The translations under genes and the position numbers were made by a program. Of a stretch of DNA of 64,000 nucleotides, positions 1-64,000 are shown piece by piece. How positions within the stretch are numbered: the first letter of the stretch is position 1; every line of letters begins with the position of its first letter. The notes beneath the pieces were generated by a model. The model was not told where the DNA came from. It saw only the letters and a program-made list of their open reading frames with translations, and ran no database searches. The DNA comes from Clostridiales bacterium (lineage in GTDB: Bacteria > Bacillota > Clostridia > UBA1381). The stretch lies in assembly GCA_029219585.1 (NCBI GenBank), contig JAQXTR010000011.1:1-64000 (forward strand), written 5' to 3'.

Positions 1-206
1 CCAAAATCGTTATTGTCAGCGCGGATATGCCCGAGCACAGAGGGGCATTCGAAAAAAATGATTACGATAGGATATGTAACCTGCTGCTCAAAACCCTTGC
101 CGATTTAAAGGCTGCCGGGGCAGAGCTGGCGGCAATAACCGCCAACACGGAGCATATTGTCTGGAATCAAAAAGATATGCGATGGGTTGGAAATAACTCT
201 TGCTGA
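1..206 (+). pseudogene. Aspartate/glutamate racemase family fragment, apparently broken
   Basis: The frame open from base 3 to a stop at 204-206 gives 67 residues, beginning KIVIVSADMPEH and passing through AAITANTEHIVWNQ. The ANTEHIV stretch resembles the N-terminal catalytic loop (NT-x-H) of YgeA-like Asp/Glu racemases, which interconvert amino-acid enantiomers. A full family member runs about 230 residues and continues well past this motif. Here the frame stops about 20 codons later, and another frame (187-255, reading LEITLAEFFDDELF) stays open to a stop at 253-255. I see no second catalytic loop. An internal deletion or frameshift is the simplest reading. The 5' part lies outside the window, so truncation by assembly error cannot be excluded. 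Family assignment is moderate. Confidence 0.55.
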
Positions 207-258
207 ATTTTTTGATGATGAGCTTTTTACTTCTCTTGAGCAGGAGATAAAATAACTG

Positions 259-302
259 TAAAAAAACACGTCACCTATGCTGTTTCAAAGCGAAGTGACG
301 TG
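259..302 (-). terminator. Intrinsic terminator of tmRNA gene
   Basis: An 8-bp perfect stem (CACGTCAC at 267-274 with GTGACGTG at 295-302) is followed on the minus strand by a run of seven T. It lies 8 bases past the CCA end of the tmRNA. Confidence 0.8.
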
Positions 303-310
303 AAATCAAA

Positions 311-665
311 TGGTGGAGCTGACGAGAATCGAACTCGTGTCCGAAAACAAATCCACCTAAGTTTCTCCGAGCGCAGGTTATGTTTAACATTCCCTTTGTC
401 AAAACTTCATAACCAAAGCTATGACATCAGTAGCTTCTGATGCATGGCAAGAGCCGAAGCATTCCCTTGCTCACGTTCACCACTCAAATGATGCCTCAGC
501 CTGTGCCGTGGTAGTCACAGGGGAGACAACGCTGCAATTAGGCAGCGTAAGCTAATTCTGTATCGTTAGCGTTTATATTTAAAGTTTGAGCCTTATTAAC
601 GCGGCTGACTCATCCGCGGCTCGCTTCTCAAGCTTCCTCGTCCCCGTCGAAGCCATTGCAGCCCC
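311..665 (-). ncRNA. ssrA: Transfer-messenger RNA (tmRNA), one-piece
   Basis: The minus strand begins GGGGCTGCAATGGCTTCGAC and ends with GTTCGATTCTCGTC followed by AGCTCCACCA. These are the tRNA-like acceptor and T-arm hallmarks of tmRNA, with CCA encoded. Length is about 355 nt, normal for a one-piece tmRNA. The tag reading frame lies at 538-570: GCT AAC GAT ACA GAA TTA GCT TAC GCT GCC TAA, encoding ANDTELAYAA (plus the alanine carried by the RNA itself). The tag ends in the usual -AA degron read by ClpXP-type proteases. With SmpB (not in this window) it rescues stalled ribosomes. It has its own promoter and terminator. Confidence 0.97.
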
Positions 666-684
666 ATAAGGTTTTATTAATAAT

Positions 685-713
685 AGTATAGCATAATTAT
701 ATACTTATTTCAA
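685..713 (-). promoter_or_regulatory. Promoter of tmRNA gene
   Basis: On the minus strand, -35 TTGAAA (708-713) and -10 TATACT (685-690) are separated by 17 bases. They sit about 20 bases upstream of the mature tmRNA 5' end, leaving a short leader for RNase P to remove. Confidence 0.8.
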
Positions 714-781
714 GTAGTTTATAGTATATTTTTTGTAAACTTTCTGTTAATCGGACGCCGGACGTATAGTTGGACAGTGTC

Positions 782-810
782 TTGACAAACATTCATTTAT
801 ATGGTACAAT
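782..810 (+). promoter_or_regulatory. Promoter of methyltransferase gene
   Basis: TTGACA (782-787), 17-base spacer, TACAAT (805-810). Downstream lies an AGGAAAGGG ribosome binding site for the gene starting at 843. Confidence 0.8.
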
Positions 811-842
811 CGTGATTATAAACAGGAAAGGGATAAATACAA

Positions 843-1577
843 ATGCTTCAATACAGGGATTTTGCGTATATATATGATAAGCTTATGCATGAGGATGTGG
901 ACTATCCGGCATGGTGTGATTATATTGAGAATCTTTTCGACCGCCACGGTTCGGCACCGGATACGATATGCGAGCTTGCCTGCGGCACCGGCAGCATGAC
1001 TGTGCTGCTGCAGCAGCGGGGATATGATATAACCGGTGTTGATATAAGCGAGGATATGCTGGCTGTCGCTTCGAATAAGCTGAAAAAGCCGAAGCTTATA
1101 CACAGTGATATGGCAAGGCTTAATCCGCTAAAGCGGTTTGACGCTTTCCTGTGCATGATTGACGGTCTGAACTATGTGATTGCACCCGCTCAGCTGCAGA
1201 AAACCTTCAATATGGTAAGAAACAGTCTTAACGGTGAAGGCATATTCATATTTGACATCAGTACGCGGTATAAGCTTGAAAATGTGCTTGGCAATAACAC
1301 ATTTATTCACTCAGGGTATGATGTTTTTTACTCATGGCAGAACAGATATATTGAAAGGTACAATCTATGTGATATGTATCTGAACTTTTTTGTGAGAGAT
1401 AAGGCGGAGTACTACAGACGTTTTGAGGAACGTCATTTGCAGCGGGGATGGAGCGAAAAGCAGCTTCGGACAATGCTGTGCCGCGCGGGCTTTTCGGATA
1501 TAACGGTATATGATGAGCTTTCCTTCTGTGAGCCGAAAGCAGACAGCGACAGAATAGTATTTGTCTGTAAGGAGTAA
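843..1577 (+). CDS. Class I SAM-dependent methyltransferase
   Basis: A 244-residue soluble protein with the Rossmann-fold methyltransferase layout. An N-terminal helix (YDKLMHEDVDY) precedes motif I at about residues 43-50 (ELACGTGS, the SAM-binding glycine loop). The acidic end of strand 2 follows (TGVDISEDML, about 64-73), then a DGLNYV segment. This arrangement is typical of the YqeM/DUF-type small-molecule methyltransferases common in Clostridia. The substrate cannot be read from sequence. It has its own promoter and stands alone, convergent with the envelope operon ending at 1638. An AGGAAAGGG site supports the ATG at 843. Family is sure, specific role unknown. Confidence 0.9.
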   Translation: MLQYRDFAYIYDKLMHEDVDYPAWCDYIENLFDRHGSAPDTICELACGTGSMTVLLQQRGYDITGVDISEDMLAVASNKLKKPKLIHSDMARLNPLKRFDAFLCMIDGLNYVIAPAQLQKTFNMVRNSLNGEGIFIFDISTRYKLENVLGNNTFIHSGYDVFYSWQNRYIERYNLCDMYLNFFVRDKAEYYRRFEERHLQRGWSEKQLRTMLCRAGFSDITVYDELSFCEPKADSDRIVFVCKE

Positions 1578-1637
1578 TTCCTAAAGACATTAACAGTTCA
1601 TATACTTATTCTGCCGCCGATTAAAGCTTTGCTTAGA

Positions 1638-2474
1638 TTATGAAGTTTTTTGGAAGTGCTGGTAGTCTCTGTATGATGACCATGAGCCGCCCCATTCCCA
1701 ACCATACTTTTCGACAAAGATTCTATATATTTCCGTGCCGGGACCGATATAGGCGGCCTTGGCTGTTTCGCCGGACCATGCTGAAACATCTCTTGACCAA
1801 TATTGCTGTGCGTTCTGATGAGCGCCTGTACCGTTTGCGTTTACATATGGATTTATCTGAGGATTGATATCAATGGCTCTGCCTAAGGCATGCTTTGACA
1901 ATCTGCCGCTTCCGTCTGTGGATTCACGGTAGTTGAAGGCAGAGGTGTTATTGTTATCAATGGACAAATAGTCGTCTGCATTGTATTTGTCAATAAGCTC
2001 CATATGTTCAATAGGATATTTTGTATCAAACAGCTCGGCAAATATATCAAGAACCTCTTCTGCCAGTGCTTTGTTTACAATCATATGTCCTTGTGTAATA
2101 TTATATTCAAAATCATAGTGCGGGATGGTTAAATATGAGAGCTCATCGTATGTAACAGAAGCGCCCGCAGGCATAGAGTATCCCGCCATACTCCGGCGTA
2201 TATCATCGGGAATATCTGTCGCCGTTCCTCTTCTTTGTATCGGTTCGGGAGTCGGTGCATCGGTCGGTGACTCTGACTCCTCCGGCTGAACAGACGGTGT
2301 TGCTGCGGCAGCCGAAGGGCTTTCCGTGGGCGGAGGCGTGTTGTTTGTATTATTTGTCTTTGAGTGAATCAGAACAACAGCCAGCAAAAGAAGGATTATC
2401 GGCACGAGTATTATTCCGATTACTGCATTTCTCTTTCTGTTTCTTTTTTTTACAACTTCTTTCCTGTAATCCAT
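1638..2474 (-). CDS. Membrane-anchored M15 family peptidase (peptidoglycan carboxypeptidase/endopeptidase type)
   Basis: A 278-residue protein: a basic N-terminus (about 1-17), one membrane segment (about 18-38), then a Ser/Thr/Pro/Glu-rich linker to about residue 85. The extracellular catalytic domain follows. The zinc-site motifs of the M15 (VanY/M15C) family are visible: SKHALGRAIDINP (His and Asp ligands) and DYQHFQ near the C-terminus (third ligand His). Such enzymes trim peptide crosslinks of the cell wall as D,D-carboxypeptidases or L-Ala-D-Glu endopeptidases; which one is not decidable here. An AGGT-type site precedes the ATG. It is the second gene of an operon with the zinc-ribbon protein at 2492-3412 (17-base gap). 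Confidence 0.88.
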   Translation of the reverse strand: MDYRKEVVKKRNRKRNAVIGIILVPIILLLLAVVLIHSKTNNTNNTPPPTESPSAAAATPSVQPEESESPTDAPTPEPIQRRGTATDIPDDIRRSMAGYSMPAGASVTYDELSYLTIPHYDFEYNITQGHMIVNKALAEEVLDIFAELFDTKYPIEHMELIDKYNADDYLSIDNNNTSAFNYRESTDGSGRLSKHALGRAIDINPQINPYVNANGTGAHQNAQQYWSRDVSAWSGETAKAAYIGPGTEIYRIFVEKYGWEWGGSWSSYRDYQHFQKTS

Positions 2475-2491
2475 ATGGACCTCCGATGTTT

Positions 2492-3412
2492 TTAATATGC
2501 TTTGATGTATGTAATTGCGGTATCATTCCATTTTGTACCGTAATACAAGCTGTTTATTGTCAGGCGGATAGATTTTGTTTCAATTATACCGCCCAGATCA
2601 AGCTCAATCAGATCCATCGTGTCATCAAGTACGAAATTGCGTGATTCGCCGTTGCTGAAGGTGATTGTGCAGTTCTGTACACGATTGTTATTTCTCCATA
2701 CATCCGGATTTTTATGGTATCCGTTAAGGATCTGAATACAGCTGACATACTGGATGCTGTCAGAGGATATTTCTATCCATTCGTTTATTCCGCCGTAGCT
2801 GCTTTTGCTCGGCGCCCATTTTGTCTGAAGATCCTTAGACAAAACAGCTTCGGCGCTATATTGTCCTCCTTCTGTATCTGTACCTCTTGTGCTTGACGCC
2901 GTTACTCTGTCAAAAACGGGCAGAGGCAGCTCAGTAGGCGCAGAGGTTGGCTTTGCGGTAGGAGAAATATCATGATGAGATACGACATCATACCTGTATT
3001 CGGTGTCTGAAGAACGCAATAGCAGAAAATATACGGTGCATCCGGCTAAGACAATAATCAGAGCCAACAGAATAATCATTATTATGGGAAATGTGTTATT
3101 TGTCTTAGGGGTATTGGGATGGGTACGATTGCGGTATGTATCATCGGCGGCACCGGAATTTCCGTAATTATGCGGAGCAGTGTTTGGGGCAGAGGACTGA
3201 TTAGAGGCATTGTCTATCCGTTCGCCGCAGCTGCCGCAGAAGATGGATCCGTAAGGCTGAGGTTCTCCGCATCTCTTGCAAATTATAAAGTCTTCGGGGG
3301 TACTGTTTGTCGGCTGCCGCCCGGTGTCTTCACATGAGCTGACAGGTTCGCCGCAGTTATAGCAAAATTTATCATTCGGGTCAATAGAATGTCCGCATTT
3401 TATACAATTCAT
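2492..3412 (-). CDS. Zinc-ribbon membrane protein with extracellular discoidin-like (NADase-type glycan-binding) domain
   Basis: About 306 residues from the ATG at 3412, chosen because AGGAGG (3419-3424) sits six bases upstream. An in-frame ATG eight codons earlier lies upstream of that site and lacks one of its own. Two cytoplasmic zinc ribbons come first (CIKCG...CYNCG and CKRCG...CGSCG), then a Pro/Asn-rich linker. A single membrane helix rich in I/L follows (about residues 105-130), then a Pro/Thr linker. The C-terminal beta-domain has the ASSTRG...WAP...WIEI...NGY pattern of F5/8-type C or NADase-type glycan-binding domains. Clostridia carry many such zinc-ribbon/sensor-like surface proteins. 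Function is unknown; the shared operon with an M15 wall peptidase suggests an envelope role. Confidence 0.8.
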   Translation of the reverse strand: MNCIKCGHSIDPNDKFCYNCGEPVSSCEDTGRQPTNSTPEDFIICKRCGEPQPYGSIFCGSCGERIDNASNQSSAPNTAPHNYGNSGAADDTYRNRTHPNTPKTNNTFPIIMIILLALIIVLAGCTVYFLLLRSSDTEYRYDVVSHHDISPTAKPTSAPTELPLPVFDRVTASSTRGTDTEGGQYSAEAVLSKDLQTKWAPSKSSYGGINEWIEISSDSIQYVSCIQILNGYHKNPDVWRNNNRVQNCTITFSNGESRNFVLDDTMDLIELDLGGIIETKSIRLTINSLYYGTKWNDTAITYIKAY

Positions 3413-3497
3413 ATTCGTCCTCCTATAAAAAATCAATTTATATAGAGTATATCATAAATTTGACCGGTTTTCAAGGTATATATTGTATAAAAAACTA

Positions 3498-3526
3498 TTG
3501 ATTTTGTGTCGGCAGTAGTGTATAAT
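3498..3526 (+). promoter_or_regulatory. Promoter upstream of crcB
   Basis: TTGATT (3498-3503), 17-base spacer, TATAAT (3521-3526). It is followed by a leader of about 84 bases before crcB. I looked for a fluoride riboswitch in the leader and did not recognise one. Confidence 0.7.
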
Positions 3527-3616
3527 AAAGTCTAATTTATAGAAAAAACTCCTTTTGCTTATTATACGGTCAGAGGGAGATAGTGTTGAGATTTGAGAGA
3601 AAGGGGTTGATTTAGA

Positions 3617-3973
3617 ATGACCGGATTTTTATTTGTGGGTATAGGAGGCGCTGCGGGCGCTGTACTGCGATATGCAATAAGCATGATACCGTGCAGGTCG
3701 GCGTTCCCGGTTTCTACATTGCTTATAAATGTTTTTGGGGCTTTGCTTATCGGATATATTGCCGGATTTGCGGGTAAAAAAAATATTCCCGAAAATATGA
3801 CGCTGCTTTTAAAGACCGGGTTATGCGGAGGTTTTACGACCTTTTCCACGTTTTCTATGGAAGCGTATAATTTATTGCGCAGCGGCAGCTATGGTCTTAT
3901 GGGATTATATATTTTATTAAGTGTGATCGGTTCCGTTATCGGGGTATGGTGCGGAATCATGCTTGCCTCATAA
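3617..3973 (+). CDS. crcB: Fluoride efflux channel CrcB/Fluc
   Basis: An 118-residue membrane protein with four hydrophobic segments (about residues 1-20, 33-52, 65-80, 95-116). It carries the Fluc signatures GGAAGAVLRY near the N-terminus, the TLLINVFG segment (the conserved Asn that lines the pore), and GGFTTFSTFS in helix 3 (the Phe-box and sodium-binding region). Fluc dimers export fluoride passively and protect enolase and pyrophosphatase. Length matches the family (about 120-130). It has its own promoter. A single copy is present here, so it should act as a homodimer unless a partner lies elsewhere. Confidence 0.95.
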   Translation: MTGFLFVGIGGAAGAVLRYAISMIPCRSAFPVSTLLINVFGALLIGYIAGFAGKKNIPENMTLLLKTGLCGGFTTFSTFSMEAYNLLRSGSYGLMGLYILLSVIGSVIGVWCGIMLAS

Positions 3974-4025
3974 AGCTGATCAAGTATTTTTATTGTTATC
4001 ATATATTAAACGGAGGTGTATCGGA

Positions 4026-4211
4026 ATGAGTATGCAGTACGAAGCGGCAATTGTTTACTTACAGCAAAACAGGTTGGGGCAGTGGGTTCATAATAAGACA
4101 ATTCAGAAGGCTGTCGAGAGCAGCCGTATTGCTCCCGAAACGAAGGAATATTTGAAAACACTTAAGAGAAAGACTGTTACCGCCAAGAAAACACAAAACA
4201 GCGTCCTTTGA
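4026..4211 (+). CDS. Small basic protein of unknown function
   Basis: A 61-residue protein beginning MSMQYEAAIVYLQQN. The start at 4026 is chosen because GGAGGTG (4012-4018) lies seven bases upstream; a longer frame from 3963 overlaps crcB and lacks such a site. The protein is helical and Lys-rich toward its C-terminus (LKTLKRKTVTAKK). It has no membrane segment, cysteine motif or signal peptide. It sits 52 bases after crcB and may share its transcript. I do not recognise the family. Confidence 0.6.
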   Translation: MSMQYEAAIVYLQQNRLGQWVHNKTIQKAVESSRIAPETKEYLKTLKRKTVTAKKTQNSVL

Positions 4212-4237
4212 TTTTTTACAATTTACAGCGTGCTGAC

Positions 4238-4262
4238 AAAAACGGAGCCGTTAAAGGCTCCG
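4238..4262 (-). terminator. Intrinsic terminator of the SSB-like gene
   Basis: CGGAGCC (4243-4249) and GGCTCCG (4256-4262) form a 7-bp stem with a 6-base loop. On the minus strand this is followed by TTTTT, just past the stop codon at 4270. Confidence 0.85.
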
Positions 4263-4269
4263 CAGCAGG

Positions 4270-4938
4270 TTATACATTTACTTCATCCTTATGCTCATTA
4301 TCGTGCTCATTTCCGTGATTGTCGTCGATAAGCTCCATACGGTTCACAGATACCTCATAAGCGGTTTTTGTGATTGTTTCCTCATCATTTATGCGCTTCT
4401 GGTAGTTACGGGACTGAATCCTGCCCCAGACCTTTACGTTGTCGCCGACATTAAGCGTTTTTGCATATCGCGCATTTCTACCCCATGCAATAACGGGTAT
4501 GTAGTCGGATTTATTGTAGCTTCTGTTTACGGCTATAAGCAGATCCGTTATTTCGCGTCCGAAGGGCGTGGTTCTGTAGACGGGAGCCTTACAGATGAAG
4601 CCGTTGAGATAAAGCATATTTGGGTTGTGACTGTGCTCACCGTTGTTTTTCTGAATATCCTTTGCAAAAATTGTAAGAACAAGTCGGTTTTCGCCGCTGG
4701 GCTCATAGCTGTTGTAGGAACGGAACTGTCCTTCGATATCAACAACATCACCGACTCCGAAGCTCTCTCCTGCGAGAAGTCGTTCGGACACCATTATGCG
4801 TACGGAATCATCCGTTCCGCTGAGCCTGGGTATATTCAGTGTAAAAGTGTAGAATTTTTCGGCATATATTTCATGGTTGAACCTGAATTCATCCATAATA
4901 GTGCCTGTAACTTGTGCCTGATTGTTTGTAATATCCAT
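4270..4938 (-). CDS. Single-stranded DNA-binding protein with two tandem OB folds
   Basis: A 222-residue protein made of two OB-fold halves. Residues about 1-97 hold strands such as AQVTGTIMD...FYTFTLNIPRLSGTDDSVRIMVSERL...VDIEGQFRSYN. Residues about 108-200 hold NGFICKAPVYRTTPFGREITDLLIAVNR...DYIPVIAWGRNARYA...VKVWGRIQSRNY, the classic bacterial SSB core. It ends in a His/Asp/Glu-rich acidic tail (about 203-222). This tail lacks the usual DDDIPF tip used to recruit partners. Tandem-OB SSB paralogues are known in Clostridia besides the housekeeping SSB. It likely binds single-stranded DNA; its exact cellular job is inferred. Confidence 0.88.
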   Translation of the reverse strand: MDITNNQAQVTGTIMDEFRFNHEIYAEKFYTFTLNIPRLSGTDDSVRIMVSERLLAGESFGVGDVVDIEGQFRSYNSYEPSGENRLVLTIFAKDIQKNNGEHSHNPNMLYLNGFICKAPVYRTTPFGREITDLLIAVNRSYNKSDYIPVIAWGRNARYAKTLNVGDNVKVWGRIQSRNYQKRINDEETITKTAYEVSVNRMELIDDNHGNEHDNEHKDEVNV

Positions 4939-5056
4939 AATGATAATCCTCCTTAGTTTACTACAGTCCGCATTACGAACCGTAATCGTTATTTCAGTTA
5001 CAATTATTTATATGCTTGTCCGGCGTAAAATATGACTATAAATTTCATAATAAACC

Positions 5057-5085
5057 TTGACAAATGCCTCTGAAAATGAGATAAT
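5057..5085 (+). promoter_or_regulatory. Promoter for the 5105 gene and valS
   Basis: TTGACA (5057-5062), 17-base spacer, GATAAT (5080-5085). The next start codon is 20 bases on. No T-box leader fits between this promoter and valS. Confidence 0.8.
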
Positions 5086-5104
5086 AAAAGGCAGGTGATG
5101 TTAA

Positions 5105-5302
5105 ATGGTTATAAAAATTGTATTACTGGCAATATGTGCGCTGCTGCTTGCTGTATGCTACAGAGCACAGAGCTTTGCCGAAAAGATAATGAAGAAAAAA
5201 GAAGATGAAATTACCGATGACCTTATTCTAAGGATAAAAGGAGTTGCATTGGTGATTTCCGTAATTGTTTTTGTCGGTACTATGATTTTTTTCAAAAATT
5301 AA
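5105..5302 (+). CDS. Small membrane protein of unknown function upstream of valS
   Basis: A 65-residue protein with two hydrophobic segments (about residues 2-19 and 45-63). They flank a charged cytoplasm-like stretch containing MKKKEDEITDDL, so it is probably a two-pass hairpin in the membrane. Its GGCAGGTGATG site and the promoter at 5057-5085 support it as the first gene of the transcript leading into valS, 20 bases downstream. I recognise no family. Hairpin membrane proteins like this often go unannotated. Confidence 0.65.
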   Translation: MVIKIVLLAICALLLAVCYRAQSFAEKIMKKKEDEITDDLILRIKGVALVISVIVFVGTMIFFKN

Positions 5303-5322
5303 GTAAGAAAGGATTATAGAAA

Positions 5323-8031
5323 ATGGAAGACGCAAAGAATATTGCAAAAACGTATAATCCTCAGGAATTTGAGGATAAGTTATATAACAACTGGGTGACG
5401 AAAGGCTATTTTCATGCTGAAGTCAATGCAAAGAAAAAGCCGTTTACGATTGTTATACCACCACCGAATGTAACGGGTCAGCTTCATATGGGACATGCCT
5501 TTGACGAAACGCTGCAGGATATTCTTATCAGATATAAGAGAATGCAGGGTTATGAAGCACTGTGGGTGCCGGGCACTGACCATGCCGGCATTGCAACGCA
5601 GATCAAGGTTGAGGCGGAGCTGCGCGAGAAGGAAGGACTTACGCGTTATGATTTGGGACGTGATAAGTTTTTGGAGAGAGTATGGGACTGGAAGGAAAAG
5701 TTCGGCAGCAGGATTATTAATCAGCTCAAGAAAATAGGCTCCTCCTGCGACTGGGACAGAGAGCGCTTTACGATGGATGAGGGCTGTTCAAGAGCAGTAC
5801 GCGAAGTGTTTGTAAATCTCTACAACAAAGGGCTGATATACCGCGGACCGAGAATAATAAACTGGTGTCCGAACTGTATTACGGCTCTTTCAAATGAGGA
5901 GGTTGAGCATACAGAGCAGGCGGGGCATTTCTGGCACATAAAATATCCGATTAAGGGTACAGACGATTTTGTTATAATCGCCACAACCCGTCCGGAAACT
6001 TTGTTCGGTGATACTGCAGTTGCGGTGAATCCGGAGGATGAAAGATATAAGGATATAATAGGGAAAACACTCCTTCTGCCGCTTACTGACAGAGAAATAC
6101 CGGTTATTGCGGATGAATATGTTGATAAGGAATTCGGAACAGGCTGCGTAAAGATTACGCCTGCTCATGATCCGAACGACTTTGAGGTAGGAAAGAGACA
6201 TGACCTTGAGATCATAAAGGTTATGAATGATGATGCGACTATGAACTCCTACGCAGGAAAGTATGAGGGCATGGACAGATATGAATGCCGCAGGGCGATG
6301 GTTAAGGATCTTGAGGAGATGGGACTTCTTGTCAAGATTGAAGAACACAGCCACAATGTGGGGCAGTGCTACCGCTGCGGCACCACAATTGAGCCTATTG
6401 TATCGGATCAATGGTTTGTAAAGATGAAACCGCTTGCAGAGGCTGCAATTAAGGCAGTTAACGACAAGCATACGGAATTTGTTCCCGAGCGCTTCTCAAA
6501 GATATATATGAACTGGATGGAGAACGTATACGACTGGTGTATTTCGCGTCAGCTATGGTGGGGACACAGAATACCGGCATTTTACTGTGACGAATGCGGA
6601 GAAATGACCGTTTCCAAGGAGGACATCACGGTATGCCCCAAGTGCGGCGGCAAGGTACGCCAGGAGGAGGATGTACTCGATACATGGTTCTCGTCCGCAC
6701 TCTGGCCTTTCTCTACACTCGGCTGGCCGGACAAGACACCGGAGCTGGATTACTTCTATCCGACAAGCGTGCTTGTAACAGGCTATGATATTATCTTCTT
6801 CTGGGTATCAAGAATGATATTTTCCGCGTGTGAGCATACAGGACAGGCACCGTTTAAGCATGTATTCATTCACGGTCTTGTACGTGACGGTAAGGGTGAG
6901 AAAATGTCAAAGTCAAAGGGCAACGGTGTTGATCCGCTGAAGATAATTGATATGTACGGTGCTGATGCGCTCCGTTTCACTCTTGTAACCGGTGTTGCGC
7001 CCGGCAATGACATGAGATTCCCTGTTACCTATGATCCGCCGGTGCCGGCAGGAAAGAACCCTGATATAAATGTAAATAAGATAGTCGGCGCGCCCGGTGT
7101 TGAGGCAAGCAGAAATTTTGCCAATAAGATATGGAACGCATCACGGTTTGCGCTTATGAATCTGGATATAACGGAAAACAAGCTTCCGCAGTCCTGCGAT
7201 TTGCAGCTGGAGGATAAATGGATATTGTCACTCTTTAACACGCTTGTAAAAGAGGTTACAACAAATCTGGATAATTTCGAGCTTGGTGTTGCTGCGGCTA
7301 AAATTTACAGCTTCATCTGGGAAAAGCTCTGTGACTGGTATATTGAGCTTATAAAGCCGAGATTGTTTGACAAGGAGAACCCGACGGGTAAAACCGCGCA
7401 GTATGTTCTCACTTATGTGCTTTCAAGCACAATGCAGGTACTGCACCCGTTCATGCCGTTTATTACAGAGGAAATCTGGCAGCACCTCCCGCACGAGGGT
7501 GAGAGCATTGTAATAAGCCGTTATCCCGAATACGATGAAAAGCTCTGCTACCCTGATGAGGAGAAGCAGATGGAGATGATTATGGGAGCGATTTCTGCCG
7601 TAAGAAACAGACGCGCGGAGATGAATGTTCCTCCGTCAAAGAAGGCAAAGACAATCATTGTTACAGAGAATACGGACGTGTTTGAAAAGGGCACAGCATT
7701 TTTTGAAAAGCTTGCATCGGCAAGCGAGGTTATTGTAACGGGCGCAAAGGACGGCATAGACGCAAATGCGGTTAATATTGTTGTTCACGGCGCGGAAATT
7801 TTCCTGCCTATGAGCGAGCTTGTTGACAAAGACAAGGAGCTTGCAAGGCTTAACGCTGAAAAGAAGAAGCTTGAGGGCGAGATAAAGCGCGCTGACGGTA
7901 AGCTCAATAACGCGGGCTTTGTCGCAAAGGCTCCTCAGAAGCTTGTAGATGAGGAAAAGGCTAAGCTTGAAAAGTACAGGGATATGCTTGACAAGGTGCT
8001 TGAAAGTATAAAGACAATGGAAGAGATGTAA
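5323..8031 (+). CDS. valS: Valyl-tRNA synthetase
   Basis: A 902-residue class I synthetase that charges tRNA-Val with valine and edits threonine mischarging. The HIGH-type motif is in [12 protein letters not shown] (about 49-60), followed by Rossmann and CP1 editing segments ([18 protein letters not shown]) and zinc-like cysteine pairs (CDECG...CPKCG). The KMSKS loop is [11 protein letters not shown] (about 526-536). The anticodon-binding domain has [17 protein letters not shown]-terminal coiled-coil arm spans about 835-900. An extra stretch of about 26 residues (about 567-592, Pro/Asn/Lys-rich) separates GNDMRF from VEASRNF, which are nearly adjacent in most ValS. It is cotranscribed with the small membrane protein upstream and ends at a strong terminator. 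Confidence 0.97.
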
Positions 8032-8034
8032 AAT

Positions 8035-8079
8035 AAAAGGATATACCGCTTTGTTTTCACATATGCGGTATATCCTTTT
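8035..8079 (+). terminator. Terminator hairpin after valS
   Basis: A 15-bp perfect inverted repeat (8035-8049 AAAAGGATATACCGC with 8065-8079 GCGGTATATCCTTTT) surrounds a 15-base loop. It carries T-runs on the + strand and can work in both directions. Confidence 0.8.
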
Positions 8080-8089
8080 CGAATAAGTG

Positions 8090-8098
8090 TGGTATAAT
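8090..8098 (+). promoter_or_regulatory. Extended -10 promoter of folC
   Basis: TGGTATAAT (8090-8098) is a perfect extended -10 element. No good -35 lies 17 bases upstream, where the valS terminator ends. Confidence 0.55.
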
Positions 8099-8132
8099 AT
8101 AAATATATATTATCAGGAGGAGAACAAGAACG

Positions 8133-9377
8133 ATGAATTACAGTGAAGCAATAGAATACATCCATTCGATACCAAAGTTTGTCCGTCCTCTCGGGAACAT
8201 AAATCTGGGAAGACTGCTTAATGCTATGGGCAACCCTCAGGACAGACTTAAATTTGTACATGTTGCCGGGACAAACGGAAAAGGCTCGGTATGCGCGATG
8301 ACGGCGGAGATTTTAAAGCGGGCAGGCTTCAGAACGGGTCTTTTTACCTCACCGTTTATTGAAGTATTTAATGAGCGGATACAGATAAATAACAAGATGA
8401 TAGATGACGATATACTTGCGGAGTATGTGACCGCTGTATCTGATATAATGGAGAAAACAGCGTCGCAGGTATCGGAATTTGCGTTTATTTTCGCTGCTGC
8501 GATGCAATACTTTGCGGATATGGAATGTGACATTGTTGTGCTTGAAACCGGAATGGGCGGCAGACTTGATGCGACAAATATAATTCCCTCGCCGGAGGCG
8601 GCGGTGCTTACCGAAATAGGAATGGATCATATACAGTATCTGGGCGATAGTGCAGAAAAGATTGCTGAAGAAAAATGCGGAATAATAAAGGCGGGCTGTG
8701 AGGCTGTGTCGGCGCCGAATGAGCATGTGCGCAAAATTATTGAAAAAGCCGCGGCAGCTGCGAGGGCTGAACTTACAGTCTGTGATAAAGCGGATATGAA
8801 TCCGGGCAGCTTCATATATAAGACATGGTGCTATCATCTGGCATTGAAGGGTTCATATCAGAGTGAGAATGCGTCTGTTGCCCTTGAAACAATACACGCT
8901 CTGCGGCGGCGCGGGTGGAAAATCTCAGATACCGCAGTATGTGAGGGTTTTAAAAATGTGAGGTGGAAGGCGCGCTATGAGTTTGTTGCCGATAATATTG
9001 TGATAGACGGAGGACACAATATAGACGGAATTAACGCGCTTAAAAAGGCTCTGTCCGAGGACGGAAGAAAGGTTACTCTTGTTATCGCAATGATGAAGGA
9101 CAAGAGCTATGAGGACTGTATAAAAACAATTGCCGGGGCGGTAAAGTGCATTGTCGCGACAGAGGTGCCGATGCCGCGTTCCCTCAGAGCTGATGAAATA
9201 AAGTCGGCTGCCGAGGCTGCGGGGGCGGAATGTATTACCGAGCCGGATCTTGAGAAAGCGATTGATATAGCTGTAGAGGATGCCGGAAAAAGGGGTCTTG
9301 TGTGCATCTGCGGCTCTTTGTATCTTGCCGGAGAGGCGGAAAAGATACTTAAGGAAAGAGGAATATTTAAATTTTAA
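8133..9377 (+). CDS. folC: Bifunctional folylpolyglutamate synthase/dihydrofolate synthase
   Basis: A 414-residue Mur-ligase-like enzyme that adds glutamate to dihydropteroate and folates in the cytoplasm. The ATP loop is HVAGTNGKGSVCAM (about residues 47-60). The FTSPF segment, the ETGMGGRLDATN motif (about 137-148) and the EIGMDHIQYLG motif (about 160-170) are all FolC landmarks. The C-terminal domain carries VIDGGHNIDGI. Length is normal (about 420). The start at 8133 follows a CAGGAGGAG site. It stands alone between the valS terminator and the pdaA-like gene. Confidence 0.96.
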   Translation: MNYSEAIEYIHSIPKFVRPLGNINLGRLLNAMGNPQDRLKFVHVAGTNGKGSVCAMTAEILKRAGFRTGLFTSPFIEVFNERIQINNKMIDDDILAEYVTAVSDIMEKTASQVSEFAFIFAAAMQYFADMECDIVVLETGMGGRLDATNIIPSPEAAVLTEIGMDHIQYLGDSAEKIAEEKCGIIKAGCEAVSAPNEHVRKIIEKAAAAARAELTVCDKADMNPGSFIYKTWCYHLALKGSYQSENASVALETIHALRRRGWKISDTAVCEGFKNVRWKARYEFVADNIVIDGGHNIDGINALKKALSEDGRKVTLVIAMMKDKSYEDCIKTIAGAVKCIVATEVPMPRSLRADEIKSAAEAAGAECITEPDLEKAIDIAVEDAGKRGLVCICGSLYLAGEAEKILKERGIFKF

Positions 9378-9379
9378 TT

Positions 9380-9403
9380 TTTAAATATTCATGAATATTT
9401 AAA
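9380..9403. repeat. 24-bp perfect AT-rich palindrome after folC
   Basis: TTTAAATATTC followed by ATGAATATTTAAA reads the same on both strands. A partial copy (AATATTTAAAT) overlaps the folC C-terminus just upstream. There is no U-tract, so it is not a typical terminator. It may be a factor-binding site or only an AT-rich hairpin. Confidence 0.6.
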
Positions 9404-9461
9404 TCGGTTACCGAAGAAGCGCTGTCCTGCTGTTTTTCTGATATTCACTGTTTTTCTCTTA

Positions 9462-9490
9462 TGAATTATTTTGCATTCTTCCACATAATG
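9462..9490 (+). promoter_or_regulatory. Possible forespore-type (sigma-G/F) promoter of the deacetylase
   Basis: TGAATT (9462-9467), 16-base gap, CATAATG (9484-9490). These resemble sigma-G elements (GAATA/CATAMTA-like). In Bacillus subtilis pdaA is sigma-G dependent. No good sigma-A promoter is visible in this gap. Tentative. Confidence 0.3.
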
Positions 9491-9526
9491 ATAGTAACAT
9501 AAGTAAATCACGGGAGGAGTGTATAA

Positions 9527-10396
9527 ATGAAAAGGCTTTTCATTATTATGGGCATTATAGCGGCGGCTGCTTTAAGCGGCTGCGCTGCCGTAAGGACGGA
9601 CAGTCCTGCAGGCTCTGCGGCGTCAGGGGTGACGGGGAACTATTCGGCGCTTGACGGTACTGGAAGCGGCTGGGGCTTTGTACGTAAAAAAGGAGAAGCA
9701 CCTGATATTCCGTCCGCCCAGTCGGGAATGCTTGAAAAGTATAACGGGCGGTACATAGATCACAGTAAAGCAAAAAATCTTTATCTGACCTTTGATGAGG
9801 GATATGAAAACGGTTTTACCGCCAGGATACTTGATATACTTGCAAAAACCAATACGCCTGCTGCATTTTTTGTAACAGGTCCGTACCTTGAAGGACAGGG
9901 CGAGCTGATAAAGCGGATGATAGACGAGGGACATATTGTAGGAAACCATACCGTTCATCATCTTAATCTGCCGAAGCAGACGGTGGAGACGGTACAGAAG
10001 GATATTTCAGCGCTTAACGAGAAATGCGAAGAGCTTTACGGTTACAAAATGGAGTATATGCGGCCGCCGGAGGGCGAATTCAGCGAACGGAGTCTTGCCG
10101 TAATTAATGATATGGGAATGAAGACCATAATGTGGAGCTTTGCATATAAGGATTGGGATGTCAACGTTCAGCAGGGAGCAAATTATGCGTATGAGAGTGT
10201 TATGCCTTATCTGCATGACGGGGCAATAATACTGCTCCATGCTGTATCCTCGGATAATACGGACGCGTTGGAAAGAATAATTAATGATGCAAAGGCGCAG
10301 GGGTATACATTTAAAGCTCTGGATGAGCTGTATGACTCCGTGCCGGACAGCGCGCCGGATGATACGGCTGCCGAAACAGCCTGTACAGATGGTTGA
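9527..10396 (+). CDS. pdaA: Lipoprotein polysaccharide deacetylase, PdaA-like (muramic delta-lactam/spore cortex type)
   Basis: A 289-residue protein with a lipoprotein signal (membrane segment then LSGC, lipobox Cys at about residue 19) and a NodB deacetylase domain from about residue 85. Metal-site motifs are TFDEGYENG, GNHTVHHLNL (two His of the HxxxH) and RPPEGEF, with a C-terminal LLHA in place of the usual LLH-D/T. The FD-x-GYENG form is characteristic of PdaA, which removes acetyl from MurNAc to make the muramic delta-lactam of the spore cortex. A sporulation role fits the presence of spoIIP in this window. Its 3' end overlaps thiD tail to tail by 86 bases. Subfamily is fairly sure; expression stage is inferred. 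Confidence 0.85.
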   Translation: MKRLFIIMGIIAAAALSGCAAVRTDSPAGSAASGVTGNYSALDGTGSGWGFVRKKGEAPDIPSAQSGMLEKYNGRYIDHSKAKNLYLTFDEGYENGFTARILDILAKTNTPAAFFVTGPYLEGQGELIKRMIDEGHIVGNHTVHHLNLPKQTVETVQKDISALNEKCEELYGYKMEYMRPPEGEFSERSLAVINDMGMKTIMWSFAYKDWDVNVQQGANYAYESVMPYLHDGAIILLHAVSSDNTDALERIINDAKAQGYTFKALDELYDSVPDSAPDDTAAETACTDG

Positions 10397-11144
10397 GCGG
10401 TCCGGTGCCGTGACCCAGATCCATGCCGTCCTCAATTGCGCCGACAACGTATTCCGATGCCGCCTTTGCCGCCTCGCGCGCGGTTTTTCCAAGAGCGAGA
10501 GAGCAGGCGAGGGCGGAGGACAGCGTGCATCCTGTGCCGTGTGTGTTCGGGTTATTTATAAGCTGATGCGCAAATGCCGATACGCTTGAGTCATAAAGAA
10601 TATCGCAGCCGTTTAGGTGACCGCCCTTGAGCATAACGGCACAGCCGTGTTTTTCGTACAGAAGGGAGGCGGCCTTTTCCATGTCGGCTTCAGAGCATAT
10701 TTTACAGCCCGTAAGGTATTCCGCCTCCGGTACGTTAGGCGTTATTATATCTGACAGCTTAAAAAGCCGTTCCCTCATAAGCTTTGCGGCATCGGGCGGA
10801 AGAAGCTGTCTGCCGCTTGATGAAATTAGAATTGTATCAAGCACAACATTGCATGGTCTGTATTTTTCAAGCGCCTCGGCAATGACCGAAACAATTTCTT
10901 TATTTACGCACATACCGATTTTTACGCAGTCCGGAAAAATATCACTGAAAACCGCATCAAGCTGCGCTTTGACGACCTCAGCCGGCAATTCGTATACGCC
11001 GCTTACTCCGAGTGTGTTCTGGATAGTAACGGCAGTCGGGATACTCATCGAATAAAGTCCGAAGGCTGCGGCTGTTTTCATATCTGCCTGAATGCCTGCT
11101 CCGCCGCTGGGGTCTGAACCGGCAATTGTTAAGAATGTTTTCAC
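10311..11144 (-). CDS. thiD: Hydroxymethylpyrimidine/phosphomethylpyrimidine kinase
   Basis: A 277-residue ribokinase-fold enzyme that phosphorylates HMP and HMP-phosphate in thiamine synthesis. Signatures are TIAGSDPSGGAGIQADMK at the N-terminus, KIGMC, the NVPEAEYL segment, the LKGGH segment and the NTHGTGCTLSSALA anion hole with catalytic Asp replaced in context by Cys-Thr as usual. The family normally ends soon after GPLNHLY. Here about 20 further residues (RLFRQPYHPARCPARSH...) run into the 3' end of the convergent pdaA gene. The start overlaps the thiE stop by four bases (ATGA), so translation is coupled. Only thiE and thiD of the pathway are present, which suggests salvage or that the other genes lie elsewhere. 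Confidence 0.94.
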   Translation of the reverse strand: MKTFLTIAGSDPSGGAGIQADMKTAAAFGLYSMSIPTAVTIQNTLGVSGVYELPAEVVKAQLDAVFSDIFPDCVKIGMCVNKEIVSVIAEALEKYRPCNVVLDTILISSSGRQLLPPDAAKLMRERLFKLSDIITPNVPEAEYLTGCKICSEADMEKAASLLYEKHGCAVMLKGGHLNGCDILYDSSVSAFAHQLINNPNTHGTGCTLSSALACSLALGKTAREAAKAASEYVVGAIEDGMDLGHGTGPLNHLYRLFRQPYHPARCPARSHTAHPEL

Positions 11145-11752
11145 AGCCTGCTCACCGCCTCACGGAGTTTTTTTGCATTTGCTTCTATATCTCCCTTAAA
11201 TATGCCTGAAACAACTGCAATTCCGTAGATACCCGAGCCTGCAAGCTCCGCGGCATTATCAATATTAATTCCCCCGATTGCGTAAACCGGAAGCTTTGAG
11301 GCAGCTGTTATTTCCTTTAATGTATCAACAGACATTTTTTTTGCGTCGTCTTTGGTAACGGTTCCGAAAACCGCTCCCGATCCTATGTAATCAGCGCCGT
11401 CGCAATATGCTCTTTGCGCTTGTTCAAGGTTTTTCGCCGTTACACCTATTATAGCGCGGCTGCCCAATATTCTTCGCGCATCGGCAGGCGAGGCATCGCT
11501 CTGACCGAGATGTACGCCGTCCGCGCCTGATCTGAGGCACACATCTATATTATCATTTATAATAAGAGGCACATTGTATTTTTTGCATACCGAGAGAGCC
11601 TCTGCCGCATATTCGGCATATTTCTCATCGGGTATGTTCTTTTCACGCAGCTGTATAATTCCCGCTCCGCCTCTGATTGCCGCTTCTATATCTTCTCCCA
11701 GGGATTTCTGTATAAGTCCTCTGTCCGTTATTGCATATAATCTGTTCAGCAT
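11141..11752 (-). CDS. thiE: Thiamine-phosphate synthase
   Basis: A 203-residue TIM barrel joining HMP-pyrophosphate and the thiazole phosphate to give thiamine phosphate. Visible motifs are YAITDRGL at the N-terminus, IQLREKN (about 33-39), the INDNIDVCL segment, GADGVHLGQSD (about 73-83), IIGVTAKN, DYIGSGAVFGTVTK (phosphate loop) and AIGGI. AAGGAGCAA precedes the ATG. It is the upstream partner of thiD (four-base overlap). I found no TPP riboswitch in the 49 bases between it and the upstream small gene. Length is normal. Confidence 0.95.
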   Translation of the reverse strand: MLNRLYAITDRGLIQKSLGEDIEAAIRGGAGIIQLREKNIPDEKYAEYAAEALSVCKKYNVPLIINDNIDVCLRSGADGVHLGQSDASPADARRILGSRAIIGVTAKNLEQAQRAYCDGADYIGSGAVFGTVTKDDAKKMSVDTLKEITAASKLPVYAIGGINIDNAAELAGSGIYGIAVVSGIFKGDIEANAKKLREAVSRL

Positions 11753-11801
11753 TGTATATTGCTCCTTAACCTGTTTTGATTGATTAAATTATAAAATAAA
11801 T

Positions 11802-11945
11802 TTATTCATAAGTCAAGTCCGTTTCAGATTTAATTGCGGTCTTATTCTCCTTATGCAGCTTAAACTCCTCATACACGCATTTTATCAGATCGACAAATCC
11901 GCACAGTATTACAAGTATAACATACGAGTACACGAAAATTGCCAT
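11802..11945 (-). CDS. Small single-pass membrane protein upstream of thiE
   Basis: A 47-residue protein from the ATG at 11945, chosen because GAGGGGTG (11951-11958) lies five bases upstream; the longer frame to 12032 has no such site. One hydrophobic helix spans about residues 2-21, followed by a charged tail (KLHKENKTAIKSETDL). It lies 49 bases ahead of thiE on the same strand and could share its transcript. I recognise no family. The clear ribosome binding site is the main support. Confidence 0.5.
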   Translation of the reverse strand: MAIFVYSYVILVILCGFVDLIKCVYEEFKLHKENKTAIKSETDLTYE

Positions 11946-12025
11946 AATAACACCCCTCTGCGTATTAACCTGTTGTATAATATGCTCACAAACAATAAAA
12001 GGTGAGTTATACGGCGTGAAATAAC

Positions 12026-12054
12026 TTGACAAATGCGCTTAAAAGGTTTAAAAT
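12026..12054 (+). promoter_or_regulatory. Promoter of aconitase gene
   Basis: TTGACA (12026-12031), 17-base spacer, TAAAAT (12049-12054). Confidence 0.75.
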
Positions 12055-12106
12055 ATAGATAATAAGCTTATGCCAAGGCATGGTTATATAAAAGGAGGAA
12101 ACATCA

Positions 12107-14038
12107 ATGGGATTAACTTTAACTGAAAAAATCCTGTCAGCGCATCTTGTTGAGGGTGAAATGGTAAAGGGTACCGAAATCGGTATAAGAATAGACCAGA
12201 CGCTTACTCAGGATGCCACGGGAACAATGGCTTATCTTGAATTTGAGGCAATGGGAGTTCCGCGCGTAAAGACAGAGCGCTCGGTTGCCTATATTGATCA
12301 TAATACGCTTCAGAACGGATTTATGAATATGGATGACCACCGTTTCATCGGCTCTGTTGCAAAGAAACACGGTATCTGGTTCTCGCGTCCGGGTAACGGT
12401 ATCTGCCATCAGGTGCATCTTGAGAGATTTGGTGTTCCCGGCAAGACTCTTATAGGTTCGGATTCGCACACGCCTACAGGCGGCGGAATCGGTATGATAG
12501 CTATCGGTGCAGGCGGTATGGATGTCGCAGTGGCAATGGGCGGCGGAACATATTATATCACATGCCCGAAGGTTGTTAAGGTGGAGCTTACCGGAAGCCT
12601 GCAGCCGTGGGTGGCAGCGAAGGACGTTATTCTTGAGGTGTTAAGACGCCTTTCGGTTAAGGGCGGCGTCGGCAAGGTTATTGAATACTGCGGTGAGGGA
12701 GTAAAGACATTGTCAGTTCCCGAACGTGCTACAATCACAAACATGGGCGCAGAGCTGGGCGCTACAACATCAATCTTCCCGTCAGATGAAATTACACTTG
12801 AATTTCTTAAAGCACAGGGCAGAGAGGATGCATACACTCCGTTGGCGGCCGATCCTGATGCTGTATATGATGAAATTGTTGAAATTAATTTAAGTGATCT
12901 TGTTCCGATGGCAGCCTGCCCGCATTCACCGGATGCGGTTAAGACAGTTGAGGAAATAGGTCCTATGAAGATAGATCAGGTATGTATCGGTTCATGTACA
13001 AACTCATCCTTTATGGATATGATGAAGGTCGCGTATATATTAAAGGGCAAGACTGTTGCTCCGAGCGTTCAGCTTTCAATCGCTCCGGGCTCAAAGCAGG
13101 TATTGACAATGCTTGCACAAAACGGCGCACTGGCCGATATTCTCGCTTCGGGTGCAAGAGTGCTTGAGAGCGCGTGCGGTCCGTGTATCGGCATGGGACA
13201 GTCACCTAATTCCGGCGGTATATCCCTCAGAACCTTTAACAGAAACTTTGAGGGACGTTCAGGCACAAAGGACGGTCAGATTTATCTTGTATCACCTGAG
13301 CTTGCTGCCGCTTCGGCGCTGACAGGTGTGCTTACCGACCCGAGAACACTGGGTGAAATGCCGGAATTTAAGCTTCCCGAGCACTTCCTTGTAAATGATA
13401 ATATGGTTGTTGAGCCGGCACCCGAGGAGGAAATGGACAGCATTGAGGTTCTGCGCGGACCGAACATCAAGCCGTTCCCGACATCGGAGCCTATGCCTAA
13501 GGATATTGATGCAAAGGTCAGCCTAAAGGTTGAGGATAATATTACAACCGACCACATCATGCCTGCTGGAGCAAAGATTCTTCCGCTCCGTTCAAACATT
13601 CCGGAGATTTCAAAGTATTGCTTTGCTGTATGCGATGAAAGCTTCCACGACAGAGCGCTTGAAATGGGAAAGAGCATCATAGTGGGCGGCTCAAACTACG
13701 GACAGGGCTCATCGAGAGAGCATGCCGCGCTTGCTCCGCTGTATCTGGGTGTTAAGGCTGTTATAACTAAGTCATTTGCAAGAATACACATGGCTAACCT
13801 TATCAATGCCGGAATAGTACCGATGACGTTTGCAGACGAGGCTGATTATGACAGAATTGATCAGGAGGATGAGCTCAGAATTGAGAACATTGCCGATCAG
13901 ATTGCCGCAGGTGACGTAATTAAGGTTACAAATGTAACAAAGGGCTTTGATTTCGACTGTGCCGTAAGCTTCTCTGACAGACAGAAGGAAATGCTTTATG
14001 CGGGCGGACTGCTCAACTATACAAAGAATAAAAACTAA
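12107..14038 (+). CDS. acnA: Aconitate hydratase
   Basis: A 643-residue [4Fe-4S] hydro-lyase that interconverts citrate and isocitrate. Motifs include GSDSHTPTGGGIGMIAIGAGG (about residues 118-138), the first cluster Cys in IGSCTNS, and the two further cluster cysteines in SACGPCIGMGQSP. The C-terminal swivel domain has DNITTDHIMPAG and GGSNYGQGSSREHAA. This short single-chain class of about 640 residues is typical of Clostridia (TIGR01342-type), rather than the 900-residue AcnA form. AAAGGAGG precedes the ATG at 12107. It stands alone with its own promoter and terminator. No citrate synthase or isocitrate dehydrogenase lies nearby. Confidence 0.94.
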   Translation: MGLTLTEKILSAHLVEGEMVKGTEIGIRIDQTLTQDATGTMAYLEFEAMGVPRVKTERSVAYIDHNTLQNGFMNMDDHRFIGSVAKKHGIWFSRPGNGICHQVHLERFGVPGKTLIGSDSHTPTGGGIGMIAIGAGGMDVAVAMGGGTYYITCPKVVKVELTGSLQPWVAAKDVILEVLRRLSVKGGVGKVIEYCGEGVKTLSVPERATITNMGAELGATTSIFPSDEITLEFLKAQGREDAYTPLAADPDAVYDEIVEINLSDLVPMAACPHSPDAVKTVEEIGPMKIDQVCIGSCTNSSFMDMMKVAYILKGKTVAPSVQLSIAPGSKQVLTMLAQNGALADILASGARVLESACGPCIGMGQSPNSGGISLRTFNRNFEGRSGTKDGQIYLVSPELAAASALTGVLTDPRTLGEMPEFKLPEHFLVNDNMVVEPAPEEEMDSIEVLRGPNIKPFPTSEPMPKDIDAKVSLKVEDNITTDHIMPAGAKILPLRSNIPEISKYCFAVCDESFHDRALEMGKSIIVGGSNYGQGSSREHAALAPLYLGVKAVITKSFARIHMANLINAGIVPMTFADEADYDRIDQEDELRIENIADQIAAGDVIKVTNVTKGFDFDCAVSFSDRQKEMLYAGGLLNYTKNKN

Positions 14039-14050
14039 AAACGATGATAA

Positions 14051-14084
14051 TATCCCGCTGCAAAAGCAGCGGGATAATTTTTTT
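14051..14084 (+). terminator. Intrinsic terminator after aconitase
   Basis: An 11-bp stem (TATCCCGCTGC with GCAGCGGGATA) around an AAAA loop, followed by seven T. Confidence 0.92.
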
Positions 14085-14093
14085 AAAAATCTA

Positions 14094-14146
14094 TTGACAT
14101 ATGCCCCTTGGGGGTGTATAATATAAATATACCCCCAAGGGGTATA
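14094..14146 (+). promoter_or_regulatory. Copper-responsive promoter with two CsoR-type operators
   Basis: TTGACA (14094-14099) and TATAAT (14117-14122) are 17 bases apart. The spacer contains TGCCCCTTGGGGGTG. A second copy, TACCCCCAAGGGGTA (about 14130-14144), lies just past the -10 in reverse orientation with the identical CCCCTTGGGGG core. G/C-rich palindromes like this are known CsoR operators. Occupancy should block RNA polymerase until Cu(I) releases the repressor encoded next door. Confidence 0.85.
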
Positions 14147-14167
14147 TTATGAACGGGAGGCGATAAC

Positions 14168-14470
14168 ATGGAGGACAAATGCTGCTGCGTCGAAAAGAAA
14201 AAAGAGAGAACTCCGGATGAATATAAATCGCTTATGAACCGTCTGAACCGTATTGAGGGGCAGATAAAGGGGATTAAGGGTATGGTAGAACACAGTGCAT
14301 ATTGTACGGATATAGTAACGCAGGTTTCTGCGGTAACTGCCGCACTCAATTCATTTAACAAGGAGCTTCTTTCAAATCATATACGAACCTGCGTAGCGCA
14401 GGATATACGCGATGGCAAGGATGAAGTAATTGATGATTTGGTGAATACTCTGTACAAGCTTATGAAATAG
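14168..14470 (+). CDS. csoR: CsoR/RcnR-family copper-sensing repressor
   Basis: A 100-residue all-helical regulator. The Cu(I)-binding triad of CsoR is in place: Cys46 (in SAYCTDI), His71 and Cys75 (in NHIRTCV). The family signature LNRIEGQIKGIKGMVE begins at about residue 26. The N-terminus has an extra CCC run (residues 5-7) that could add metal affinity. It sits directly downstream of two matching operators and upstream of copA, so autoregulation of a copper-export operon is a strong inference. GGGAGG lies upstream of the ATG. Confidence 0.93.
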   Translation: MEDKCCCVEKKKERTPDEYKSLMNRLNRIEGQIKGIKGMVEHSAYCTDIVTQVSAVTAALNSFNKELLSNHIRTCVAQDIRDGKDEVIDDLVNTLYKLMK

Positions 14471-14506
14471 TAAGGAAAGAGTAAAAGATCGAAAGGATAA
14501 GCATAT

Positions 14507-17017
14507 ATGAAACAATATAAGGTAACGGGAATGAGCTGCGCGTCGTGCAGTGCCCGTGTTGAAAAGGCGGTTAATAAGGTTGAGGGTGTAACATCATGCT
14601 CGGTAAATCTTCTAACCAACTCAATGGGGGTTGAGGGGACGGCGTCGGATGCCGATATTATAAAGGCTGTAAAAGCCGCGGGTTACGGCGCGGAAGTAAA
14701 GGGTGCTGAAAGGTCGGCAGCAGAGAAGGAGACGGAGGATAAGGAAACACCGGCTCTTATTCGCAGAGTGGTCATCTCAGTCATATTTCTTATCGTATTA
14801 ATGTATTTTTCTATGGGGCATATGATGTGGGGATGGCTGCTGCCGAAGGTATTTGACGGCAATCACGTTGCGATGGGACTTGTTCAGCTGCTTCTTACCG
14901 GAGCAGTTATGATAATAAACGGAAAGTTTTTTATAAGCGGCTTTAAAAGCCTTGTACACCGTTCGCCGAATATGGACACACTTGTTGCAATGGGAGCATC
15001 GGCGGCTTTTGTTTACAGCCTGTATGCGCTGTTTGCAATGACTGATGCTCAGGTTCACGGCGGGGCGGAGGCGGCAATGGCGTGGATGGATGAATTTTAT
15101 TTTGAATCTGCCGCGATGATACTTACCCTTATAACCGTGGGTAAAATGCTTGAAGCACGATCAAAGGGAAGGACGACAAATGCGTTAAAGAGTCTTATTA
15201 AGCTGTCGCCTAAAACAGCATCGATTATAAGAAACGGAGAAGAAACCGTAGTTGCGGTTGAGCAGGTGAAGAAAGGCGATATATTTGCCGTTCGTCCCGG
15301 CGGAAGCATACCGGTGGACGGTATTGTAATTGAGGGCAGCAGCGCAGTGAACGAGGCGGCTCTGACGGGAGAGAGTATTCCTGTGGATAAGGCGGTGGGT
15401 GACAGCGTGTCTGCTGCAACGATTAACCTATCGGGATATATAAAATGTGAGGCGACAAGAGTGGGAGAGGACACAACTCTTTCGCAGATTATCAAAATGG
15501 TGAGCGATGCTGCTGCGACAAAGGCGCCTATAGCCAAGGCTGCCGATAGGGTATCGGGGATTTTTGTCCCTGCGGTTATTGCGGTGGCTGTAATTTCAAC
15601 CGTTGTATGGCTGATAGCAGGCGAAACTGTAGGCTTTGCTCTGGCACGCGGTATCTCGGTTCTGGTAATAAGCTGTCCCTGCGCTCTTGGGCTTGCAACT
15701 CCGGTTGCGATTATGGTAGGCAGCGGAGTTGGCGCAAGGCAGGGAATACTGTTCAAAAATGCAGTCTCACTTGAAAACGCAGGAAGGGCACAGATTGTCG
15801 CGCTTGATAAGACCGGAACGATAACTAAGGGAGAACCGAAGGTTACGGATATTATTCCGGTTGGGGATGTCAGCGGTATGGAGCTTTTAAAACTGGCATA
15901 TTCTCTTGAAGAAAAGAGCGAGCATCCTCTGGCACGCGCGGTAATAGAACGAGGGAATGAGGAAAAGCTTTCACCATATGCCGTTGAGAACTTCATGATT
16001 GAATCGGGAAACGGCTTATCGGGCATAATAAACGGCAGATTGATAGTTGGGGGAAGTCTGAAATTCATTTCCTCACAGACAGCTGTATCAACAGAAATCA
16101 GAAAAGAGGCGGAAAGACTGGCAGATGAGGGTAAAACACCGCTTCTGTTCACATATGGCGGCACAATTGCAGGTATTATTGCTGTGGCGGACATTATAAA
16201 GGAGGAGAGCCCGCAGGCGGTCAGGGAGCTTCGGAATATGGGTATCCGAGTTGTGATGCTTACAGGTGACAACGCGCGCACGGCAAGGGCTGTGGGTGAT
16301 TTGGCGGGCGTTGATGAGGTGATTGCGGGAGTGCTGCCCGACGGAAAGGAACGCGTTATAAGAGAGCTTAAGAAACAGGGAAGGACGATAATGGTAGGCG
16401 ATGGGATTAACGATGCGCCGGCGCTTACATCAGCAGACACAGGCATTGCGATCGGCGCAGGGGTTGATGTGGCAATAGATGCAGCGGATGTTGTTCTTAT
16501 GAAGAGCAGATTGAGCGATGTCCCTGCCGCGATACGTCTCAGCCGCGCGACTCTGCGCAATATACATGAAAACCTGTTCTGGGCATTCATATACAATATA
16601 ATCGGAATACCGCTTGCCGCGGGAGTATGGATTCCTATATTCGGATGGACGCTGAATCCGATGTTCGGCGCTGCCGCAATGAGTCTTTCAAGCTTCTGCG
16701 TTGTAACAAACGCGTTAAGGCTCAATCTGAAAAATATTTGTGACTCCGGGCATGATAAAGTGCTTAAAAACAGAGTAAAAATATTAAATATCAAAACACA
16801 GGAGGAAAAGACAATGGAAAAAACGTTTAAAGTAGAGGGTATGATGTGCGGTCACTGCGAGGCGGCTGTTAAAAAGGCGGTCGAGGCGATAGACACGGTA
16901 GCAGAGGCGGTGGCAAGCCATACGGCGGGCACGGTTACGGTAAAGCTTACAGCCGATACACCGGATGATGTGATAATCAAGGCCATTGAGGACAAGGATT
17001 ATAAGGTTGTCGGCTGA
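14507..17017 (+). CDS. copA: Copper-exporting P1B-type ATPase with C-terminal CopZ-like domain
   Basis: An 836-residue Cu(I) exporter. Residues 1-70 form a heavy-metal-associated domain with GMSCASC (Cys11, Cys14). Then come the membrane helices, the TGES actuator loop, the ion-site CPC (in SCPCALGLATP), the phosphorylation site DKTGTIT, an HP motif (SEHPLA) and GDGINDAP. A second HMA domain with GMMCGHC follows the last membrane helix, from about residue 770, joined by a short KILNIKTQEEK linker. In most Clostridia this last domain is the separate chaperone gene copZ. An AGGAGG-type site and an in-frame ATG at 16814 remain inside the frame, so free CopZ may also be made. It is the last gene of the csoR operon. 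Confidence 0.95.
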   Translation: MKQYKVTGMSCASCSARVEKAVNKVEGVTSCSVNLLTNSMGVEGTASDADIIKAVKAAGYGAEVKGAERSAAEKETEDKETPALIRRVVISVIFLIVLMYFSMGHMMWGWLLPKVFDGNHVAMGLVQLLLTGAVMIINGKFFISGFKSLVHRSPNMDTLVAMGASAAFVYSLYALFAMTDAQVHGGAEAAMAWMDEFYFESAAMILTLITVGKMLEARSKGRTTNALKSLIKLSPKTASIIRNGEETVVAVEQVKKGDIFAVRPGGSIPVDGIVIEGSSAVNEAALTGESIPVDKAVGDSVSAATINLSGYIKCEATRVGEDTTLSQIIKMVSDAAATKAPIAKAADRVSGIFVPAVIAVAVISTVVWLIAGETVGFALARGISVLVISCPCALGLATPVAIMVGSGVGARQGILFKNAVSLENAGRAQIVALDKTGTITKGEPKVTDIIPVGDVSGMELLKLAYSLEEKSEHPLARAVIERGNEEKLSPYAVENFMIESGNGLSGIINGRLIVGGSLKFISSQTAVSTEIRKEAERLADEGKTPLLFTYGGTIAGIIAVADIIKEESPQAVRELRNMGIRVVMLTGDNARTARAVGDLAGVDEVIAGVLPDGKERVIRELKKQGRTIMVGDGINDAPALTSADTGIAIGAGVDVAIDAADVVLMKSRLSDVPAAIRLSRATLRNIHENLFWAFIYNIIGIPLAAGVWIPIFGWTLNPMFGAAAMSLSSFCVVTNALRLNLKNICDSGHDKVLKNRVKILNIKTQEEKTMEKTFKVEGMMCGHCEAAVKKAVEAIDTVAEAVASHTAGTVTVKLTADTPDDVIIKAIEDKDYKVVG
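16814..17017 (+). CDS. copZ: Copper chaperone CopZ-like product from an internal start inside copA
   Basis: An in-frame ATG at 16814 begins a 67-residue HMA-fold protein (MEKTFKVEGMMCGHCEAAV...), the size of free CopZ. GGAGG (16801-16805) lies eight bases upstream, a spacing as good as that of any gene start here. Seen: the site, the start and the domain. Inferred: that ribosomes use it, giving free CopZ to hand Cu(I) to CopA in addition to the fused form. A base-level sequencing error that removed a copA stop codon is an alternative origin of the fusion. Confidence 0.55.
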   Translation: MEKTFKVEGMMCGHCEAAVKKAVEAIDTVAEAVASHTAGTVTVKLTADTPDDVIIKAIEDKDYKVVG

Positions 17018-17040
17018 AATAAACCGAGGCGGTCTAAAAG

Positions 17041-17076
17041 GGGCTTCAGCAAAACGTATGCTTTGCTGAAGCCCTT
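17041..17076 (+). terminator. Bidirectional terminator between copA and pdxT
   Basis: GGGCTTCAGCAAA (17041-17053) pairs with TTTGCTGAAGCCC (17061-17073) and ends in TTT on the + strand and TTTT on the minus strand. It lies between two convergent genes. Confidence 0.8.
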
Positions 17077-17089
17077 TATCGGATTAACA

Positions 17090-17644
17090 TCACATATTAA
17101 GAAAATATTCAAATATCTTTGTGTCGTCGCACAGCTCCGGATGGAATGAAACAGCAAGCTGATTTTTATATCGGACACCGGTTATCTGACCGTCTGTAAC
17201 GGACATGACCTCAACACCGTCATCAATGCTTTCGATATACGGAGCGCGGATAAACTCCATAGGAATTGTTCCGAGCCCCTTGAACTCACCCTCCGTGTAG
17301 AAGCTGCCGAGCTGTCTGCCGTAGGCATTACGCTTAACATTTGCGGGTATGGTGCGGAATGCGCAGCCATCGGCTCCGCTGCTCTTATCACACAGGAGTA
17401 TAAGTCCGGCGCATGTGGCAAAGACCGGGATACCCGAATCAATAGCCTCTTTTAGCCTATCAAACATTCCAAGCTCCTTTATAAGCTTTGACTGAACCGT
17501 GCTTTCTCCGCCGGGGAATATAAGCCTGTCAAAGTGTCTGTCAAGATCGGACGGCTTTCGTATCTCAAACCATTCCTCACCCAGAGCCTCAAGCGCTTTT
17601 TCATGCTCAAGGAAATCACCCTGAACAGCAAGAACTCCGGTCAT
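17090..17644 (-). CDS. pdxT: Glutaminase subunit of pyridoxal 5'-phosphate synthase
   Basis: A 184-residue class I amidotransferase that feeds ammonia to PdxS. The start is taken at 17644 (MTGVLAVQGDF), one base past the pdxS stop, with AGAGGT upstream; a longer frame would run back into pdxS. Motifs: GVLAVQGDFLEHE, PGGEST, the nucleophile elbow ATCAGLILL and the catalytic HPE near the C-terminus. Length fits the family (about 185-195). It is translated with pdxS from one message. Confidence 0.95.
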   Translation of the reverse strand: MTGVLAVQGDFLEHEKALEALGEEWFEIRKPSDLDRHFDRLIFPGGESTVQSKLIKELGMFDRLKEAIDSGIPVFATCAGLILLCDKSSGADGCAFRTIPANVKRNAYGRQLGSFYTEGEFKGLGTIPMEFIRAPYIESIDDGVEVMSVTDGQITGVRYKNQLAVSFHPELCDDTKIFEYFLNM

Positions 17645-17645
17645 G

Positions 17646-18524
17646 TTATATACCTCTTTCAGCCATGAGCAGCTCAATTTCCTGCTCGTTAATTCCTACC
17701 ATAGCCTCACCCAGATCCTCTGAAAGCTCTGCCAAAAGCTTGTGGTCGTTGAAATTGGTAACAGCCTTAACGATAGCCTGAGCTCTCTTTTCGGGATTAC
17801 CCGACTTAAAGATACCTGAGCCGACGAATACGCCCTCAGCGCCGAGCTGCATCATAAGAGCCGCATCTGCCGGAGTAGCAACTCCGCCTGCAGCAAAGTT
17901 TACAACCGGAAGCTTGCCGTTTTCGTGAACATATTTAACAAGCTCATACGGAACCTCAAGCTCTTTTGCCGCATTAAACAACTCATCCTCACGCATTGAC
18001 ACAAGGCGGCGGATTTCCGCGTTCATCATTCTCATGTGTCTTACAGCCTGAACAACGTCGCCCGTACCCGGTTCGCCCTTGGTTCTGATCATTGATGCGC
18101 CCTCCGCAATTCTTCTGAGCGCTTCACCGAGGTTCTTTGCGCCGCATACGAACGGAACCCTGAAATCATGCTTGTTGATGTGGTAAACATCATCAGCCGG
18201 TGAGAGAACCTCGCTCTCGTCTATATAGTCGATCTCAATTGCTTCAAGAATCTGAGCTTCTGCAAAGTGGCCGATACGGCACTTAGCCATAACCGGGATT
18301 GAAACAGCCTCCTGAATACCCTTGATCATTTTCGGGTCACTCATTCTTGAAACGCCGCCCGCAGCTCTTATATCGGCCGGGATTCTTTCAAGCGCCATAA
18401 CCGCGCACGCGCCTGCCGCTTCGGCAATTCTGGCCTGCTCCGGTGTTGTAACGTCCATGATAACGCCGCCCTTAAGCATCTGGGCAAGCTCCTTATTCAA
18501 TTCATATTGCTTTCCTGCATTCAT
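17646..18524 (-). CDS. pdxS: Pyridoxal 5'-phosphate synthase, lyase subunit
   Basis: A 292-residue TIM barrel that builds PLP from ribose 5-phosphate, glyceraldehyde 3-phosphate and ammonia. Motifs: [18 protein letters not shown] near the N-terminus, [24 protein letters not shown], the phosphate loop [16 protein letters not shown] and VGSGIFKS. The AAGGAGG site supports the ATG at 18524. The gene is transcribed away from a MocR/PdxR-like regulator, with overlapping promoters in between. Confidence 0.97.
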
Positions 18525-18552
18525 AATCTTGTTTCCTCCTTGAAAATTGTAC

Positions 18553-18632
18553 TTTACAATTTAAATTATATGTAGTATAATACAAATGTGACCATATTTC
18601 AATCACCATTTTAAATATATTCAATATGGTCA
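18553..18632. promoter_or_regulatory. Overlapping divergent promoters of pdxST and the PdxR-like gene, with an inverted-repeat operator
   Basis: Plus strand: TTTACA (18553-18558), 17 bases, TATAAT (18576-18581). Minus strand: TTGAAA (18597-18602), 17 bases, TATACT (18574-18579). The two -10 boxes overlap. TGACCATATT (18589-18598) and its reverse complement AATATGGTCA (18623-18632) form an operator with centres 34 bases apart. It covers the pdxST spacer and -35 region and the early transcribed part of the regulator gene. The spacing fits PdxR-type MocR binding. Confidence 0.75.
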
Positions 18633-18654
18633 GATAGGGGAGTGGACATATAAA

Positions 18655-20073
18655 ATGCTTACGTATTCATTTTCGGATATAGGGTCAGAGAGCTTGTACG
18701 AGTATCTCTACGGATGTATAAAAAACGACATATTATCGGGAAAATTGCGCTGCGGCGCAAAGCTTCCGTCAAAGCGTACATTTGCGAAAAATCTGGGCAT
18801 AAGCACTATCACTATTGAGAATGCCTACGCGCTGCTTATTTCGGAGGGGTATGTTTATTCCATTCCGAAGAAGGGATATTTTGTGTCGGATATAAATATA
18901 AGCGCTCAAGCGTCACCGCAGCGGACGGAGGATGAGAATGAAAGAAGAGAGGAAAGCTTTGTTGCCGATTTTGCCGGAAACAATACACCTCATACACTGT
19001 TCCCGTTTGCAACATGGGCAAAGCTGATGCGCAGTGTTCTCTCCGAAAGACAGCAGGAGCTGATGATCAAATCCCCGGGAGCAGGTATTGCGCCGCTGCG
19101 TTCGGCGATTGCGGAGCATCTTTATCAGTTCAGAGGTATGCGCGTTCATCCGTCTCAGATAATAATAGGCTCGGGTACGGAGTATCTTTACGGACTTATA
19201 ATACAGCTTCTGGGCAGTGATAAGATATTTGCCGTGGAGGATCCGGGATATAATAAGATAGCAAAGGTGTACGGCGCAAACGGGGTTGACTACAGATATA
19301 TACCTCTTGATGAAAACGGCGTTGCGATAGAGGCATTAAGGGACAGCGGTGCTGAGATACTCCATATTTCTCCGTCGCATCATTTCCCGACAGGCATAGT
19401 AACTCCGATAAGCAGACGCTATGAGCTTTTAAGCTGGGCCGCTCAAAGTCCGAAGCGGTTTATAATAGAGGATGACTACGATTCGGAATTCAGGCTCAGC
19501 GGCCATCCTATACCCCCGCTCAGGAGCATAGACGTTACGGATAAGGTAATATATATGAACACCTTTTCAAAAAGTCTTGCATCGACCATACGAATAAGCT
19601 ATATGGTGCTTCCGCGTACCCTTGCGGATAAGTTTTACAAGGCGCTTGGATTTTATTCATGTACAGTTTCGACTTTTGAACAGTATACGCTTGCCGAATT
19701 TATGAATGGAGGATATTTCGGAAATCATATCAATCGCATCCGCCGCTATTACCGTGAGGAACGTGATGAGCTTTTAAAGCTGATATATTCAAACAAAGCG
19801 TTTAACGGGACAGAGATACTGGAAAAGGATTCCGGACTTCATTTCCTGCTGCGCCTTGATACAGAGCTGTCCGATAAGGCGCTTGCAGACAGCGCACGGA
19901 GGTTGGGGATAAATATATCCTGTCTGTCAGAGTATTATCATAATAAGAGCGGGGCGCCGGAGCATACTGTTGTAATAAACTATTCGGGAATAGAGAAGGA
20001 AAAAATAGCCGGGGCTGTAGCTCTTTTGGGTAAAGCAATCGGTGGAGAAACTGAACGGAATGAATTTTGTTGA
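18655..20073 (+). CDS. pdxR: MocR/PdxR-type regulator (GntR DNA-binding domain fused to aminotransferase-like domain)
   Basis: A 472-residue protein. Residues about 10-80 are a GntR winged helix (LYGCIKNDILSG...LPSKRTFAKNLGISTITIENAYALLISEGYV). Residues about 110-470 are a fold-type I aminotransferase domain with EDPGYNKIA, IEDDYDSEFR and the PLP-binding lysine in NTFSKSLAS. MocR proteins of this kind (PdxR) sense PLP through the aminotransferase domain and switch on pdxST when PLP is short while repressing themselves. The divergent position next to pdxS and the operator between them make this role a strong inference. Confidence 0.88.
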   Translation: MLTYSFSDIGSESLYEYLYGCIKNDILSGKLRCGAKLPSKRTFAKNLGISTITIENAYALLISEGYVYSIPKKGYFVSDINISAQASPQRTEDENERREESFVADFAGNNTPHTLFPFATWAKLMRSVLSERQQELMIKSPGAGIAPLRSAIAEHLYQFRGMRVHPSQIIIGSGTEYLYGLIIQLLGSDKIFAVEDPGYNKIAKVYGANGVDYRYIPLDENGVAIEALRDSGAEILHISPSHHFPTGIVTPISRRYELLSWAAQSPKRFIIEDDYDSEFRLSGHPIPPLRSIDVTDKVIYMNTFSKSLASTIRISYMVLPRTLADKFYKALGFYSCTVSTFEQYTLAEFMNGGYFGNHINRIRRYYREERDELLKLIYSNKAFNGTEILEKDSGLHFLLRLDTELSDKALADSARRLGINISCLSEYYHNKSGAPEHTVVINYSGIEKEKIAGAVALLGKAIGGETERNEFC

Positions 20074-20088
20074 TTTTGTGAAAAAGTA

Positions 20089-20117
20089 TTGACAATAGGG
20101 GTGAATTAAAGTATAAT
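20089..20117 (+). promoter_or_regulatory. Promoter of glucokinase gene
   Basis: TTGACA (20089-20094), 17-base spacer, TATAAT (20112-20117). It starts a few bases after the regulator stop codon. Confidence 0.85.
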
Positions 20118-20153
20118 AATTATATGTCATAATCAGAACGGAGGTGAATTATA

Positions 20154-21104
20154 GTGAAGATAGGAATTGACTTAGGCGGTACAAATATCGCGGTGGGTTT
20201 GGTTGACAATGATAATAAAATTATTGCGAAGAAATCCACACCGACATTATCCCACAGACCAATCGGTGAGATAATAGACGATATGGCAAATGTCTGTGAA
20301 TTGTTGGTACGTGAAAACGGCATGTCAATGGATGACGTAGAGTCTGTAGGCATTGGATGTCCGGGCACGATAGACCATGCAAACGGCACGGTGGTATATT
20401 CAAATAACATCCGTATGGAAAATGTCAGATTGTGCGAACAGCTGCAAAAACGTCTCGGTAAGCCCGTAGGCATAGAAAATGATGCGAATGCGGCAGCATT
20501 GGGCGAATATGCGGTAAACGGCGAAGGAGAAGACAGCTTTGTTTTTATCACTCTCGGAACAGGAGTAGGCGGAGGCGTTATTATTAACGGAAAGCTGTAC
20601 CGCGGCTTTAACGGAGCAGGAGGAGAACTGGGACACATCATAATCAATACAGAAGGTGAAGAACAGTGTACCTGCGGAAATAAAGGCTGCTGGGAGGCAT
20701 ACGCTTCGGTTACGGCGCTTATTCGACAGACAAAGGCTGCAATGCAAAAACACAGTGATTCAATGATGAATGAGTGGGCACGCAGCAATAATGAAGTGTC
20801 AGGCAGAACAGCGTTTGAATGTGCGAAAAAGGGAGACAAGGCAGCGCAGGAGGTAGTTGATACATATATACGCTATGTCGGTGCGGGCTTGATTTCTGTT
20901 TTGAATATTTTCCAGCCCAAGCTTATTTTAATAGGCGGCGGAATATCCAAGGAGGGCGAATATCTGCTGAAGCCGCTGCGCGAGTATGTATATGCGGGAG
21001 ACTATAACAAGTATATGCCGAAAACAGAAATTAAGGCGGCATCCTTGTTTAATGATGCAGGTATTATAGGTGCTGCGTTGGGTGCAGGAGAACAGAACGA
21101 TTAA
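20154..21104 (+). CDS. glk: ROK-family glucokinase
   Basis: A 316-residue sugar kinase. The N-terminal phosphate loop is GIDLGGTNIAVG. The sugar-binding region has ENDANAAALGEY and a GTGVGGGVIINGKL loop. The ROK zinc motif is GHIIINTEGEEQCTCGNKGCWEAYAS (Cys-x-Cys-x4-Cys preceded by His), seen here at about residues 160-183. The C-terminal ATP site is LIGGGIS. The Glu-x-Gly-His motif ELGH favours glucose. The start is GTG, supported by GGAGGTG eight bases upstream. It lies 47 bases ahead of a large SLH protein on the same strand. Glucose as substrate is inferred from family. Confidence 0.93.
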   Translation: MKIGIDLGGTNIAVGLVDNDNKIIAKKSTPTLSHRPIGEIIDDMANVCELLVRENGMSMDDVESVGIGCPGTIDHANGTVVYSNNIRMENVRLCEQLQKRLGKPVGIENDANAAALGEYAVNGEGEDSFVFITLGTGVGGGVIINGKLYRGFNGAGGELGHIIINTEGEEQCTCGNKGCWEAYASVTALIRQTKAAMQKHSDSMMNEWARSNNEVSGRTAFECAKKGDKAAQEVVDTYIRYVGAGLISVLNIFQPKLILIGGGISKEGEYLLKPLREYVYAGDYNKYMPKTEIKAASLFNDAGIIGAALGAGEQND

Positions 21105-21151
21105 AACCGATACCTACAGAATACAAAGCCTATAGAAAGGATGATATTTTT

Positions 21152-24100
21152 ATGAATAACATACACAGAAAACTGCTGTCTTCAGTAATGGCGCTGGCTG
21201 TTTCGGCGTCAGTAATGATACAGCCTGTTTTCGTAAAAGCGGCCTTTACTGATGTGCCGGAAAATTACAGCTATAAAAAAGCGATTACAACGCTCAGTAA
21301 GCTGAACGTAATAAACGGCTATGATGACGGAACATTCGCGCCGGATAAGGATATAACTAGAGCGGAGTTTACAAAGCTGCTTGTGTATATGCTCGGCTAC
21401 GGTGATATTTCAACGACAACAAGCCGTTTTGAGGATCTTTCCCTTGACCATTGGGCAAATGCCAATATTGCAACAGCCTACGATCTGGGTATTGTTAACG
21501 GCTACAGTGACACAGAGTTCGGACCGGATAATCCGGTTACATACGAACAGGCGCTTAAAATGCTTGTATGTGCTTTGGGCTATCAGAATTCGGCAGAGGC
21601 AATGGGAGGGTATCCGGAAGGATATATTTCGCAGGCATCCTCTCTTAAGCTGACAGATAAGATAAGCTCAACTGCATATTCGGGCAACGCGTCAAGGGGA
21701 CTTGTCGCTCAGGTGATGTATAATGCTCTTGAGATTGATATTTATGAGCTGAGCGGTACAAAATACGTTTCCTCGGGCAAAAATCTTCTCAACGATTATC
21801 TCAATACCTATATAATGAAGGGTACTGTAGTAGGTGTTGAGGAGTCGGTGACAAACGATTGTGAATCTTCGCTTAACCCGGGCTTTTTCGCCATTGACGA
21901 ACAGACAACGGGTAACGAATATGTTATAGACTACCGTGAGTATACAAAATCACTTTCTGAAATGTCTGACTATCTTGGTAAGACGGTTCAGATATATTTC
22001 CGTAAGGACGGTAATTCGGAGGACAGATTCCTTATCGATATTGATAATGAAACCTATAAGAATTCAGAAGTTACCGTTATGAGCTATGATGCAGAGTCAT
22101 TTGACGGTCAGAGCTTTAAATATTACAAGGACGGCACAGATAAGAAGGCAACGATTAAGATTGATCCTTCGAAAGTTACAATCCGTTATAACGGAAGAGC
22201 TGTGCAGAACGATGTTGAACTTTCCGAAGGAAAAATCTTCACACCTGCAGATGCACTTTCGGAATGGCTTAATCCGGACAGCGAATATTTCATCTACGGT
22301 ACAGTAAAGTTTATCGATACAGGTTCGACAGGTACATATAATATTGTAGATATTTATGACTATGATACCGTTGTAGCAAATGCGTCACCGTCATCCTCGG
22401 ACTACAGAATTTCCGATAAAACGATTGCGGGTAAATATCTGATTCTTGATCCTGACAGTTCGGATTACAGCTTCAGCATTACGAAGAACGGCTCATCAAT
22501 AGCCCCTACATCAATCCTTGCCGGAGATGTTGTAAACTATGCAGAGAGCCTTGACGCTTCAAATGCTTACCGCACTGTTTATGTTACATCAAAGACTGTA
22601 AAGGGTTCAATCACATCGCTTAATATAGGTGAAAACGTAAAGGATAAGACCATAGCAATAGACGGTGTTGAGTACAGAGTGACAGACCGTTTCCGCACAT
22701 ATATGGAGAAAAAAGAGCAGGTAACGCTTGAAACGGGTGCGTCAATAACGGCGTATCTTGATGTTATGGGTGCTGTTGAATGGGGTACGGTAAATAAATC
22801 GGCAAACTACTATCCGTATGCGTATGTTATTGATACATCCAGTGAAGGAGAAGACTACTTTATTAAAATGTTTGCTCCTTCAAACGGCAACATAACCTCC
22901 TTTACGTCATCAACAAAATACTCCGTAAAGAGTTATAAAATTTCCGATAGCCCGAAGCTTAACTCAAAGAAGGCATCACCGGAGGAGATAATTTCAAAGC
23001 TTGAGGAAAATGCGAAATATGCAAACCCGGACAAGGATATGCCCGGAATTGTAACAACGAACTACAGCCAGCTTGTACGTGTACGTCTGATGGGAAATAC
23101 CATTGAGGAAATAGTAACCTTTGACACAACAAGTAGCGGTTCAAAGAATGCTGACACTAGCAAGCTTGTAAGATATCAGGAGATGAATCCTGATATGAAG
23201 TATTATGTAAGCTCATCAAGTGTAAAGAGCAGCGACTCAAGCAGCGGTGCAACAATGTATTCAATCAAATCATCAACACCGTTGTTTGTAATTCCGAAGG
23301 ACAGAACTGATGTTGATTCTTATTCGCTTAAATCGGCAATCACAACAAACTCTATGTCTTCAGGCAAATCGTATTACCTTGACGCTTATGATGTTGATGA
23401 TTCAAAGTATCCGGCATGTATGCTTATTTACAATTCAGAACTGAAGAGCGGTACCGCAATTACTTATTCAACTCCGTACAGGCTCATATATGACAACATC
23501 AACCAGGAGGTTGATGACGGAGATGTTGTAGATAAGCTTTACACATATGATTCGTCTGATACAAAGAGCTCATCGACAATAGCAGCATCAGCTGCAAGCG
23601 ATTTCAATCGTCTGAGCAAGGGTGACGTAGTTCTTGTCGGAAGCAACAATGATAAAGAGCTGGACTCATACATGAAGGTTCAGGATTATGACGAAATCAA
23701 ATCCGTATTGGAGGGCAACGCTGACAGTACGACCGGAAGAAGCTACGATTGGACAGAAGAGCAGGAGCAGTCAAAGGAAAATAACTGGCAGAAATATAAG
23801 TTTGATTTCCGTTTCCCGAAGAATAATTTGACGGAGCCTGATAATAACTATTGGGAAACAGGAGGTAACTATACAGATATTTCCTCACGCGCGTTTATGT
23901 GCAATGTCCGTCAGGTGCTTGAGGATGAGAATCAGATTTATGTAACCGCAAGCGGTTTTGACGCCGAAGGCAAGCTTCCCGATGATTATATTGAAATCAA
24001 GGTTTCAAGCTCCACAAAGATTGTAAGGTACGATTCTACAGAGAATGAGTTTACACCTTATGCGGAGGGAACATCGGGCACCTCAATCAGCTTCAAGGAT

Positions 24101-24220
24101 CTTAAGGGCGCAGAGGATTACGGAGACAACTGCTCAAAGATACTTCTTGCATATGTATCCGGATCTATAAAAGATTCATCTGCAACACCAACTGCAAAGT
24201 TTATCGTAATTTATCAGTAA
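21152..24220 (+). CDS. Large S-layer-homology (SLH) surface protein
   Basis: A 1022-residue secreted protein. A signal peptide (about 1-31, ending VFVKA) is followed by two clear SLH repeats (about 32-85, FTDVPENYSYKKAITTL...GYDDGTFAPDKDITRAEF, and about 94-150, FEDLSLDHWANANIATAY). A weaker third unit (about 160-195) follows. SLH domains bind pyruvylated secondary wall polymer. The rest, about 800 residues, is Ser/Thr/Asp/Lys-rich beta-type sequence with no recognised catalytic motif. One cannot tell whether it is an S-layer subunit or a wall-linked adhesin. It follows glk and ends at a terminator shared with spoIIP. Confidence 0.88.
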   Translation: MNNIHRKLLSSVMALAVSASVMIQPVFVKAAFTDVPENYSYKKAITTLSKLNVINGYDDGTFAPDKDITRAEFTKLLVYMLGYGDISTTTSRFEDLSLDHWANANIATAYDLGIVNGYSDTEFGPDNPVTYEQALKMLVCALGYQNSAEAMGGYPEGYISQASSLKLTDKISSTAYSGNASRGLVAQVMYNALEIDIYELSGTKYVSSGKNLLNDYLNTYIMKGTVVGVEESVTNDCESSLNPGFFAIDEQTTGNEYVIDYREYTKSLSEMSDYLGKTVQIYFRKDGNSEDRFLIDIDNETYKNSEVTVMSYDAESFDGQSFKYYKDGTDKKATIKIDPSKVTIRYNGRAVQNDVELSEGKIFTPADALSEWLNPDSEYFIYGTVKFIDTGSTGTYNIVDIYDYDTVVANASPSSSDYRISDKTIAGKYLILDPDSSDYSFSITKNGSSIAPTSILAGDVVNYAESLDASNAYRTVYVTSKTVKGSITSLNIGENVKDKTIAIDGVEYRVTDRFRTYMEKKEQVTLETGASITAYLDVMGAVEWGTVNKSANYYPYAYVIDTSSEGEDYFIKMFAPSNGNITSFTSSTKYSVKSYKISDSPKLNSKKASPEEIISKLEENAKYANPDKDMPGIVTTNYSQLVRVRLMGNTIEEIVTFDTTSSGSKNADTSKLVRYQEMNPDMKYYVSSSSVKSSDSSSGATMYSIKSSTPLFVIPKDRTDVDSYSLKSAITTNSMSSGKSYYLDAYDVDDSKYPACMLIYNSELKSGTAITYSTPYRLIYDNINQEVDDGDVVDKLYTYDSSDTKSSSTIAASAASDFNRLSKGDVVLVGSNNDKELDSYMKVQDYDEIKSVLEGNADSTTGRSYDWTEEQEQSKENNWQKYKFDFRFPKNNLTEPDNNYWETGGNYTDISSRAFMCNVRQVLEDENQIYVTASGFDAEGKLPDDYIEIKVSSSTKIVRYDSTENEFTPYAEGTSGTSISFKDLKGAEDYGDNCSKILLAYVSGSIKDSSATPTAKFIVIYQ

Positions 24221-24237
24221 TTACAATTAAGTAAATA

Positions 24238-24286
24238 AAGAAGCCGTAACGGTCAGAATGAATTCCGATTGTTGCGGCTTTTTCAT
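24238..24286 (+). terminator. Terminator after the SLH protein gene
   Basis: An imperfect stem (AGCCGTAACGGTC with GATTGTTGCGGCT) is followed by TTTTT. It lies between the converging SLH and spoIIP genes. Confidence 0.7.
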
Positions 24287-24294
24287 TATTCTGT

Positions 24295-25437
24295 TCATTT
24301 GCCGTTCAGCAATGCCGCCGCAAGGGCTTTTGCGATATATTCTCCTGAGGACACCGCTTCCTCAAGTGTATTTCCGTTGCTTCCTACCTCCATAAGCAGC
24401 GAGCCGGTTGTTACGTGCATATTGAAGCGCTCACGCCTTAGGTCAATTGGCCGCATCATTCCCGGATACATTATATTTGCCGCACTCTGTACCTTGCAGG
24501 CAAGAGAAAGATTTTTTTGCCAGTACGGGTGATAAAGTCCCATACTGTCCGTTCCGAGAACAAGCATAACCTGAGCTGTTTCTCTGCCGTTAATTTCAGC
24601 CGTGACTCTGAGCTTTGAGCCGTCGCTGTATACATAAGCGTCCCTGTGAACATCAAGAACCACCTTTATTGACGGATACTTTTCTATATCGGATGTTATT
24701 GTATTAAGCGCCCGTGTATATGAGCCCTGATAGGTGGGATAGTCATGAATTGTTTTATCATGAAGGCATTGTATACCATAGCTTTCGAGCGTATCGGCAA
24801 TAACATCGCCCACAGCGCACATATTGCGTGCCTCATCGGCTGTACGTTCGGATTCTCCCGCCATTTCATCACCGGAAAAGCATTCGGTTGTATGAGTGTG
24901 CATAATAAGCACCTCCGGACCGGAATTGTCAAGGCTTATTTCAAGAGACTCTGCGCACAATGCATCGAGATTCACGTTATAATTCGTTGCGTTGTTCATC
25001 TTAAGTCCGGAGGCCGATACAATCTGTTCGTGAGTGGGCAGTCCGTTAGCGGCATATTCTGCCGGCTTCGGAGAGTCTGTCATGCGCGGTTTTTCTTGCT
25101 GCTTCGGCTCCTCCGATGCAGCAGGCAGCTCCGTTTGACGCTGAGTGTCATTAAAAATTGCCGATGAGCTTTCTATTATCGTTTCCGGTTTATCAGTATC
25201 AAAGCCCAGGATACCGGAAATAAAACCGGATACATCAAACGGCTCGTCCTCCTTGGGAATCCCTTCGTCAAGAATTGCCTCGGATATATCTGCTCTGCCG
25301 GAAAATGCCGGAACAGACGGCGGCGAAAAGCTTTTGGCGGCAAATATCAGTCCTGCCACAGCCACTGTACTGCCGGATATGACACCGGCTTTTATGAGAG
25401 TTTTTTTAGTAATAACATATGTTCTGAACCGCTTCAT
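24295..25437 (-). CDS. spoIIP: Stage II sporulation protein P
   Basis: A 380-residue membrane-anchored hydrolase: a transmembrane segment at about 17-32, a long Pro/Glu-rich linker, and a C-terminal catalytic domain from about 165. SpoIIP landmarks are seen in order: LIMHTHTTECF (metal His), GSYTRALNTI, VVLDVHRDA (second metal His), VMLVLGTDSMGLYHPYWQKNL, YPGMMRPIDLRRERFN, and GSLLMEVGSNGNTLEEA. With SpoIID and SpoIIM it degrades septal peptidoglycan during engulfment. Its presence implies a spore-forming ancestry. It is a lone minus-strand gene between two SLH genes. Confidence 0.95.
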   Translation of the reverse strand: MKRFRTYVITKKTLIKAGVISGSTVAVAGLIFAAKSFSPPSVPAFSGRADISEAILDEGIPKEDEPFDVSGFISGILGFDTDKPETIIESSSAIFNDTQRQTELPAASEEPKQQEKPRMTDSPKPAEYAANGLPTHEQIVSASGLKMNNATNYNVNLDALCAESLEISLDNSGPEVLIMHTHTTECFSGDEMAGESERTADEARNMCAVGDVIADTLESYGIQCLHDKTIHDYPTYQGSYTRALNTITSDIEKYPSIKVVLDVHRDAYVYSDGSKLRVTAEINGRETAQVMLVLGTDSMGLYHPYWQKNLSLACKVQSAANIMYPGMMRPIDLRRERFNMHVTTGSLLMEVGSNGNTLEEAVSSGEYIAKALAAALLNGK

Positions 25438-25615
25438 TTATCGTCTTGTCCTTTCATTACCTCTGTATTCTATTATTACGAGACTGATGGGCGTTTTATG
25501 ACTGATAAATGGTTTATTTATCATATATGACGAAATAAGAAATTGCTGATGAGGAGGTTATAGGGAGCTTAAGTAAAACTATAGTGAATAATTGAATAAA
25601 ATTTATTCATATTTA

Positions 25616-25644
25616 TTGCAAATTCAAAGTCTTGGTGTTATAAT
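25616..25644 (+). promoter_or_regulatory. Promoter of second SLH gene
   Basis: TTGCAA (25616-25621), 17-base spacer, TATAAT (25639-25644). Confidence 0.75.
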
Positions 25645-25689
25645 ATTGTCGTACAAAAAATTACTTGTAAAAGAACAAGGGGGGACTTT

Positions 25690-26940
25690 ATGTCAAAATT
25701 TATTGCATTATTATGTGCTGCAGCAATAACAGCGGGGTCTGGTACCTTGCTTGCGTTTGCGTCAGATACATATAAAACAACAGACACAGCTGATCAGGCA
25801 GCAGAATCTGCAGAGAATTTCACTGTTAATCCATTTAAGGATTGTCAGAATCAGTGGTTTACGGATGCTGTTACATTTGTATACAACAATGGGCTTATAA
25901 AAGGTTACGACGGTGTAATTTTCGGGCCTCAGGATACTGTTACAAGAGATCAGCTGGCTGTAATTCTTTACAGACTCAATTCAAAAGGAGATATTGTAAC
26001 AGAGGGTGAAAACTGGGCAGACGTTGCAGAAGAATGGGTATCGGATACCGGTATCATGAATGAGTTTATGGCTGAAGATTTTAACGGTTCCGCAAATCTT
26101 ACAAGGGAACAGATTGTGTCAACCATATACAATACTTATAAGCTTTCAAATGAAGAAAATGATGCTTCCGATCAAGATCTCAGTGTGTTCGCAGATACAG
26201 ATAAAATAACCGGTTATGCAAGGGATGCAGTAAAGTGGGCTGTAATGTCAGGCATCATTAAGGGTGATGATAAAAAAATGATAAACCCCGCAGATAATGT
26301 AACAAGGGCTGAAACTTCGGCTATTCTTCAGAGATATATTATCAGTCTTAGGACGGAAAGAACGGCCGATTATATGACTGTTATCAACAGGGTTAAAACC
26401 AATCCTGCAGTTCCTGAGGTTGCACCCGGATTTGAAGTCCCTCTGTCCGCTTCAGACTGCCAATATTCCGATTTTGTACTCCTTGACATGGATGGTGACG
26501 GGAATGATGAGCTTTTGTGTTGGTGGACAAACGATAGTGTGACCATTGCGAGCGTATATAAGGCGTACGGGGATGTGTACAGAATTGCGGCTACGGTATC
26601 GTCTCATGATTCAGACCCGTACGTTAATTCCGGCGAGCTGTTTTACGTACATAAAGACGGAAAAGATATGCTGCTCAAAACCTATGCGCACGGCGAAATG
26701 GCTGCTTCATACGGATTACTTGAATTGAGCGGCAGCGAGTTAAAGCTTTATGACGGCTATTACTTTGAACGTTATTATTCAGATGGTTTTCCGGTATATT
26801 CATTGAAAAGTGCTGTTCTTGGTGCCGGAACAACCATAGAACCCGGAGCACCGGTTGAACAGGGATCGGATGAAGCGATTCATGAGCGATTCATAGAATA
26901 TATTCAGCGTGAACTTGAAAATGCACATCAGCTTTCATAA
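25690..26940 (+). CDS. SLH-domain surface protein with C-terminal unknown domain
   Basis: A 416-residue secreted protein: a signal peptide (about 1-25, TAGSGTLLAFAS), then three SLH repeats (about 47-100, FKDCQNQWFTDAVTFVYNNG; about 105-155, WADVAEEWVSDTG; about 165-220, DAVKWAVMSGIIKGDDKKMINP). The C-terminal 190 residues form a domain with an acidic DMDGDGNDELLCWW loop that looks like a calcium-binding or FG-GAP-like blade. It is acidic and extracellular. Function beyond wall attachment is unknown. An AAGGGGGGA site lies ahead of the ATG, and the gene has its own promoter. Confidence 0.85.
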   Translation: MSKFIALLCAAAITAGSGTLLAFASDTYKTTDTADQAAESAENFTVNPFKDCQNQWFTDAVTFVYNNGLIKGYDGVIFGPQDTVTRDQLAVILYRLNSKGDIVTEGENWADVAEEWVSDTGIMNEFMAEDFNGSANLTREQIVSTIYNTYKLSNEENDASDQDLSVFADTDKITGYARDAVKWAVMSGIIKGDDKKMINPADNVTRAETSAILQRYIISLRTERTADYMTVINRVKTNPAVPEVAPGFEVPLSASDCQYSDFVLLDMDGDGNDELLCWWTNDSVTIASVYKAYGDVYRIAATVSSHDSDPYVNSGELFYVHKDGKDMLLKTYAHGEMAASYGLLELSGSELKLYDGYYFERYYSDGFPVYSLKSAVLGAGTTIEPGAPVEQGSDEAIHERFIEYIQRELENAHQLS

Positions 26941-27006
26941 TAACATGCTTAGTCTCCAAAACAGGAGTATATGATGCTGTTATCTGCGGATTGGAGGAGA
27001 CAGGCA

Positions 27007-28221
27007 ATGAAAATTGAAATTCCCGAAACGCCCTCAAGGCTTATAGCAAAGCTTTATGAATTCGGTTATAAGGCGTATGTTGTCGGCGGCTGTGTGCGTG
27101 ATACGGTTATGGGGCGGGAGCCGCATGATTATGATATATGCACCTCGGCAAGACCGGAGGAAATAATGCGTGTTTTTCGGGATTATCATGTAATACCGAC
27201 AGGACTTAAGCACGGCACCGTGACGGTTGTGTCAAACCATGAGCCGTATGAGATAACAACATTCAGAATTGACGGCAGCTACAGCGATAACCGAAGACCG
27301 GATTATGTTGAGTTTACGGCGGATATAGAAAAGGATTTATCAAGGCGTGACTTTACAATGAATGCAATGGCCTACAGTCCTGTTGAAGGCATAGCAGACC
27401 CTTTCGGCGGCGCTGATGATATAAAAAACGGAATAATAAGAAGCGTAGGGAATCCCGATGCCCGTTTTGGGGAGGATGCTCTGAGAATATTAAGAGCATG
27501 GAGGTTTGCCTGCCAGCTCGGCTTTGAGCTTGAGGATAAAACGAAAAAAAGCACTTATCGGAATATGAAGCTTATCAGAAACGTGTCGGCGGAGCGTATA
27601 AGAGATGAGCTTTGGCGTATGCTTGACTATCCGCGGCGGTTTTCTGTCTGTATCCTGCAAAGGAATCCGGATATAATAAGGACCGCGGCAGGCTGTGAAG
27701 AAAGAGCCTTATATCATCCGTCTGCTCTGACCGGAGCGGAGAACTGCTGCAAGACCGTGAGAATGGCACTGATGCTCGGATATAATTTAGGAATGAATGC
27801 TGAGGAGGCAGACAATACGATGAGGCGGCTTAAATTCGATAACGGAACAAGACGCTGTGTGACGGAGCTTGTCGGAAATATTGAAACGGAGCTTATCCCT
27901 GACAGCTACTCCATAAAATGTGTTCTTAATAAGATGGGAGAGGCACAGTGCAGACGGCTTTTGCAGTTGGGGAAGATTACGGGAAAGTGTGAGAATCCGG
28001 AGAAAACAGAAGCCTTGCTTAACAGGATAACAGGTGAAAATCAGTGCTGCAGGACGTCAGAACTGAAAATAAACGGAAGGGATCTTATTGAAGCCGGAAT
28101 AAAGCCGGGTAAGGAGCTGGGGGATATATTGAACAGACTTCTCGATATGGTGATGCGCAAAGAGCTCGAAAATGACAGAGATGAATTGTTGAAAGAGGTA
28201 AAGCATGATACGAATCAGTAA
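27007..28221 (+). CDS. cca: CCA-adding tRNA nucleotidyltransferase
   Basis: A 404-residue class II nucleotidyltransferase that builds or repairs the 3' CCA of tRNAs. The start at 27007 is chosen for the GGAGGAGA site eight bases upstream. Motifs: YVVGGCVRDTVMGREPHDYDI (metal Asp pair DYD), RDFTMNAMAY, the DPFGGADDI region, and EDALRILRAWRFACQLGF. The C-terminal helical body shows no intact HD phosphatase site. Its end overlaps the start of the FAD gene by 17 bases, so the two are translated from one message. Confidence 0.93.
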   Translation: MKIEIPETPSRLIAKLYEFGYKAYVVGGCVRDTVMGREPHDYDICTSARPEEIMRVFRDYHVIPTGLKHGTVTVVSNHEPYEITTFRIDGSYSDNRRPDYVEFTADIEKDLSRRDFTMNAMAYSPVEGIADPFGGADDIKNGIIRSVGNPDARFGEDALRILRAWRFACQLGFELEDKTKKSTYRNMKLIRNVSAERIRDELWRMLDYPRRFSVCILQRNPDIIRTAAGCEERALYHPSALTGAENCCKTVRMALMLGYNLGMNAEEADNTMRRLKFDNGTRRCVTELVGNIETELIPDSYSIKCVLNKMGEAQCRRLLQLGKITGKCENPEKTEALLNRITGENQCCRTSELKINGRDLIEAGIKPGKELGDILNRLLDMVMRKELENDRDELLKEVKHDTNQ

Positions 28222-29770
28222 TATTAAATATCCGGTACAGCTGCCGGAGGAAAAACTGCCGGAGTTTGTGACAAAGAAATATAAGCTGAAGGGAGTTAAA
28301 TCCTTCAGAATAGTAAAGCAGTCTATTGACGCAAGGAAAAAGGACGATATACATTATGTATATACCGTTGATATAGGCGCGGAAAACGAGAATAAGGCAA
28401 TAAAGCAGATAAAAGGCGCATCGCGTGTTAATGACAAGCGTTATAAATTTCCGAATGGAATACCGCCCTCAAAGCCGGTGGTTATTGCAGGCTTTGGTCC
28501 GGCAGGCATGATGTGCGCATATATGCTGGCGAGGCACGGTGCTAAGGTGATTGTTCTTGAGCGCGGTCAGGATGTGGACACGAGAATTAAGGATGTAGAG
28601 CGGCTCAGAAATGAAGGGAAGCTTAACCCCGAATCAAATGTACAGTTTGGAGAGGGCGGCGCGGGAACTTTCTCTGACGGAAAGCTCACAACAGGTGTTA
28701 ACGATCCGAGAACGGGATTTATTCTTGAACAGTTTGCAAAGCACGGCGCGCCATATGAGATCACCTACCGCGCGAAGCCGCATATTGGAACGGACAGACT
28801 TCGCGGTATGGTTAAGAGCTTTCGGGAGGATATAATAAGGCATCACGGCGAGGTGCGCTTCGGCGCAAGGCTGTGCGGGATTATAACCGAGGAATGCAGG
28901 ATAACCGGAGTTAAGGTGAGCGCTGCGGCGGGGGATTATGAAATCGAAACGGATACACTTGTAATCGCCGCAGGGCACAGCGCGAGGGATACGTTTGAGA
29001 TGCTCAGAGATGCCGGAATTGCAATGGAAAGAAAGGTATTTGCAATAGGGGCGAGAATAGAGCATAAGCAGGAGCTTATAAGCCGCAGCCAATACGGTGA
29101 TATGCTCCGTTTTCTTCCCGCGGCTGACTACAAGCTTTCGGTAAAGACCTCAAACGGCAGGACAGTATACACCTTCTGTATGTGTCCGGGAGGAGAGGTT
29201 GTTGCATCAGCCTCCGAGCCGGAAGGTGTGGTAACAAACGGAATGAGCTGCTTTGCACGGGACGGAGAGAATGCAAACAGCGCGCTGCTTGTTAACGTAA
29301 CTCCTGGGGATCTGCCGGGAGATGATGTGCTTGAGGGATGCCGCTTTCAGAGAGAAATCGAGGAAAAGGCATATGATATGGGCGGCGGAAATTATACCGC
29401 TCCGGCGCAGACTGTGGGCGATTTTCTCAGACACAACGGAGCTGAAGCTGAGGTGACGCCAAGCTATAAACCCGGGATAAGGATGTGCAGTCTTGACAAG
29501 CTGCTGCCGGGCTTTGTAACAGAGGCTATGCGGGAGGCACTGCCGGAAATGGACAGGAAGATAAAGGGCTTTGCAGCAGACGGCGCGCTGCTTACCGCAC
29601 CGGAAACACGCTCATCATCTCCTGTTAGAATTATCCGCGATGAGAAAACAAAGCAGTCAAGCATATACGGCATATACCCATGCGGAGAGGGCGCAGGCTA
29701 TGCGGGAGGAATAATGACGGCTGCGATTGACGGAATAAAAACGGCGGAAGCGATAGTGGAAAGAGGTTGA
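28205..29770 (+). CDS. FAD-dependent oxidoreductase, COG2509 type
   Basis: A 521-residue flavoprotein. An N-terminal alpha/beta unit of about 90 residues (RISNIKYPVQLPEEKLPE...) precedes the Rossmann motif VVIAGFGPAGMMCAYMLARHGAKVIVLERG. Then come the family blocks GEGGAGTFSDGKL and the KPHIGTDRLRGMVKSFR region. A second nucleotide-binding stretch (TDTLVIAAGHSARDTFEML) and the C-terminal GEGAGYAGGIMTAAIDG complete the FAD site. Such proteins are widespread in Firmicutes with no agreed substrate. It overlaps cca by 17 bases. The biochemical role is not claimed. Confidence 0.9.
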   Translation: MIRISNIKYPVQLPEEKLPEFVTKKYKLKGVKSFRIVKQSIDARKKDDIHYVYTVDIGAENENKAIKQIKGASRVNDKRYKFPNGIPPSKPVVIAGFGPAGMMCAYMLARHGAKVIVLERGQDVDTRIKDVERLRNEGKLNPESNVQFGEGGAGTFSDGKLTTGVNDPRTGFILEQFAKHGAPYEITYRAKPHIGTDRLRGMVKSFREDIIRHHGEVRFGARLCGIITEECRITGVKVSAAAGDYEIETDTLVIAAGHSARDTFEMLRDAGIAMERKVFAIGARIEHKQELISRSQYGDMLRFLPAADYKLSVKTSNGRTVYTFCMCPGGEVVASASEPEGVVTNGMSCFARDGENANSALLVNVTPGDLPGDDVLEGCRFQREIEEKAYDMGGGNYTAPAQTVGDFLRHNGAEAEVTPSYKPGIRMCSLDKLLPGFVTEAMREALPEMDRKIKGFAADGALLTAPETRSSSPVRIIRDEKTKQSSIYGIYPCGEGAGYAGGIMTAAIDGIKTAEAIVERG

Positions 29771-29776
29771 AATGAA

Positions 29777-30649
29777 TTGAGTGAAACAATAAAATCGGAT
29801 AAGGCGAAGGGAGCTCTGTGTATTATAGCATCGGCGTTCTGCTTTGCTCTTATGAATATGTTTGTAAGACTGGCGGGAGATCTGCCTTCGGTTGAAAAAA
29901 GCTTTTTCAGAAATATTGTTGCCGCAGTGATTGCGGCAGTCACACTGCTTAAAAACCGTGAGAGCTTTATGTGGAAGAAGGGAAGTCTTCCGGGGCTTAC
30001 AGCAAGGGCTGTGTTCGGAACGCTGGGCATTCTGTGCAACTTCTACGCAATAGATCACCTTGTTCTTGCGGACGCGTCCATGCTGAACAAGCTTTCACCG
30101 TTTTTTGCGGTTATTTTCTCCTTTATTGTGCTAAGAGAACGGGTAACGGTTTTTCAGGGAGCTATGGTAATAATTGCGTTTATAGGCAGCTTATTTATAA
30201 TAAAGCCGACACCCGGACTGCTTAATCCGGCAAGCCTTGTCGGACTATGCGGCGGACTGGGCGCAGGTATTGCGTATACAATGGTCAGAAAGCTGACGGA
30301 AAGAGGGGAAAGGAAAACGTATATCGTGTTTTTTTTCTCCGCGTTCTCATGTCTTCTGACGCTGCCCTATCTTATATTTAACTTTCAGCCTATGACATGG
30401 CAGCAGCTGCTTATACTTATATGCGCCGGAATAAGCGCGGCAGGGGGACAGTTCACTATAACCGCAGCATACTCCTATGCTCCGGCACGGGAGATTTCAG
30501 TTTTCGATTATACGCAGATCATATTTGCCGCAGGGCTGGGCTTCTTTGTGTTCGGACAGATCCCGGATTGTCTCAGCGTCATAGGATATGTTATAATCTG
30601 CGGGGTGTCGCTCACGATGTTTTTACACAATAAGAGGCAGTCGGCATGA
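29777..30649 (+). CDS. EamA/DMT-family membrane exporter
   Basis: A 290-residue protein with about ten hydrophobic segments in two EamA repeats. The first starts at GALCIIASAFCFALMNMFVRL, the second near PASLVGLCGGLGAGIAYTMVRKL. The family marker LADASMLNKLSPFFAVIFSF at the end of the first repeat is present. EamA carriers export metabolites or amino acids; the cargo is unknown. The start is TTG, six bases after the previous stop, with AGAGGT nine bases upstream. It looks like the last gene of the cca transcript. Confidence 0.88.
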   Translation: MSETIKSDKAKGALCIIASAFCFALMNMFVRLAGDLPSVEKSFFRNIVAAVIAAVTLLKNRESFMWKKGSLPGLTARAVFGTLGILCNFYAIDHLVLADASMLNKLSPFFAVIFSFIVLRERVTVFQGAMVIIAFIGSLFIIKPTPGLLNPASLVGLCGGLGAGIAYTMVRKLTERGERKTYIVFFFSAFSCLLTLPYLIFNFQPMTWQQLLILICAGISAAGGQFTITAAYSYAPAREISVFDYTQIIFAAGLGFFVFGQIPDCLSVIGYVIICGVSLTMFLHNKRQSA

Positions 30650-30708
30650 GGTCGGAAAACAAAAATAAGAATAAGGCTGTCATCGAAAAAAGGAGCAGAC
30701 ACAATATG

Positions 30709-30740
30709 TGCAAAATATATGCAAAATATATGCAAATATT
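30709..30740 (+). repeat. Three 11-bp direct repeats upstream of the structured RNA promoter
   Basis: TGCAAAATATA at 30709 and at 30720, then TGCAAATATT at 30731, with exact 11-base spacing (about one helical turn). Further along, TTGTAATATAG (30753) and TTGTAATTTAG (30801) form a 48-base-apart direct repeat; the second is the -35 of the RNA promoter. These could be a regulator site. Confidence 0.6.
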
Positions 30741-30800
30741 CTTTAAAATGAGTTGTAATATAGTAAATGTGGCAAAAAACCAAAAAAACAAAAAAAATAC

Positions 30801-30829
30801 TTGTAATTTAGTGAATTATGTGTTATAAT
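30801..30829 (+). promoter_or_regulatory. Promoter of the structured RNA ahead of recQ
   Basis: TTGTAA (30801-30806), 17-base spacer, TATAAT (30824-30829). Transcription would start near 30836. Confidence 0.75.
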
Positions 30830-30835
30830 CTAGGT

Positions 30836-31036
30836 AAGTTGAGAGTGCAGCTTGTGCGAACTGCTCCAAACCACTTAAAGCTTGTAAAAAATTAACCGCA
30901 CACTGAAACAGCCAATAAGATTTAATCGGACTGCATTAGCAGTCACACCATCCTTTTTTTCATATGCCCTTGTCTGAAAAGACAAGGGTCCCCCTAAAAA
31001 TAATGCAGTCCGGAAAAACGGACTGCTTTTTGTTTT
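30836..31036 (+). ncRNA. Structured RNA or switch-like leader with intrinsic terminator, upstream of recQ
   Basis: About 200 nt from its own promoter to a U-tract, with no credible ORF. 5' part: CAG-n2-TGTGCG can pair with CGCACACTG (about 30850-30903). 3' part: hairpin 1 (GACTGC, loop ATTA, GCAGTC; 30929-30944), then ACACCATCC, seven T and CATATG. Hairpin 2 follows (CCCTTGTC with GACAAGGG, 30967-30988), then TCCCCC. The terminator (GCAGTCCG with CGGACTGC, 31005-31026) ends in a T-tract. An alternative 12-bp helix (30927-30938 with 31001-31012) would exclude both hairpin 1 and the terminator. The central module is repeated at 62446-62511. The class is not one I can name; Rfam families such as Clostridiales-1 should be compared. 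Confidence 0.7.
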
Positions 31037-31063
31037 AAGAAAATAATATAAAGGAGATTTAAA

Positions 31064-32656
31064 ATGCCTGATGCAGAACAAATAACAACGGCAAGAAGGA
31101 TGCTTAAGCAATATTTCGGACATGACAGCTTCCGGCAGGGGCAGGAGGAGCTTATATCGGCGCTTATTGACGGACGCGATGTGCTGGGGATTATGCCTAC
31201 AGGTGCCGGAAAATCCATGTGCTATCAGATACCGGCTCTTATGGCTGAGGGTGTAACACTTGTTATATCACCGCTTATTTCGCTTATGAACGATCAGGTT
31301 ACGGCACTTGTTCAGTCCGGTATCCGCGGTGCGTATTATAATACATCTCTTAACGAGGGGCAGAGAAAAAAGGTTTGTGAAAATATGCTTAAGGGTGTAT
31401 ATAAAATTATATATGTATCGCCGGAGCGGCTTGAAACGGATTTTTTTCTATCGGTATGCAGCCGTATGAACATATCCTATATTGCAATAGATGAAGCGCA
31501 TTGTGTATCGCAGTGGGGGCAGGACTTCCGGCCGAGCTATCTGAAAATCATGAGCTTTATAGATAAGCTCCCCAAGCGCCCCGTCATCGGTGCGTTTACT
31601 GCAACGGCAACGCGCGAGGTGCGCGATGATATTGTAAACATTCTGCAGCTTGACGATCCGTTTGTAATCACTACCGGCTTTGACAGACCGAATCTGTATT
31701 TTGAGGTGCGAAGACCATCGTCAATGCGTGATAAGTTTGATGAGCTGCTGGACATCCTTGATGATCACGAGGGTGAAAGCGGAATTATATACTGCTCAAC
31801 GCGCAGGGCGGTTGATGAGGTATATGAGGGGTTGTGTTCGCTGAGAAAGAATGTTACAAGGTATCATGCGGGACTGTCAAGTGAGGAAAGAAAGAAAAAT
31901 CAGGAGGATTTCATTTTTGACCGATGTCCTGTGGTGGTTGCGACAAATGCGTTCGGGATGGGGATAGATAAGTCAAACGTGTCCTTTGTCATTCACTATA
32001 ACATGCCCAAAAATATAGAAAACTATTACCAGGAGGCAGGCCGCGCGGGGCGTGACGGAGAGCCTGCTGACTGCATTATGCTGTATATGCCCAAGGACAT
32101 ATATACGATAAAATATTTTATAGATAATACGGATAACAATGACGAGCTCACGGCAGAGCAGAGGAAAAATATTCAGAAGCTGGATATGAGACGGCTTAAT
32201 AAAATGGTTGATTATTGTAACACGTCCGGATGCTTAAGAGCGAATATCCTGCGGTATTTCGGCGAGCACTCGCTGCTTGAGTGCGGCAACTGCTCCTCCT
32301 GCAATGCTGCGGCAAAGCGCAGGGAGAAGCGGGAGAAAATCACATTTGCAAAAGCAAAGGCTGCGATTGAAGGACAGCAGCCAAAGCGTGATAAAAAACC
32401 TGCAAGAACACCGGCGGTTCTCTCGGATGCGAAGGAAAGGGAGCTGTTTGAGAAGCTCAGGCTTGTGCGTCTTAAGCAGAGCAGAATACAGGGTGTTCCG
32501 CCGTATGTCATTTTCTCCGACAAGACAATTATTGACATATGCAAGCGTCTGCCGCAGACGTATGATGAGCTGCTGGAGGTTGACGGCATAGGCAGAGCCA
32601 AAGCGGAACGCTACGGAAGAATGATAATAAACGAGGTAAAGCATTTTGTAAAATAG
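31064..32656 (+). CDS. recQ: ATP-dependent DNA helicase RecQ, short form
   Basis: A 530-residue 3'-5' helicase. Walker A is [14 protein letters not shown] (about residues 45-58), the DEAH box is [19 protein letters not shown], and the arginine-finger region [12 protein letters not shown] is present. A four-cysteine zinc site (about 387-412: GCLRANIL...ECGNCSSC) follows. After this comes a Lys/Arg-rich linker and an HRDC domain ([14 protein letters not shown] to the end). The winged-helix (RQC) part normally found between zinc site and HRDC appears to be missing, giving 530 instead of about 590-610 residues. It lies behind a terminator-bearing RNA leader, which may attenuate it. AAGGAG precedes the ATG. 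Confidence 0.93.
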
Positions 32657-32695
32657 GACTGTGAGGTGACAGCTTAAAATTTAAAGTAAATTCAC

Positions 32696-32724
32696 TTGAT
32701 ATTTGGTCAAAATTATGGTATACT
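32696..32724 (+). promoter_or_regulatory. Promoter of the ung operon
   Basis: TTGATA (32696-32701), 17-base spacer, TATACT (32719-32724). It argues for a downstream translation start of ung at 32756. Confidence 0.75.
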
Positions 32725-32755
32725 ACTTGTAATATTAAATGTCGGAGGATGTATA

Positions 32756-33439
32756 ATGGTATCTATCGGAAATGACTGGGATGAACTGTTAAAGGATGAA
32801 TTTGAAAAGGACTATTATAAAAAGCTCCGCGCGTTTTTGGCGCAGGAGTATAAAACCCATACAATCCATCCCGATATGTATGATATTTTCAATGCGCTGA
32901 AATGGACCTCGTATAAGGACACGAAAGTAGTGATACTCGGTCAGGATCCGTACCATGAGCCTGGACAGGCACACGGTCTTGCGTTTTCGGTAAAGCAGGG
33001 AGTTAAAATTCCCCCGTCGCTTATGAACATTTATAAGGAGCTTCACGATGAGCTGGGCTGCTATATACCGGATAACGGTTATCTGGAAAAATGGGCAAGA
33101 CAGGGAGTAATGCTTTTAAATGCATCTCTTACGGTGCGCGATGGGCTGGCAAATTCACACCGGAATAAGGGATGGGAGCAGTTTACGGCAAGGATCACAG
33201 AGCTTTTAAACGAGAGGGAGGATCCTGTCATATTTATGCTCTGGGGCAATAACGCAAAGGAAAAGATGAAGCAGATTACAAATCCTCAGCATCTGATCCT
33301 TACGGCGGCGCACCCGAGTCCGTTATCGGCAAGCCGGGGCTTTTTCGGCTGTGGACACTTCAAGCTGGCAAACAAGGTGCTCAAGCGTAACGGCAGAGAG
33401 CCGATTGACTGGCAGATAGAGAATATAGGGGAGCAGTGA
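32756..33439 (+). CDS. ung: Uracil-DNA glycosylase
   Basis: A 227-residue family 1 UDG that removes uracil from DNA to start base-excision repair. The start at 32756 is chosen because CGGAGG lies seven bases upstream and an earlier in-frame ATG falls inside the promoter. Motifs: [21 protein letters not shown] (water-activating Asp and His region), the [11 protein letters not shown] uracil-binding segment, LWGNNAKEK, and [17 protein letters not shown] (catalytic His and leucine loop). Length is normal. The stop codon TGA overlaps the coaE start (TGATG), so coaE is coupled. Confidence 0.96.
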
Positions 33440-34044
33440 TGTATATATTCGGAATAACAGGCCCCACGGGCGCCGGAAAGTCTACGGTAAGCGATTATTT
33501 CAGAAGACTGGGGGTATATGTTGCCGATGCGGATAAGGCGGCGCATGCGGTTACGGGCAAAGGTACGCCTTGCATTGCCGAGCTTGAAGAGACGTTCGGA
33601 GAGGATATAATAAATAATGACGGTACGCTGAACCGTAAAAGGCTTGGGGAAATTGTTTTTGCGGATGAAAACAAACTGTCGTTATTGAACGATATAACGC
33701 ATAAGTATATAAAGAAGTACCTCACAAGAGAGCTTGATGCGTCGGGTGCGGCAATAGGCGCAATTGACGGCGCGGTAATTATAGGCAGCCCGGTTCAGGG
33801 TATGTGCCGCAGGCTGGCAGTGGTTACAGCCCCGAGCAGTGTGAGGGCGGACAGAATAACGGCGAGGGACGGAATCGGCCGCGCAGCTGCGCAAAAGCGG
33901 ATCAATGCGCAGATGTCCGACGCCGAATATATCGCTTATGCGGACTATGTTATAGAAAATAATAAGAATGATGGATTAGGAGAGCAAATTGAGCACATCT
34001 ACAACGAGATCAAGGCTGCAGCAGAAAAAGAATCAGCGCCGTAA
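33439..34044 (+). CDS. coaE: Dephospho-CoA kinase
   Basis: A 201-residue P-loop kinase making CoA from dephospho-CoA. The P-loop GPTGAGKSTVSDYF starts at about residue 8, followed by the DADKAAHAVT lid/substrate loop. An ATG at 33439 overlaps the ung stop; a GTG one codon earlier is also possible. Mid-region GSPVQGMCRRL is more divergent than in most CoaE, where E/D-x-PLL-E is typical. The C-terminal ADYVIENNKNDGLGEQIE is typical. Its end overlaps the transglycosylase gene by 56 bases. Confidence 0.88.
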   Translation: MYIFGITGPTGAGKSTVSDYFRRLGVYVADADKAAHAVTGKGTPCIAELEETFGEDIINNDGTLNRKRLGEIVFADENKLSLLNDITHKYIKKYLTRELDASGAAIGAIDGAVIIGSPVQGMCRRLAVVTAPSSVRADRITARDGIGRAAAQKRINAQMSDAEYIAYADYVIENNKNDGLGEQIEHIYNEIKAAAEKESAP

Positions 34045-34609
34045 GGCAAGAAAAAAGAGAGCGCAGAGGAATCTTTTTATACTGCTGTGTACAGCGGCAG
34101 TGGTGATTGCATCTGTTTTGGGAATACGAGGCGGACTGAAGCTGAGCAGACAGGTAAAGTATCCTGTGCAGTACAGCGGATATATTGTACGCTATGCAAA
34201 GGAAAATGATCTGGACCCGTATCTTGTGATAGCGGTTATAAAGCAGGAAAGCAACTTTGTAGCAGACGCAAGATCTCCGTATGCCGGAGGGCTTATGCAG
34301 CTCACGGAGGAAACGGCGATGGAGTATGCGGCAAAAATGGGACTTGAATATTATAATTATATGGATCCGGAAACGAATATAAAAATCGGCTGCTTTGTTC
34401 TGAGAACTCTTATAAACAGATACGGAGTCGTAAATACCGCTCTTGCCGCATATAATGCGGGAGCAGGGAATGTGGATAAGTGGCTGTCCGATCCGAACTG
34501 CAGCTCTGACGGCATAACGCTGACATATATACCGTTTACCGAAACGCGTAATTATGTAGACAAAATCAATTACTATATGGAAGAGTACAAAAACCATGCT
34601 GAATTTTAA
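33989..34609 (+). CDS. Membrane-anchored lytic transglycosylase (Slt-type, GH23)
   Basis: A 206-residue protein: a basic N-terminus (RRKARKKRAQR), a membrane anchor (about 29-47), and an extracellular lysozyme-like domain. The catalytic Glu is in IAVIKQESNF, followed by AGGLMQLTEETA and AALAAYNAGAGNVDKWL, as in Slt70/MltE-like enzymes. They cleave the glycan strand of peptidoglycan with formation of 1,6-anhydroMurNAc. The start is TTG at 33989, with TAGGAGA six bases upstream, inside the coaE 3' end. This compact anchored form is typical of clostridial genomes. Confidence 0.9.
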   Translation: MSTSTTRSRLQQKKNQRRKARKKRAQRNLFILLCTAAVVIASVLGIRGGLKLSRQVKYPVQYSGYIVRYAKENDLDPYLVIAVIKQESNFVADARSPYAGGLMQLTEETAMEYAAKMGLEYYNYMDPETNIKIGCFVLRTLINRYGVVNTALAAYNAGAGNVDKWLSDPNCSSDGITLTYIPFTETRNYVDKINYYMEEYKNHAEF

Positions 34610-34660
34610 CAGAGCCGCGCCGCGGCTTTGTAAAAACAAAGGAAAGGAAGGAACAACACT

Positions 34661-35287
34661 ATGAAAAGAGTAATCACGATAGGAAGACAGTACGGCTCGG
34701 CAGGGCATGACATAGGCCGGCTTATCGCAAAGGAGCTTGGATATAAGTTCTACGATAAGGAGCTTGTGGAAATTGCGGCAAAGGAAAGCAACATTTCAAG
34801 TGAGGCTGTTAAGAACTTTGACGAAAAGGCATCGTCAAGTCTCTTATATTCGCTTGTCGGCGGCAGCTATTCGGTAAGTGGTGTTGCAGGCCCTCTCTAT
34901 TATGAGATGCCGCTTAACGATAAGCTGTTTCTTGCCCAGTCAAATGTAATAAAGAAGCTTGCCCGGGAGGATAACTGTGTAATAGTGGGACGCTGCGCGG
35001 ATTATGTTCTTGAGGATGAGGAGGATATTGAGGTTATTAATGTATTCGTTCACGCTCCGCTCGAACACAGAGTCGGCAGAGTTATGGACGCATTCAGTCT
35101 TACTCAGAAGAAGGCAAGGGAGAGGGTTGTAAAGACCGATAAGCAGCGTAAGACGTATTACAGCTACTATGCGAACCGCGACTGGGGCGATATGCTCAAC
35201 TATGACATATGTATTAACTCAAAGAAGCTGGGCATTGAGGGCGGCGCAAAATTAATAATTGACTACATAAGGGGAATTGAAGATTAA
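34661..35287 (+). CDS. Cytidylate-kinase-like family protein
   Basis: A 208-residue P-loop protein of the cytidylate-kinase-like family (PF13189). Its N-terminus reads ITIGRQYGSAGHDIGRLIAKELG, with GRQYGSAG in place of a classic Walker A GxxxxGKS. The C-terminal half has VIVGRCADYVL, FVHAPLEHRVGRV and SYYANRDWGDMLNYDICINS. These proteins are common in Clostridia and are predicted to phosphorylate a nucleoside monophosphate, but the substrate is unproven. Its stop overlaps the uppP start (TAATG), indicating coupled translation. AAAGGAAGG supports the ATG. Confidence 0.88.
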   Translation: MKRVITIGRQYGSAGHDIGRLIAKELGYKFYDKELVEIAAKESNISSEAVKNFDEKASSSLLYSLVGGSYSVSGVAGPLYYEMPLNDKLFLAQSNVIKKLAREDNCVIVGRCADYVLEDEEDIEVINVFVHAPLEHRVGRVMDAFSLTQKKARERVVKTDKQRKTYYSYYANRDWGDMLNYDICINSKKLGIEGGAKLIIDYIRGIED

Positions 35288-36117
35288 TGATTATTGCAGA
35301 GTATATAAAATCCATTATTCTGGGAATTGTGGAGGGAATAACCGAGTGGCTGCCGATAAGCTCCACAGGACACCTTATAATTGTAAATGAGCTGATGAAG
35401 GCTCCGGGTTCATTCACGGTGACGGAGGATTTTTTTCCTATGTACCTGTATGTGATACAGCTGGGGGCAATATTGGCGGTATGTACGCTGTTCTTCCGTA
35501 AGCTGAATCCTTTTTCACCGAAGAAATCAAGGGAAGAAAAAACGGATACGTGGCGGATGTGGTTCAAGGTGCTTGTGGGTGTTATTCCGGCGGGCGTTAT
35601 CGGACTGCTCTTAAATGATCTTATGGATGCTGTTGAAACGTGGCAGGTTGTATCGGCAATGCTTATTATATACGGCATAGCGTTCATAGTCGTAGAACGT
35701 CTTCCACTTAAAACAAACATTGCGGACATAAACGGCATGAGCTATAAAACCGCTTTTATAATCGGGCTGTTTCAGGTTTTATCAATCGTGCCTGGTACAT
35801 CGCGTTCGGGCTCGACCATTCTGGGCGGAAGAATTGCGGGCTGTGAAAGGGCTGTTGCGGCGGAGTTTTCGTTTTTTCTCGCAATCCCTATTATGTTCGG
35901 AACAACCTTTATAAAGCTTTTGAAGTATGACGGAATGATTACATCGAATCAATGGGGTATTCTTATTACGGGATTTCTCGTATCGTATCTTGTATCGCTG
36001 CCGATTATAAGATTTCTTATGAGCTTTGTAAAAAAACACAGCTTTACGGCGTTCGGTTGGTACAGAATTCTTGTCGGCATTGTTGTTATAGCATTTTTTA
36101 CGCTGACCGGGTTTTAA
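35287..36117 (+). CDS. uppP: Undecaprenyl-diphosphatase
   Basis: A 276-residue integral membrane phosphatase with about eight hydrophobic segments. It recycles undecaprenyl pyrophosphate to the lipid carrier for wall synthesis. Signature motifs are GIVEGITEWLPISSTGHLI near the N-terminus (catalytic Glu and Ser region) and the phosphate site VPGTSRSGSTILGGRIAG (about residues 163-180). A conserved Arg lies in the second motif. It is translated from a TAATG overlap with the cytidylate-kinase-like gene. Loss or overproduction of this family alters bacitracin tolerance. Confidence 0.96.
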   Translation: MIIAEYIKSIILGIVEGITEWLPISSTGHLIIVNELMKAPGSFTVTEDFFPMYLYVIQLGAILAVCTLFFRKLNPFSPKKSREEKTDTWRMWFKVLVGVIPAGVIGLLLNDLMDAVETWQVVSAMLIIYGIAFIVVERLPLKTNIADINGMSYKTAFIIGLFQVLSIVPGTSRSGSTILGGRIAGCERAVAAEFSFFLAIPIMFGTTFIKLLKYDGMITSNQWGILITGFLVSYLVSLPIIRFLMSFVKKHSFTAFGWYRILVGIVVIAFFTLTGF

Positions 36118-36183
36118 TATGACCCTGACAGGGCAGAAGCATTCATCTTCGGCTCGGTTTTGAGGTATGAAACAAATATATTC

Positions 36184-36212
36184 TTGACATATTGAGGTAT
36201 GTGTGATAAAAT
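36184..36212 (+). promoter_or_regulatory. Promoter of the secreted CAO-N protein
   Basis: TTGACA (36184-36189), 17-base spacer, TAAAAT (36207-36212). Confidence 0.75.
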
Positions 36213-36284
36213 AGCATAAGATAATAAGCTTATAATTGCAGTGCGGTAAGAGCCTTTGCCGCGCGTACAGGAGGTTAATATATC

Positions 36285-36716
36285 ATGAGAAAGATTATCG
36301 CGGGAGCTGCAGCTGCGGTGATGCTTGTGAGCTCATCAGCAGTATCTGCCAAGACCCCTACAATAAAATTCAACGGCGAAATTATGACATTGGACGCTGA
36401 GCCGTATATTACCGATGCAGGCAATACAATGATTCCGTTCAGGGCTGTCTTTGAGGCTGCGGACGCCAATGTGTTGTGGGACGAGTCTAAAAAAACAGTT
36501 ATTGCCGTAAAGGGCAGCGGGGAGGACTGCACAAGCGTTGTCTTGCAGATAGGAAATAACGAGGCGTTTGTAAACGATGATAAGGTAGAGCTTGACTCTG
36601 CGGCAGAGATAAAAGAGGACAGAACCTTTGTTCCTCTGCGTTTTGTCATGGAAGCACTGGGCGCAAAGGTTGACTGGGACGAAGATACATATACAGTATC
36701 GATAACAACGGAATAA
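36285..36716 (+). CDS. Secreted protein with copper-amine-oxidase N-terminal (stalk) domain
   Basis: A 143-residue exported protein: a signal peptide (about 1-22, ending SAVSA), then one copper-amine-oxidase N-terminal-like domain (PF07833) covering nearly all of the remainder. The typical paired blocks MIPFRAVFEAADANVLWDE and TFVPLRFVMEALGAKVDWDE are both present. Despite the name, these domains are wall- or surface-associated modules without oxidase activity in Firmicutes. CAGGAGG precedes the ATG. Substrate or partner is unknown. Confidence 0.88.
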   Translation: MRKIIAGAAAAVMLVSSSAVSAKTPTIKFNGEIMTLDAEPYITDAGNTMIPFRAVFEAADANVLWDESKKTVIAVKGSGEDCTSVVLQIGNNEAFVNDDKVELDSAAEIKEDRTFVPLRFVMEALGAKVDWDEDTYTVSITTE

Positions 36717-36730
36717 ATTAATAGCAATAG

Positions 36731-36768
36731 CGCCAATCATAACATTGCGGTTGGCGTTGTTTGTGTTT
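36731..36768 (+). terminator. Weak terminator hairpin before trpB
   Basis: CGCCAA (36731-36736) pairs with TTGGCG (36751-36756), followed by a mixed T-rich run (TTGTTTGTGTTT). Without a solid U-tract it may be leaky. Confidence 0.45.
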
Positions 36769-36782
36769 GGAGGAAGGATATA

Positions 36783-37973
36783 ATGGATAAGAAAGGCAGA
36801 TACGGTGAATACGGCGGTCAATATGCGTCGGAAACACTTATGAATGCACTGATTGAGCTTGAAGCGGCATTCGAGAGGTATAAGGATGACGAGGATTTTT
36901 TAAAGGAGCTTAATTATTATCATAAGCAGTATACCGGCAGACCGTCTGTTCTATACTATGCCGATAAAATGACAAAGGATCTGGGTGGCGCAAAGATATA
37001 TCTTAAGCGCGAGGATCTTAATCATACGGGAGCGCATAAGATAAATAATGTTATCGGACAGTGCCTTCTGGCAAAGAGAATGGGAAAGAAAAAGGTGATA
37101 GCGGAGACGGGTGCGGGACAGCACGGCGTTGCTACCGCTACCTTTGCAACCGTTCTCGGTCTTGGATGTGACGTGTATATGGGTATAGAGGATACAAAGA
37201 GGCAGGCGCTTAATGTATTCAGAATGGAGCTTCTGGGAGCTAAGGTTCATCCGGTCACATCGGGCTCGGGTGTTTTAAAGGACGCTACCAATGAGGCTAT
37301 GAGACAGTGGACAGCTCATGCCGACGACAGCTTTTATGTTCTCGGCTCCGCTCTTGGACCGCATCCGTATCCGGCGATAGTGAAGCATTTTCAGAGTGTA
37401 ATCTCCATTGAGGCAAAGCAGCAGATACTGCAGGCTGAGGGGAGACTTCCCGATGCGGTAATGGCATGTGTCGGAGGCGGCTCAAATGCGATAGGAATGT
37501 TTGCGGATTTTATAGATGAGCCGTCAGTTGCGCTTTACGGTGCGGAGGCTGCCGGAGAGGGTGTGGATACAGAAAAAACGGCAGCATCGCTCACCTGCGG
37601 TACTGTGGGAGTTCTGCACGGTATGAAGTCCATATTCCTTCAGGATAAGGGCGGAAACATTGTTCCCGTATATTCAATTTCCGCCGGTCTTGACTATCCG
37701 GGCATAGGTCCGGAGCACGCAATGCTGCGTGACACGGGCAGGGCGAAGTATCTGCCCATAACCGACACAGAGGCTGTTGATGCTTTTGTATATCTTTCAA
37801 AGCTTGAGGGCATCATACCGGCAATCGAGTCGGCACATGCGGTAGCTTTGGCGAGAAAGATTGCGCCTTCCATGGGCAAGGATCAGATTATGATAATATG
37901 TCTTTCCGGTCGCGGCGACAAGGATGTTCAGTCGGTTGCAAAATATCTCGGACAGGAGATAACGGAAGGCTGA
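36783..37973 (+). CDS. trpB: Tryptophan synthase beta chain
   Basis: A 396-residue PLP enzyme joining indole and serine. Motifs: [12 protein letters not shown], the PLP lysine in HTGAHKINN (about residue 83), [13 protein letters not shown], the phosphate-binding [10 protein letters not shown], and the C-terminal CLSGRGDKD. It has the standard TrpB1 form. No trpA or other trp gene is adjacent; the next gene is a small UPF0291 protein two bases away. A lone trpB suggests indole salvage or that the other trp genes lie elsewhere. GGAGGAAGG supports the start. Confidence 0.95.
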
Positions 37974-37975
37974 TT

Positions 37976-38146
37976 ATGGAAAAGGCAAAAATAGAAAGAA
38001 TTAACGAGCTTGCAAGAAAGTCGAAAACCGCGCAGGGACTGACAGCCGCAGAAAAGGATGAACAGGCGGCTTTGCGGAAGGAATATCTTGCGGCGATAAG
38101 GGCAAGCTTTAAGGCTCAGCTTGATAATATTGAAATTGTCGATTAA
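37976..38146 (+). CDS. UPF0291/DUF896 family protein (YnzC-like)
   Basis: A 56-residue helical protein, MEKAKIERINELARKSK..., with the family core LTAAEKDEQAALRKEYLAAIRASFKAQLDNI. The start at 37976 lies two bases past the trpB stop with GGAAGG in the trpB tail; the longer upstream frame overlaps trpB and lacks support. YnzC in Bacillus belongs to an SOS-linked operon, but its biochemical role is unknown. Coupling with trpB may be only transcriptional. Confidence 0.9.
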   Translation: MEKAKIERINELARKSKTAQGLTAAEKDEQAALRKEYLAAIRASFKAQLDNIEIVD

Positions 38147-38195
38147 AACGAAACTTATATAATAATTCAGTAAAAAGAAAAGAGGTATATTGGAA

Positions 38196-39206
38196 ATGGC
38201 ATTAATCATTCCTAAAAATTACAGATCCGATCTTGACGGAAGAACAACAGAGACTGCCATTAAGTTCATAAAGGACACCTTCCAGAAGGAGCTTATTGCG
38301 GCAATGAATCTTCAGCGTGTTTCCGCACCGCTGTTTGTACGTCCCGAAACCGGTCTTAACGATAACCTTAACGGTGTTGAGCGTCCCGTAACCTTTGATG
38401 CGCCGTGCATAGGCGGTGCCAATGTCGAAATCGTGCATTCACTTGCAAAGTGGAAGCGTCTCACACTGGGTAAATACGACTTTCAGCCGGGCGAGGGGCT
38501 TTATACGGATATGAACGCAATCCGCCGGGATGAGGAGGTTGACAATCTCCATTCAATGTATGTTGATCAGTGGGACTGGGAGGCTGTTATCAAAAAGGAA
38601 CAGCGTGAGCTTGCAACACTTAAGGAGGTTGTAAAGAAAATATATGCTTCAATGCGCAGAACGGCAAAGAAGGTCTGCGCAGAGTATGAATGTCTGAAAA
38701 ATTATTTTATGGAGGATATAACCTTTATAACGACACAGGAGCTGGAGGATATGTATCCGGATGACACTCCGAAGGAGAGAGAGAATAAATTTTTAAGAGA
38801 GCATCATGCGGCGTGTATTATGCAGATAGGCAAGGTGCTTGAATCGGGTATCCGTCATGACGGACGCGCTCCGGACTACGATGACTGGGAGCTTAATGCT
38901 GATATTGTTGTCTACTATCCGCTGCTTGACTGCGCGTTTGAGCTTTCATCAATGGGCATAAGAGTTGACGAGATTTCCCTCAAATCACAGGTTGAGGAGG
39001 CAGACTGCCTTGAAAGACTGGAGTTGGATTTCCACAAGATGATACTTAACAAGGAGCTGCCGTATAGTATCGGCGGAGGTATCGGTCAGTCACGGCTTTG
39101 CATGATTATGCTTAACAAGGCGCATATCGGTGAGGTACAGCAGAGCGTATGGCCCGCGGATATGCTTAAGACCTGCAAGGATAACGGTATTAATATAATG
39201 GGATGA
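38196..39206 (+). CDS. asnA: Aspartate-ammonia ligase
   Basis: A 336-residue class II aminoacyl-tRNA-synthetase-like enzyme that makes asparagine from aspartate, ammonia and ATP. The start is taken as ATG 38196 (AGAGGT nine bases upstream); a TTG two codons before is too close to that site. Motifs: VSAPLFV, DNLNGVERPV, HSLAKWKR, YTDMNAIRRDEE, and YSIGGGIGQSRLCM. Length fits the family (about 330). It lies 45 bases before asnS, so asparagine production and its charging onto tRNA sit in one unit. Confidence 0.95.
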   Translation: MALIIPKNYRSDLDGRTTETAIKFIKDTFQKELIAAMNLQRVSAPLFVRPETGLNDNLNGVERPVTFDAPCIGGANVEIVHSLAKWKRLTLGKYDFQPGEGLYTDMNAIRRDEEVDNLHSMYVDQWDWEAVIKKEQRELATLKEVVKKIYASMRRTAKKVCAEYECLKNYFMEDITFITTQELEDMYPDDTPKERENKFLREHHAACIMQIGKVLESGIRHDGRAPDYDDWELNADIVVYYPLLDCAFELSSMGIRVDEISLKSQVEEADCLERLELDFHKMILNKELPYSIGGGIGQSRLCMIMLNKAHIGEVQQSVWPADMLKTCKDNGINIMG

Positions 39207-39251
39207 CCGTTACAATCAAATAAAATTAATCGAAAGGATTTACCGGAAAAT

Positions 39252-40643
39252 ATGAAAACAGTTGTAAAAAGTCTTTATCGGGACACAGAAAGCTACGGAG
39301 GAAAAGAAGTAACCGTTTCGGGATGGGTGCGGACAGTCCGCGCGTCAAACAGCTTTGGATTTATAGAGCATAACGACGGAAGCTTCTTCAGCGGGGTGCA
39401 GGTTGTTATTGAGGCGGAAAAGCTTGAAAATTATAAAGAGCTTGCCAAGCTTAATGTAGGCGCTGCAATCACGGTAAAGGGAATGCTTGAGCTTACGCCG
39501 CAGGCAAAGCAGCCGTTTGAGATTAAGGCTGCGGAGGTGGTAATTGAAGGCTTGTCCACACCTGACTATCCGCTCCAGAAGAAACGTCATTCGTTTGAAT
39601 ATCTCAGGACGATTGCACATCTTAGACCGCGTACAAACACCTTTGCCGCGGTATTTCGTGTCCGTTCACTGATTGCGTATGCAATCCATCAGTTCTTCCA
39701 GGAAAGAGGCTTTGTATATGTTCACACGCCGCTTATCACCGGAAGCGACTGTGAGGGCGCGGGTGAAATGTTCAGAGTGACAACTCTTGATATGGAGAAT
39801 CCTCCTAAAACAGAGGACGGCAGTATCGATTATTCAAAGGATTTCTTCGGAAAGAGCACAAATCTCACCGTAAGCGGACAGCTTAATGTTGAAACCTATT
39901 GTATGGCATTCAGAAATGTATATACCTTCGGACCTACCTTCCGTGCGGAAAATTCAAACACGACAAGACACGCTGCGGAGTTCTGGATGATAGAGCCGGA
40001 AATTGCATTTGCCGACCTTGCGGATGATATGGATCTGGCGGAGGCAATGCTTAAGTATATCATAAACTACTGTTTGGAAAATGCGCCGGAGGAAATGGAG
40101 TTTTTCAACAAGTTTATCGACAAGAGGCTTCTTGACAGACTTCACAATGTAGTATCCAATGAGTTTGCGCGCGTAAGCTATACAGAGGCAGTAGAGATAC
40201 TGAAAAAGAATAACGACAATTTCCAGTACAAGGTGGAGTGGGGCTCGGATTTACAGACAGAGCATGAGCGTTATCTGACAGAAACTGTTTTCAAGCGTCC
40301 TGTTATGGTAACGGATTATCCGAAGGAAATCAAGGCATTCTACATGAAGCTTAATGACGATAAAAAGACCGTTGCGGCGGTTGACGTTCTCGTGCCGGGC
40401 ATCGGTGAGATCATCGGCGGCAGTCAAAGAGAGGAAAATTATGACGTTCTTGTTGAAAGAATGAATGAGCTGGGACTGGACCCCAAGGACTATGACTGGT
40501 ATCTTGACCTGAGAAAGTACGGTACAAACAAGCATGCCGGATTCGGTCTGGGATTTGAAAGGGCGGTTATGTATATAACAGGTATGCAGAATATCCGCGA
40601 TGTACTTCCGTTCCCGAGAACCGTAGGCACAGCCGAGTTCTGA
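39252..40643 (+). CDS. asnS: Asparaginyl-tRNA synthetase
   Basis: A 463-residue class IIb synthetase. An OB-fold anticodon-binding domain (about residues 1-110, [14 protein letters not shown]...) is followed by the catalytic core. Motif 2 is [29 protein letters not shown]. Motif 3 is [17 protein letters not shown]. The SQRE loop near [11 protein letters not shown] matches AsnRS rather than AspRS. A direct AsnRS together with AsnA means the cell need not rely solely on the amidotransferase route for Asn-tRNA. There is no T-box in the 45-base gap. Confidence 0.96.
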
Positions 40644-40770
40644 TTTTAATGAGATACGCATATCCTACCGTGAACACGGAGCATTGTGATTTACAGCTTT
40701 GATTGGACAGATATAGTCAAAACATACAAAAATAACTGTTTCTTTTCTGCATGAGTTGTTGAAAAATTTG

Positions 40771-40799
40771 TTGATTTTAAAGATAAATTGTGATATAAT
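40771..40799 (+). promoter_or_regulatory. Promoter of the MGS-like gene
   Basis: TTGATT (40771-40776), 17-base spacer, TATAAT (40794-40799). It leaves a leader of about 100 bases before the start at 40905. Confidence 0.75.
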
Positions 40800-40904
40800 A
40801 ATACCGTTCGGTGAAAGAACTGATATTTTATGATACGGTTTCAGGCACAGGGCGGTAACGGAATTTTGAAAAGTGAATGGTACAGCACGGTGGAGGTGTT
40901 TTTT

Positions 40905-41306
40905 ATGAACATTGCGTTGATAGCGCACGACAGCAAGAAGGAGCTTATGGTACAGCTATGCATTGCTTATGAAGGCATTTTGAGTAAAAACAGTTTATTT
41001 GCAACATCTCCGACAGCAAATATAATCATGAAGAATACCGGACTGACGGTGCATAAGTTTTTGCCGGGCTATGACGGCGGAGGTGTTCAGATAGCTTCCA
41101 GAGTTGCCTACGGTGAAATAGATCTGGTTATCTTTATTTTGGATCATGACGACAACGGAGCTATGGACAGTGATGTTTCTGTTCTTATGAGACAGTGTGA
41201 CATTCACAATGTACCCATTGCCACAAACATTGCCACGGCAGAGGTGATGATACACGGTCTGGAGCACGGGGATTTTGCGTGGCGTGATATTTTAAGAAAC
41301 AGTTAA
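40905..41306 (+). CDS. Methylglyoxal-synthase-like protein lacking catalytic residues
   Basis: A 133-residue MGS-fold protein starting at 40905 (GGAGGTG seven bases upstream). It matches clostridial MgsA closely at both ends (MNIALIAHDSKKELMVQLC...ATNIATAEVMIHGLEHGDFAW). The active site is changed: E. coli Asp71 in SGPMGGDQQ aligns to Gly (LPGYDGGGVQ), and His98 in PHDPD aligns to Met (AMDSD). The phosphate loop ATGTTGN is ATSPTAN. His19, Asp91 and Asp101 positions are kept. It is therefore unlikely to make methylglyoxal from DHAP. It may be a sensor or regulatory domain; the role is not known. Confidence 0.8.
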   Translation: MNIALIAHDSKKELMVQLCIAYEGILSKNSLFATSPTANIIMKNTGLTVHKFLPGYDGGGVQIASRVAYGEIDLVIFILDHDDNGAMDSDVSVLMRQCDIHNVPIATNIATAEVMIHGLEHGDFAWRDILRNS

Positions 41307-41319
41307 AGCTATATATGAT

Positions 41320-41356
41320 ACGGCAAACGGGCATGATAAGCTCTTTGCCGTTTTTT
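41320..41356 (+). terminator. Intrinsic terminator after the MGS-like gene
   Basis: ACGGCAAA pairs with TTTGCCGT around a 16-base loop, followed by a T-run (41351-41356). Confidence 0.75.
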
Positions 41357-41366
41357 AAAATAGCTA

Positions 41367-41395
41367 TTGTAATGTTCGGGAAATTGTGATACAAT
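41367..41395 (+). promoter_or_regulatory. Promoter of the DUF624-mnmG transcript
   Basis: TTGTAA (41367-41372), 17-base spacer, TACAAT (41390-41395). Confidence 0.7.
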
Positions 41396-41426
41396 ATAGA
41401 TAAATAATTAATGAGGTGAAATTTTT

Positions 41427-42377
41427 ATGGGTTTATTTAACGGATATTTAAAGGAAGGACCGGGTATTGACAAGAACGCGCCTAAGAAAAAGGGAGTGTT
41501 CCTTTATATTGACATTGTGTTCAGAAAGTTTTTTGATTTGATAAGCTCCGGATTTGTTTGCTTTGTTGCAAGTCTTCCGTTTCTGTTATTTGCGTATGTT
41601 ATACTTTCAACTATGGTCATGAACGGTCTTGGAATCGGCACGGCGATAGAGGAAACGGCAAAGAGTACGGCTGCGGAGGGTGCGAGTGCAGAGGAATTAG
41701 CACAGATGCTGAATTTATCAATACGTGCAATAATTACTGTTCTTCTGTATAATATCATGGGCTCAGGACCGGTTTCTGCATCCTATGCGTATATAACGCG
41801 CTGTTTTACAAGAGGAGAGCATGTGTGGAAGATGAGTGACGGCTGGGACAAGTTCAAGGAAAATTTCAAACATACAATTCTTCTTTTTATAGTGGATACG
41901 GTTATAATCGCTTTAAGCTCGAATGCTGTCGGATTTTATTCGGCACTCGCTTCCAAGAGCACAGGCTCAGCGGCGGCAATGCTGATGGCTGCAAAGTATT
42001 TTACTATGGTTATAATGTTTTTATATCTGATAATGCATATATATGTATATCAGATTGCGGTTACATACGAATGTAAGTTTAAAGACCTTTTAAAATCATC
42101 AATTACCATAGCGATAGCAAAGCTGCCCATGAGTTTTCTGCTGATTGTAATCACAAGTGCGGCAATAGTTTTTGGTCTCGGATCAGGTATAAATCCGATG
42201 GTAGGAATAGTATTGTATGCCGTAATAGGACATATATTCCTCCGCTATCCGCTTGAATTTTACGCTGCGCGTGTGATTGAGAAGAACATCAGAGAGGTAA
42301 GAAAGCAGGAGAAGAAACGAGAGGCAAAAATTACTTATCTTGACGCGCAGGAATCCGAACAAGAGAGCAGGCTTTAA
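41427..42377 (+). CDS. YesL/DUF624-like membrane protein
   Basis: A 316-residue protein with about six hydrophobic segments. An N-terminal membrane pair is followed by an Ala/Glu-rich loop (about 75-95). The DUF624 landmark region GSGPVSASYAYITRCFTRGEHVWKMSDGW follows, then further helices and a highly charged C-terminus (KNIREVRKQEKKREAK). YesL-like proteins are found next to sugar ABC systems, but no such system is here. Its stop is directly followed by the mnmG ATG. Function is unknown. Confidence 0.8.
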   Translation: MGLFNGYLKEGPGIDKNAPKKKGVFLYIDIVFRKFFDLISSGFVCFVASLPFLLFAYVILSTMVMNGLGIGTAIEETAKSTAAEGASAEELAQMLNLSIRAIITVLLYNIMGSGPVSASYAYITRCFTRGEHVWKMSDGWDKFKENFKHTILLFIVDTVIIALSSNAVGFYSALASKSTGSAAAMLMAAKYFTMVIMFLYLIMHIYVYQIAVTYECKFKDLLKSSITIAIAKLPMSFLLIVITSAAIVFGLGSGINPMVGIVLYAVIGHIFLRYPLEFYAARVIEKNIREVRKQEKKREAKITYLDAQESEQESRL

Positions 42378-44237
42378 ATGATACTGGGAAATTTTGATGT
42401 TGCAGTAATAGGGGGCGGTCATGCGGGCTGTGAGGCTGCGCTGGCTTGTGCAAGACTCGGAATGAACACGGTGATGTTCTCGATAAGCCTTGATGCAATC
42501 GGTAATCTTCCGTGCAATCCTAGCATTGGAGGGACAGCCAAGGGACATCTGGTGCGTGAGGTGGACGCACTTGGGGGCGAGATGGGAAAGGCGGCGGACG
42601 CATCCTTTATACAGTCAAAAATGCTTAACCGCGGCAAAGGCCCGGCGGTTCATTCTTTGCGTGCCCAGATAGACAGAAAAACCTATCATCGTGAAATGAA
42701 GCGCCGTGTGGAGGAGCAGGAAAATCTGCAGATAAAGCAGGCGGAAATTGTTGATATAAGAGTCGAGGACGGTTGTGTGCGCGGAGTTGTAACGCATACG
42801 GGTGTGGAATACGGATGCCGGGCGGTAATAATAGCGAGCGGAACATATCTGAAGGGTAAGATTTTAATGGGCAGTTATTCCAGGGAGAGCGGACCGGACG
42901 GGATGTTCCCGGCGAATGAGCTGTCGGATAATCTGCGCAGACTCGGAATTACGCTGCGCCGCTTCAAGACCGGTACGCCGGCGCGGATACATGCCGATAC
43001 ACTCGATTATGATAAAATGCTTGTTGAAACCGGTGACGATGAAATAGTACCGTTTTCATTTGAAACCGGGCAGCCCGGAGAGAACAGGGTAAACTGCTGG
43101 CTGGTTTATACCAACGAGAAGACGCATAATATAATAATGGATAATCTTGAACGGAGCGCGATGTACGGCGGTCTTGTAGAGGGCGTAGGACCGAGGTACT
43201 GCCCGTCTATTGAAGATAAGGTTGTGCGGTTTAACACACGCCCCAGACATCAGCTCTTTATTGAGCCCATGGGACTTGATACGAAGGAAATGTACGCCCA
43301 GGGCTTTTCCACAAGCCTTCCGGAAGACGTGCAGCTGGAGATGTACAGAAGCGTCGAGGGTTTGGAGCATTGCGAGATTATGAGAAGCGCATATGCCATA
43401 GAGTATGACTGCTGTGATCCTACGGAGCTTTACGCGACGCTGGAGTTCAAGAAAATAGAAGGTCTTTACGGAGCGGGGCAGTTCAACGGCACCTCAGGCT
43501 ATGAGGAGGCGGCGGCTCAGGGGCTTGTTGCCGGAATTAATGCCGCCCTTAAGCTGAAGGGCGAGGAGCCGATGATTTTGCAGCGGCTTGACGGCTATAT
43601 AGGAACACTTATAGACGATCTTGTTACAAAGGGAACGAATGAGCCGTATCGAATGATGACCTCGCGGTCTGAATACCGCCTGCTTTTAAGACAGGATAAT
43701 GCGGATGAAAGACTTACGCCGATAGGCCACCGTGTAGGACTTATAAGCGATGAGCGGTATGAAAGACTTTTAAAAAAGCTTGAAATGACGGATAATGAGA
43801 TTAAGCGTATTAACGGCATAACCGTGCCGCCGAGACTGGCAAACCCCGTGCTTGAACGGTATAATTCAACTCCGGTAAAGGTGGGTATAAGACTTTCGGA
43901 GCTTATACGCCGCCCGGAGCTTGACTATGCAAAGCTTGCCGACTGTGATCCGGACAGACCGCAGCTGCCGCGTGAGGTGGCTGAAGAGGCGGAGATAAAG
44001 CTGAAATATGACGGATATATAAAGCGTCAGCTTCAGCAGGCGGAGGCGGCAAGGAAGATGGAAAGCCGCCTTATGCCGGAGGATACGGATTACGATGAAA
44101 TATACGGGCTGCGCCTTGAAGCGCGGCAGAAGCTGAAAAAGATACGTCCGAAATCTCTGGGGCAGGCGTCGCGTATTTCAGGTGTTTCTCCCGCTGATGT
44201 GTCGGTGCTTATCATATGGCTTGAGAGCAGGAAATAA
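42378..44237 (+). CDS. mnmG: tRNA U34 carboxymethylaminomethyl-modifying enzyme, FAD subunit
   Basis: A 619-residue FAD protein that, with MnmE, modifies the wobble uridine of several tRNAs. Motifs: the dinucleotide fold DVAVIGGGHAGCEAALACARLG at the N-terminus, GNLPCNPSIGGTAKGHLVREVDALGG, ASGTYLKG, and RFKTGTPARIH. The SGYEEAAAQGLVAG block and the C-terminal helical domain (DYDEIYGLRLEARQKL...SLGQASRISGVSPADVSVL) are complete. Length is normal. The start abuts the previous stop. MnmE is not in this window. Confidence 0.96.
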   Translation: MILGNFDVAVIGGGHAGCEAALACARLGMNTVMFSISLDAIGNLPCNPSIGGTAKGHLVREVDALGGEMGKAADASFIQSKMLNRGKGPAVHSLRAQIDRKTYHREMKRRVEEQENLQIKQAEIVDIRVEDGCVRGVVTHTGVEYGCRAVIIASGTYLKGKILMGSYSRESGPDGMFPANELSDNLRRLGITLRRFKTGTPARIHADTLDYDKMLVETGDDEIVPFSFETGQPGENRVNCWLVYTNEKTHNIIMDNLERSAMYGGLVEGVGPRYCPSIEDKVVRFNTRPRHQLFIEPMGLDTKEMYAQGFSTSLPEDVQLEMYRSVEGLEHCEIMRSAYAIEYDCCDPTELYATLEFKKIEGLYGAGQFNGTSGYEEAAAQGLVAGINAALKLKGEEPMILQRLDGYIGTLIDDLVTKGTNEPYRMMTSRSEYRLLLRQDNADERLTPIGHRVGLISDERYERLLKKLEMTDNEIKRINGITVPPRLANPVLERYNSTPVKVGIRLSELIRRPELDYAKLADCDPDRPQLPREVAEEAEIKLKYDGYIKRQLQQAEAARKMESRLMPEDTDYDEIYGLRLEARQKLKKIRPKSLGQASRISGVSPADVSVLIIWLESRK

Positions 44238-44281
44238 ACATAAGGAAACAACGTATAATATGGTTATTTTATATGCTTTTG

Positions 44282-44321
44282 ACTAAGTTTTCTATAGTCA
44301 ATGCAATGAAGAAAACTTAGT
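44282..44321. repeat. 12-bp perfect inverted repeat after mnmG, no U-tract
   Basis: ACTAAGTTTTCT (44282-44293) pairs with AGAAAACTTAGT (44310-44321) across a 16-base loop. It is followed by AAAAAGAGG on the + strand, so it is not a normal terminator. It may be an mRNA-stabilising hairpin or a factor site. Confidence 0.6.
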
Positions 44322-44361
44322 AAAAAGAGGTTTTAACCGCTGTGCTGCTGCAATTTTTTCC

Positions 44362-44390
44362 TTGACAACAGTTTATAAATATGATAAAAT
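44362..44390 (+). promoter_or_regulatory. Promoter of the yhbY-nadD-yqeK-rsfS-leuS operon
   Basis: TTGACA (44362-44367), 17-base spacer, TAAAAT (44385-44390). Confidence 0.8.
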
Positions 44391-44437
44391 AAAATTTGGC
44401 AAAATAGTAATGGACAAATAGTATTGGGAGGTTATCT

Positions 44438-44740
44438 ATGATAACAGGAAAACAGAGAGCGTTTTTAAGAAAGCTCGGACATGAGCTGCAGCCGGTTATG
44501 CAGATCGGCAAGGAGGGACTTTCCGATACCGTTATCGGCGCTATAGATGAGGTTCTTGAAAAAAGAGAGCTTATTAAAATTTCAATTCTTGAAAGTGCTA
44601 TGCTTGATACAAGAGACACCTGTAATGAAACGGCAAGGCGGCTTAAGGCTGAGCCTGTTCAGGCTATCGGAAACAAGTTCATCCTTTACCGCAGAGCGGA
44701 GAAGGAGAAGAACAGGCATATAGAAATTCCGAAGAAATGA
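44438..44740 (+). CDS. yhbY: CRM-domain RNA-binding protein, ribosome assembly factor
   Basis: A 100-residue CRM (YhbY) domain protein: TGKQRAFLRKLGHELQPVMQIGKEGLSDTVIGAID...ELIKISILES...AEPVQAIGNKFILYR. The GKxG loop (QIGKEG) binds RNA. The family assists large-subunit maturation. GGGAGG supports the ATG. It opens an operon of translation and NAD genes and overlaps nadD by four bases (ATGA). This order (yhbY, nadD, yqeK, rsfS) is typical of Firmicutes. Confidence 0.95.
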   Translation: MITGKQRAFLRKLGHELQPVMQIGKEGLSDTVIGAIDEVLEKRELIKISILESAMLDTRDTCNETARRLKAEPVQAIGNKFILYRRAEKEKNRHIEIPKK

Positions 44741-45330
44741 AGAAAATCGGTATTTTAGGCGGCACATTTGATCCGGTTCATAACGGGCATATGATAGTTG
44801 CGCGCAGTGCTATGGAGCAGTTCGGACTTGACGAGGTGCGAATAATGACGGGCGGAAACCCGCCGCATAAGCGTAATGCCGATGTTACGGCGGCAGATAT
44901 AAGACATGAGATGGTAAGTATTGCTGCCGAAGGTGAAAAGGGGCTTGTTCCGTTTGACTATGAGCTTAATAAGGAGTCTTATTCCTATACCTTTGAAACC
45001 GTGACGGAGCTGAATGATAAATATCCCGAGGTTGAGTGGTATTTTATAATCGGAGAGGATTCTTTGAGGGATATTTTAAAATGGTACAAGCCGGATATAA
45101 TAGTAAAGAAATGTATTCTTCTTGTTTATCCCAGAGACGGAGGCTTTGCAGCGGAGCTTATAAAGGAGCGTGCGGCGCAGCTTAACGGCGATATAAGAGA
45201 AATACACGCGCCGATGTTCGGAATCTCATCAACTGAAATCAGGAAAAGGCTATCGGAAGGAAAATCCGTTAAATACCTTGTGCCGGATGGGGTGGAGGAA
45301 TATATAAAAAAACATAAATTATATCGGTAA
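44737..45330 (+). CDS. nadD: Nicotinate-nucleotide adenylyltransferase
   Basis: A 197-residue nucleotidyltransferase that makes deamido-NAD. Motifs are GGTFDPVHNGHMI at the N-terminus (the GxFxPxHxGH signature), GGNPPHKR, the FIIGEDSLRD segment and ISSTEIRKRL at the C-terminal ATP site. It is translationally coupled to yhbY by an ATGA overlap and lies 13 bases ahead of yqeK. Length fits the family (about 190-210). Confidence 0.96.
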   Translation: MKKIGILGGTFDPVHNGHMIVARSAMEQFGLDEVRIMTGGNPPHKRNADVTAADIRHEMVSIAAEGEKGLVPFDYELNKESYSYTFETVTELNDKYPEVEWYFIIGEDSLRDILKWYKPDIIVKKCILLVYPRDGGFAAELIKERAAQLNGDIREIHAPMFGISSTEIRKRLSEGKSVKYLVPDGVEEYIKKHKLYR

Positions 45331-45343
45331 GGAAAAGAGACAG

Positions 45344-45910
45344 ATGAATAAGAAGGAAATGCAGTCAAAGCTTCATAAGGCATTGAAGAAAAAACGCTTT
45401 GAGCACAGCCTCGGGGTCAGAGACGAAGCGGCAAGAATGGCAGAGCGGTTCGGAGCAGATACTGAAAAGGCATATATAGCCGGACTTCTGCACGATTGCG
45501 CAAAATGCCTTAAGCCGGAGGAGGAGAAAGAGCTGATCACGCGGTACGGTTATGAACCGGACGAGATGACAAGGCTTTGCCATCCGGTTCTTCACGCACC
45601 GCTGGGTGCGCTTATCGCGCGGCATGAATACGGTGTAGAGGACGAGGAAATTCTTGATGCGATACGCTATCATACGGTTGCGCGCGCGGATATGACGCTT
45701 CTGGATAAGATAGTTTATATTGCCGATGTTACAGAGCCGAACCGTGACTACGACGGTGTAGAGCTGATACGAAGGCTGGCGGCAAAAAACATTGATGATG
45801 CGTATAGGGAGGCCGTGCGTCAGGCGCTTACGCATAATATAAAAAAGGAAACGATTATTCATCCCAATACGCTTGATGCGTGGAATGAAATATGCAGAAA
45901 GAAATTATAA
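45344..45910 (+). CDS. yqeK: HD-domain phosphohydrolase (YqeK family, Ap4A hydrolase type)
   Basis: A 188-residue HD-superfamily enzyme: KKKRFEHSLGVRDEAARMAERFG (first His), then GLLHDCAK (the HD pair), then HPVLHAPLGALIARHEYG and DAIRYHTVARADMTLLDKIVYIADVTEPNR. YqeK proteins are symmetrical bis(5'-nucleosyl)-tetraphosphatases that clear alarmones such as Ap4A. It sits between nadD and rsfS as is standard in Bacillota. Confidence 0.93.
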   Translation: MNKKEMQSKLHKALKKKRFEHSLGVRDEAARMAERFGADTEKAYIAGLLHDCAKCLKPEEEKELITRYGYEPDEMTRLCHPVLHAPLGALIARHEYGVEDEEILDAIRYHTVARADMTLLDKIVYIADVTEPNRDYDGVELIRRLAAKNIDDAYREAVRQALTHNIKKETIIHPNTLDAWNEICRKKL

Positions 45911-45929
45911 AGAAAAGGGGAAGAAGGAT

Positions 45930-46289
45930 ATGACCGCTTTAGAAAAGGCAAATATAGCCGTAAAGGCGCTTGATGATAAGAAGGCATCTAACATTGAGCT
46001 TTTGGATGTTGCGCAGCAAACCTCACTGGGCGAATATTTTGTAATCGCTTCATGTCAGTCAAGCGTGCAGGTTCGCGCATGCGCCGATGAGGTTGAGGAG
46101 CAGCTGGACGAGGCAGGAATCTCAGTTCTGCACAGAGAGGGCTACAGCACAGGCTCATGGATACTCATGGACTATGGTGACGTTATAGTGCACGTTATGC
46201 AGCAGGAGGCGCGCGAGTTCTACGGAATAGAAAGACTGTGGGATGATGCGGGAACGGTAAAGAAAACAGAGGAAGAAACAGAAGAGTAA
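45930..46289 (+). CDS. rsfS: Ribosome silencing factor
   Basis: A 119-residue protein starting at 45930 (MTALEKANIAVKALDDKKA) with GAAGGA upstream; a longer frame from 45873 overlaps yqeK. RsfS (YbeB/Iojap) blocks joining of ribosomal subunits by binding uL14 when nutrients are low. Motifs: DVAQQTSLGEYFVIASCQSSVQVRA, EGYSTGSWILMDYGDVIVHVM and REFYGIERLW. It has an acidic tail. It completes the standard yhbY-nadD-yqeK-rsfS order and leads into leuS. Confidence 0.94.
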   Translation: MTALEKANIAVKALDDKKASNIELLDVAQQTSLGEYFVIASCQSSVQVRACADEVEEQLDEAGISVLHREGYSTGSWILMDYGDVIVHVMQQEAREFYGIERLWDDAGTVKKTEEETEE

Positions 46290-46356
46290 TTTAGCTTGTT
46301 GCCCGGCATGCTGTTGCCTGCCGCGGCAATAAGAGGGAAAGGAATATATAAGTAAA

Positions 46357-48771
46357 ATGATTGAATATAATTTTAAGGAAATTGAGTCGAAATGGCAGAA
46401 AAGATGGGACGATGCACACGCTTTTGAGGCGGTAAACGGTTCGGACAAAAAGAAATTCTTCGGCCTTATTGAGTTCCCGTATCCGTCGGGACAGGGACTT
46501 CATGTAGGACATCCCAGAAGCTACACAGCGATGGATATAATAGCGCGTAAAAGACGTATGCAGGGATATAACGTGCTTTATCCGATAGGCTGGGATGCGT
46601 TCGGTCTTCCTGCCGAAAACTATGCGATAAAGAACAATGTTCATCCGGCTGTTATAACGGCAAAGAATATTGCAAACTTCAAGCGTCAGCTTAAAATGCT
46701 GGGCTTCTCCTTTGACTGGTCAAGAGAGGTAAACACAACAGATCCCGGCTATTATAAATGGACTCAATGGATATTTATTCAGCTCTTTAAGAAGGGTCTG
46801 GCATACAAGAAGGAAATGCCCATTAACTGGTGTACCTCATGTCAGGTTGGTCTTGCAAATGAAGAGGTTGTAAACGGAGTGTGCGAGCGCTGCGGCGGCG
46901 AAGTAATACAAAAGAGACAGAGTCAGTGGATGCTCAAGATTACCGAATATGCGCAGCGTCTTATTGATGATCTTGACGATATCGACTTCCTGGAGAAGAT
47001 AAAGACGCAGCAGAGAAACTGGATAGGACGCTCTGAGGGCGCTGAGGTTAAGTTCAGGCTTACAACGGGCGATGAGATGGTTGTTTACACAACGCGCTGC
47101 GATACGCTTTTCGGCGCTACCTACACGGTAATATCACCGGAGCATGAGCTTATTTCAAAGCTTGCGGATAAGCTAGAAAATTACGATGAAGTTAGGGCTT
47201 ATCAGGCAGAGGCGGCAAGAAAGTCCGAGTTTGAAAGAACGGAGCTTGCAAAGGAAAAGACGGGTGTTGAATTAAAGGGAGTAAAGGCAATTAATCCTGT
47301 AAACGGAAAGGAAATCCCGATTTTTGTTTCGGATTATGTGCTTGTTACCTATGGCACGGGCGCAATAATGGCTGTTCCGGCGCACGATACACGCGACTGG
47401 GAATTTGCAAAGAAGTTTAACCTTCCGATTATTGAGGTTGTCGCAGGCGGCAAGGACGTACAGGCAGAGGCATATACCGATGTCTATAAGGGAACAATGG
47501 TTAATTCCGGCTTTTTAACGGGAAAGACGGTTAAGGAAGCTATTCCGGCTATGATTGATTGGCTTGAGAAAGAGGGGCTGGGCACACGCAAGGTGAACTT
47601 TAAGCTGCGCGACTGGGTATTCTCGCGTCAGCGTTATTGGGGTGAGCCTATTCCGATTGTTCACTGTGAGAAGTGCGGCTATGTTCCTGTTCCGGAAAGC
47701 GAGCTTCCGCTTGTGCTCCCGGATATGGAGGAGTTTAAGCCGGGTGAGAACGGTGAATCACCGCTTGCAAATGCAACGGAGTGGATCAACACGACGTGTC
47801 CGCACTGCGGAGGTCCGGCAAAGCGTGAAACGGATACAATGCCTCAGTGGGCAGGCTCAAGCTGGTATTTCTTAAGATATACCGACGCGCATAATGACAA
47901 TGCTCTCGCTTCAAAAGAAGCGCTTGATTACTGGACACCGGTCGACTGGTATAACGGCGGTATGGAGCATACAACACTTCACCTGCTTTATTCGCGTTTC
48001 TGGCACAAGTTCCTCTATGATATAGGTGTTGTTCCGACTAAGGAGCCGTATCAGAAGAGAACCTCACACGGCATGATTCTCGGCGAGAACAGCGAGAAGA
48101 TGTCGAAGTCAAGAGGAAATGTTGTTAACCCTGATGATGTTGTAAATGAGGTAGGCGCGGATGCGTTCAGAACATATGAGATGTTCCTCGGCGCTTTTGA
48201 CCAGAGCACTCCGTGGTCACAGCAGGGACTGAAGGGCTGCTACAGATTCATTGAAAAGGTATGGAATCTTCAGGGCATTATGACCGACGATGAAGGCTGC
48301 AGTCCGGAGCTTGAAAAGTCGGTGCATAAGATGATAAAGAAGGTCGGTGAGGACTTTGAGAGAATGAAGTTCAACACAGCTATAGCTACGATGATGAGCT
48401 TCTTAAACGAGGTTTCAAAGAAAGGCTCAATAACAAAAGGTGAATATAAGATACTTATAACACTCCTTAACCCGGTTGCACCGCATATGACAGAGGAGCT
48501 TTGGGAGATCCTCGGCGGAGAAGGTATGCTCTCTTTGGCACAGTGGCCGGAGTACGATGAAGCAAAGACTGTTGACGACGAGGTAGAGGTTGTCGTTCAG
48601 ATAAACGGCAAGATTAAGGATAAAGCAATGGTTCCGGCGGGACTTGACAGAGACGGTCTTGCAGAGCTTGCAATGCAGCTTGACAGCGTTAAGGCACTTA
48701 CTGAAGGAAAAAATGTTGTTAAGGTTATTGCAGTACCGGGAAGATTGATTAATATTGTAGTAAAAGGTTAA
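46357..48771 (+). CDS. leuS: Leucyl-tRNA synthetase
   Basis: An 804-residue class I synthetase. The HIGH-type motif is in [17 protein letters not shown] (about 42-58). Zinc-type cysteines (CTSCQ, CERCG) follow, with the CP1 editing domain ([27 protein letters not shown]). A second Cys cluster (CEKCGYVPV...CPHCG) and the KMSKS loop ([15 protein letters not shown], about 587-601) come next. Length and domain order are normal. A hairpin at about 46299-46329 lies in the 67-base gap after rsfS, but there is no T-box. It is followed at 20 bases by an SseB-family gene. Confidence 0.97.
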
Positions 48772-48790
48772 GCGAAGGGAGAAAAAGAAT

Positions 48791-49549
48791 ATGGCATTCT
48801 GGAATAAAAAGAAAAAGGAAGAGGAAAATCCGGAGGTTCAGAGCAAGGCAGAGGGTTCGGCCGAAGCAGGTAGCGAGGGAAGCACGCTTGATATAGTAAA
48901 GGAAACTATGGAGCAGGCAAAGGAGGAGCTTCGCGAGGAGCGTAACCGTGCGGCAGAGGAGGCAAGAGCGGCGCAGGCGGCAAATGAGCAGCCGGGCGGC
49001 GCAATGCCATCGGCGGATGAGATAAGACATGCGCAGGAGATAATTGCCAGAGCGCAGGCGGCGCAGGCCAATCAGATTCCGTCAGGAGCAAAGGTCGGAG
49101 TTAATGCACCTGTAAACACGGCAAGCCTTAAGGCGGTTATAGCGCAGTTTATGCAGTCAAAGACTCAGGAAAATCTGAAGCTTGTTATGGACTGTCTTCA
49201 GAATCCCAAGACACTTGTATGCGTTCCGGCGCAGATAATTACAAGTAAGGAAAATCAGGAAAAGATGAAGCAGGGAGGAGAGGTTCAGCTGCAGGGCCCG
49301 ATAAAAATCAGCCCGGTTATTCTTACCGATAACACAGGCAAGAAGGTGTTCCCGATATTCTCCGGCGAGGATACAATCCCGGACAATATTAAAAACAGTA
49401 CACCGAAGGTAAATCTGCCGTTCCAGCAGTGTTTCAATATAATGAGAGGTATAAAGGATGTTACAACCTTTGCTCTTGATCCGTTTACGGCAAACATTAC
49501 AATGGGTGTAAATATTCAGCAGAATTCTGATGCACCCCAAAAGTCATAA
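48791..49549 (+). CDS. SseB-family protein
   Basis: A 252-residue protein with an Ala/Glu-rich coiled N-terminal half (about residues 20-105, EEARAAQAAN and similar) and a C-terminal SseB domain. The domain reads NTASLKAVIAQFMQSKTQENLKLVMDCLQ...VCVPAQII...KISPVILTDNTGKKVFPIFSG...DVTTFALDPFTANITMGV. SseB-like proteins are widespread in Firmicutes with unclear function. GAAGGGAG precedes the ATG. It is cotranscribed with leuS; the next gene has its own regulated promoter. Confidence 0.85.
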   Translation: MAFWNKKKKEEENPEVQSKAEGSAEAGSEGSTLDIVKETMEQAKEELREERNRAAEEARAAQAANEQPGGAMPSADEIRHAQEIIARAQAAQANQIPSGAKVGVNAPVNTASLKAVIAQFMQSKTQENLKLVMDCLQNPKTLVCVPAQIITSKENQEKMKQGGEVQLQGPIKISPVILTDNTGKKVFPIFSGEDTIPDNIKNSTPKVNLPFQQCFNIMRGIKDVTTFALDPFTANITMGVNIQQNSDAPQKS

Positions 49550-49604
49550 TTGTAAACCTAACAAATAAAATATGGTTGACAAATTTAACTCCTTGTGTTA
49601 TAAT
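49550..49604 (+). promoter_or_regulatory. bioY promoter with BirA-type biotin operator
   Basis: TTGACA (49576-49581) and TATAAT (49599-49604) are 17 bases apart. TTGTAAACC (49550-49558) and GGTTGACAA (49574-49582), separated by 15 bases, form an imperfect inverted repeat matching the BirA operator pattern (TTGTTAACC-n14/15-GGTTAACAA). The right half covers the -35, so BirA with biotinyl-AMP should repress. Confidence 0.8.
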
Positions 49605-49637
49605 CATACAGTGATTATAGTATAAGGAGTTGTTTTT

Positions 49638-50195
49638 ATGAGAAAAAATAAGACAAGAGATTTATGCCTGTGCGCTGTGTTTGCGGCGCTTACGGCGGTG
49701 GGAGCGTTTATTAAGATTCCTGTTCCGGTATGTCCGTTCACTCTGCAGCTGCTGTTTACCACGCTTGCAGGACTGCTGATAGGGAAGAAATTAGGCGCGC
49801 TGAGTGTTGCGGTTTATGTTATCATAGGTCTGCTGGGTGTTCCCGTATTCACGCAGGGAGGCGGCTTCGGATATGTTTTGCAGCCAACCTTCGGCTATCT
49901 CATCGGATATATAGCGGGAACATATCTTACAGGCGCGATTGCACAAGGAAGTAAGGAGCCCACGTTTTTAAGACTGCTTGCTGCATCTTTGGGAGGACTT
50001 CTGGTAGTATATCTTTTCGGTATGATTTATCTGTATATTATATGCAATTATGTGCTTGATGCGGCGTATACAGTAGGATACGTTGTGCTATACTGTTTTG
50101 TGCTGGCAGTGCCGGGGGATATTGTGCTTTGCGGTGTTGCATCTGTGATAGCAAAGAGATTGCGTCCGGTTCTTATGAAGGGAGAAATCATGTAA
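49638..50195 (+). CDS. bioY: Biotin transporter S-component BioY
   Basis: A 185-residue membrane protein with six hydrophobic segments. The BioY motifs TAVGAFIKIPVPVCPFTLQLLFTTLAGLLIG (about residues 19-49) and LLGVPVFTQGGGFGYVLQPTFGYLIGYIAG (about 65-94) are present. It captures biotin, alone or as the S-unit of an ECF transporter. It is followed without a gap by bioD and bioA behind a BirA-type operator, so uptake and the last synthesis steps share control. AAGGAG supports the ATG. Confidence 0.96.
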   Translation: MRKNKTRDLCLCAVFAALTAVGAFIKIPVPVCPFTLQLLFTTLAGLLIGKKLGALSVAVYVIIGLLGVPVFTQGGGFGYVLQPTFGYLIGYIAGTYLTGAIAQGSKEPTFLRLLAASLGGLLVVYLFGMIYLYIICNYVLDAAYTVGYVVLYCFVLAVPGDIVLCGVASVIAKRLRPVLMKGEIM

Positions 50196-50885
50196 ATGTC
50201 CAGGGGTATATTTATTACAGGCACGGGTACGGATGTGGGCAAGACCTACGTTACTGCACTTGTTGTCAAAAAGCTGCGCAGCTGCGGTGTTGACGCAGGC
50301 TATTATAAGGCTGCGCTCTCGGGTGCGGATGAGGATAACGGAGCTCTTATTCCGGGTGATGCAAAGTATGTTTGCGATATTGCCGGAATAAACGCGAATC
50401 CGTCGGATTGTGTATCATATATCTATAAAAATGCGTATTCTCCGCATCTTGCGGCTCTTATTGAAGGAAACCCTGTTGAGCCTGAGGTTATAAGAAAAGA
50501 TTTTGACAGGTCGTCCGAAAAATATGAATATATCACCGTAGAGGGCAGCGGAGGAATAATCTGTCCGATACGCTATGATAAGAAAATCATGCTTGAGGAT
50601 ATTGTTAAGGAACTGAAGCTTCCGACACTGCTTGTTGCGGATGCGGGGCTGGGCACAATAAATTCCGTGGTGCTTACGGTTTTCTATATGCTTCAGCACG
50701 GAATGCGTGTGAACGGAATAATATTTAACCGCTTTGTTGACGGTGATACAATAATGGAGGACAATGTTAAAATGGTTGAAGAAATGACCGGTATTAAGGT
50801 TATTGCCAAGGTACATAAGGGCGATACTGAGCTTGATATTGACGCAGATATTCTCAAGGGAATGTATGAGGAGGTACAGAAATGA
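50196..50885 (+). CDS. bioD: Dethiobiotin synthetase
   Basis: A 229-residue ATP-dependent enzyme closing the ureido ring to form dethiobiotin from DAPA. The P-loop is GTGTDVGKTYVTAL (about 8-21). The DAPA-binding lysine lies in YYKAALSG (typically YWKPVQTG), and EGSGGIICPI matches the EGAGG motif. The start follows the bioY stop directly, and the end overlaps bioA by four bases (ATGA). Slight drift in the lysine loop is noted but the overall site is intact. Confidence 0.93.
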   Translation: MSRGIFITGTGTDVGKTYVTALVVKKLRSCGVDAGYYKAALSGADEDNGALIPGDAKYVCDIAGINANPSDCVSYIYKNAYSPHLAALIEGNPVEPEVIRKDFDRSSEKYEYITVEGSGGIICPIRYDKKIMLEDIVKELKLPTLLVADAGLGTINSVVLTVFYMLQHGMRVNGIIFNRFVDGDTIMEDNVKMVEEMTGIKVIAKVHKGDTELDIDADILKGMYEEVQK

Positions 50886-52081
50886 TATGGTATCCGTATG
50901 AACAGCTGAAAACAATGAAGACACCTTATAAAATAATTGACGCTGAGGGAGTTTATTTATATACCGAGGATGCTAAGCTGATAGATTCCGTTTCGTCATG
51001 GTGGAGCGTTATTCACGGATATAAAAATCCGGTGCTGAATAATGCGATTATTGAGCAGACAGAGAAATTTGCTCATGTCATGTTAGGGGGACTTACCCAC
51101 GACCCTGTACAAAATCTGTCAGATAAGCTTGCAGAGTGGCTGCCGGGTGATCTTGACTACTGTTTCTTCTCGGATTCGGGAAGTGTCGGCGTTGAGGTGA
51201 GCTTGAAAATGGCGCTGCAGTATTACGTTAATAAAGGTGATTTGAAGCGTACAAAGGTTCTGGCTCTTACGCATGCCTATCACGGGGATACCTTCAAGGC
51301 TATGGAGGTAGGTGATGATGAAGACTATCATTTCATACTTGAGGCATACGGTGAAAAAAAGGACTGCATTCATATTCCGACGGAAATACCGGCTCTGGAG
51401 GAAGCGTTCAGGAAATATCACGAGGAGCTGAACTGCTTTATTGTTGAGCCGCTTTTGCAGGGCGCAGGAGGTATGAGAATGTATGATGTTTCGTTCTTAC
51501 GGCGTGCAAGGGAGCTTTGCGATGAGTATGGAGTGCTGCTTATATTTGATGAGGTTGCGACCGGATTCGGAAGAACGGGAAATCGTTTTGTTGCAGATCT
51601 TGTTCTGCCGGATATTCTTGTTCTTGGCAAGGCGCTCACGGGCGGCTATATCGGTCATGCGGTTACGGTTGCAAATCATAAGGTGTTTAACGGCTTCTGG
51701 TCTGACGCTCCGGAAAAGGCGCTTATGCACGGACCGACCTTTATGGGAAATGCTCTTGCGTGCAGTGTTGCGCTCAAATCCATTGAGCTTTTTGAAAACG
51801 GAAATTATATGGAGCGCATAAAGCATATAGAAGAAGTTACAAAGCGTGAAATGGGAGGCTTTAGTGCCCCCGGGATTAAGGAAATACGCATTATGGGCGG
51901 CTGTGTCTGTATTGAGGTATATGACAGCGGCGACATTAAGGGGTATCAGCAGTTCGCCTATGAGCGCGGTGTGTTTTCACGTCCGTTCCTTAACTATATG
52001 TATGCGATGGTTCCATATGTCATTAATGATGAACAGCTCCTTAAAGTTCTGAACACGATGAAGGAATGGTTCGCGAAATAA
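50882..52081 (+). CDS. bioA: Adenosylmethionine-8-amino-7-oxononanoate aminotransferase
   Basis: A 399-residue fold-type I aminotransferase making DAPA. BioA-like features are WYPYEQLK at the N-terminus, SVSSWWSVIHGY (substrate lid Trp residues), FSDSGSVGVEVSLKMA, HAYHGDTFKAMEVGD, IFDEVATGFGRTG, and the PLP lysine in LGKALTGGY. It is shorter than typical BioA (about 430) by trimmed loops. The operon ends here, with a terminator. No bioB, bioF or bioW is in this window. Confidence 0.93.
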   Translation: MIWYPYEQLKTMKTPYKIIDAEGVYLYTEDAKLIDSVSSWWSVIHGYKNPVLNNAIIEQTEKFAHVMLGGLTHDPVQNLSDKLAEWLPGDLDYCFFSDSGSVGVEVSLKMALQYYVNKGDLKRTKVLALTHAYHGDTFKAMEVGDDEDYHFILEAYGEKKDCIHIPTEIPALEEAFRKYHEELNCFIVEPLLQGAGGMRMYDVSFLRRARELCDEYGVLLIFDEVATGFGRTGNRFVADLVLPDILVLGKALTGGYIGHAVTVANHKVFNGFWSDAPEKALMHGPTFMGNALACSVALKSIELFENGNYMERIKHIEEVTKREMGGFSAPGIKEIRIMGGCVCIEVYDSGDIKGYQQFAYERGVFSRPFLNYMYAMVPYVINDEQLLKVLNTMKEWFAK

Positions 52082-52095
52082 AAAGACCGACAATA

Positions 52096-52136
52096 AAAGC
52101 GTAGCCGTATTTAACTGCGGTTACGCTTTCGTTTTA
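52096..52136 (+). terminator. Intrinsic terminator after bioA
   Basis: AAAGCGTAGCCG pairs (one mismatch) with CGGTTACGCTTT, followed by CGTTTT. Confidence 0.8.
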
Positions 52137-52214
52137 AAAATCAAATTCTTTTATAAGTTCGATATATTTTTTCAGCATTTGTGTATTTAAAATAAAATTT
52201 TTTTCGATTTCCTC

Positions 52215-52243
52215 TTTTCAATTCCGATAAAATGTGTTATACT
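52215..52243 (+). promoter_or_regulatory. Promoter of the membrane-anchored deacetylase
   Basis: A weak -35 TTTTCA (52215-52220), 17 bases, and -10 TATACT (52238-52243). Confidence 0.55.
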
Positions 52244-52268
52244 ATTCTTACATATTAATATATAAAGG

Positions 52269-53381
52269 GTGATAACAATAAAAGATGAAAACATAATGGG
52301 CGCTCCCGATGATCTCATGTTTGATGAAGAGGATGATTTTGACTGCTCCTTTATGGAGAATGATTATGCTGAAAAATTTTATGTAAATGACACTCCTATT
52401 CCGGATGAGATGCCCGATGTGGCAGAAGACGCGCCTGAAGAAAATCCTTATGATGCAAAAAAGCGTGAAATAAGATATGCTAAGCCCTCTGTGAAGAAAC
52501 GTGCAGCGGAGAGAGGACTTAGGATAAGCAGCCTGCATACGGTTGTTGCAATCATTGCGGCGGCTGCTGTGGTGTGTATCGCAGCGATATGTATAGTGCT
52601 GCAGTCAGAACGGGGCAGCGCGCCTGAGCCTGCAACGGAAACGGCTGAGGAGCCGACTGTGCAGACCGTGGATACAGCAGCAGCTGCAGCTATTCCGGCG
52701 CCTGAGCAGATGCAGGATATAATTGACATAATAGCGGCATCAAGACTGAACGGTATGTCAAAACGCTGTTACCTGACCTTTGATGACGGTCCGTCATCCG
52801 TTGTAACAGGTGAAATTCTGGATATATTGGCAAAATATAACGCAAAGGCAACATTTTTTGAGGTGGGCAAATATATTGAGCAGTATCCCGAGGTTACAAA
52901 AAGGGTATATGATGAAGGGCATCTTGTTGCAAATCATTCCTTCAGCCACGACTATAAGAATCTTTATGAGAATGCTGAAAATTTTGTAGGTGAGGTTAAT
53001 GCGTGTCAGGCAGCGATTGAGAAAGCCACAGGCGCACCGACTGCGTTCAGGCTTATACGATTCCCAGGCGGCAGCTATAATGCCGGAGACCATGCTGCCG
53101 AAAAACAGATGTACAAGGAAAATCTGAAGCAGATGGGATATTATTTCTGTGACTGGAACTGTATCAACGGTGATGCAGAAAGTGCTTCCCCGACACGGAC
53201 AGAGCTTGTTCAGACATTCCTTAACACATCTGCACAGTTTATTCCGGAGGGGAAAAATATTGTTGTACTGATGCATGATGCCGATTCAAAACGGGCAACG
53301 GTCGAGGCTCTGGAGCTGATTATTCAGTATATGAGCGAGCAGGGCTATACATTCCACAGATTAGACGACATTACACTGTAA
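52269..53381 (+). CDS. Membrane-anchored polysaccharide (peptidoglycan) deacetylase
   Basis: About 370 residues: an acidic cytoplasmic N-terminus (about 1-80), one membrane helix (about 90-110), an Ala/Glu/Thr linker, and a C-terminal NodB domain. Its motifs are complete: TFDDGPSS, NHSFSHDYKNL, RFPGGSYN and VLMHD. It likely removes acetyl groups from wall N-acetylglucosamine and affects lysozyme sensitivity. The start is unclear. GTG 52269 is the longest frame, ATG 52296 has a weak site, and AGGGTGAT is best spaced for an ATA at 52278. It ends in a hairpin shared with the convergent DUF2161 gene. Confidence 0.85.
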   Translation: MITIKDENIMGAPDDLMFDEEDDFDCSFMENDYAEKFYVNDTPIPDEMPDVAEDAPEENPYDAKKREIRYAKPSVKKRAAERGLRISSLHTVVAIIAAAAVVCIAAICIVLQSERGSAPEPATETAEEPTVQTVDTAAAAAIPAPEQMQDIIDIIAASRLNGMSKRCYLTFDDGPSSVVTGEILDILAKYNAKATFFEVGKYIEQYPEVTKRVYDEGHLVANHSFSHDYKNLYENAENFVGEVNACQAAIEKATGAPTAFRLIRFPGGSYNAGDHAAEKQMYKENLKQMGYYFCDWNCINGDAESASPTRTELVQTFLNTSAQFIPEGKNIVVLMHDADSKRATVEALELIIQYMSEQGYTFHRLDDITL

Positions 53382-53384
53382 AAC

Positions 53385-53413
53385 ATAAGGAGAATCTTAA
53401 CGATTCTCCTTAT
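53385..53413. terminator. Bidirectional hairpin between deacetylase and DUF2161 gene
   Basis: A 12-bp perfect stem (ATAAGGAGAATC with GATTCTCCTTAT) around a 5-base loop. It overlaps the last four codons of the minus-strand DUF2161 gene, so one palindrome serves both genes. Confidence 0.65.
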
Positions 53414-54095
53414 TTGCTTTTTCGGTATAATATGCATATAGCTCAGGATAGTCCTTCATTTCCGAAGCGCCCTTTTCTGTAAGAGTGTATATGCCCTTTT
53501 CAACTCTTTCAAACCAGCCGTAATAATTGCGGTACAGAAGCCCGCCGCAATCATCTCCGGTAAAGACCTTCAGCTGCTTTGGCGAAAGTTTGCCGTGTTT
53601 TTGAAGCAGACAGCCGACACGTATGTTTTTTTCGCGGAATGCGGTTGTAATTTTTGTTCCCGTTACCCCGCCTTCGTTTTTATCAATACACCGTCCGCTT
53701 ATCTCCTTTTCTATGCTCCGCCGCTGCTTTACCCGCACACGGACAGGTCTGAATTCCTCGGGAGTCTGGATGATTTCGGCAAAAGAATGCTCACCGCGCA
53801 GGGTAACAAAGATAAGCCCGATCTCAAGCTTTTTAATGACATATAAAGTATCACGGAAGGTTTTCGGAGAATAACGCTTCGGACGGGGTACCGCTACATA
53901 TACCACCGCACCCGTTTTCTGGCGTTCCAATGCCTGTGCAAGCAATGCCACGGAAAGATTTTTTTTAAGCTCAATGATTATCAGCTCATCATTTTTTGAT
54001 GCCGTGACATCACAGTCCATAACCTCAGCGTTCACCCTATATCCCATGCTGTCAAAAAGCCTTCTGACAGGCTCGAAAAGCTCGCTTTCTCTCAT
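53397..54095 (-). CDS. DUF2161 protein, PD-(D/E)XK nuclease-like
   Basis: A 232-residue protein starting at 54095 (MRESELFEPVRRLFDSMGY); a longer frame would cover the coupled small ORF. DUF2161 features are EVMDCDVTASKNDELIIIELKKNLSVALLAQALERQ, where the acidic residue plus ELK resembles the PD-(D/E)XK nuclease core. VYVAVPRPKRYS follows, with a winged-helix-like C-terminus (LQKHGKLSPKQLKVFTG...GWFERVEKGIYTLTEKG). Nuclease activity is only a fold-based prediction. It is the last gene of a three-gene minus-strand unit. Confidence 0.82.
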   Translation of the reverse strand: MRESELFEPVRRLFDSMGYRVNAEVMDCDVTASKNDELIIIELKKNLSVALLAQALERQKTGAVVYVAVPRPKRYSPKTFRDTLYVIKKLEIGLIFVTLRGEHSFAEIIQTPEEFRPVRVRVKQRRSIEKEISGRCIDKNEGGVTGTKITTAFREKNIRVGCLLQKHGKLSPKQLKVFTGDDCGGLLYRNYYGWFERVEKGIYTLTEKGASEMKDYPELYAYYTEKANKENR

Positions 54096-54096
54096 A

Positions 54097-54222
54097 TCAG
54101 ATATTAACCGAAGCACCCGGTTCAATTTTATACATTTTCCCGTCAACGGAAAGCCACACCGGTATGGCGTTCGGGTTGTATACCATATCCTCGGGAAAGC
54201 AGGTGTAAATTGCTTGCTTCAT
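54097..54222 (-). CDS. 41-residue ORF coupled to metallophosphoesterase and DUF2161
   Basis: Read on the minus strand: ATG at 54222, stop TGA at 54097-54099, 41 codons. It begins MKQAIYTCFPEDMVYNPN and ends EPGASVNI. AAGGAG lies seven bases upstream. Its ATG overlaps the metallophosphoesterase stop (ATGA), and its stop is one base from the DUF2161 ATG. It looks like a real coupled gene missed by length cut-offs. It has no membrane segment, and its family is unknown. Confidence 0.7.
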   Translation of the reverse strand: MKQAIYTCFPEDMVYNPNAIPVWLSVDGKMYKIEPGASVNI

Positions 54223-55067
54223 TTCTTCTTCTCCTTATGCTTTAATATTATTACCGTCAGCTCAGGGCGGTTAAAAAGTCTTGGTATTATCATTGGGTTG
54301 CCTATTCCTCTGTTTACAATCATGTCCATACTGAGGTATTTATAATGTCCGCCGAAATATTTGGGAAACAGCATGGGTGAGCCGCTGCCCCAGCTGGACT
54401 TCGGTGAGCACACTCCGCGGCCGTTGGGCAGACGTATCTGTCCGCCGTGCAGGTGACCGGCAAGGACGAGGTCGAAGCCGTGGTTTTTAAGCAGATCCAT
54501 ATGATTGGCTCTATGGAAAAGAACAATATGATAAGCTTCGGTTTCGGGAAGATTGTCTATGGACGAATGTACATTCTGTTCTATAGTTTTTCCGTCCTCA
54601 GAAAACGGATCTTCAATTCCGCTCAGCATAATTTCGGCATCGTTTCTGCGAAGCGGAACACTTTCATCATGCAGAGTTACAGCACCGGTGCCGTCAAGCG
54701 CGGCCTGAAATTTTGCGTAATCGGCGCGGCGCAGATCATGGTTTCCGGTAACTGCATAGACAGGCGCAATACTCATGAGCCGTTCGCAGAGCAGTACACC
54801 CGGTTCATATGAACCTTTGTCATGAACAAGATCGCCTGTTGATACGATAATATCGGGATTCTCACCTCTGATTTCCTCAATGATGCCCGGTACTGCAGAG
54901 GCATGAAAATCCGATACCTGTACAATGCGGAAACCGTCAAAGTCTGCCGGTATTTTTTCGGATTCTATAATATAGTGCGTGGTTTCGAGACGGTCGTCAA
55001 GACCTCTTATTGCAAACATGGCAGCGCCGGTTATGGCAGCTCCCTTCAATAACTTGGAATATTTCAT
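54219..55067 (-). CDS. Membrane-anchored metallophosphoesterase
   Basis: A 282-residue protein starting at 55067 (GGAGGT six bases upstream). An N-terminal anchor (about 5-22, LLKGAAITGAAMFAI) precedes a calcineurin-like domain. Metal motifs are QVSDFHAS (Asp, His), STGDLVHD, AVTGNHDLR, and near the end LAGHLHGGQIRLP. This matches YkuE/LpxH-like phosphoesterases with a Tat-like or hydrophobic N-terminus. The substrate is unknown. It leads a minus-strand unit with a 41-residue ORF and DUF2161. Confidence 0.92.
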   Translation of the reverse strand: MKYSKLLKGAAITGAAMFAIRGLDDRLETTHYIIESEKIPADFDGFRIVQVSDFHASAVPGIIEEIRGENPDIIVSTGDLVHDKGSYEPGVLLCERLMSIAPVYAVTGNHDLRRADYAKFQAALDGTGAVTLHDESVPLRRNDAEIMLSGIEDPFSEDGKTIEQNVHSSIDNLPETEAYHIVLFHRANHMDLLKNHGFDLVLAGHLHGGQIRLPNGRGVCSPKSSWGSGSPMLFPKYFGGHYKYLSMDMIVNRGIGNPMIIPRLFNRPELTVIILKHKEKKK

Positions 55068-55094
55068 ATATAACCTCCGTCCAATATTAATGTT

Positions 55095-55123
55095 ATTATA
55101 CCACAAAAGGGGAGATATTACAA
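55095..55123 (-). promoter_or_regulatory. Promoter of the metallophosphoesterase unit
   Basis: On the minus strand TTGTAA (55118-55123), 17-base spacer, TATAAT (55095-55100). Confidence 0.8.
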
Positions 55124-55183
55124 TCGGATTTCGGAAAATATTTTGAGCAAAAAACGATATTATGTGCGGTTTTCGGTTTGCTC

Positions 55184-55981
55184 CTATCTTTTTCTTATAA
55201 ATGCTGCTGCAATAAGGACTATTGTTCCGATTAAAACTATTGTTCCGCCGGGACGCATATCAAAGTAATATGACGCGAAAAGTCCGGCAATTGTAAAGCC
55301 CTCGGCAAATATAATTGACCAGACAAGCGTCTGCTTGTAGCTTTTCGAAACAAGCATTGCCGCCGCTGTCGGAATTACGAGCATTGATGAAATCATTAGT
55401 GCTCCGACAATACGTGAGGCGACCGAAACAGTTACGGCAGTCAGTAGCATCAGGACAAAGTTTATTGCCTTGACCGGTATTCCGCAAAGTCCCGCAGCCT
55501 CCTCGTCAAAGGTAATCGCGAATATTTCCTTGTACAGAAGCATGGTTACAATAACGACCAGAGATGAGAGAACCAGAGTCATTATCAGATCGAAATCCGA
55601 CACCGCAACAACAGAGCCGAACATAAAGCTGTTGATGCTTGCCGAACCGTTTTCAATGAAACCGGAAAGGACGGCTGTAAGGCCTATTCCGGCTGACATT
55701 ATGACAACGGTTGCAATTTCGGAATATGTACCGAATTTTTTACGCAGTCCTTCAATACTGAGCACTGCCGCTATTGAAAACAGAACTGCGCCTATCACAG
55801 GGTTTATACCGATAAGAAGTCCGAAAGCGATACCGCCCAGAGCCGAATGCGATGCAGCGTCTCCTATGGCTGAAAAACGCTTGAGAACAATTGGCAGACC
55901 GATACAGGGTGCGCTTACGGCTATCATTACGGCAGCAAGGAATGCCCGTATCATAAAGCTGTGTGAAAATATATTATCCAT
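55184..55981 (-). CDS. znuB: Zinc/manganese-type ABC transporter permease
   Basis: A 265-residue membrane protein with about eight hydrophobic segments, of the ZnuB/ABC-3 family. The start is taken at 55981 (GAGGGTG upstream). Signature stretches: PCIGLPIVLKRFSAIGDAASHSALGGIAFG and GLCGIPVKAINFVLMLLTAVTVSVASRIVGALMISSMLVIPTAAA. It overlaps znuC by eight bases. The metal (Zn or Mn) is not fixed by sequence alone. Confidence 0.93.
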   Translation of the reverse strand: MDNIFSHSFMIRAFLAAVMIAVSAPCIGLPIVLKRFSAIGDAASHSALGGIAFGLLIGINPVIGAVLFSIAAVLSIEGLRKKFGTYSEIATVVIMSAGIGLTAVLSGFIENGSASINSFMFGSVVAVSDFDLIMTLVLSSLVVIVTMLLYKEIFAITFDEEAAGLCGIPVKAINFVLMLLTAVTVSVASRIVGALMISSMLVIPTAAAMLVSKSYKQTLVWSIIFAEGFTIAGLFASYYFDMRPGGTIVLIGTIVLIAAAFIRKR

Positions 55982-56708
55982 GATGATGCACCCTCTTTCC
56001 CGCAAGTATATCCGAAATTCTCTCAAGCGATAAATCAGCAGTGCTGACAAATTCCTCATATCCGTGCTCACAGAAAATGAGCAGCTTGTTTGCGGCGCGC
56101 AGAAGAGTCGGTGTGTCGTGGTTTGTCATTATAATGGTCATACCGTCTTTGTTGAGCTTTTCAATAATTTCCATAATCTCACGGACTGATGCGGCATCGA
56201 TTCCGACCGTGGGTTCGTCCATAAGCAGAAGCTCCGGCTTTGAAACGAGAGCGCGCGCTATAAATACCCTTTGCTGCTGTCCGCCCGAAAGCGAACCGAT
56301 AAGCTTGTTCTTATATTCTGTCATTCCTACAAGCCCCAGGGCATCATCCACTTTTTTTTCATCATCTTTTGTATAACGACTGAAAAGTCCTTTTAACGGC
56401 AAGAGATTTGCGCGTACAACCTCATGTACCGTTGCGGGGAAGTCTGAGTTAAAGGAATTCGCCTTCTGCGACACATAGCCGACGCGGCTGCGTACCTTAG
56501 ACAGCTCTGTGCCAAACAATGTAATCCGGCCGCTGTCCTGCTTTAAAAGCCCCAGTATAAGCTTAATAAGCGTTGACTTGCCCGCGCCGTTTGCTCCTAT
56601 AATGCCGAGGAAATCACCCTTGTGCAGCGTGAAGCTTACGTTCTTTAAAACCGCCTGATCCGGATATTCAAAGGTCAGATTCTCAACCTTTATTATTTCT
56701 TTGTTCAT
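55974..56708 (-). CDS. znuC: Zinc/manganese-type ABC transporter ATP-binding protein
   Basis: A 244-residue ABC ATPase: Walker A GANGAGKST (about 37-45), Q-loop VSQKANSF, signature LSGGQQQRVFIARAL, Walker B LLLMDEPTVGID and the H-loop TNHD. It ends in a His-containing tail (VHHHG) that might touch metal but is short. It lies 14 bases after znuA and overlaps znuB. The set is a complete ABC importer. Confidence 0.95.
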   Translation of the reverse strand: MNKEIIKVENLTFEYPDQAVLKNVSFTLHKGDFLGIIGANGAGKSTLIKLILGLLKQDSGRITLFGTELSKVRSRVGYVSQKANSFNSDFPATVHEVVRANLLPLKGLFSRYTKDDEKKVDDALGLVGMTEYKNKLIGSLSGGQQQRVFIARALVSKPELLLMDEPTVGIDAASVREIMEIIEKLNKDGMTIIMTNHDTPTLLRAANKLLIFCEHGYEEFVSTADLSLERISDILAGKRVHHHG

Positions 56709-56721
56709 AGACTGCTACCTC

Positions 56722-57582
56722 TTATTCCAGAGCTTTTTTCAGAGCTTCAAGATTGCTGTACATTACGGTGAAGTAGTCTTCATCGTTGAGATTGCCCTCA
56801 AACGGATCAAGGGTGAGAAGCTCACAGCCGGTATCGGCGGCAATTGTTGCAACAACAGTGCTTGTGCCGAGAGGCTCGGTAAAAATACAGCGAATATTGT
56901 TATCCGCTATATAGCTTTCAATAGCGGCTATTCTTTTTGGTGTAGGATCTTCTTCGTTATCCTTGCCGTTTATGGGGTACTGTGTAAGAGAGAAGGCATC
57001 GCACAGGCTCTGATATGCGTCATGGGAAACGACAATGCTGTCAGAGGAAACCCCTTTTAATGCTTCTGTAAAATCCCTGATAAGCATATCCGTTTTGTCG
57101 AGCGCGGTATTAAGTCTGTCACGGTAATAATCTATGTTGTCGGGATCTGCATTGATGCAGGCATTTGCAATATTTTTCATTTCCATGGCTGCATTTGAAG
57201 GATTAAGCCACAGATGTGGATCGCCTTCAGGCTTTTTTTCAATGTCCGATGCCTCAACAACAATAACATCAGTCCCATCAAGCATTGAAATGACAGAATC
57301 CGTCCATGACTCCATTCCCATTCCGTTATAAATAAATACGTCCGCCTTTGTAAGCCGTGCCATATCCTGCGCCGTAGGCTCAAAATCGTGCGGCTCTGAG
57401 CCGGGAGGACACATATTGTATATATCCGCCTTGTCACCGCAAATCTCACGCGCAAAGTCGTACATTGCATAGAATGATGTATATACCTGCAGCTTATCTT
57501 TTTTTGTATTGGGTTCAGTGCCGCAGGCAGCAAGCGTCAGAGACATTGCCGCAGCGGTGAACAGTGATAATATTTTTTTCAT
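56722..57582 (-). CDS. znuA: Metal ABC transporter substrate-binding lipoprotein
   Basis: A 286-residue lipoprotein: signal sequence ending LAAC (lipobox Cys about residue 20), then the cluster A-I fold. Metal ligands of ZnuA-like proteins are visible: PHDFEPT (first His), DPHLWLNP (second His), SHDAYQSL (third His) and near the end DPFEGN (Asp). The usual His/Glu-rich loop of high-capacity zinc ZnuA is missing. It sits 11 bases after polA on the same strand, with AAGGAG. Confidence 0.92.
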   Translation of the reverse strand: MKKILSLFTAAAMSLTLAACGTEPNTKKDKLQVYTSFYAMYDFAREICGDKADIYNMCPPGSEPHDFEPTAQDMARLTKADVFIYNGMGMESWTDSVISMLDGTDVIVVEASDIEKKPEGDPHLWLNPSNAAMEMKNIANACINADPDNIDYYRDRLNTALDKTDMLIRDFTEALKGVSSDSIVVSHDAYQSLCDAFSLTQYPINGKDNEEDPTPKRIAAIESYIADNNIRCIFTEPLGTSTVVATIAADTGCELLTLDPFEGNLNDEDYFTVMYSNLEALKKALE

Positions 57583-57593
57583 ATATAATCTCC

Positions 57594-60230
57594 TTATTTT
57601 GCATCATACCAGCTCTTGCCTGATCCCGCTTCAGCAATTAGCGGCACGTCAAGTTTTACAGTGTTTTCCATTTCATATGCAAGAAGCTCCTTTACTGTTT
57701 CAACCTCATCAAGAGGAGTTTCAATAATAAGCTCATCATGCACCTGCAGTATAAGTCTTGCCTTTAAGCCCTCCGCTTCAAGTCTGTTATAAACCCTTAC
57801 CATAGCAAGCTTTATAATATCTGCCGCGCTGCCCTGTACAGGCGTGTTCATGGCTGCGCGCTCTCCGAAGCTGCGGAGGTTGACATTGGATGAATTAAGC
57901 TCAGGAATATAGCGTACACGATTCATCATTGTTTTTACATAACCGGTATCATGAGCATTCTTTTTTGTTTTTTCCATAAATTCATAAACACCGCGGTACT
58001 TTGTGAAATAGTCATCCATATATTTCTTTGCCTGCTTAAAGGTAATCCCCAGATCCTGAGACAGCGAGTATTCGCCCATGCCATAGATGATTCCGAAATT
58101 GATTGCCTTTGCAGAGGAGCGCTGCTCTTTTGTGAGCTGTTCAATCGGTATTCCGAGAATCTGAGAGGCGGTAACAGCATGAATGTCCATACCTCTCTTA
58201 AAGGCATTTATCATATTCTCATCCTGTGAGAGGTGGGCGAGAATACGCAGTTCAATCTGGGAGTAGTCCGCGTCCACTAAAACACAGCCTTCCTTTGCGG
58301 CAAACATTTTTCGTATTTCCCGTCCGAGAGCAGTGCGGGTGGGAATGTTCTGCATATTAGGCTCTGATGAGCTTAAGCGCCCGGTGACTGTCCCGGTCTG
58401 ATGAAATGCAGAGTGTATCCTGCCGGTTTTCGGATCGGCAAGCTTTACAAGACTGTCGCAGTAGGTGGATTTGAGCTTTTGGTAGGTTCTGTATTCGAGA
58501 ACGTCGGCAACGACAGGCACGTCACTGAGCTTTTCGAGTATATCAGCCTTGGTAGACCAACCGCTTTTTGTCTTTTTACCGTGGGGAAGCCCCAGTTTTT
58601 CAAAGAGTATCACGCCCAGCTGCTTGGGGGAGTTTATGTTAAAGCTCTCACCGGAAGCGTCATATATTCGTTTTTCAAGATCCGCAATTTTTACCGAAAG
58701 CATATCACCGAAGTCCTTAAGAGCCTTTGTGTCAAGAGTAATTCCGAGCAGCTGCATTGATGCGAGAACCTTGATAAGCGGCATTTCAACCTCATAGAAC
58801 AGCATATGCTGACCGTTGTCCTCTATCAGCCTTTCAAGCTTTTTCTGCAGCGCGTATATGATAAGAGCATATCTTCCGGGAACGTCAGAGGGCTTTTCAT
58901 CGTCAAAGAGGGAAAGCTGCGCGTTTTCTCCGGAGTCAACATATACGCCCAGATACTGCGCGGCAAGAGAGTCTATGTCAAGCGCTTTTGACGGATCACA
59001 CAGATATGCCGCAATTGCGCAGTCAAAGGCGCAGCCGTTAAGCTCTGCTTTTCCGTCAAGAGCGATAAGGACATCCTTAACAGCGCATACATATTTTATT
59101 ATGCCTTTATCGGACAATATGGGAGCGAGAGCCTCAATAAGCGCATCACCTGTAAGCTCCGGAGCGGAGCAAAAGGCTTTTTCGGCATTTGCCGCAGCTG
59201 CGGATACTATAATTCCGTTCCTCAATTCAAAATACAGAGCAATTGTGCTGCCGAGCGCCGCCGCAGCCGCAGTAAGCTCACCGCCGTTTGTAAAGTATGC
59301 GACTGTTTTGCCGTTGAAGAAATCCGCATCCGCCGACGCTCCCTCAGGAGGAGTAAGGTTCATTTTCTTTATAACGCTTTTTAATCCGAGACGATTAAGA
59401 TTTGTGTAAAGCTCGGGCTTGTAATCCGGAGCTTCACAGCTGTATGTCCCGCTGCTGAAATCAATTTCTATCGGAACATTTACATTGATTTTTGCAAGCT
59501 GCTTGCTAAGATAAGCGTTGTCCTTGTCGGCAAGCAGTTTTTCCTTTATTTTTGCCGAAACATTTGCTTCATCTATATGCTCATACATATTTTCGATTGT
59601 TGAAAACTGCGCAATCAGCTTTGAAGCGGTCTTTTCGCCGATTCCCGCAACGCCGGGTATATTGTCGGACGTGTCGCCCATAAGCGCCTTCATGTCAACA
59701 AACTCTGAGGGGGTAACGCCGTATTTTGCCTTTACCGCCGCTTCGTCATAAAGGTCGGTTACGCTCTGACCCATTTTTGTTGACGCAAGCACTACCGTTG
59801 TGCCGTTGTCTGCAAGCTGGAGATCGTCGCGGTCACCTGTGGCGATATAGCATTCAATACCCTTTTCACCGCACACGCGGGAAACCGTGCCTATAATATC
59901 GTCTGCCTCGTAGCCTTCAAGCTCAAGAAGGGGTATATTCATATCGGAAAGAATCCCCTTCATCACCGGCATCTGCGCTGCCAGTTCGTCGGGCATGCGA
60001 TGGCGGGTAGCTTTGTAGCCGTCGTACATTTTATGACGGAAGGTGGGTGCCTTAAGATCAAATGTGGCAAGAATATACTGCGGCTTATAATCGTTTATAA
60101 GCTTCATAAGAATATTTAGAAAGCCGTACACCGCGTTGGTGGGTGTTCCGTCGGGCGCAGAAAGCGCGCGTATCCCGTAGAAGGCTCTGTTTATTATACT
60201 GTTGGAATCAAGAATTAGTAATCTTTCCAT
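57594..60230 (-). CDS. polA: DNA polymerase I
   Basis: An 878-residue family A polymerase with a 5'-3' flap nuclease domain (ILDSNSIINRAFYGI, FDLKAPTFRHKMYDGYKATR, EGYEADDIIGTV, ATGDRDDLQL). A degenerate proofreading-like middle domain follows (the metal DxE is replaced near LYFELRNG), so 3'-5' exonuclease activity is unlikely. The polymerase domain has DADYSQIELRILAHLS (motif A), RSSAKAINFGIIYGMG (O helix) and LQVHDELIIE (motif C). It is like B. subtilis PolA in lacking proofreading residues. ATG 60230 is preferred over a TTG two codons earlier for its CAGGAG spacing. The stop lies 11 bases before znuA. Confidence 0.96.
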   Translation of the reverse strand: MERLLILDSNSIINRAFYGIRALSAPDGTPTNAVYGFLNILMKLINDYKPQYILATFDLKAPTFRHKMYDGYKATRHRMPDELAAQMPVMKGILSDMNIPLLELEGYEADDIIGTVSRVCGEKGIECYIATGDRDDLQLADNGTTVVLASTKMGQSVTDLYDEAAVKAKYGVTPSEFVDMKALMGDTSDNIPGVAGIGEKTASKLIAQFSTIENMYEHIDEANVSAKIKEKLLADKDNAYLSKQLAKINVNVPIEIDFSSGTYSCEAPDYKPELYTNLNRLGLKSVIKKMNLTPPEGASADADFFNGKTVAYFTNGGELTAAAAALGSTIALYFELRNGIIVSAAAANAEKAFCSAPELTGDALIEALAPILSDKGIIKYVCAVKDVLIALDGKAELNGCAFDCAIAAYLCDPSKALDIDSLAAQYLGVYVDSGENAQLSLFDDEKPSDVPGRYALIIYALQKKLERLIEDNGQHMLFYEVEMPLIKVLASMQLLGITLDTKALKDFGDMLSVKIADLEKRIYDASGESFNINSPKQLGVILFEKLGLPHGKKTKSGWSTKADILEKLSDVPVVADVLEYRTYQKLKSTYCDSLVKLADPKTGRIHSAFHQTGTVTGRLSSSEPNMQNIPTRTALGREIRKMFAAKEGCVLVDADYSQIELRILAHLSQDENMINAFKRGMDIHAVTASQILGIPIEQLTKEQRSSAKAINFGIIYGMGEYSLSQDLGITFKQAKKYMDDYFTKYRGVYEFMEKTKKNAHDTGYVKTMMNRVRYIPELNSSNVNLRSFGERAAMNTPVQGSAADIIKLAMVRVYNRLEAEGLKARLILQVHDELIIETPLDEVETVKELLAYEMENTVKLDVPLIAEAGSGKSWYDAK

Positions 60231-60261
60231 GCTCAAGCTCCTGTTAATACAATTTTATATT

Positions 60262-60290
60262 ATTCTATATCAGTTCGGGGTATTTGTCAA
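60262..60290 (-). promoter_or_regulatory. Promoter of polA (and perhaps znuACB)
   Basis: On the minus strand TTGACA (60285-60290), 17-base spacer, TAGAAT (60262-60267). Confidence 0.75.
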
Positions 60291-60312
60291 GTGCATAAAT
60301 GAATAAAGATAT

Positions 60313-60651
60313 ATGCGTTTCAGTTATTGTTTATTTACGTATATATTTGTTTGCATAATGTATATAGAAAAGAAGGAATGTATATACTTAAAATTTTTCG
60401 GTATTCAATGTCCGGGCTGCGGAATGACTCGTGCATGGATTAATGTTTTTAATAAAAATATTACCGGAGCATTTCTGTGTAATCCTATGTTCGGTTCTGT
60501 ACCGATTTTATATGTGTTCTTTCTGGCAAACGGACACATTTTCAGAAACAAATGGATTAATTACGGGATATTGGCTTTTATATTCAGCGGTTTTTTGCTG
60601 ATCTTTTTGTTTCGTAATTTTAATTTTGTAAATAACCCTATAATGGGTTAA
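60313..60651 (+). CDS. DUF2752 membrane protein
   Basis: A 112-residue protein with an N-terminal hydrophobic segment, the DUF2752 motif GIQCPGCGMTRAW (about residues 30-42), and two further hydrophobic helices (about 60-75 and 85-100). DUF2752 proteins are small membrane proteins common in gut bacteria. The CPGCG motif might bind a metal. Function is unknown. It lies 19 bases before a DUF4234-like gene on the same strand and is divergent from polA. The exact start is uncertain. Confidence 0.8.
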   Translation: MRFSYCLFTYIFVCIMYIEKKECIYLKFFGIQCPGCGMTRAWINVFNKNITGAFLCNPMFGSVPILYVFFLANGHIFRNKWINYGILAFIFSGFLLIFLFRNFNFVNNPIMG

Positions 60652-60670
60652 AATTGGGGAGGAAAATAAA

Positions 60671-60904
60671 ATGAACGAACAGGCAACAGTTACAAATACA
60701 ACTACTGCACCTATCGGACAATTGGCAACAAACAGAGGTCTTTTAAAGTATATACTTCTGTCAATTATAAATTCTTTTGATGCGTCGTCTTATTGGTTAT
60801 GGGGTATATTAGGTTCACTTATTATTGTAGGACCGTTTGTATATATACATAAGCTGTTTCATGCTATGAATCTTTTAAGTGAGAATTACAACATAAAAGG
60901 TTAA
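60671..60904 (+). CDS. Short DUF4234-like membrane protein
   Basis: A 77-residue protein. Residues about 20-35 (NRGLLKYILLSIINSF) match the start of DUF4234, and about 45-75 (ILGSLIIVGPFVYIHKLFHAMNLLSENYN) match its end. The middle helix pairs of the full-length form (about 150-200 residues) are absent. It is probably a natural short form or an old internal deletion. GGGGAGG lies upstream. DUF2752 and DUF4234 are partners in many gut Firmicutes. Function is unknown. Confidence 0.7.
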   Translation: MNEQATVTNTTTAPIGQLATNRGLLKYILLSIINSFDASSYWLWGILGSLIIVGPFVYIHKLFHAMNLLSENYNIKG

Positions 60905-60927
60905 TTGTAATAAAATATTGTTCTAAT

Positions 60928-60979
60928 AAAGAGCCGCGCAAAATCACACAGTGACTTGCAGCGGCTCTTTTTGTGTTTT
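60928..60979 (+). terminator. Intrinsic terminator after the DUF4234-like gene
   Basis: AAAGAGCCGC (60928-60937) pairs with GCGGCTCTTT (60961-60970), followed by a T-rich tract. Confidence 0.9.
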
Positions 60980-61146
60980 ATCTTAAAAAATTCACTGAAA
61001 TCAGTTAACAATTTGTTCAAAAAAAATATTTATTTTATTTACATTTATGACATACTGGGGTAATAAGTGGGTGTTAAAATGTAATCACATTAAGGGAAAA
61101 GAAGAAAAGATGTTATCTCACAACAGAGACAGGAGGAAAATAAAAA

Positions 61147-62415
61147 ATGAAACATTTTGATTACAATGACTCAACGGATGTAGTTGTTTACGAAAATCAT
61201 GGCAGCAGTGAAAACAAGGCCGGCAAGAAACCAAAAACATGGCTTGTTGCTGTATCCTCGGCTCTCGCGGCAAGTATATTTACGGTAGGGATTACAACAG
61301 GTGTGCAGCATTTTTCAAAAACCGTGCCGCAGCTTGATACGGCTACAGCAGGTACGAATGTGTCAGATGACGGCAGCTCGGATGAAAACAGCACGGACAG
61401 TGCAACCACAGCAGCCTTTAAAAATAACGGAAAAGCTCTTACCGTGCCCGAGATTGCAACAAAGGTAGGTCCGTCGGTAGTGGGAGTTATAAACAAAACC
61501 ACGGTTCAGCCTCAGAAGTATTGGGATCCGTTTAACGGCAGATATTATTACGATACCGATCCTACACAGGGAGACGGAGGCAACATGGTAGAGCAGGGCT
61601 CAGGCTCGGGCATCATAATCAGTGAGGACGGATATATTGTTACCAATCAGCATGTTATTGACGGTGCGACAGAGGTTGAGGTTGTTTTAAATACCGGAAA
61701 CACATATGGTGCGAAGATTATCGGCCAGGACACAAAGACAGACCTTGCAGTGCTTAAGATAGAGCCGTCGGATGATGACAAGCTCACAGCTGCAGCTCTT
61801 GGTGATTCAACTACCGTCCAGGTAGGCGAGCTTGCGGTCGCAATAGGAAATCCGATGGGTATGGAATTTTCCGGCTCTGTAACGGCGGGTATTATAAGCG
61901 CCGTAAACAGAACCATGACCATAGATAACAGAACATATAACCTTCTCCAGACTGACGCTGCAATCAACGCGGGAAATTCAGGCGGTGCTCTTATAAATCA
62001 GTACGGAGAGGTAATCGGCATCAATTCCGTAAAGCTTTCAACAACAGGTGTTGAGGGTATGGGATTTGCAATTGCTATCTCAGAGGCAAAGCCGATTATA
62101 AACGACCTTATGGCTTCGGGATATGTGACAGGCAGGCCGCTTGTAGGAATCGGCATAACCGAAACACGCTACGGACTCTTCATCAGCTCAATCCGTGAGG
62201 GAAGCGGCGCAGAGAAAGCCGGACTTAAGGTTAATGATATGATACTTGAGGTTGACGGTCAGAAGGTGGCTTCGACATCGGAGGTAAATGAAATCCGCGA
62301 TAAGAAGAAGCCGGGAGATACAATGACCTTTAAGGTTCTGCGTGACGGTGAAACGGTGGAAATAAACGTTAAGCTTACCGAGGACGCAGCCTCAAAGACC
62401 GAAAACAAGAAGTAA
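61147..62415 (+). CDS. htrA: Membrane-anchored HtrA/DegP-like serine protease
   Basis: A 422-residue envelope protease: an N-terminal cytoplasmic part, an anchor (about 32-50), a Ser/Thr/Asp linker, the trypsin-like domain (about 95-300) and one PDZ domain (about 310-400). The catalytic triad is seen: His in YIVTNQHVIDGATE, Asp in KTDLAVLKIE, Ser in AAINAGNSGGALINQYGE. It degrades misfolded exported proteins. In Firmicutes it often answers a CssRS-type two-component system, not present here. AGGAGG precedes the ATG. It is followed by the second copy of the structured RNA module. Confidence 0.95.
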   Translation: MKHFDYNDSTDVVVYENHGSSENKAGKKPKTWLVAVSSALAASIFTVGITTGVQHFSKTVPQLDTATAGTNVSDDGSSDENSTDSATTAAFKNNGKALTVPEIATKVGPSVVGVINKTTVQPQKYWDPFNGRYYYDTDPTQGDGGNMVEQGSGSGIIISEDGYIVTNQHVIDGATEVEVVLNTGNTYGAKIIGQDTKTDLAVLKIEPSDDDKLTAAALGDSTTVQVGELAVAIGNPMGMEFSGSVTAGIISAVNRTMTIDNRTYNLLQTDAAINAGNSGGALINQYGEVIGINSVKLSTTGVEGMGFAIAISEAKPIINDLMASGYVTGRPLVGIGITETRYGLFISSIREGSGAEKAGLKVNDMILEVDGQKVASTSEVNEIRDKKKPGDTMTFKVLRDGETVEINVKLTEDAASKTENKK

Positions 62416-62445
62416 ACATTAAATAAGCAATTCAGTTTTAATTGT

Positions 62446-62558
62446 GGCTGTTGATCAGCCAATACCATCCTTTTTTTCATATGCCCTGCGGCATTGTCCG
62501 CAGGGTCCCCCAAAAGAGCGAAATGCGCCCCGATCCCCGGTGTGTTTCGCTTTTTTTG
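62446..62558 (+). ncRNA. Second copy of the structured RNA module, with terminator
   Basis: Hairpin 1: GGCTG (62446-62450), loop TTGAT, CAGCC (62456-62460). Then AATACCATCC, seven T, CATATG. Hairpin 2: CCCTGCGG (62484-62491), loop CATTGT, CCGCAGGG (62498-62505), then TCCCCC and an A-rich spacer. A terminator follows (GCGAAA with TTTCGC, 62518-62550, then seven T). The single-stranded blocks match the copy at 30.9 kb, while the stems differ by paired changes. It begins about 30 bases after the htrA stop. There is no own promoter seen, so it may be the 3' end of the htrA message. The gap 62416-62749 holds only this and the next promoter. Confidence 0.7.
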
Positions 62559-62613
62559 TTTAATTTCTGTTTCCGTACGGGGCAGCGGGGATGAGTAATT
62601 TTTTGTATTCCTC

Positions 62614-62642
62614 TTGAAATCCTGCGGAAAGTATGTTATTAT
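62614..62642 (+). promoter_or_regulatory. Promoter of the TPR gene
   Basis: TTGAAA (62614-62619), 17-base spacer, TATTAT (62637-62642). It rules out a start codon at 62633. Confidence 0.7.
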
Positions 62643-62749
62643 ATAGTCAGCTTCCGAAAAGTCTTCAGTCGCTTATCATATTGCATATATGGCGCAGTCG
62701 GACTGCCGGAGCTTTCTTATATTTTTTGAGAGGAGCTAATATATTTAAC

Positions 62750-63571
62750 ATGAATACATTACTTACTGCTGTAATTATAGGAGCGGGGCTGTTTTTTACA
62801 TACCGTTGGAACATTTTTGCCGGTCTGGCACTGTCGGTTTTCCTTCTTGTATACGGTGTTTATCATTTCATGCCGCAGATTTACCGGAGCAAGGGTGCGA
62901 AATGCTTTAGTGATGCAGACTATGCAGGCGCTAAAAAATGGTATGGTAAGGCTGTTGAAACCGGACGCGCAAAGGGGGATATAAAAATCGAATATTCATA
63001 TGTTCTTCTGAGAACCGGTGATGTGGATGCTGCGGAGCAGATTGTCGATAATATGCTATGCTATAAGCTTAAGCCGCAGTATAAGGGGCGTGCAGTGATT
63101 CAGCGCTGTATGTGCTATTATAAGAAGGGCAATATCGATGAGGCGATTGCGGATGCAGAAGAACTGTATAATGATGGATTTAAAAACACAATGCTTTACG
63201 GTATGCTGGGCTTTTTTAAGCTTGTAAAGGCTCCCAAGGCACAGGAAACATTTGATTTCTGCACCGAGGCAATAAGCTTTGCCCCGGATGACCGGGATAT
63301 TATGGATAATATGCTTATCTGCTATTATAACAGGGGCGAGTACGATAAGGCAAAGGAAATTTCGGACAAGGTTCTTGAAAAACAGCCTAAATTTGTTGAG
63401 GCATGGTATCACGGTGCACAGATAGACAATAAGCTAAGAAGATATGATGACGCTCTGGAAAAGCTTGAGAGAATCAATGAATGCAACCGCTCGTTTATGA
63501 CAACTGTTTCCGAGTCAGAGGTTGAGGACCTGAGGGCAGAGGTAACGGCTAAGAGGAAGGCAAGAATATAA
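62750..63571 (+). CDS. Membrane-anchored TPR-repeat protein
   Basis: About 273 residues from the ATG at 62750, chosen because an earlier in-frame start (62633) lies inside the promoter. AGGAG (62731-62735) is 14 bases upstream, unusually far, and would better fit an ATA codon at 62741. The protein has one or two N-terminal membrane helices (about 1-40), then several tetratricopeptide-like helices (YAGAKKWYGKAVETGRA, DVDAAEQIVDNML, NIDEAIADAEELYN, EYDKAKEISDKVL, YDDALEKLERIN). It likely scaffolds other proteins at the membrane; partners are unknown. Its stop overlaps the rarA start (TAATG). Confidence 0.82.
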   Translation: MNTLLTAVIIGAGLFFTYRWNIFAGLALSVFLLVYGVYHFMPQIYRSKGAKCFSDADYAGAKKWYGKAVETGRAKGDIKIEYSYVLLRTGDVDAAEQIVDNMLCYKLKPQYKGRAVIQRCMCYYKKGNIDEAIADAEELYNDGFKNTMLYGMLGFFKLVKAPKAQETFDFCTEAISFAPDDRDIMDNMLICYYNRGEYDKAKEISDKVLEKQPKFVEAWYHGAQIDNKLRRYDDALEKLERINECNRSFMTTVSESEVEDLRAEVTAKRKARI

Positions 63572-64000
63572 TGCGTACACCTCTTGCAGACAGAATAAGA
63601 CCTCAGAGTATAGATGAGGTTGTGGGACAGCAGCACCTTTTGGGCGAGGGAAAGCTGCTGCGGCGGATAATAGAAAACAGCGAGGTCCCCAATATGATAT
63701 TTTACGGTCCGAGCGGGGTAGGAAAAACAACTGTGGCAAATATTATCGCCGCAAATACCGGCAGGACTCTCCACCGCCTTAACGCCACAACCGCATCGGT
63801 TGCGGATATAAAAAATATTGTGGGAACTCTGGATTCATTTCTTGCTCCGGACGGTGTGCTGCTGTATCTGGACGAGATTCAGCACTTTAATAAAAAGCAG
63901 CAGCAGTCGCTGCTTGAATTTATGGAGAACGGAAAAATCACGCTCATTGCAAGCACAACGGAAAATCCGTATTTCTATGTGTACAACGCGGTACTATCAC
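63571..64000 (+). CDS. rarA: Replication-associated recombination protein RarA (partial, runs off the end)
   Basis: The first 143 codons lie in the window: MRTPLADRIRPQSIDEVVGQQHLLGEG, Walker A YGPSGVGKTT (about residues 49-58), the NATTASVADI segment, Walker B LLYLDEIQHFN and sensor 1 IASTTENPYF. This is the WRNIP1/RarA clamp-loader-like AAA+ ATPase acting at stalled forks. The start overlaps the TPR stop (TAATG). The tetramerisation domain lies beyond base 64000. Confidence 0.94.
   Translation, partial: MRTPLADRIRPQSIDEVVGQQHLLGEGKLLRRIIENSEVPNMIFYGPSGVGKTTVANIIAANTGRTLHRLNATTASVADIKNIVGTLDSFLAPDGVLLYLDEIQHFNKKQQQSLLEFMENGKITLIASTTENPYFYVYNAVLS

Follow-up and report, generated by a model that had tools for sequence, protein, structure and literature searches.

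The window considered here, meaning the whole 64,000-nucleotide stretch of DNA that was analysed, contains two copies of a short sequence whose arms could pair and whose unpaired blocks are shared, and the question raised by this locus is whether they belong to an RNA family and, if so, what such an RNA would do beside the genes where it is found. The first-pass annotation, made from the letters of the window, had placed two copies of a structured module here, and both are present where it put them with all of the parts that it described. Copy A, together with its promoter and downstream neighbour, is composed of the following features:

30801..30829, + strand: sigma-A-type promoter of copy A (TTGTAA, 17-nt spacer, TATAAT)
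30916..30928, + strand: 5' conserved block of copy A, TAAGATTTAATCG, from the alignments
30929..30944, + strand: hairpin 1 of copy A, GACTGC-ATTA-GCAGTC, from the predicted fold, with 6 of 6 pairs covarying across the family
30947..30966, + strand: conserved single-stranded block of copy A, ACCATCCTTTTTTTCATATG, anti-SD/anti-AUG-like, from homologue searches and alignment
30967..30988, + strand: hairpin 2 of copy A, CCCTTGTCT-GAAA-AGACAAGGG, from the predicted fold and covariation
30989..30994, + strand: conserved TCCCCC 3' of hairpin 2 in copy A, from sequence and alignment
31005..31031, + strand: intrinsic terminator of copy A, with an 8-bp stem and T5
31064..32656, + strand: recQ, the conserved downstream neighbour of recQ-type copies, from domain matches and context

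Copy B and the protease gene that precedes it are arranged as follows:

61147..62415, + strand: htrA/degP-like protease (trypsin-like and PDZ), with copy B in the 3'UTR of its mRNA
62432..62444, + strand: 5' conserved block of copy B, TCAGTTTTAATTG, starting 17 nt past the htrA stop codon
62446..62460, + strand: hairpin 1 of copy B, GGCTG-TTGAT-CAGCC, from the predicted fold and covariation
62464..62483, + strand: conserved single-stranded block of copy B, ACCATCCTTTTTTTCATATG, from homologue searches and alignment
62484..62505, + strand: hairpin 2 of copy B, CCCTGCGG-CATTGT-CCGCAGGG, from the predicted fold and covariation
62506..62511, + strand: conserved TCCCCC 3' of hairpin 2 in copy B, from sequence and alignment
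62518..62557, + strand: intrinsic terminator of copy B, its loop bearing ATCCCC, with T7, from sequence and fold

HtrA and RecQ are identified by Pfam and NCBIfam domain matches that do not reach the NCBIfam equivalog cut-offs. The window also holds a tmRNA gene (311-665, - strand; Rfam RF00023, 180 bits) and a biotin cluster (49638-52081) in which BioY, a BioD-like AAA_26 protein and a class-III aminotransferase stand in a row.

The predicted fold of copy A comprises two hairpins and the terminator, its core giving a z-score of -5.6, and copy B with its terminator gives -6.2; in neither case did any of 200 shuffles fold equally well. These folds, like the sequences themselves, agree with the hairpin arms given for both copies by the first-pass annotation. 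The linker between the hairpins of copy A reads ACCATCC-T7-CATATG, and the 20-nt linker block is identical in the two copies. Conservation extends further 5' than had been annotated, to a block resembling (C/A)AG(T/A)TTTAATTG at 30916-30928 and 62432-62444.

As the annotation had suggested, a covariance model was built and searched against genomes of Clostridia. The first model, made from 16 copies, located the RNA in 42 of the 70 genomes that represent the window's bacterial family, and 25 genomes from other families of the same order gave no match; an improved model added two family genomes (G016 and G028), bringing the total to 51 copies in 44 of 70 genomes, spread over about 12 genera. The annotation's observation that the arms differ by paired changes holds across this set, in which all 16 predicted base pairs covary with changes at both sides of each pair, 98.1% of cells are paired and none of 500 shuffles attains the observed values, although the alignment was fitted to the covariance model and these counts thus lean towards it. 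Sliding the partner by one column lowers pairing to about 42-52%. Neither the magnitude of the effect nor the paired differences that the eye can pick out depend on the model-fitted alignment; hairpin 2 is an example, with CCCTTGCC/GGCAAGGG in most copies and CCCTGCGG/CCGCAGGG in copy B. Wobble cells are G-U in 23 cases and C-A in 3, which identifies the RNA as the product of the + strand.

The stems drift in sequence while the linker stays near-invariant. The block ACCAUCCUUUUUUUCAUA, predicted to be unpaired in copies A and B, is nearly invariant, and ACCATCCTTTTTTTCATA occurs exactly in 38 of 51 copies, in genomes whose adjoining HtrA proteins share only about 56-78% identity with that of the window. 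The RNA presents two covarying hairpins framing a 20-nt single strand, ACCAUCCUUUUUUUCAUAUG, with UCCCCC following and often more C-runs in the loops. Most copies have a terminator 3' of the core; their linkers, hairpin-2 loops and terminator loops repeatedly contain CCCC. In genus g15 (L073, L078 and L085, among others) the RNA is longer, at about 220 nt: additional hairpins and a further two CCCCC linkers precede its terminator. That the RNA exists and adopts this fold is, in our judgement, close to certain.

Of 101 related genomes, 33 contain the 20-nt block, and a public genome collection yielded 35 stretches with it, some two thirds being genuine Clostridia copies and the remainder chance; the named records bearing the motif, all of them Clostridia, include Candidatus Ornithomonoglobus and Lachnospiraceae bacterium MD329. 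Within the family, the RNA is missing from several genera (g3, g9, g12) despite the presence of htrA there. Nothing convincing was returned by the improved model from a sample of the class (391 genomes), the four matches outside the family with E-values of 0.001-0.01 being at about chance level. Two of these weak matches, L226 and L227, are antisense to ATGAAAAAA-type (MKK-type) gene starts, so the block closely resembles the complement of such starts. Two further matches in another clostridial family, L228 (G143:C1:103301-103395, - strand) and L229 (G323:C7:4592-4684, + strand), score 29 bits with an E-value of about 0.01 and present a promoter-driven, short RNA-like sequence in which ACAATCTTTTTTTCATTTCC, a hairpin, ACTCCC and a terminator follow one another; these may be an analogue or a very distant relative.

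At gathering score, Rfam 15 contains no family that matches the RNA in the window or in six relatives. Permissive scans gave sub-threshold matches only, the best being GcvB at 25.3 of 42 bits in L073, mostly through its C-rich tail. The annotation's view of a selected structured RNA of unnamed class, perhaps new, is supported by these scans and by the covariation, while its proposal that a described orphan family (Clostridiales-1, for instance) might match finds no support in the Rfam scan, provided that the library includes that family. In the open-access literature, we found neither an htrA 3'UTR sRNA described in Gram-positives nor the motif in Monoglobus. The family is apparently undescribed, although its kind, a small regulatory RNA derived from a 3'UTR in most genomes, is already known.

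Copy B is one of 43 copies, of the 51, that lie 3' of an htrA/degP homologue, at a gap of 8 to about 200 nt that is usually below 60 nt, the last htrA codons being overlapped in two. The remaining 8 copies, copy A included, form a second type with recQ downstream in 7 of 8, and this paralogue was encountered in a single genus, the window's own, where half of the sampled genomes carry it. In L118, the place 3' of the copy-A-type terminator that recQ occupies in relatives is taken by a sequence starting GTGTGTCGGGCATGG, which by eye resembles a group II intron. The first-pass annotation had described the two contexts in the window as unrelated; they are indeed unlike each other, but each proves to be a conserved genomic position, the htrA 3'UTR in one case and the region upstream of recQ in the other. 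These positions, the copy A promoter and a likely mode of action were all absent from that annotation.

No genome has more than two copies, and they occupy two conserved positions; a chance resemblance or a mobile DNA repeat, devoid of RNA function, can be given next to no credence. Two copies within one window might suggest a repeat, and a mobile repeat without covarying stems was the very outcome that the annotation had set against its own proposal, but conserved positions and stem covariation exclude it, and no match to the RNA was found in phage, plasmid and viral collections.

The two types also differ in how they would be transcribed. Each of the 8 copy-A-type copies is preceded, 48-87 nt from the core, by a TTG(N3)-17-TATAAT-like promoter that was recognized either from its pattern or by eye, whereas the 100 nt upstream of htrA-type copies contain no convincing promoter of their own. 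In 34 htrA-type copies, the next gene runs in the same direction 19 times and in the opposite direction 15 times, and an RNA of this type is therefore not the leader of a downstream gene. Taken together, the want of a convincing promoter and the genes on either strand mark copy B as the 3'-terminal part of the htrA mRNA. Copy A, with its own promoter, is a free-standing gene, from which transcription possibly reads through into recQ.

Copy A might instead be read as a recQ leader, similar to an attenuator or riboswitch, in which pairing of the hairpin-1 5' arm CGGACTGCA with TGCAGTCCG, the 5' arm of the terminator, would open the latter. The two arms form a perfect 9-bp complement in the window (30927-30935 with 31004-31012), this alternative pairing is predicted for a nascent transcript that ends with the 5' arm of the terminator, and recQ starts shortly 3' of the terminator in recQ-type copies. 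Against this, the pairing is as strong between species as within them (-13.4 and -13.0 kcal/mol, respectively), lacks covariation and is weak in L119 (-6.2), and downstream of the 43 htrA-type copies there is no consistent gene. For the htrA type, the genomic position argues against a riboswitch leader. We consider a recQ leader improbable. The riboswitch and attenuator classes are not supported, in view of the 19 to 15 split in the strand of the next gene in htrA-type copies and of the alternative helix without covariation in recQ-type copies.

The reading that we favour, and regard as probable, is that of a small regulatory RNA that originates in the htrA 3'UTR, has a paralogue with its own promoter in one genus, and acts in trans as a silencer. 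In most members, typified by copy B, the RNA would be the 3' end of the htrA mRNA, from just past the stop codon to the intrinsic terminator, from which it would be released and accumulate; transcription of copy A would start at a sigma-A-type promoter of its own, upstream of recQ, and stop at its own terminator. The linker holds UCCUUUUU, the complement of AAAAAGGA, and two CAU triplets, the complement of AUG, and such pyrimidine-rich single strands could pair with the purine-rich Shine-Dalgarno and start-codon regions of other mRNAs. Pairing would block translation of these mRNAs once htrA had been switched on, presumably by envelope stress, such that a single htrA transcript would yield both a protease and a silencer.

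Prediction of targets was carried out on 426 called genes in 573 kb of the window's own genome (other stretches plus the window). Across these genes, the block binds start regions more strongly than coding interiors (-9.2 versus -6.5 kcal/mol); relative to 60 shuffled seeds there is no enrichment, the mean of -9.2 comparing with -8.6 +/- 0.7 kcal/mol, and the top-20 targets are no better than those of shuffled seeds (means of -14.3 and -14.7). Genes with signal peptides do not pair better by duplex energy (p=0.60; 426 genes), and htrA and recQ are no better than background as predicted targets. When CAU is placed in register on the start codon, signal-peptide-like genes fit better (11.1 versus 9.5 of 20, p=1e-8), a comparison that is partly circular; the better fit stems from Lys-rich ATGAAA starts and shows only that such genes are possible targets. 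Anti-SD-like sites of the form AAAGGATGG-N-ATG were also counted in the 70 genomes and exceed a reversed control, yet such an excess is expected of any SD plus ATG pattern and the count was not used. One genome, G102, has 36 sites of the form AAAGGATGG(N)ATG, mostly AAAGGATGGCTGATTNNNATG, far more than the others, perhaps from another organism, as this genome is 8% contaminated.

The absence of target enrichment among these 426 genes counts against a trans-acting silencer, as does the failure to find an Hfq gene. It would suit a cis-acting 3'UTR element, in which the module and terminator protect the htrA mRNA or time its decay and the copy beside recQ is a 3' element that has moved and has no trans targets, and the location of most copies in the htrA 3'UTR beside a terminator is equally in keeping with it. 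However, stabilizing hairpins need no almost invariant unpaired block of 18-20 nt, nor would they explain a linker held constant while the stems drift or a promoter-driven, free-standing copy in eight genomes of the window's genus, and we think a cis element a good deal less probable than not. A protein-binding RNA, whose U7 and C-rich blocks would titrate or recruit an RNA-binding protein, accords with the near-invariant single-stranded U7 and UCCCCC and with the several C-runs per molecule in genus g15; against it, there is no candidate protein, Hfq was not found in the window's own genome (92% complete), and this reading appears unlikely. A role in protein binding or in mRNA stability would give conservation identical to that expected of a silencer.

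A more specific form of the trans-acting silencer, advanced here tentatively as a minority possibility, is that the htrA mRNA is bifunctional, encoding the protease and an Hfq-independent sRNA whose UUUUUUUCAUAUG strand covers the AUGAAAAAAA-type starts of secreted-protein mRNAs. If so, the inflow of exported proteins would be cut while misfolded ones are degraded, in a Gram-positive counterpart of CpxP/CpxQ, and the recQ-linked sibling RNA would be separately controlled. Should the broader proposal hold, the mRNA of a Gram-positive stress protease would also be the source of a translational silencer, and the near-invariant 20-nt strand would offer a direct handle for target finding. The family adds a well-supported RNA of gut Clostridia that is missing from Rfam.

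Among known sRNAs, the UCCC-type sRNAs of low-GC Gram-positives such as RsaE have C-rich single strands proposed to bind the SD (PMC4132741); the htrA-linked RNA shares these strands but matches no such family in Rfam. CpxQ of E. coli is an sRNA from the cpxP 3'UTR, through which one transcript gives two effectors (PMC4817254). The htrA-linked RNA likewise lies in the 3'UTR of an envelope-stress gene, its 43 htrA-type copies being placed, in the CpxQ manner, after the stop codon of a protein gene and before its terminator. It differs in sequence, in bacterial group and in host gene, which is htrA instead of cpxP; its release by RNase cleavage is putative, and Hfq was not found in the window's own genome. 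LhrC1-5 of Listeria form a multicopy sRNA linked to cell-envelope stress, in which UCCC in loops and linker blocks ribosome-binding sites (PMC4132741). The htrA-linked RNA is also multicopy with UCCC motifs in loops and linker, while its sequence and gene context are different and its induction by envelope stress is only presumed. The streptococcal csRNAs carry an anti-SD and anti-AUG sequence between two stem-loops, and in pneumococcus the CiaRH system that governs them has htrA under its control too (PMC3091779). Several similar copies per genome, a last stem-loop that serves as terminator and an unpaired anti-SD and CAU linker are common to both, ACCAU and UCCUUUUUUUCAU being unpaired in the predicted fold. 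The csRNAs, however, are free-standing genes of Streptococcus with CiaR-dependent promoters, whereas the present RNA resides mostly in the htrA 3'UTR of a clostridial family, where the 100 nt upstream of the htrA type show no convincing promoter; it has three helices and no sequence family matches it. By analogy with csRNAs or LhrC, the C/U-rich single strands of the present RNA are likely to base-pair with start codons and ribosome-binding sites.
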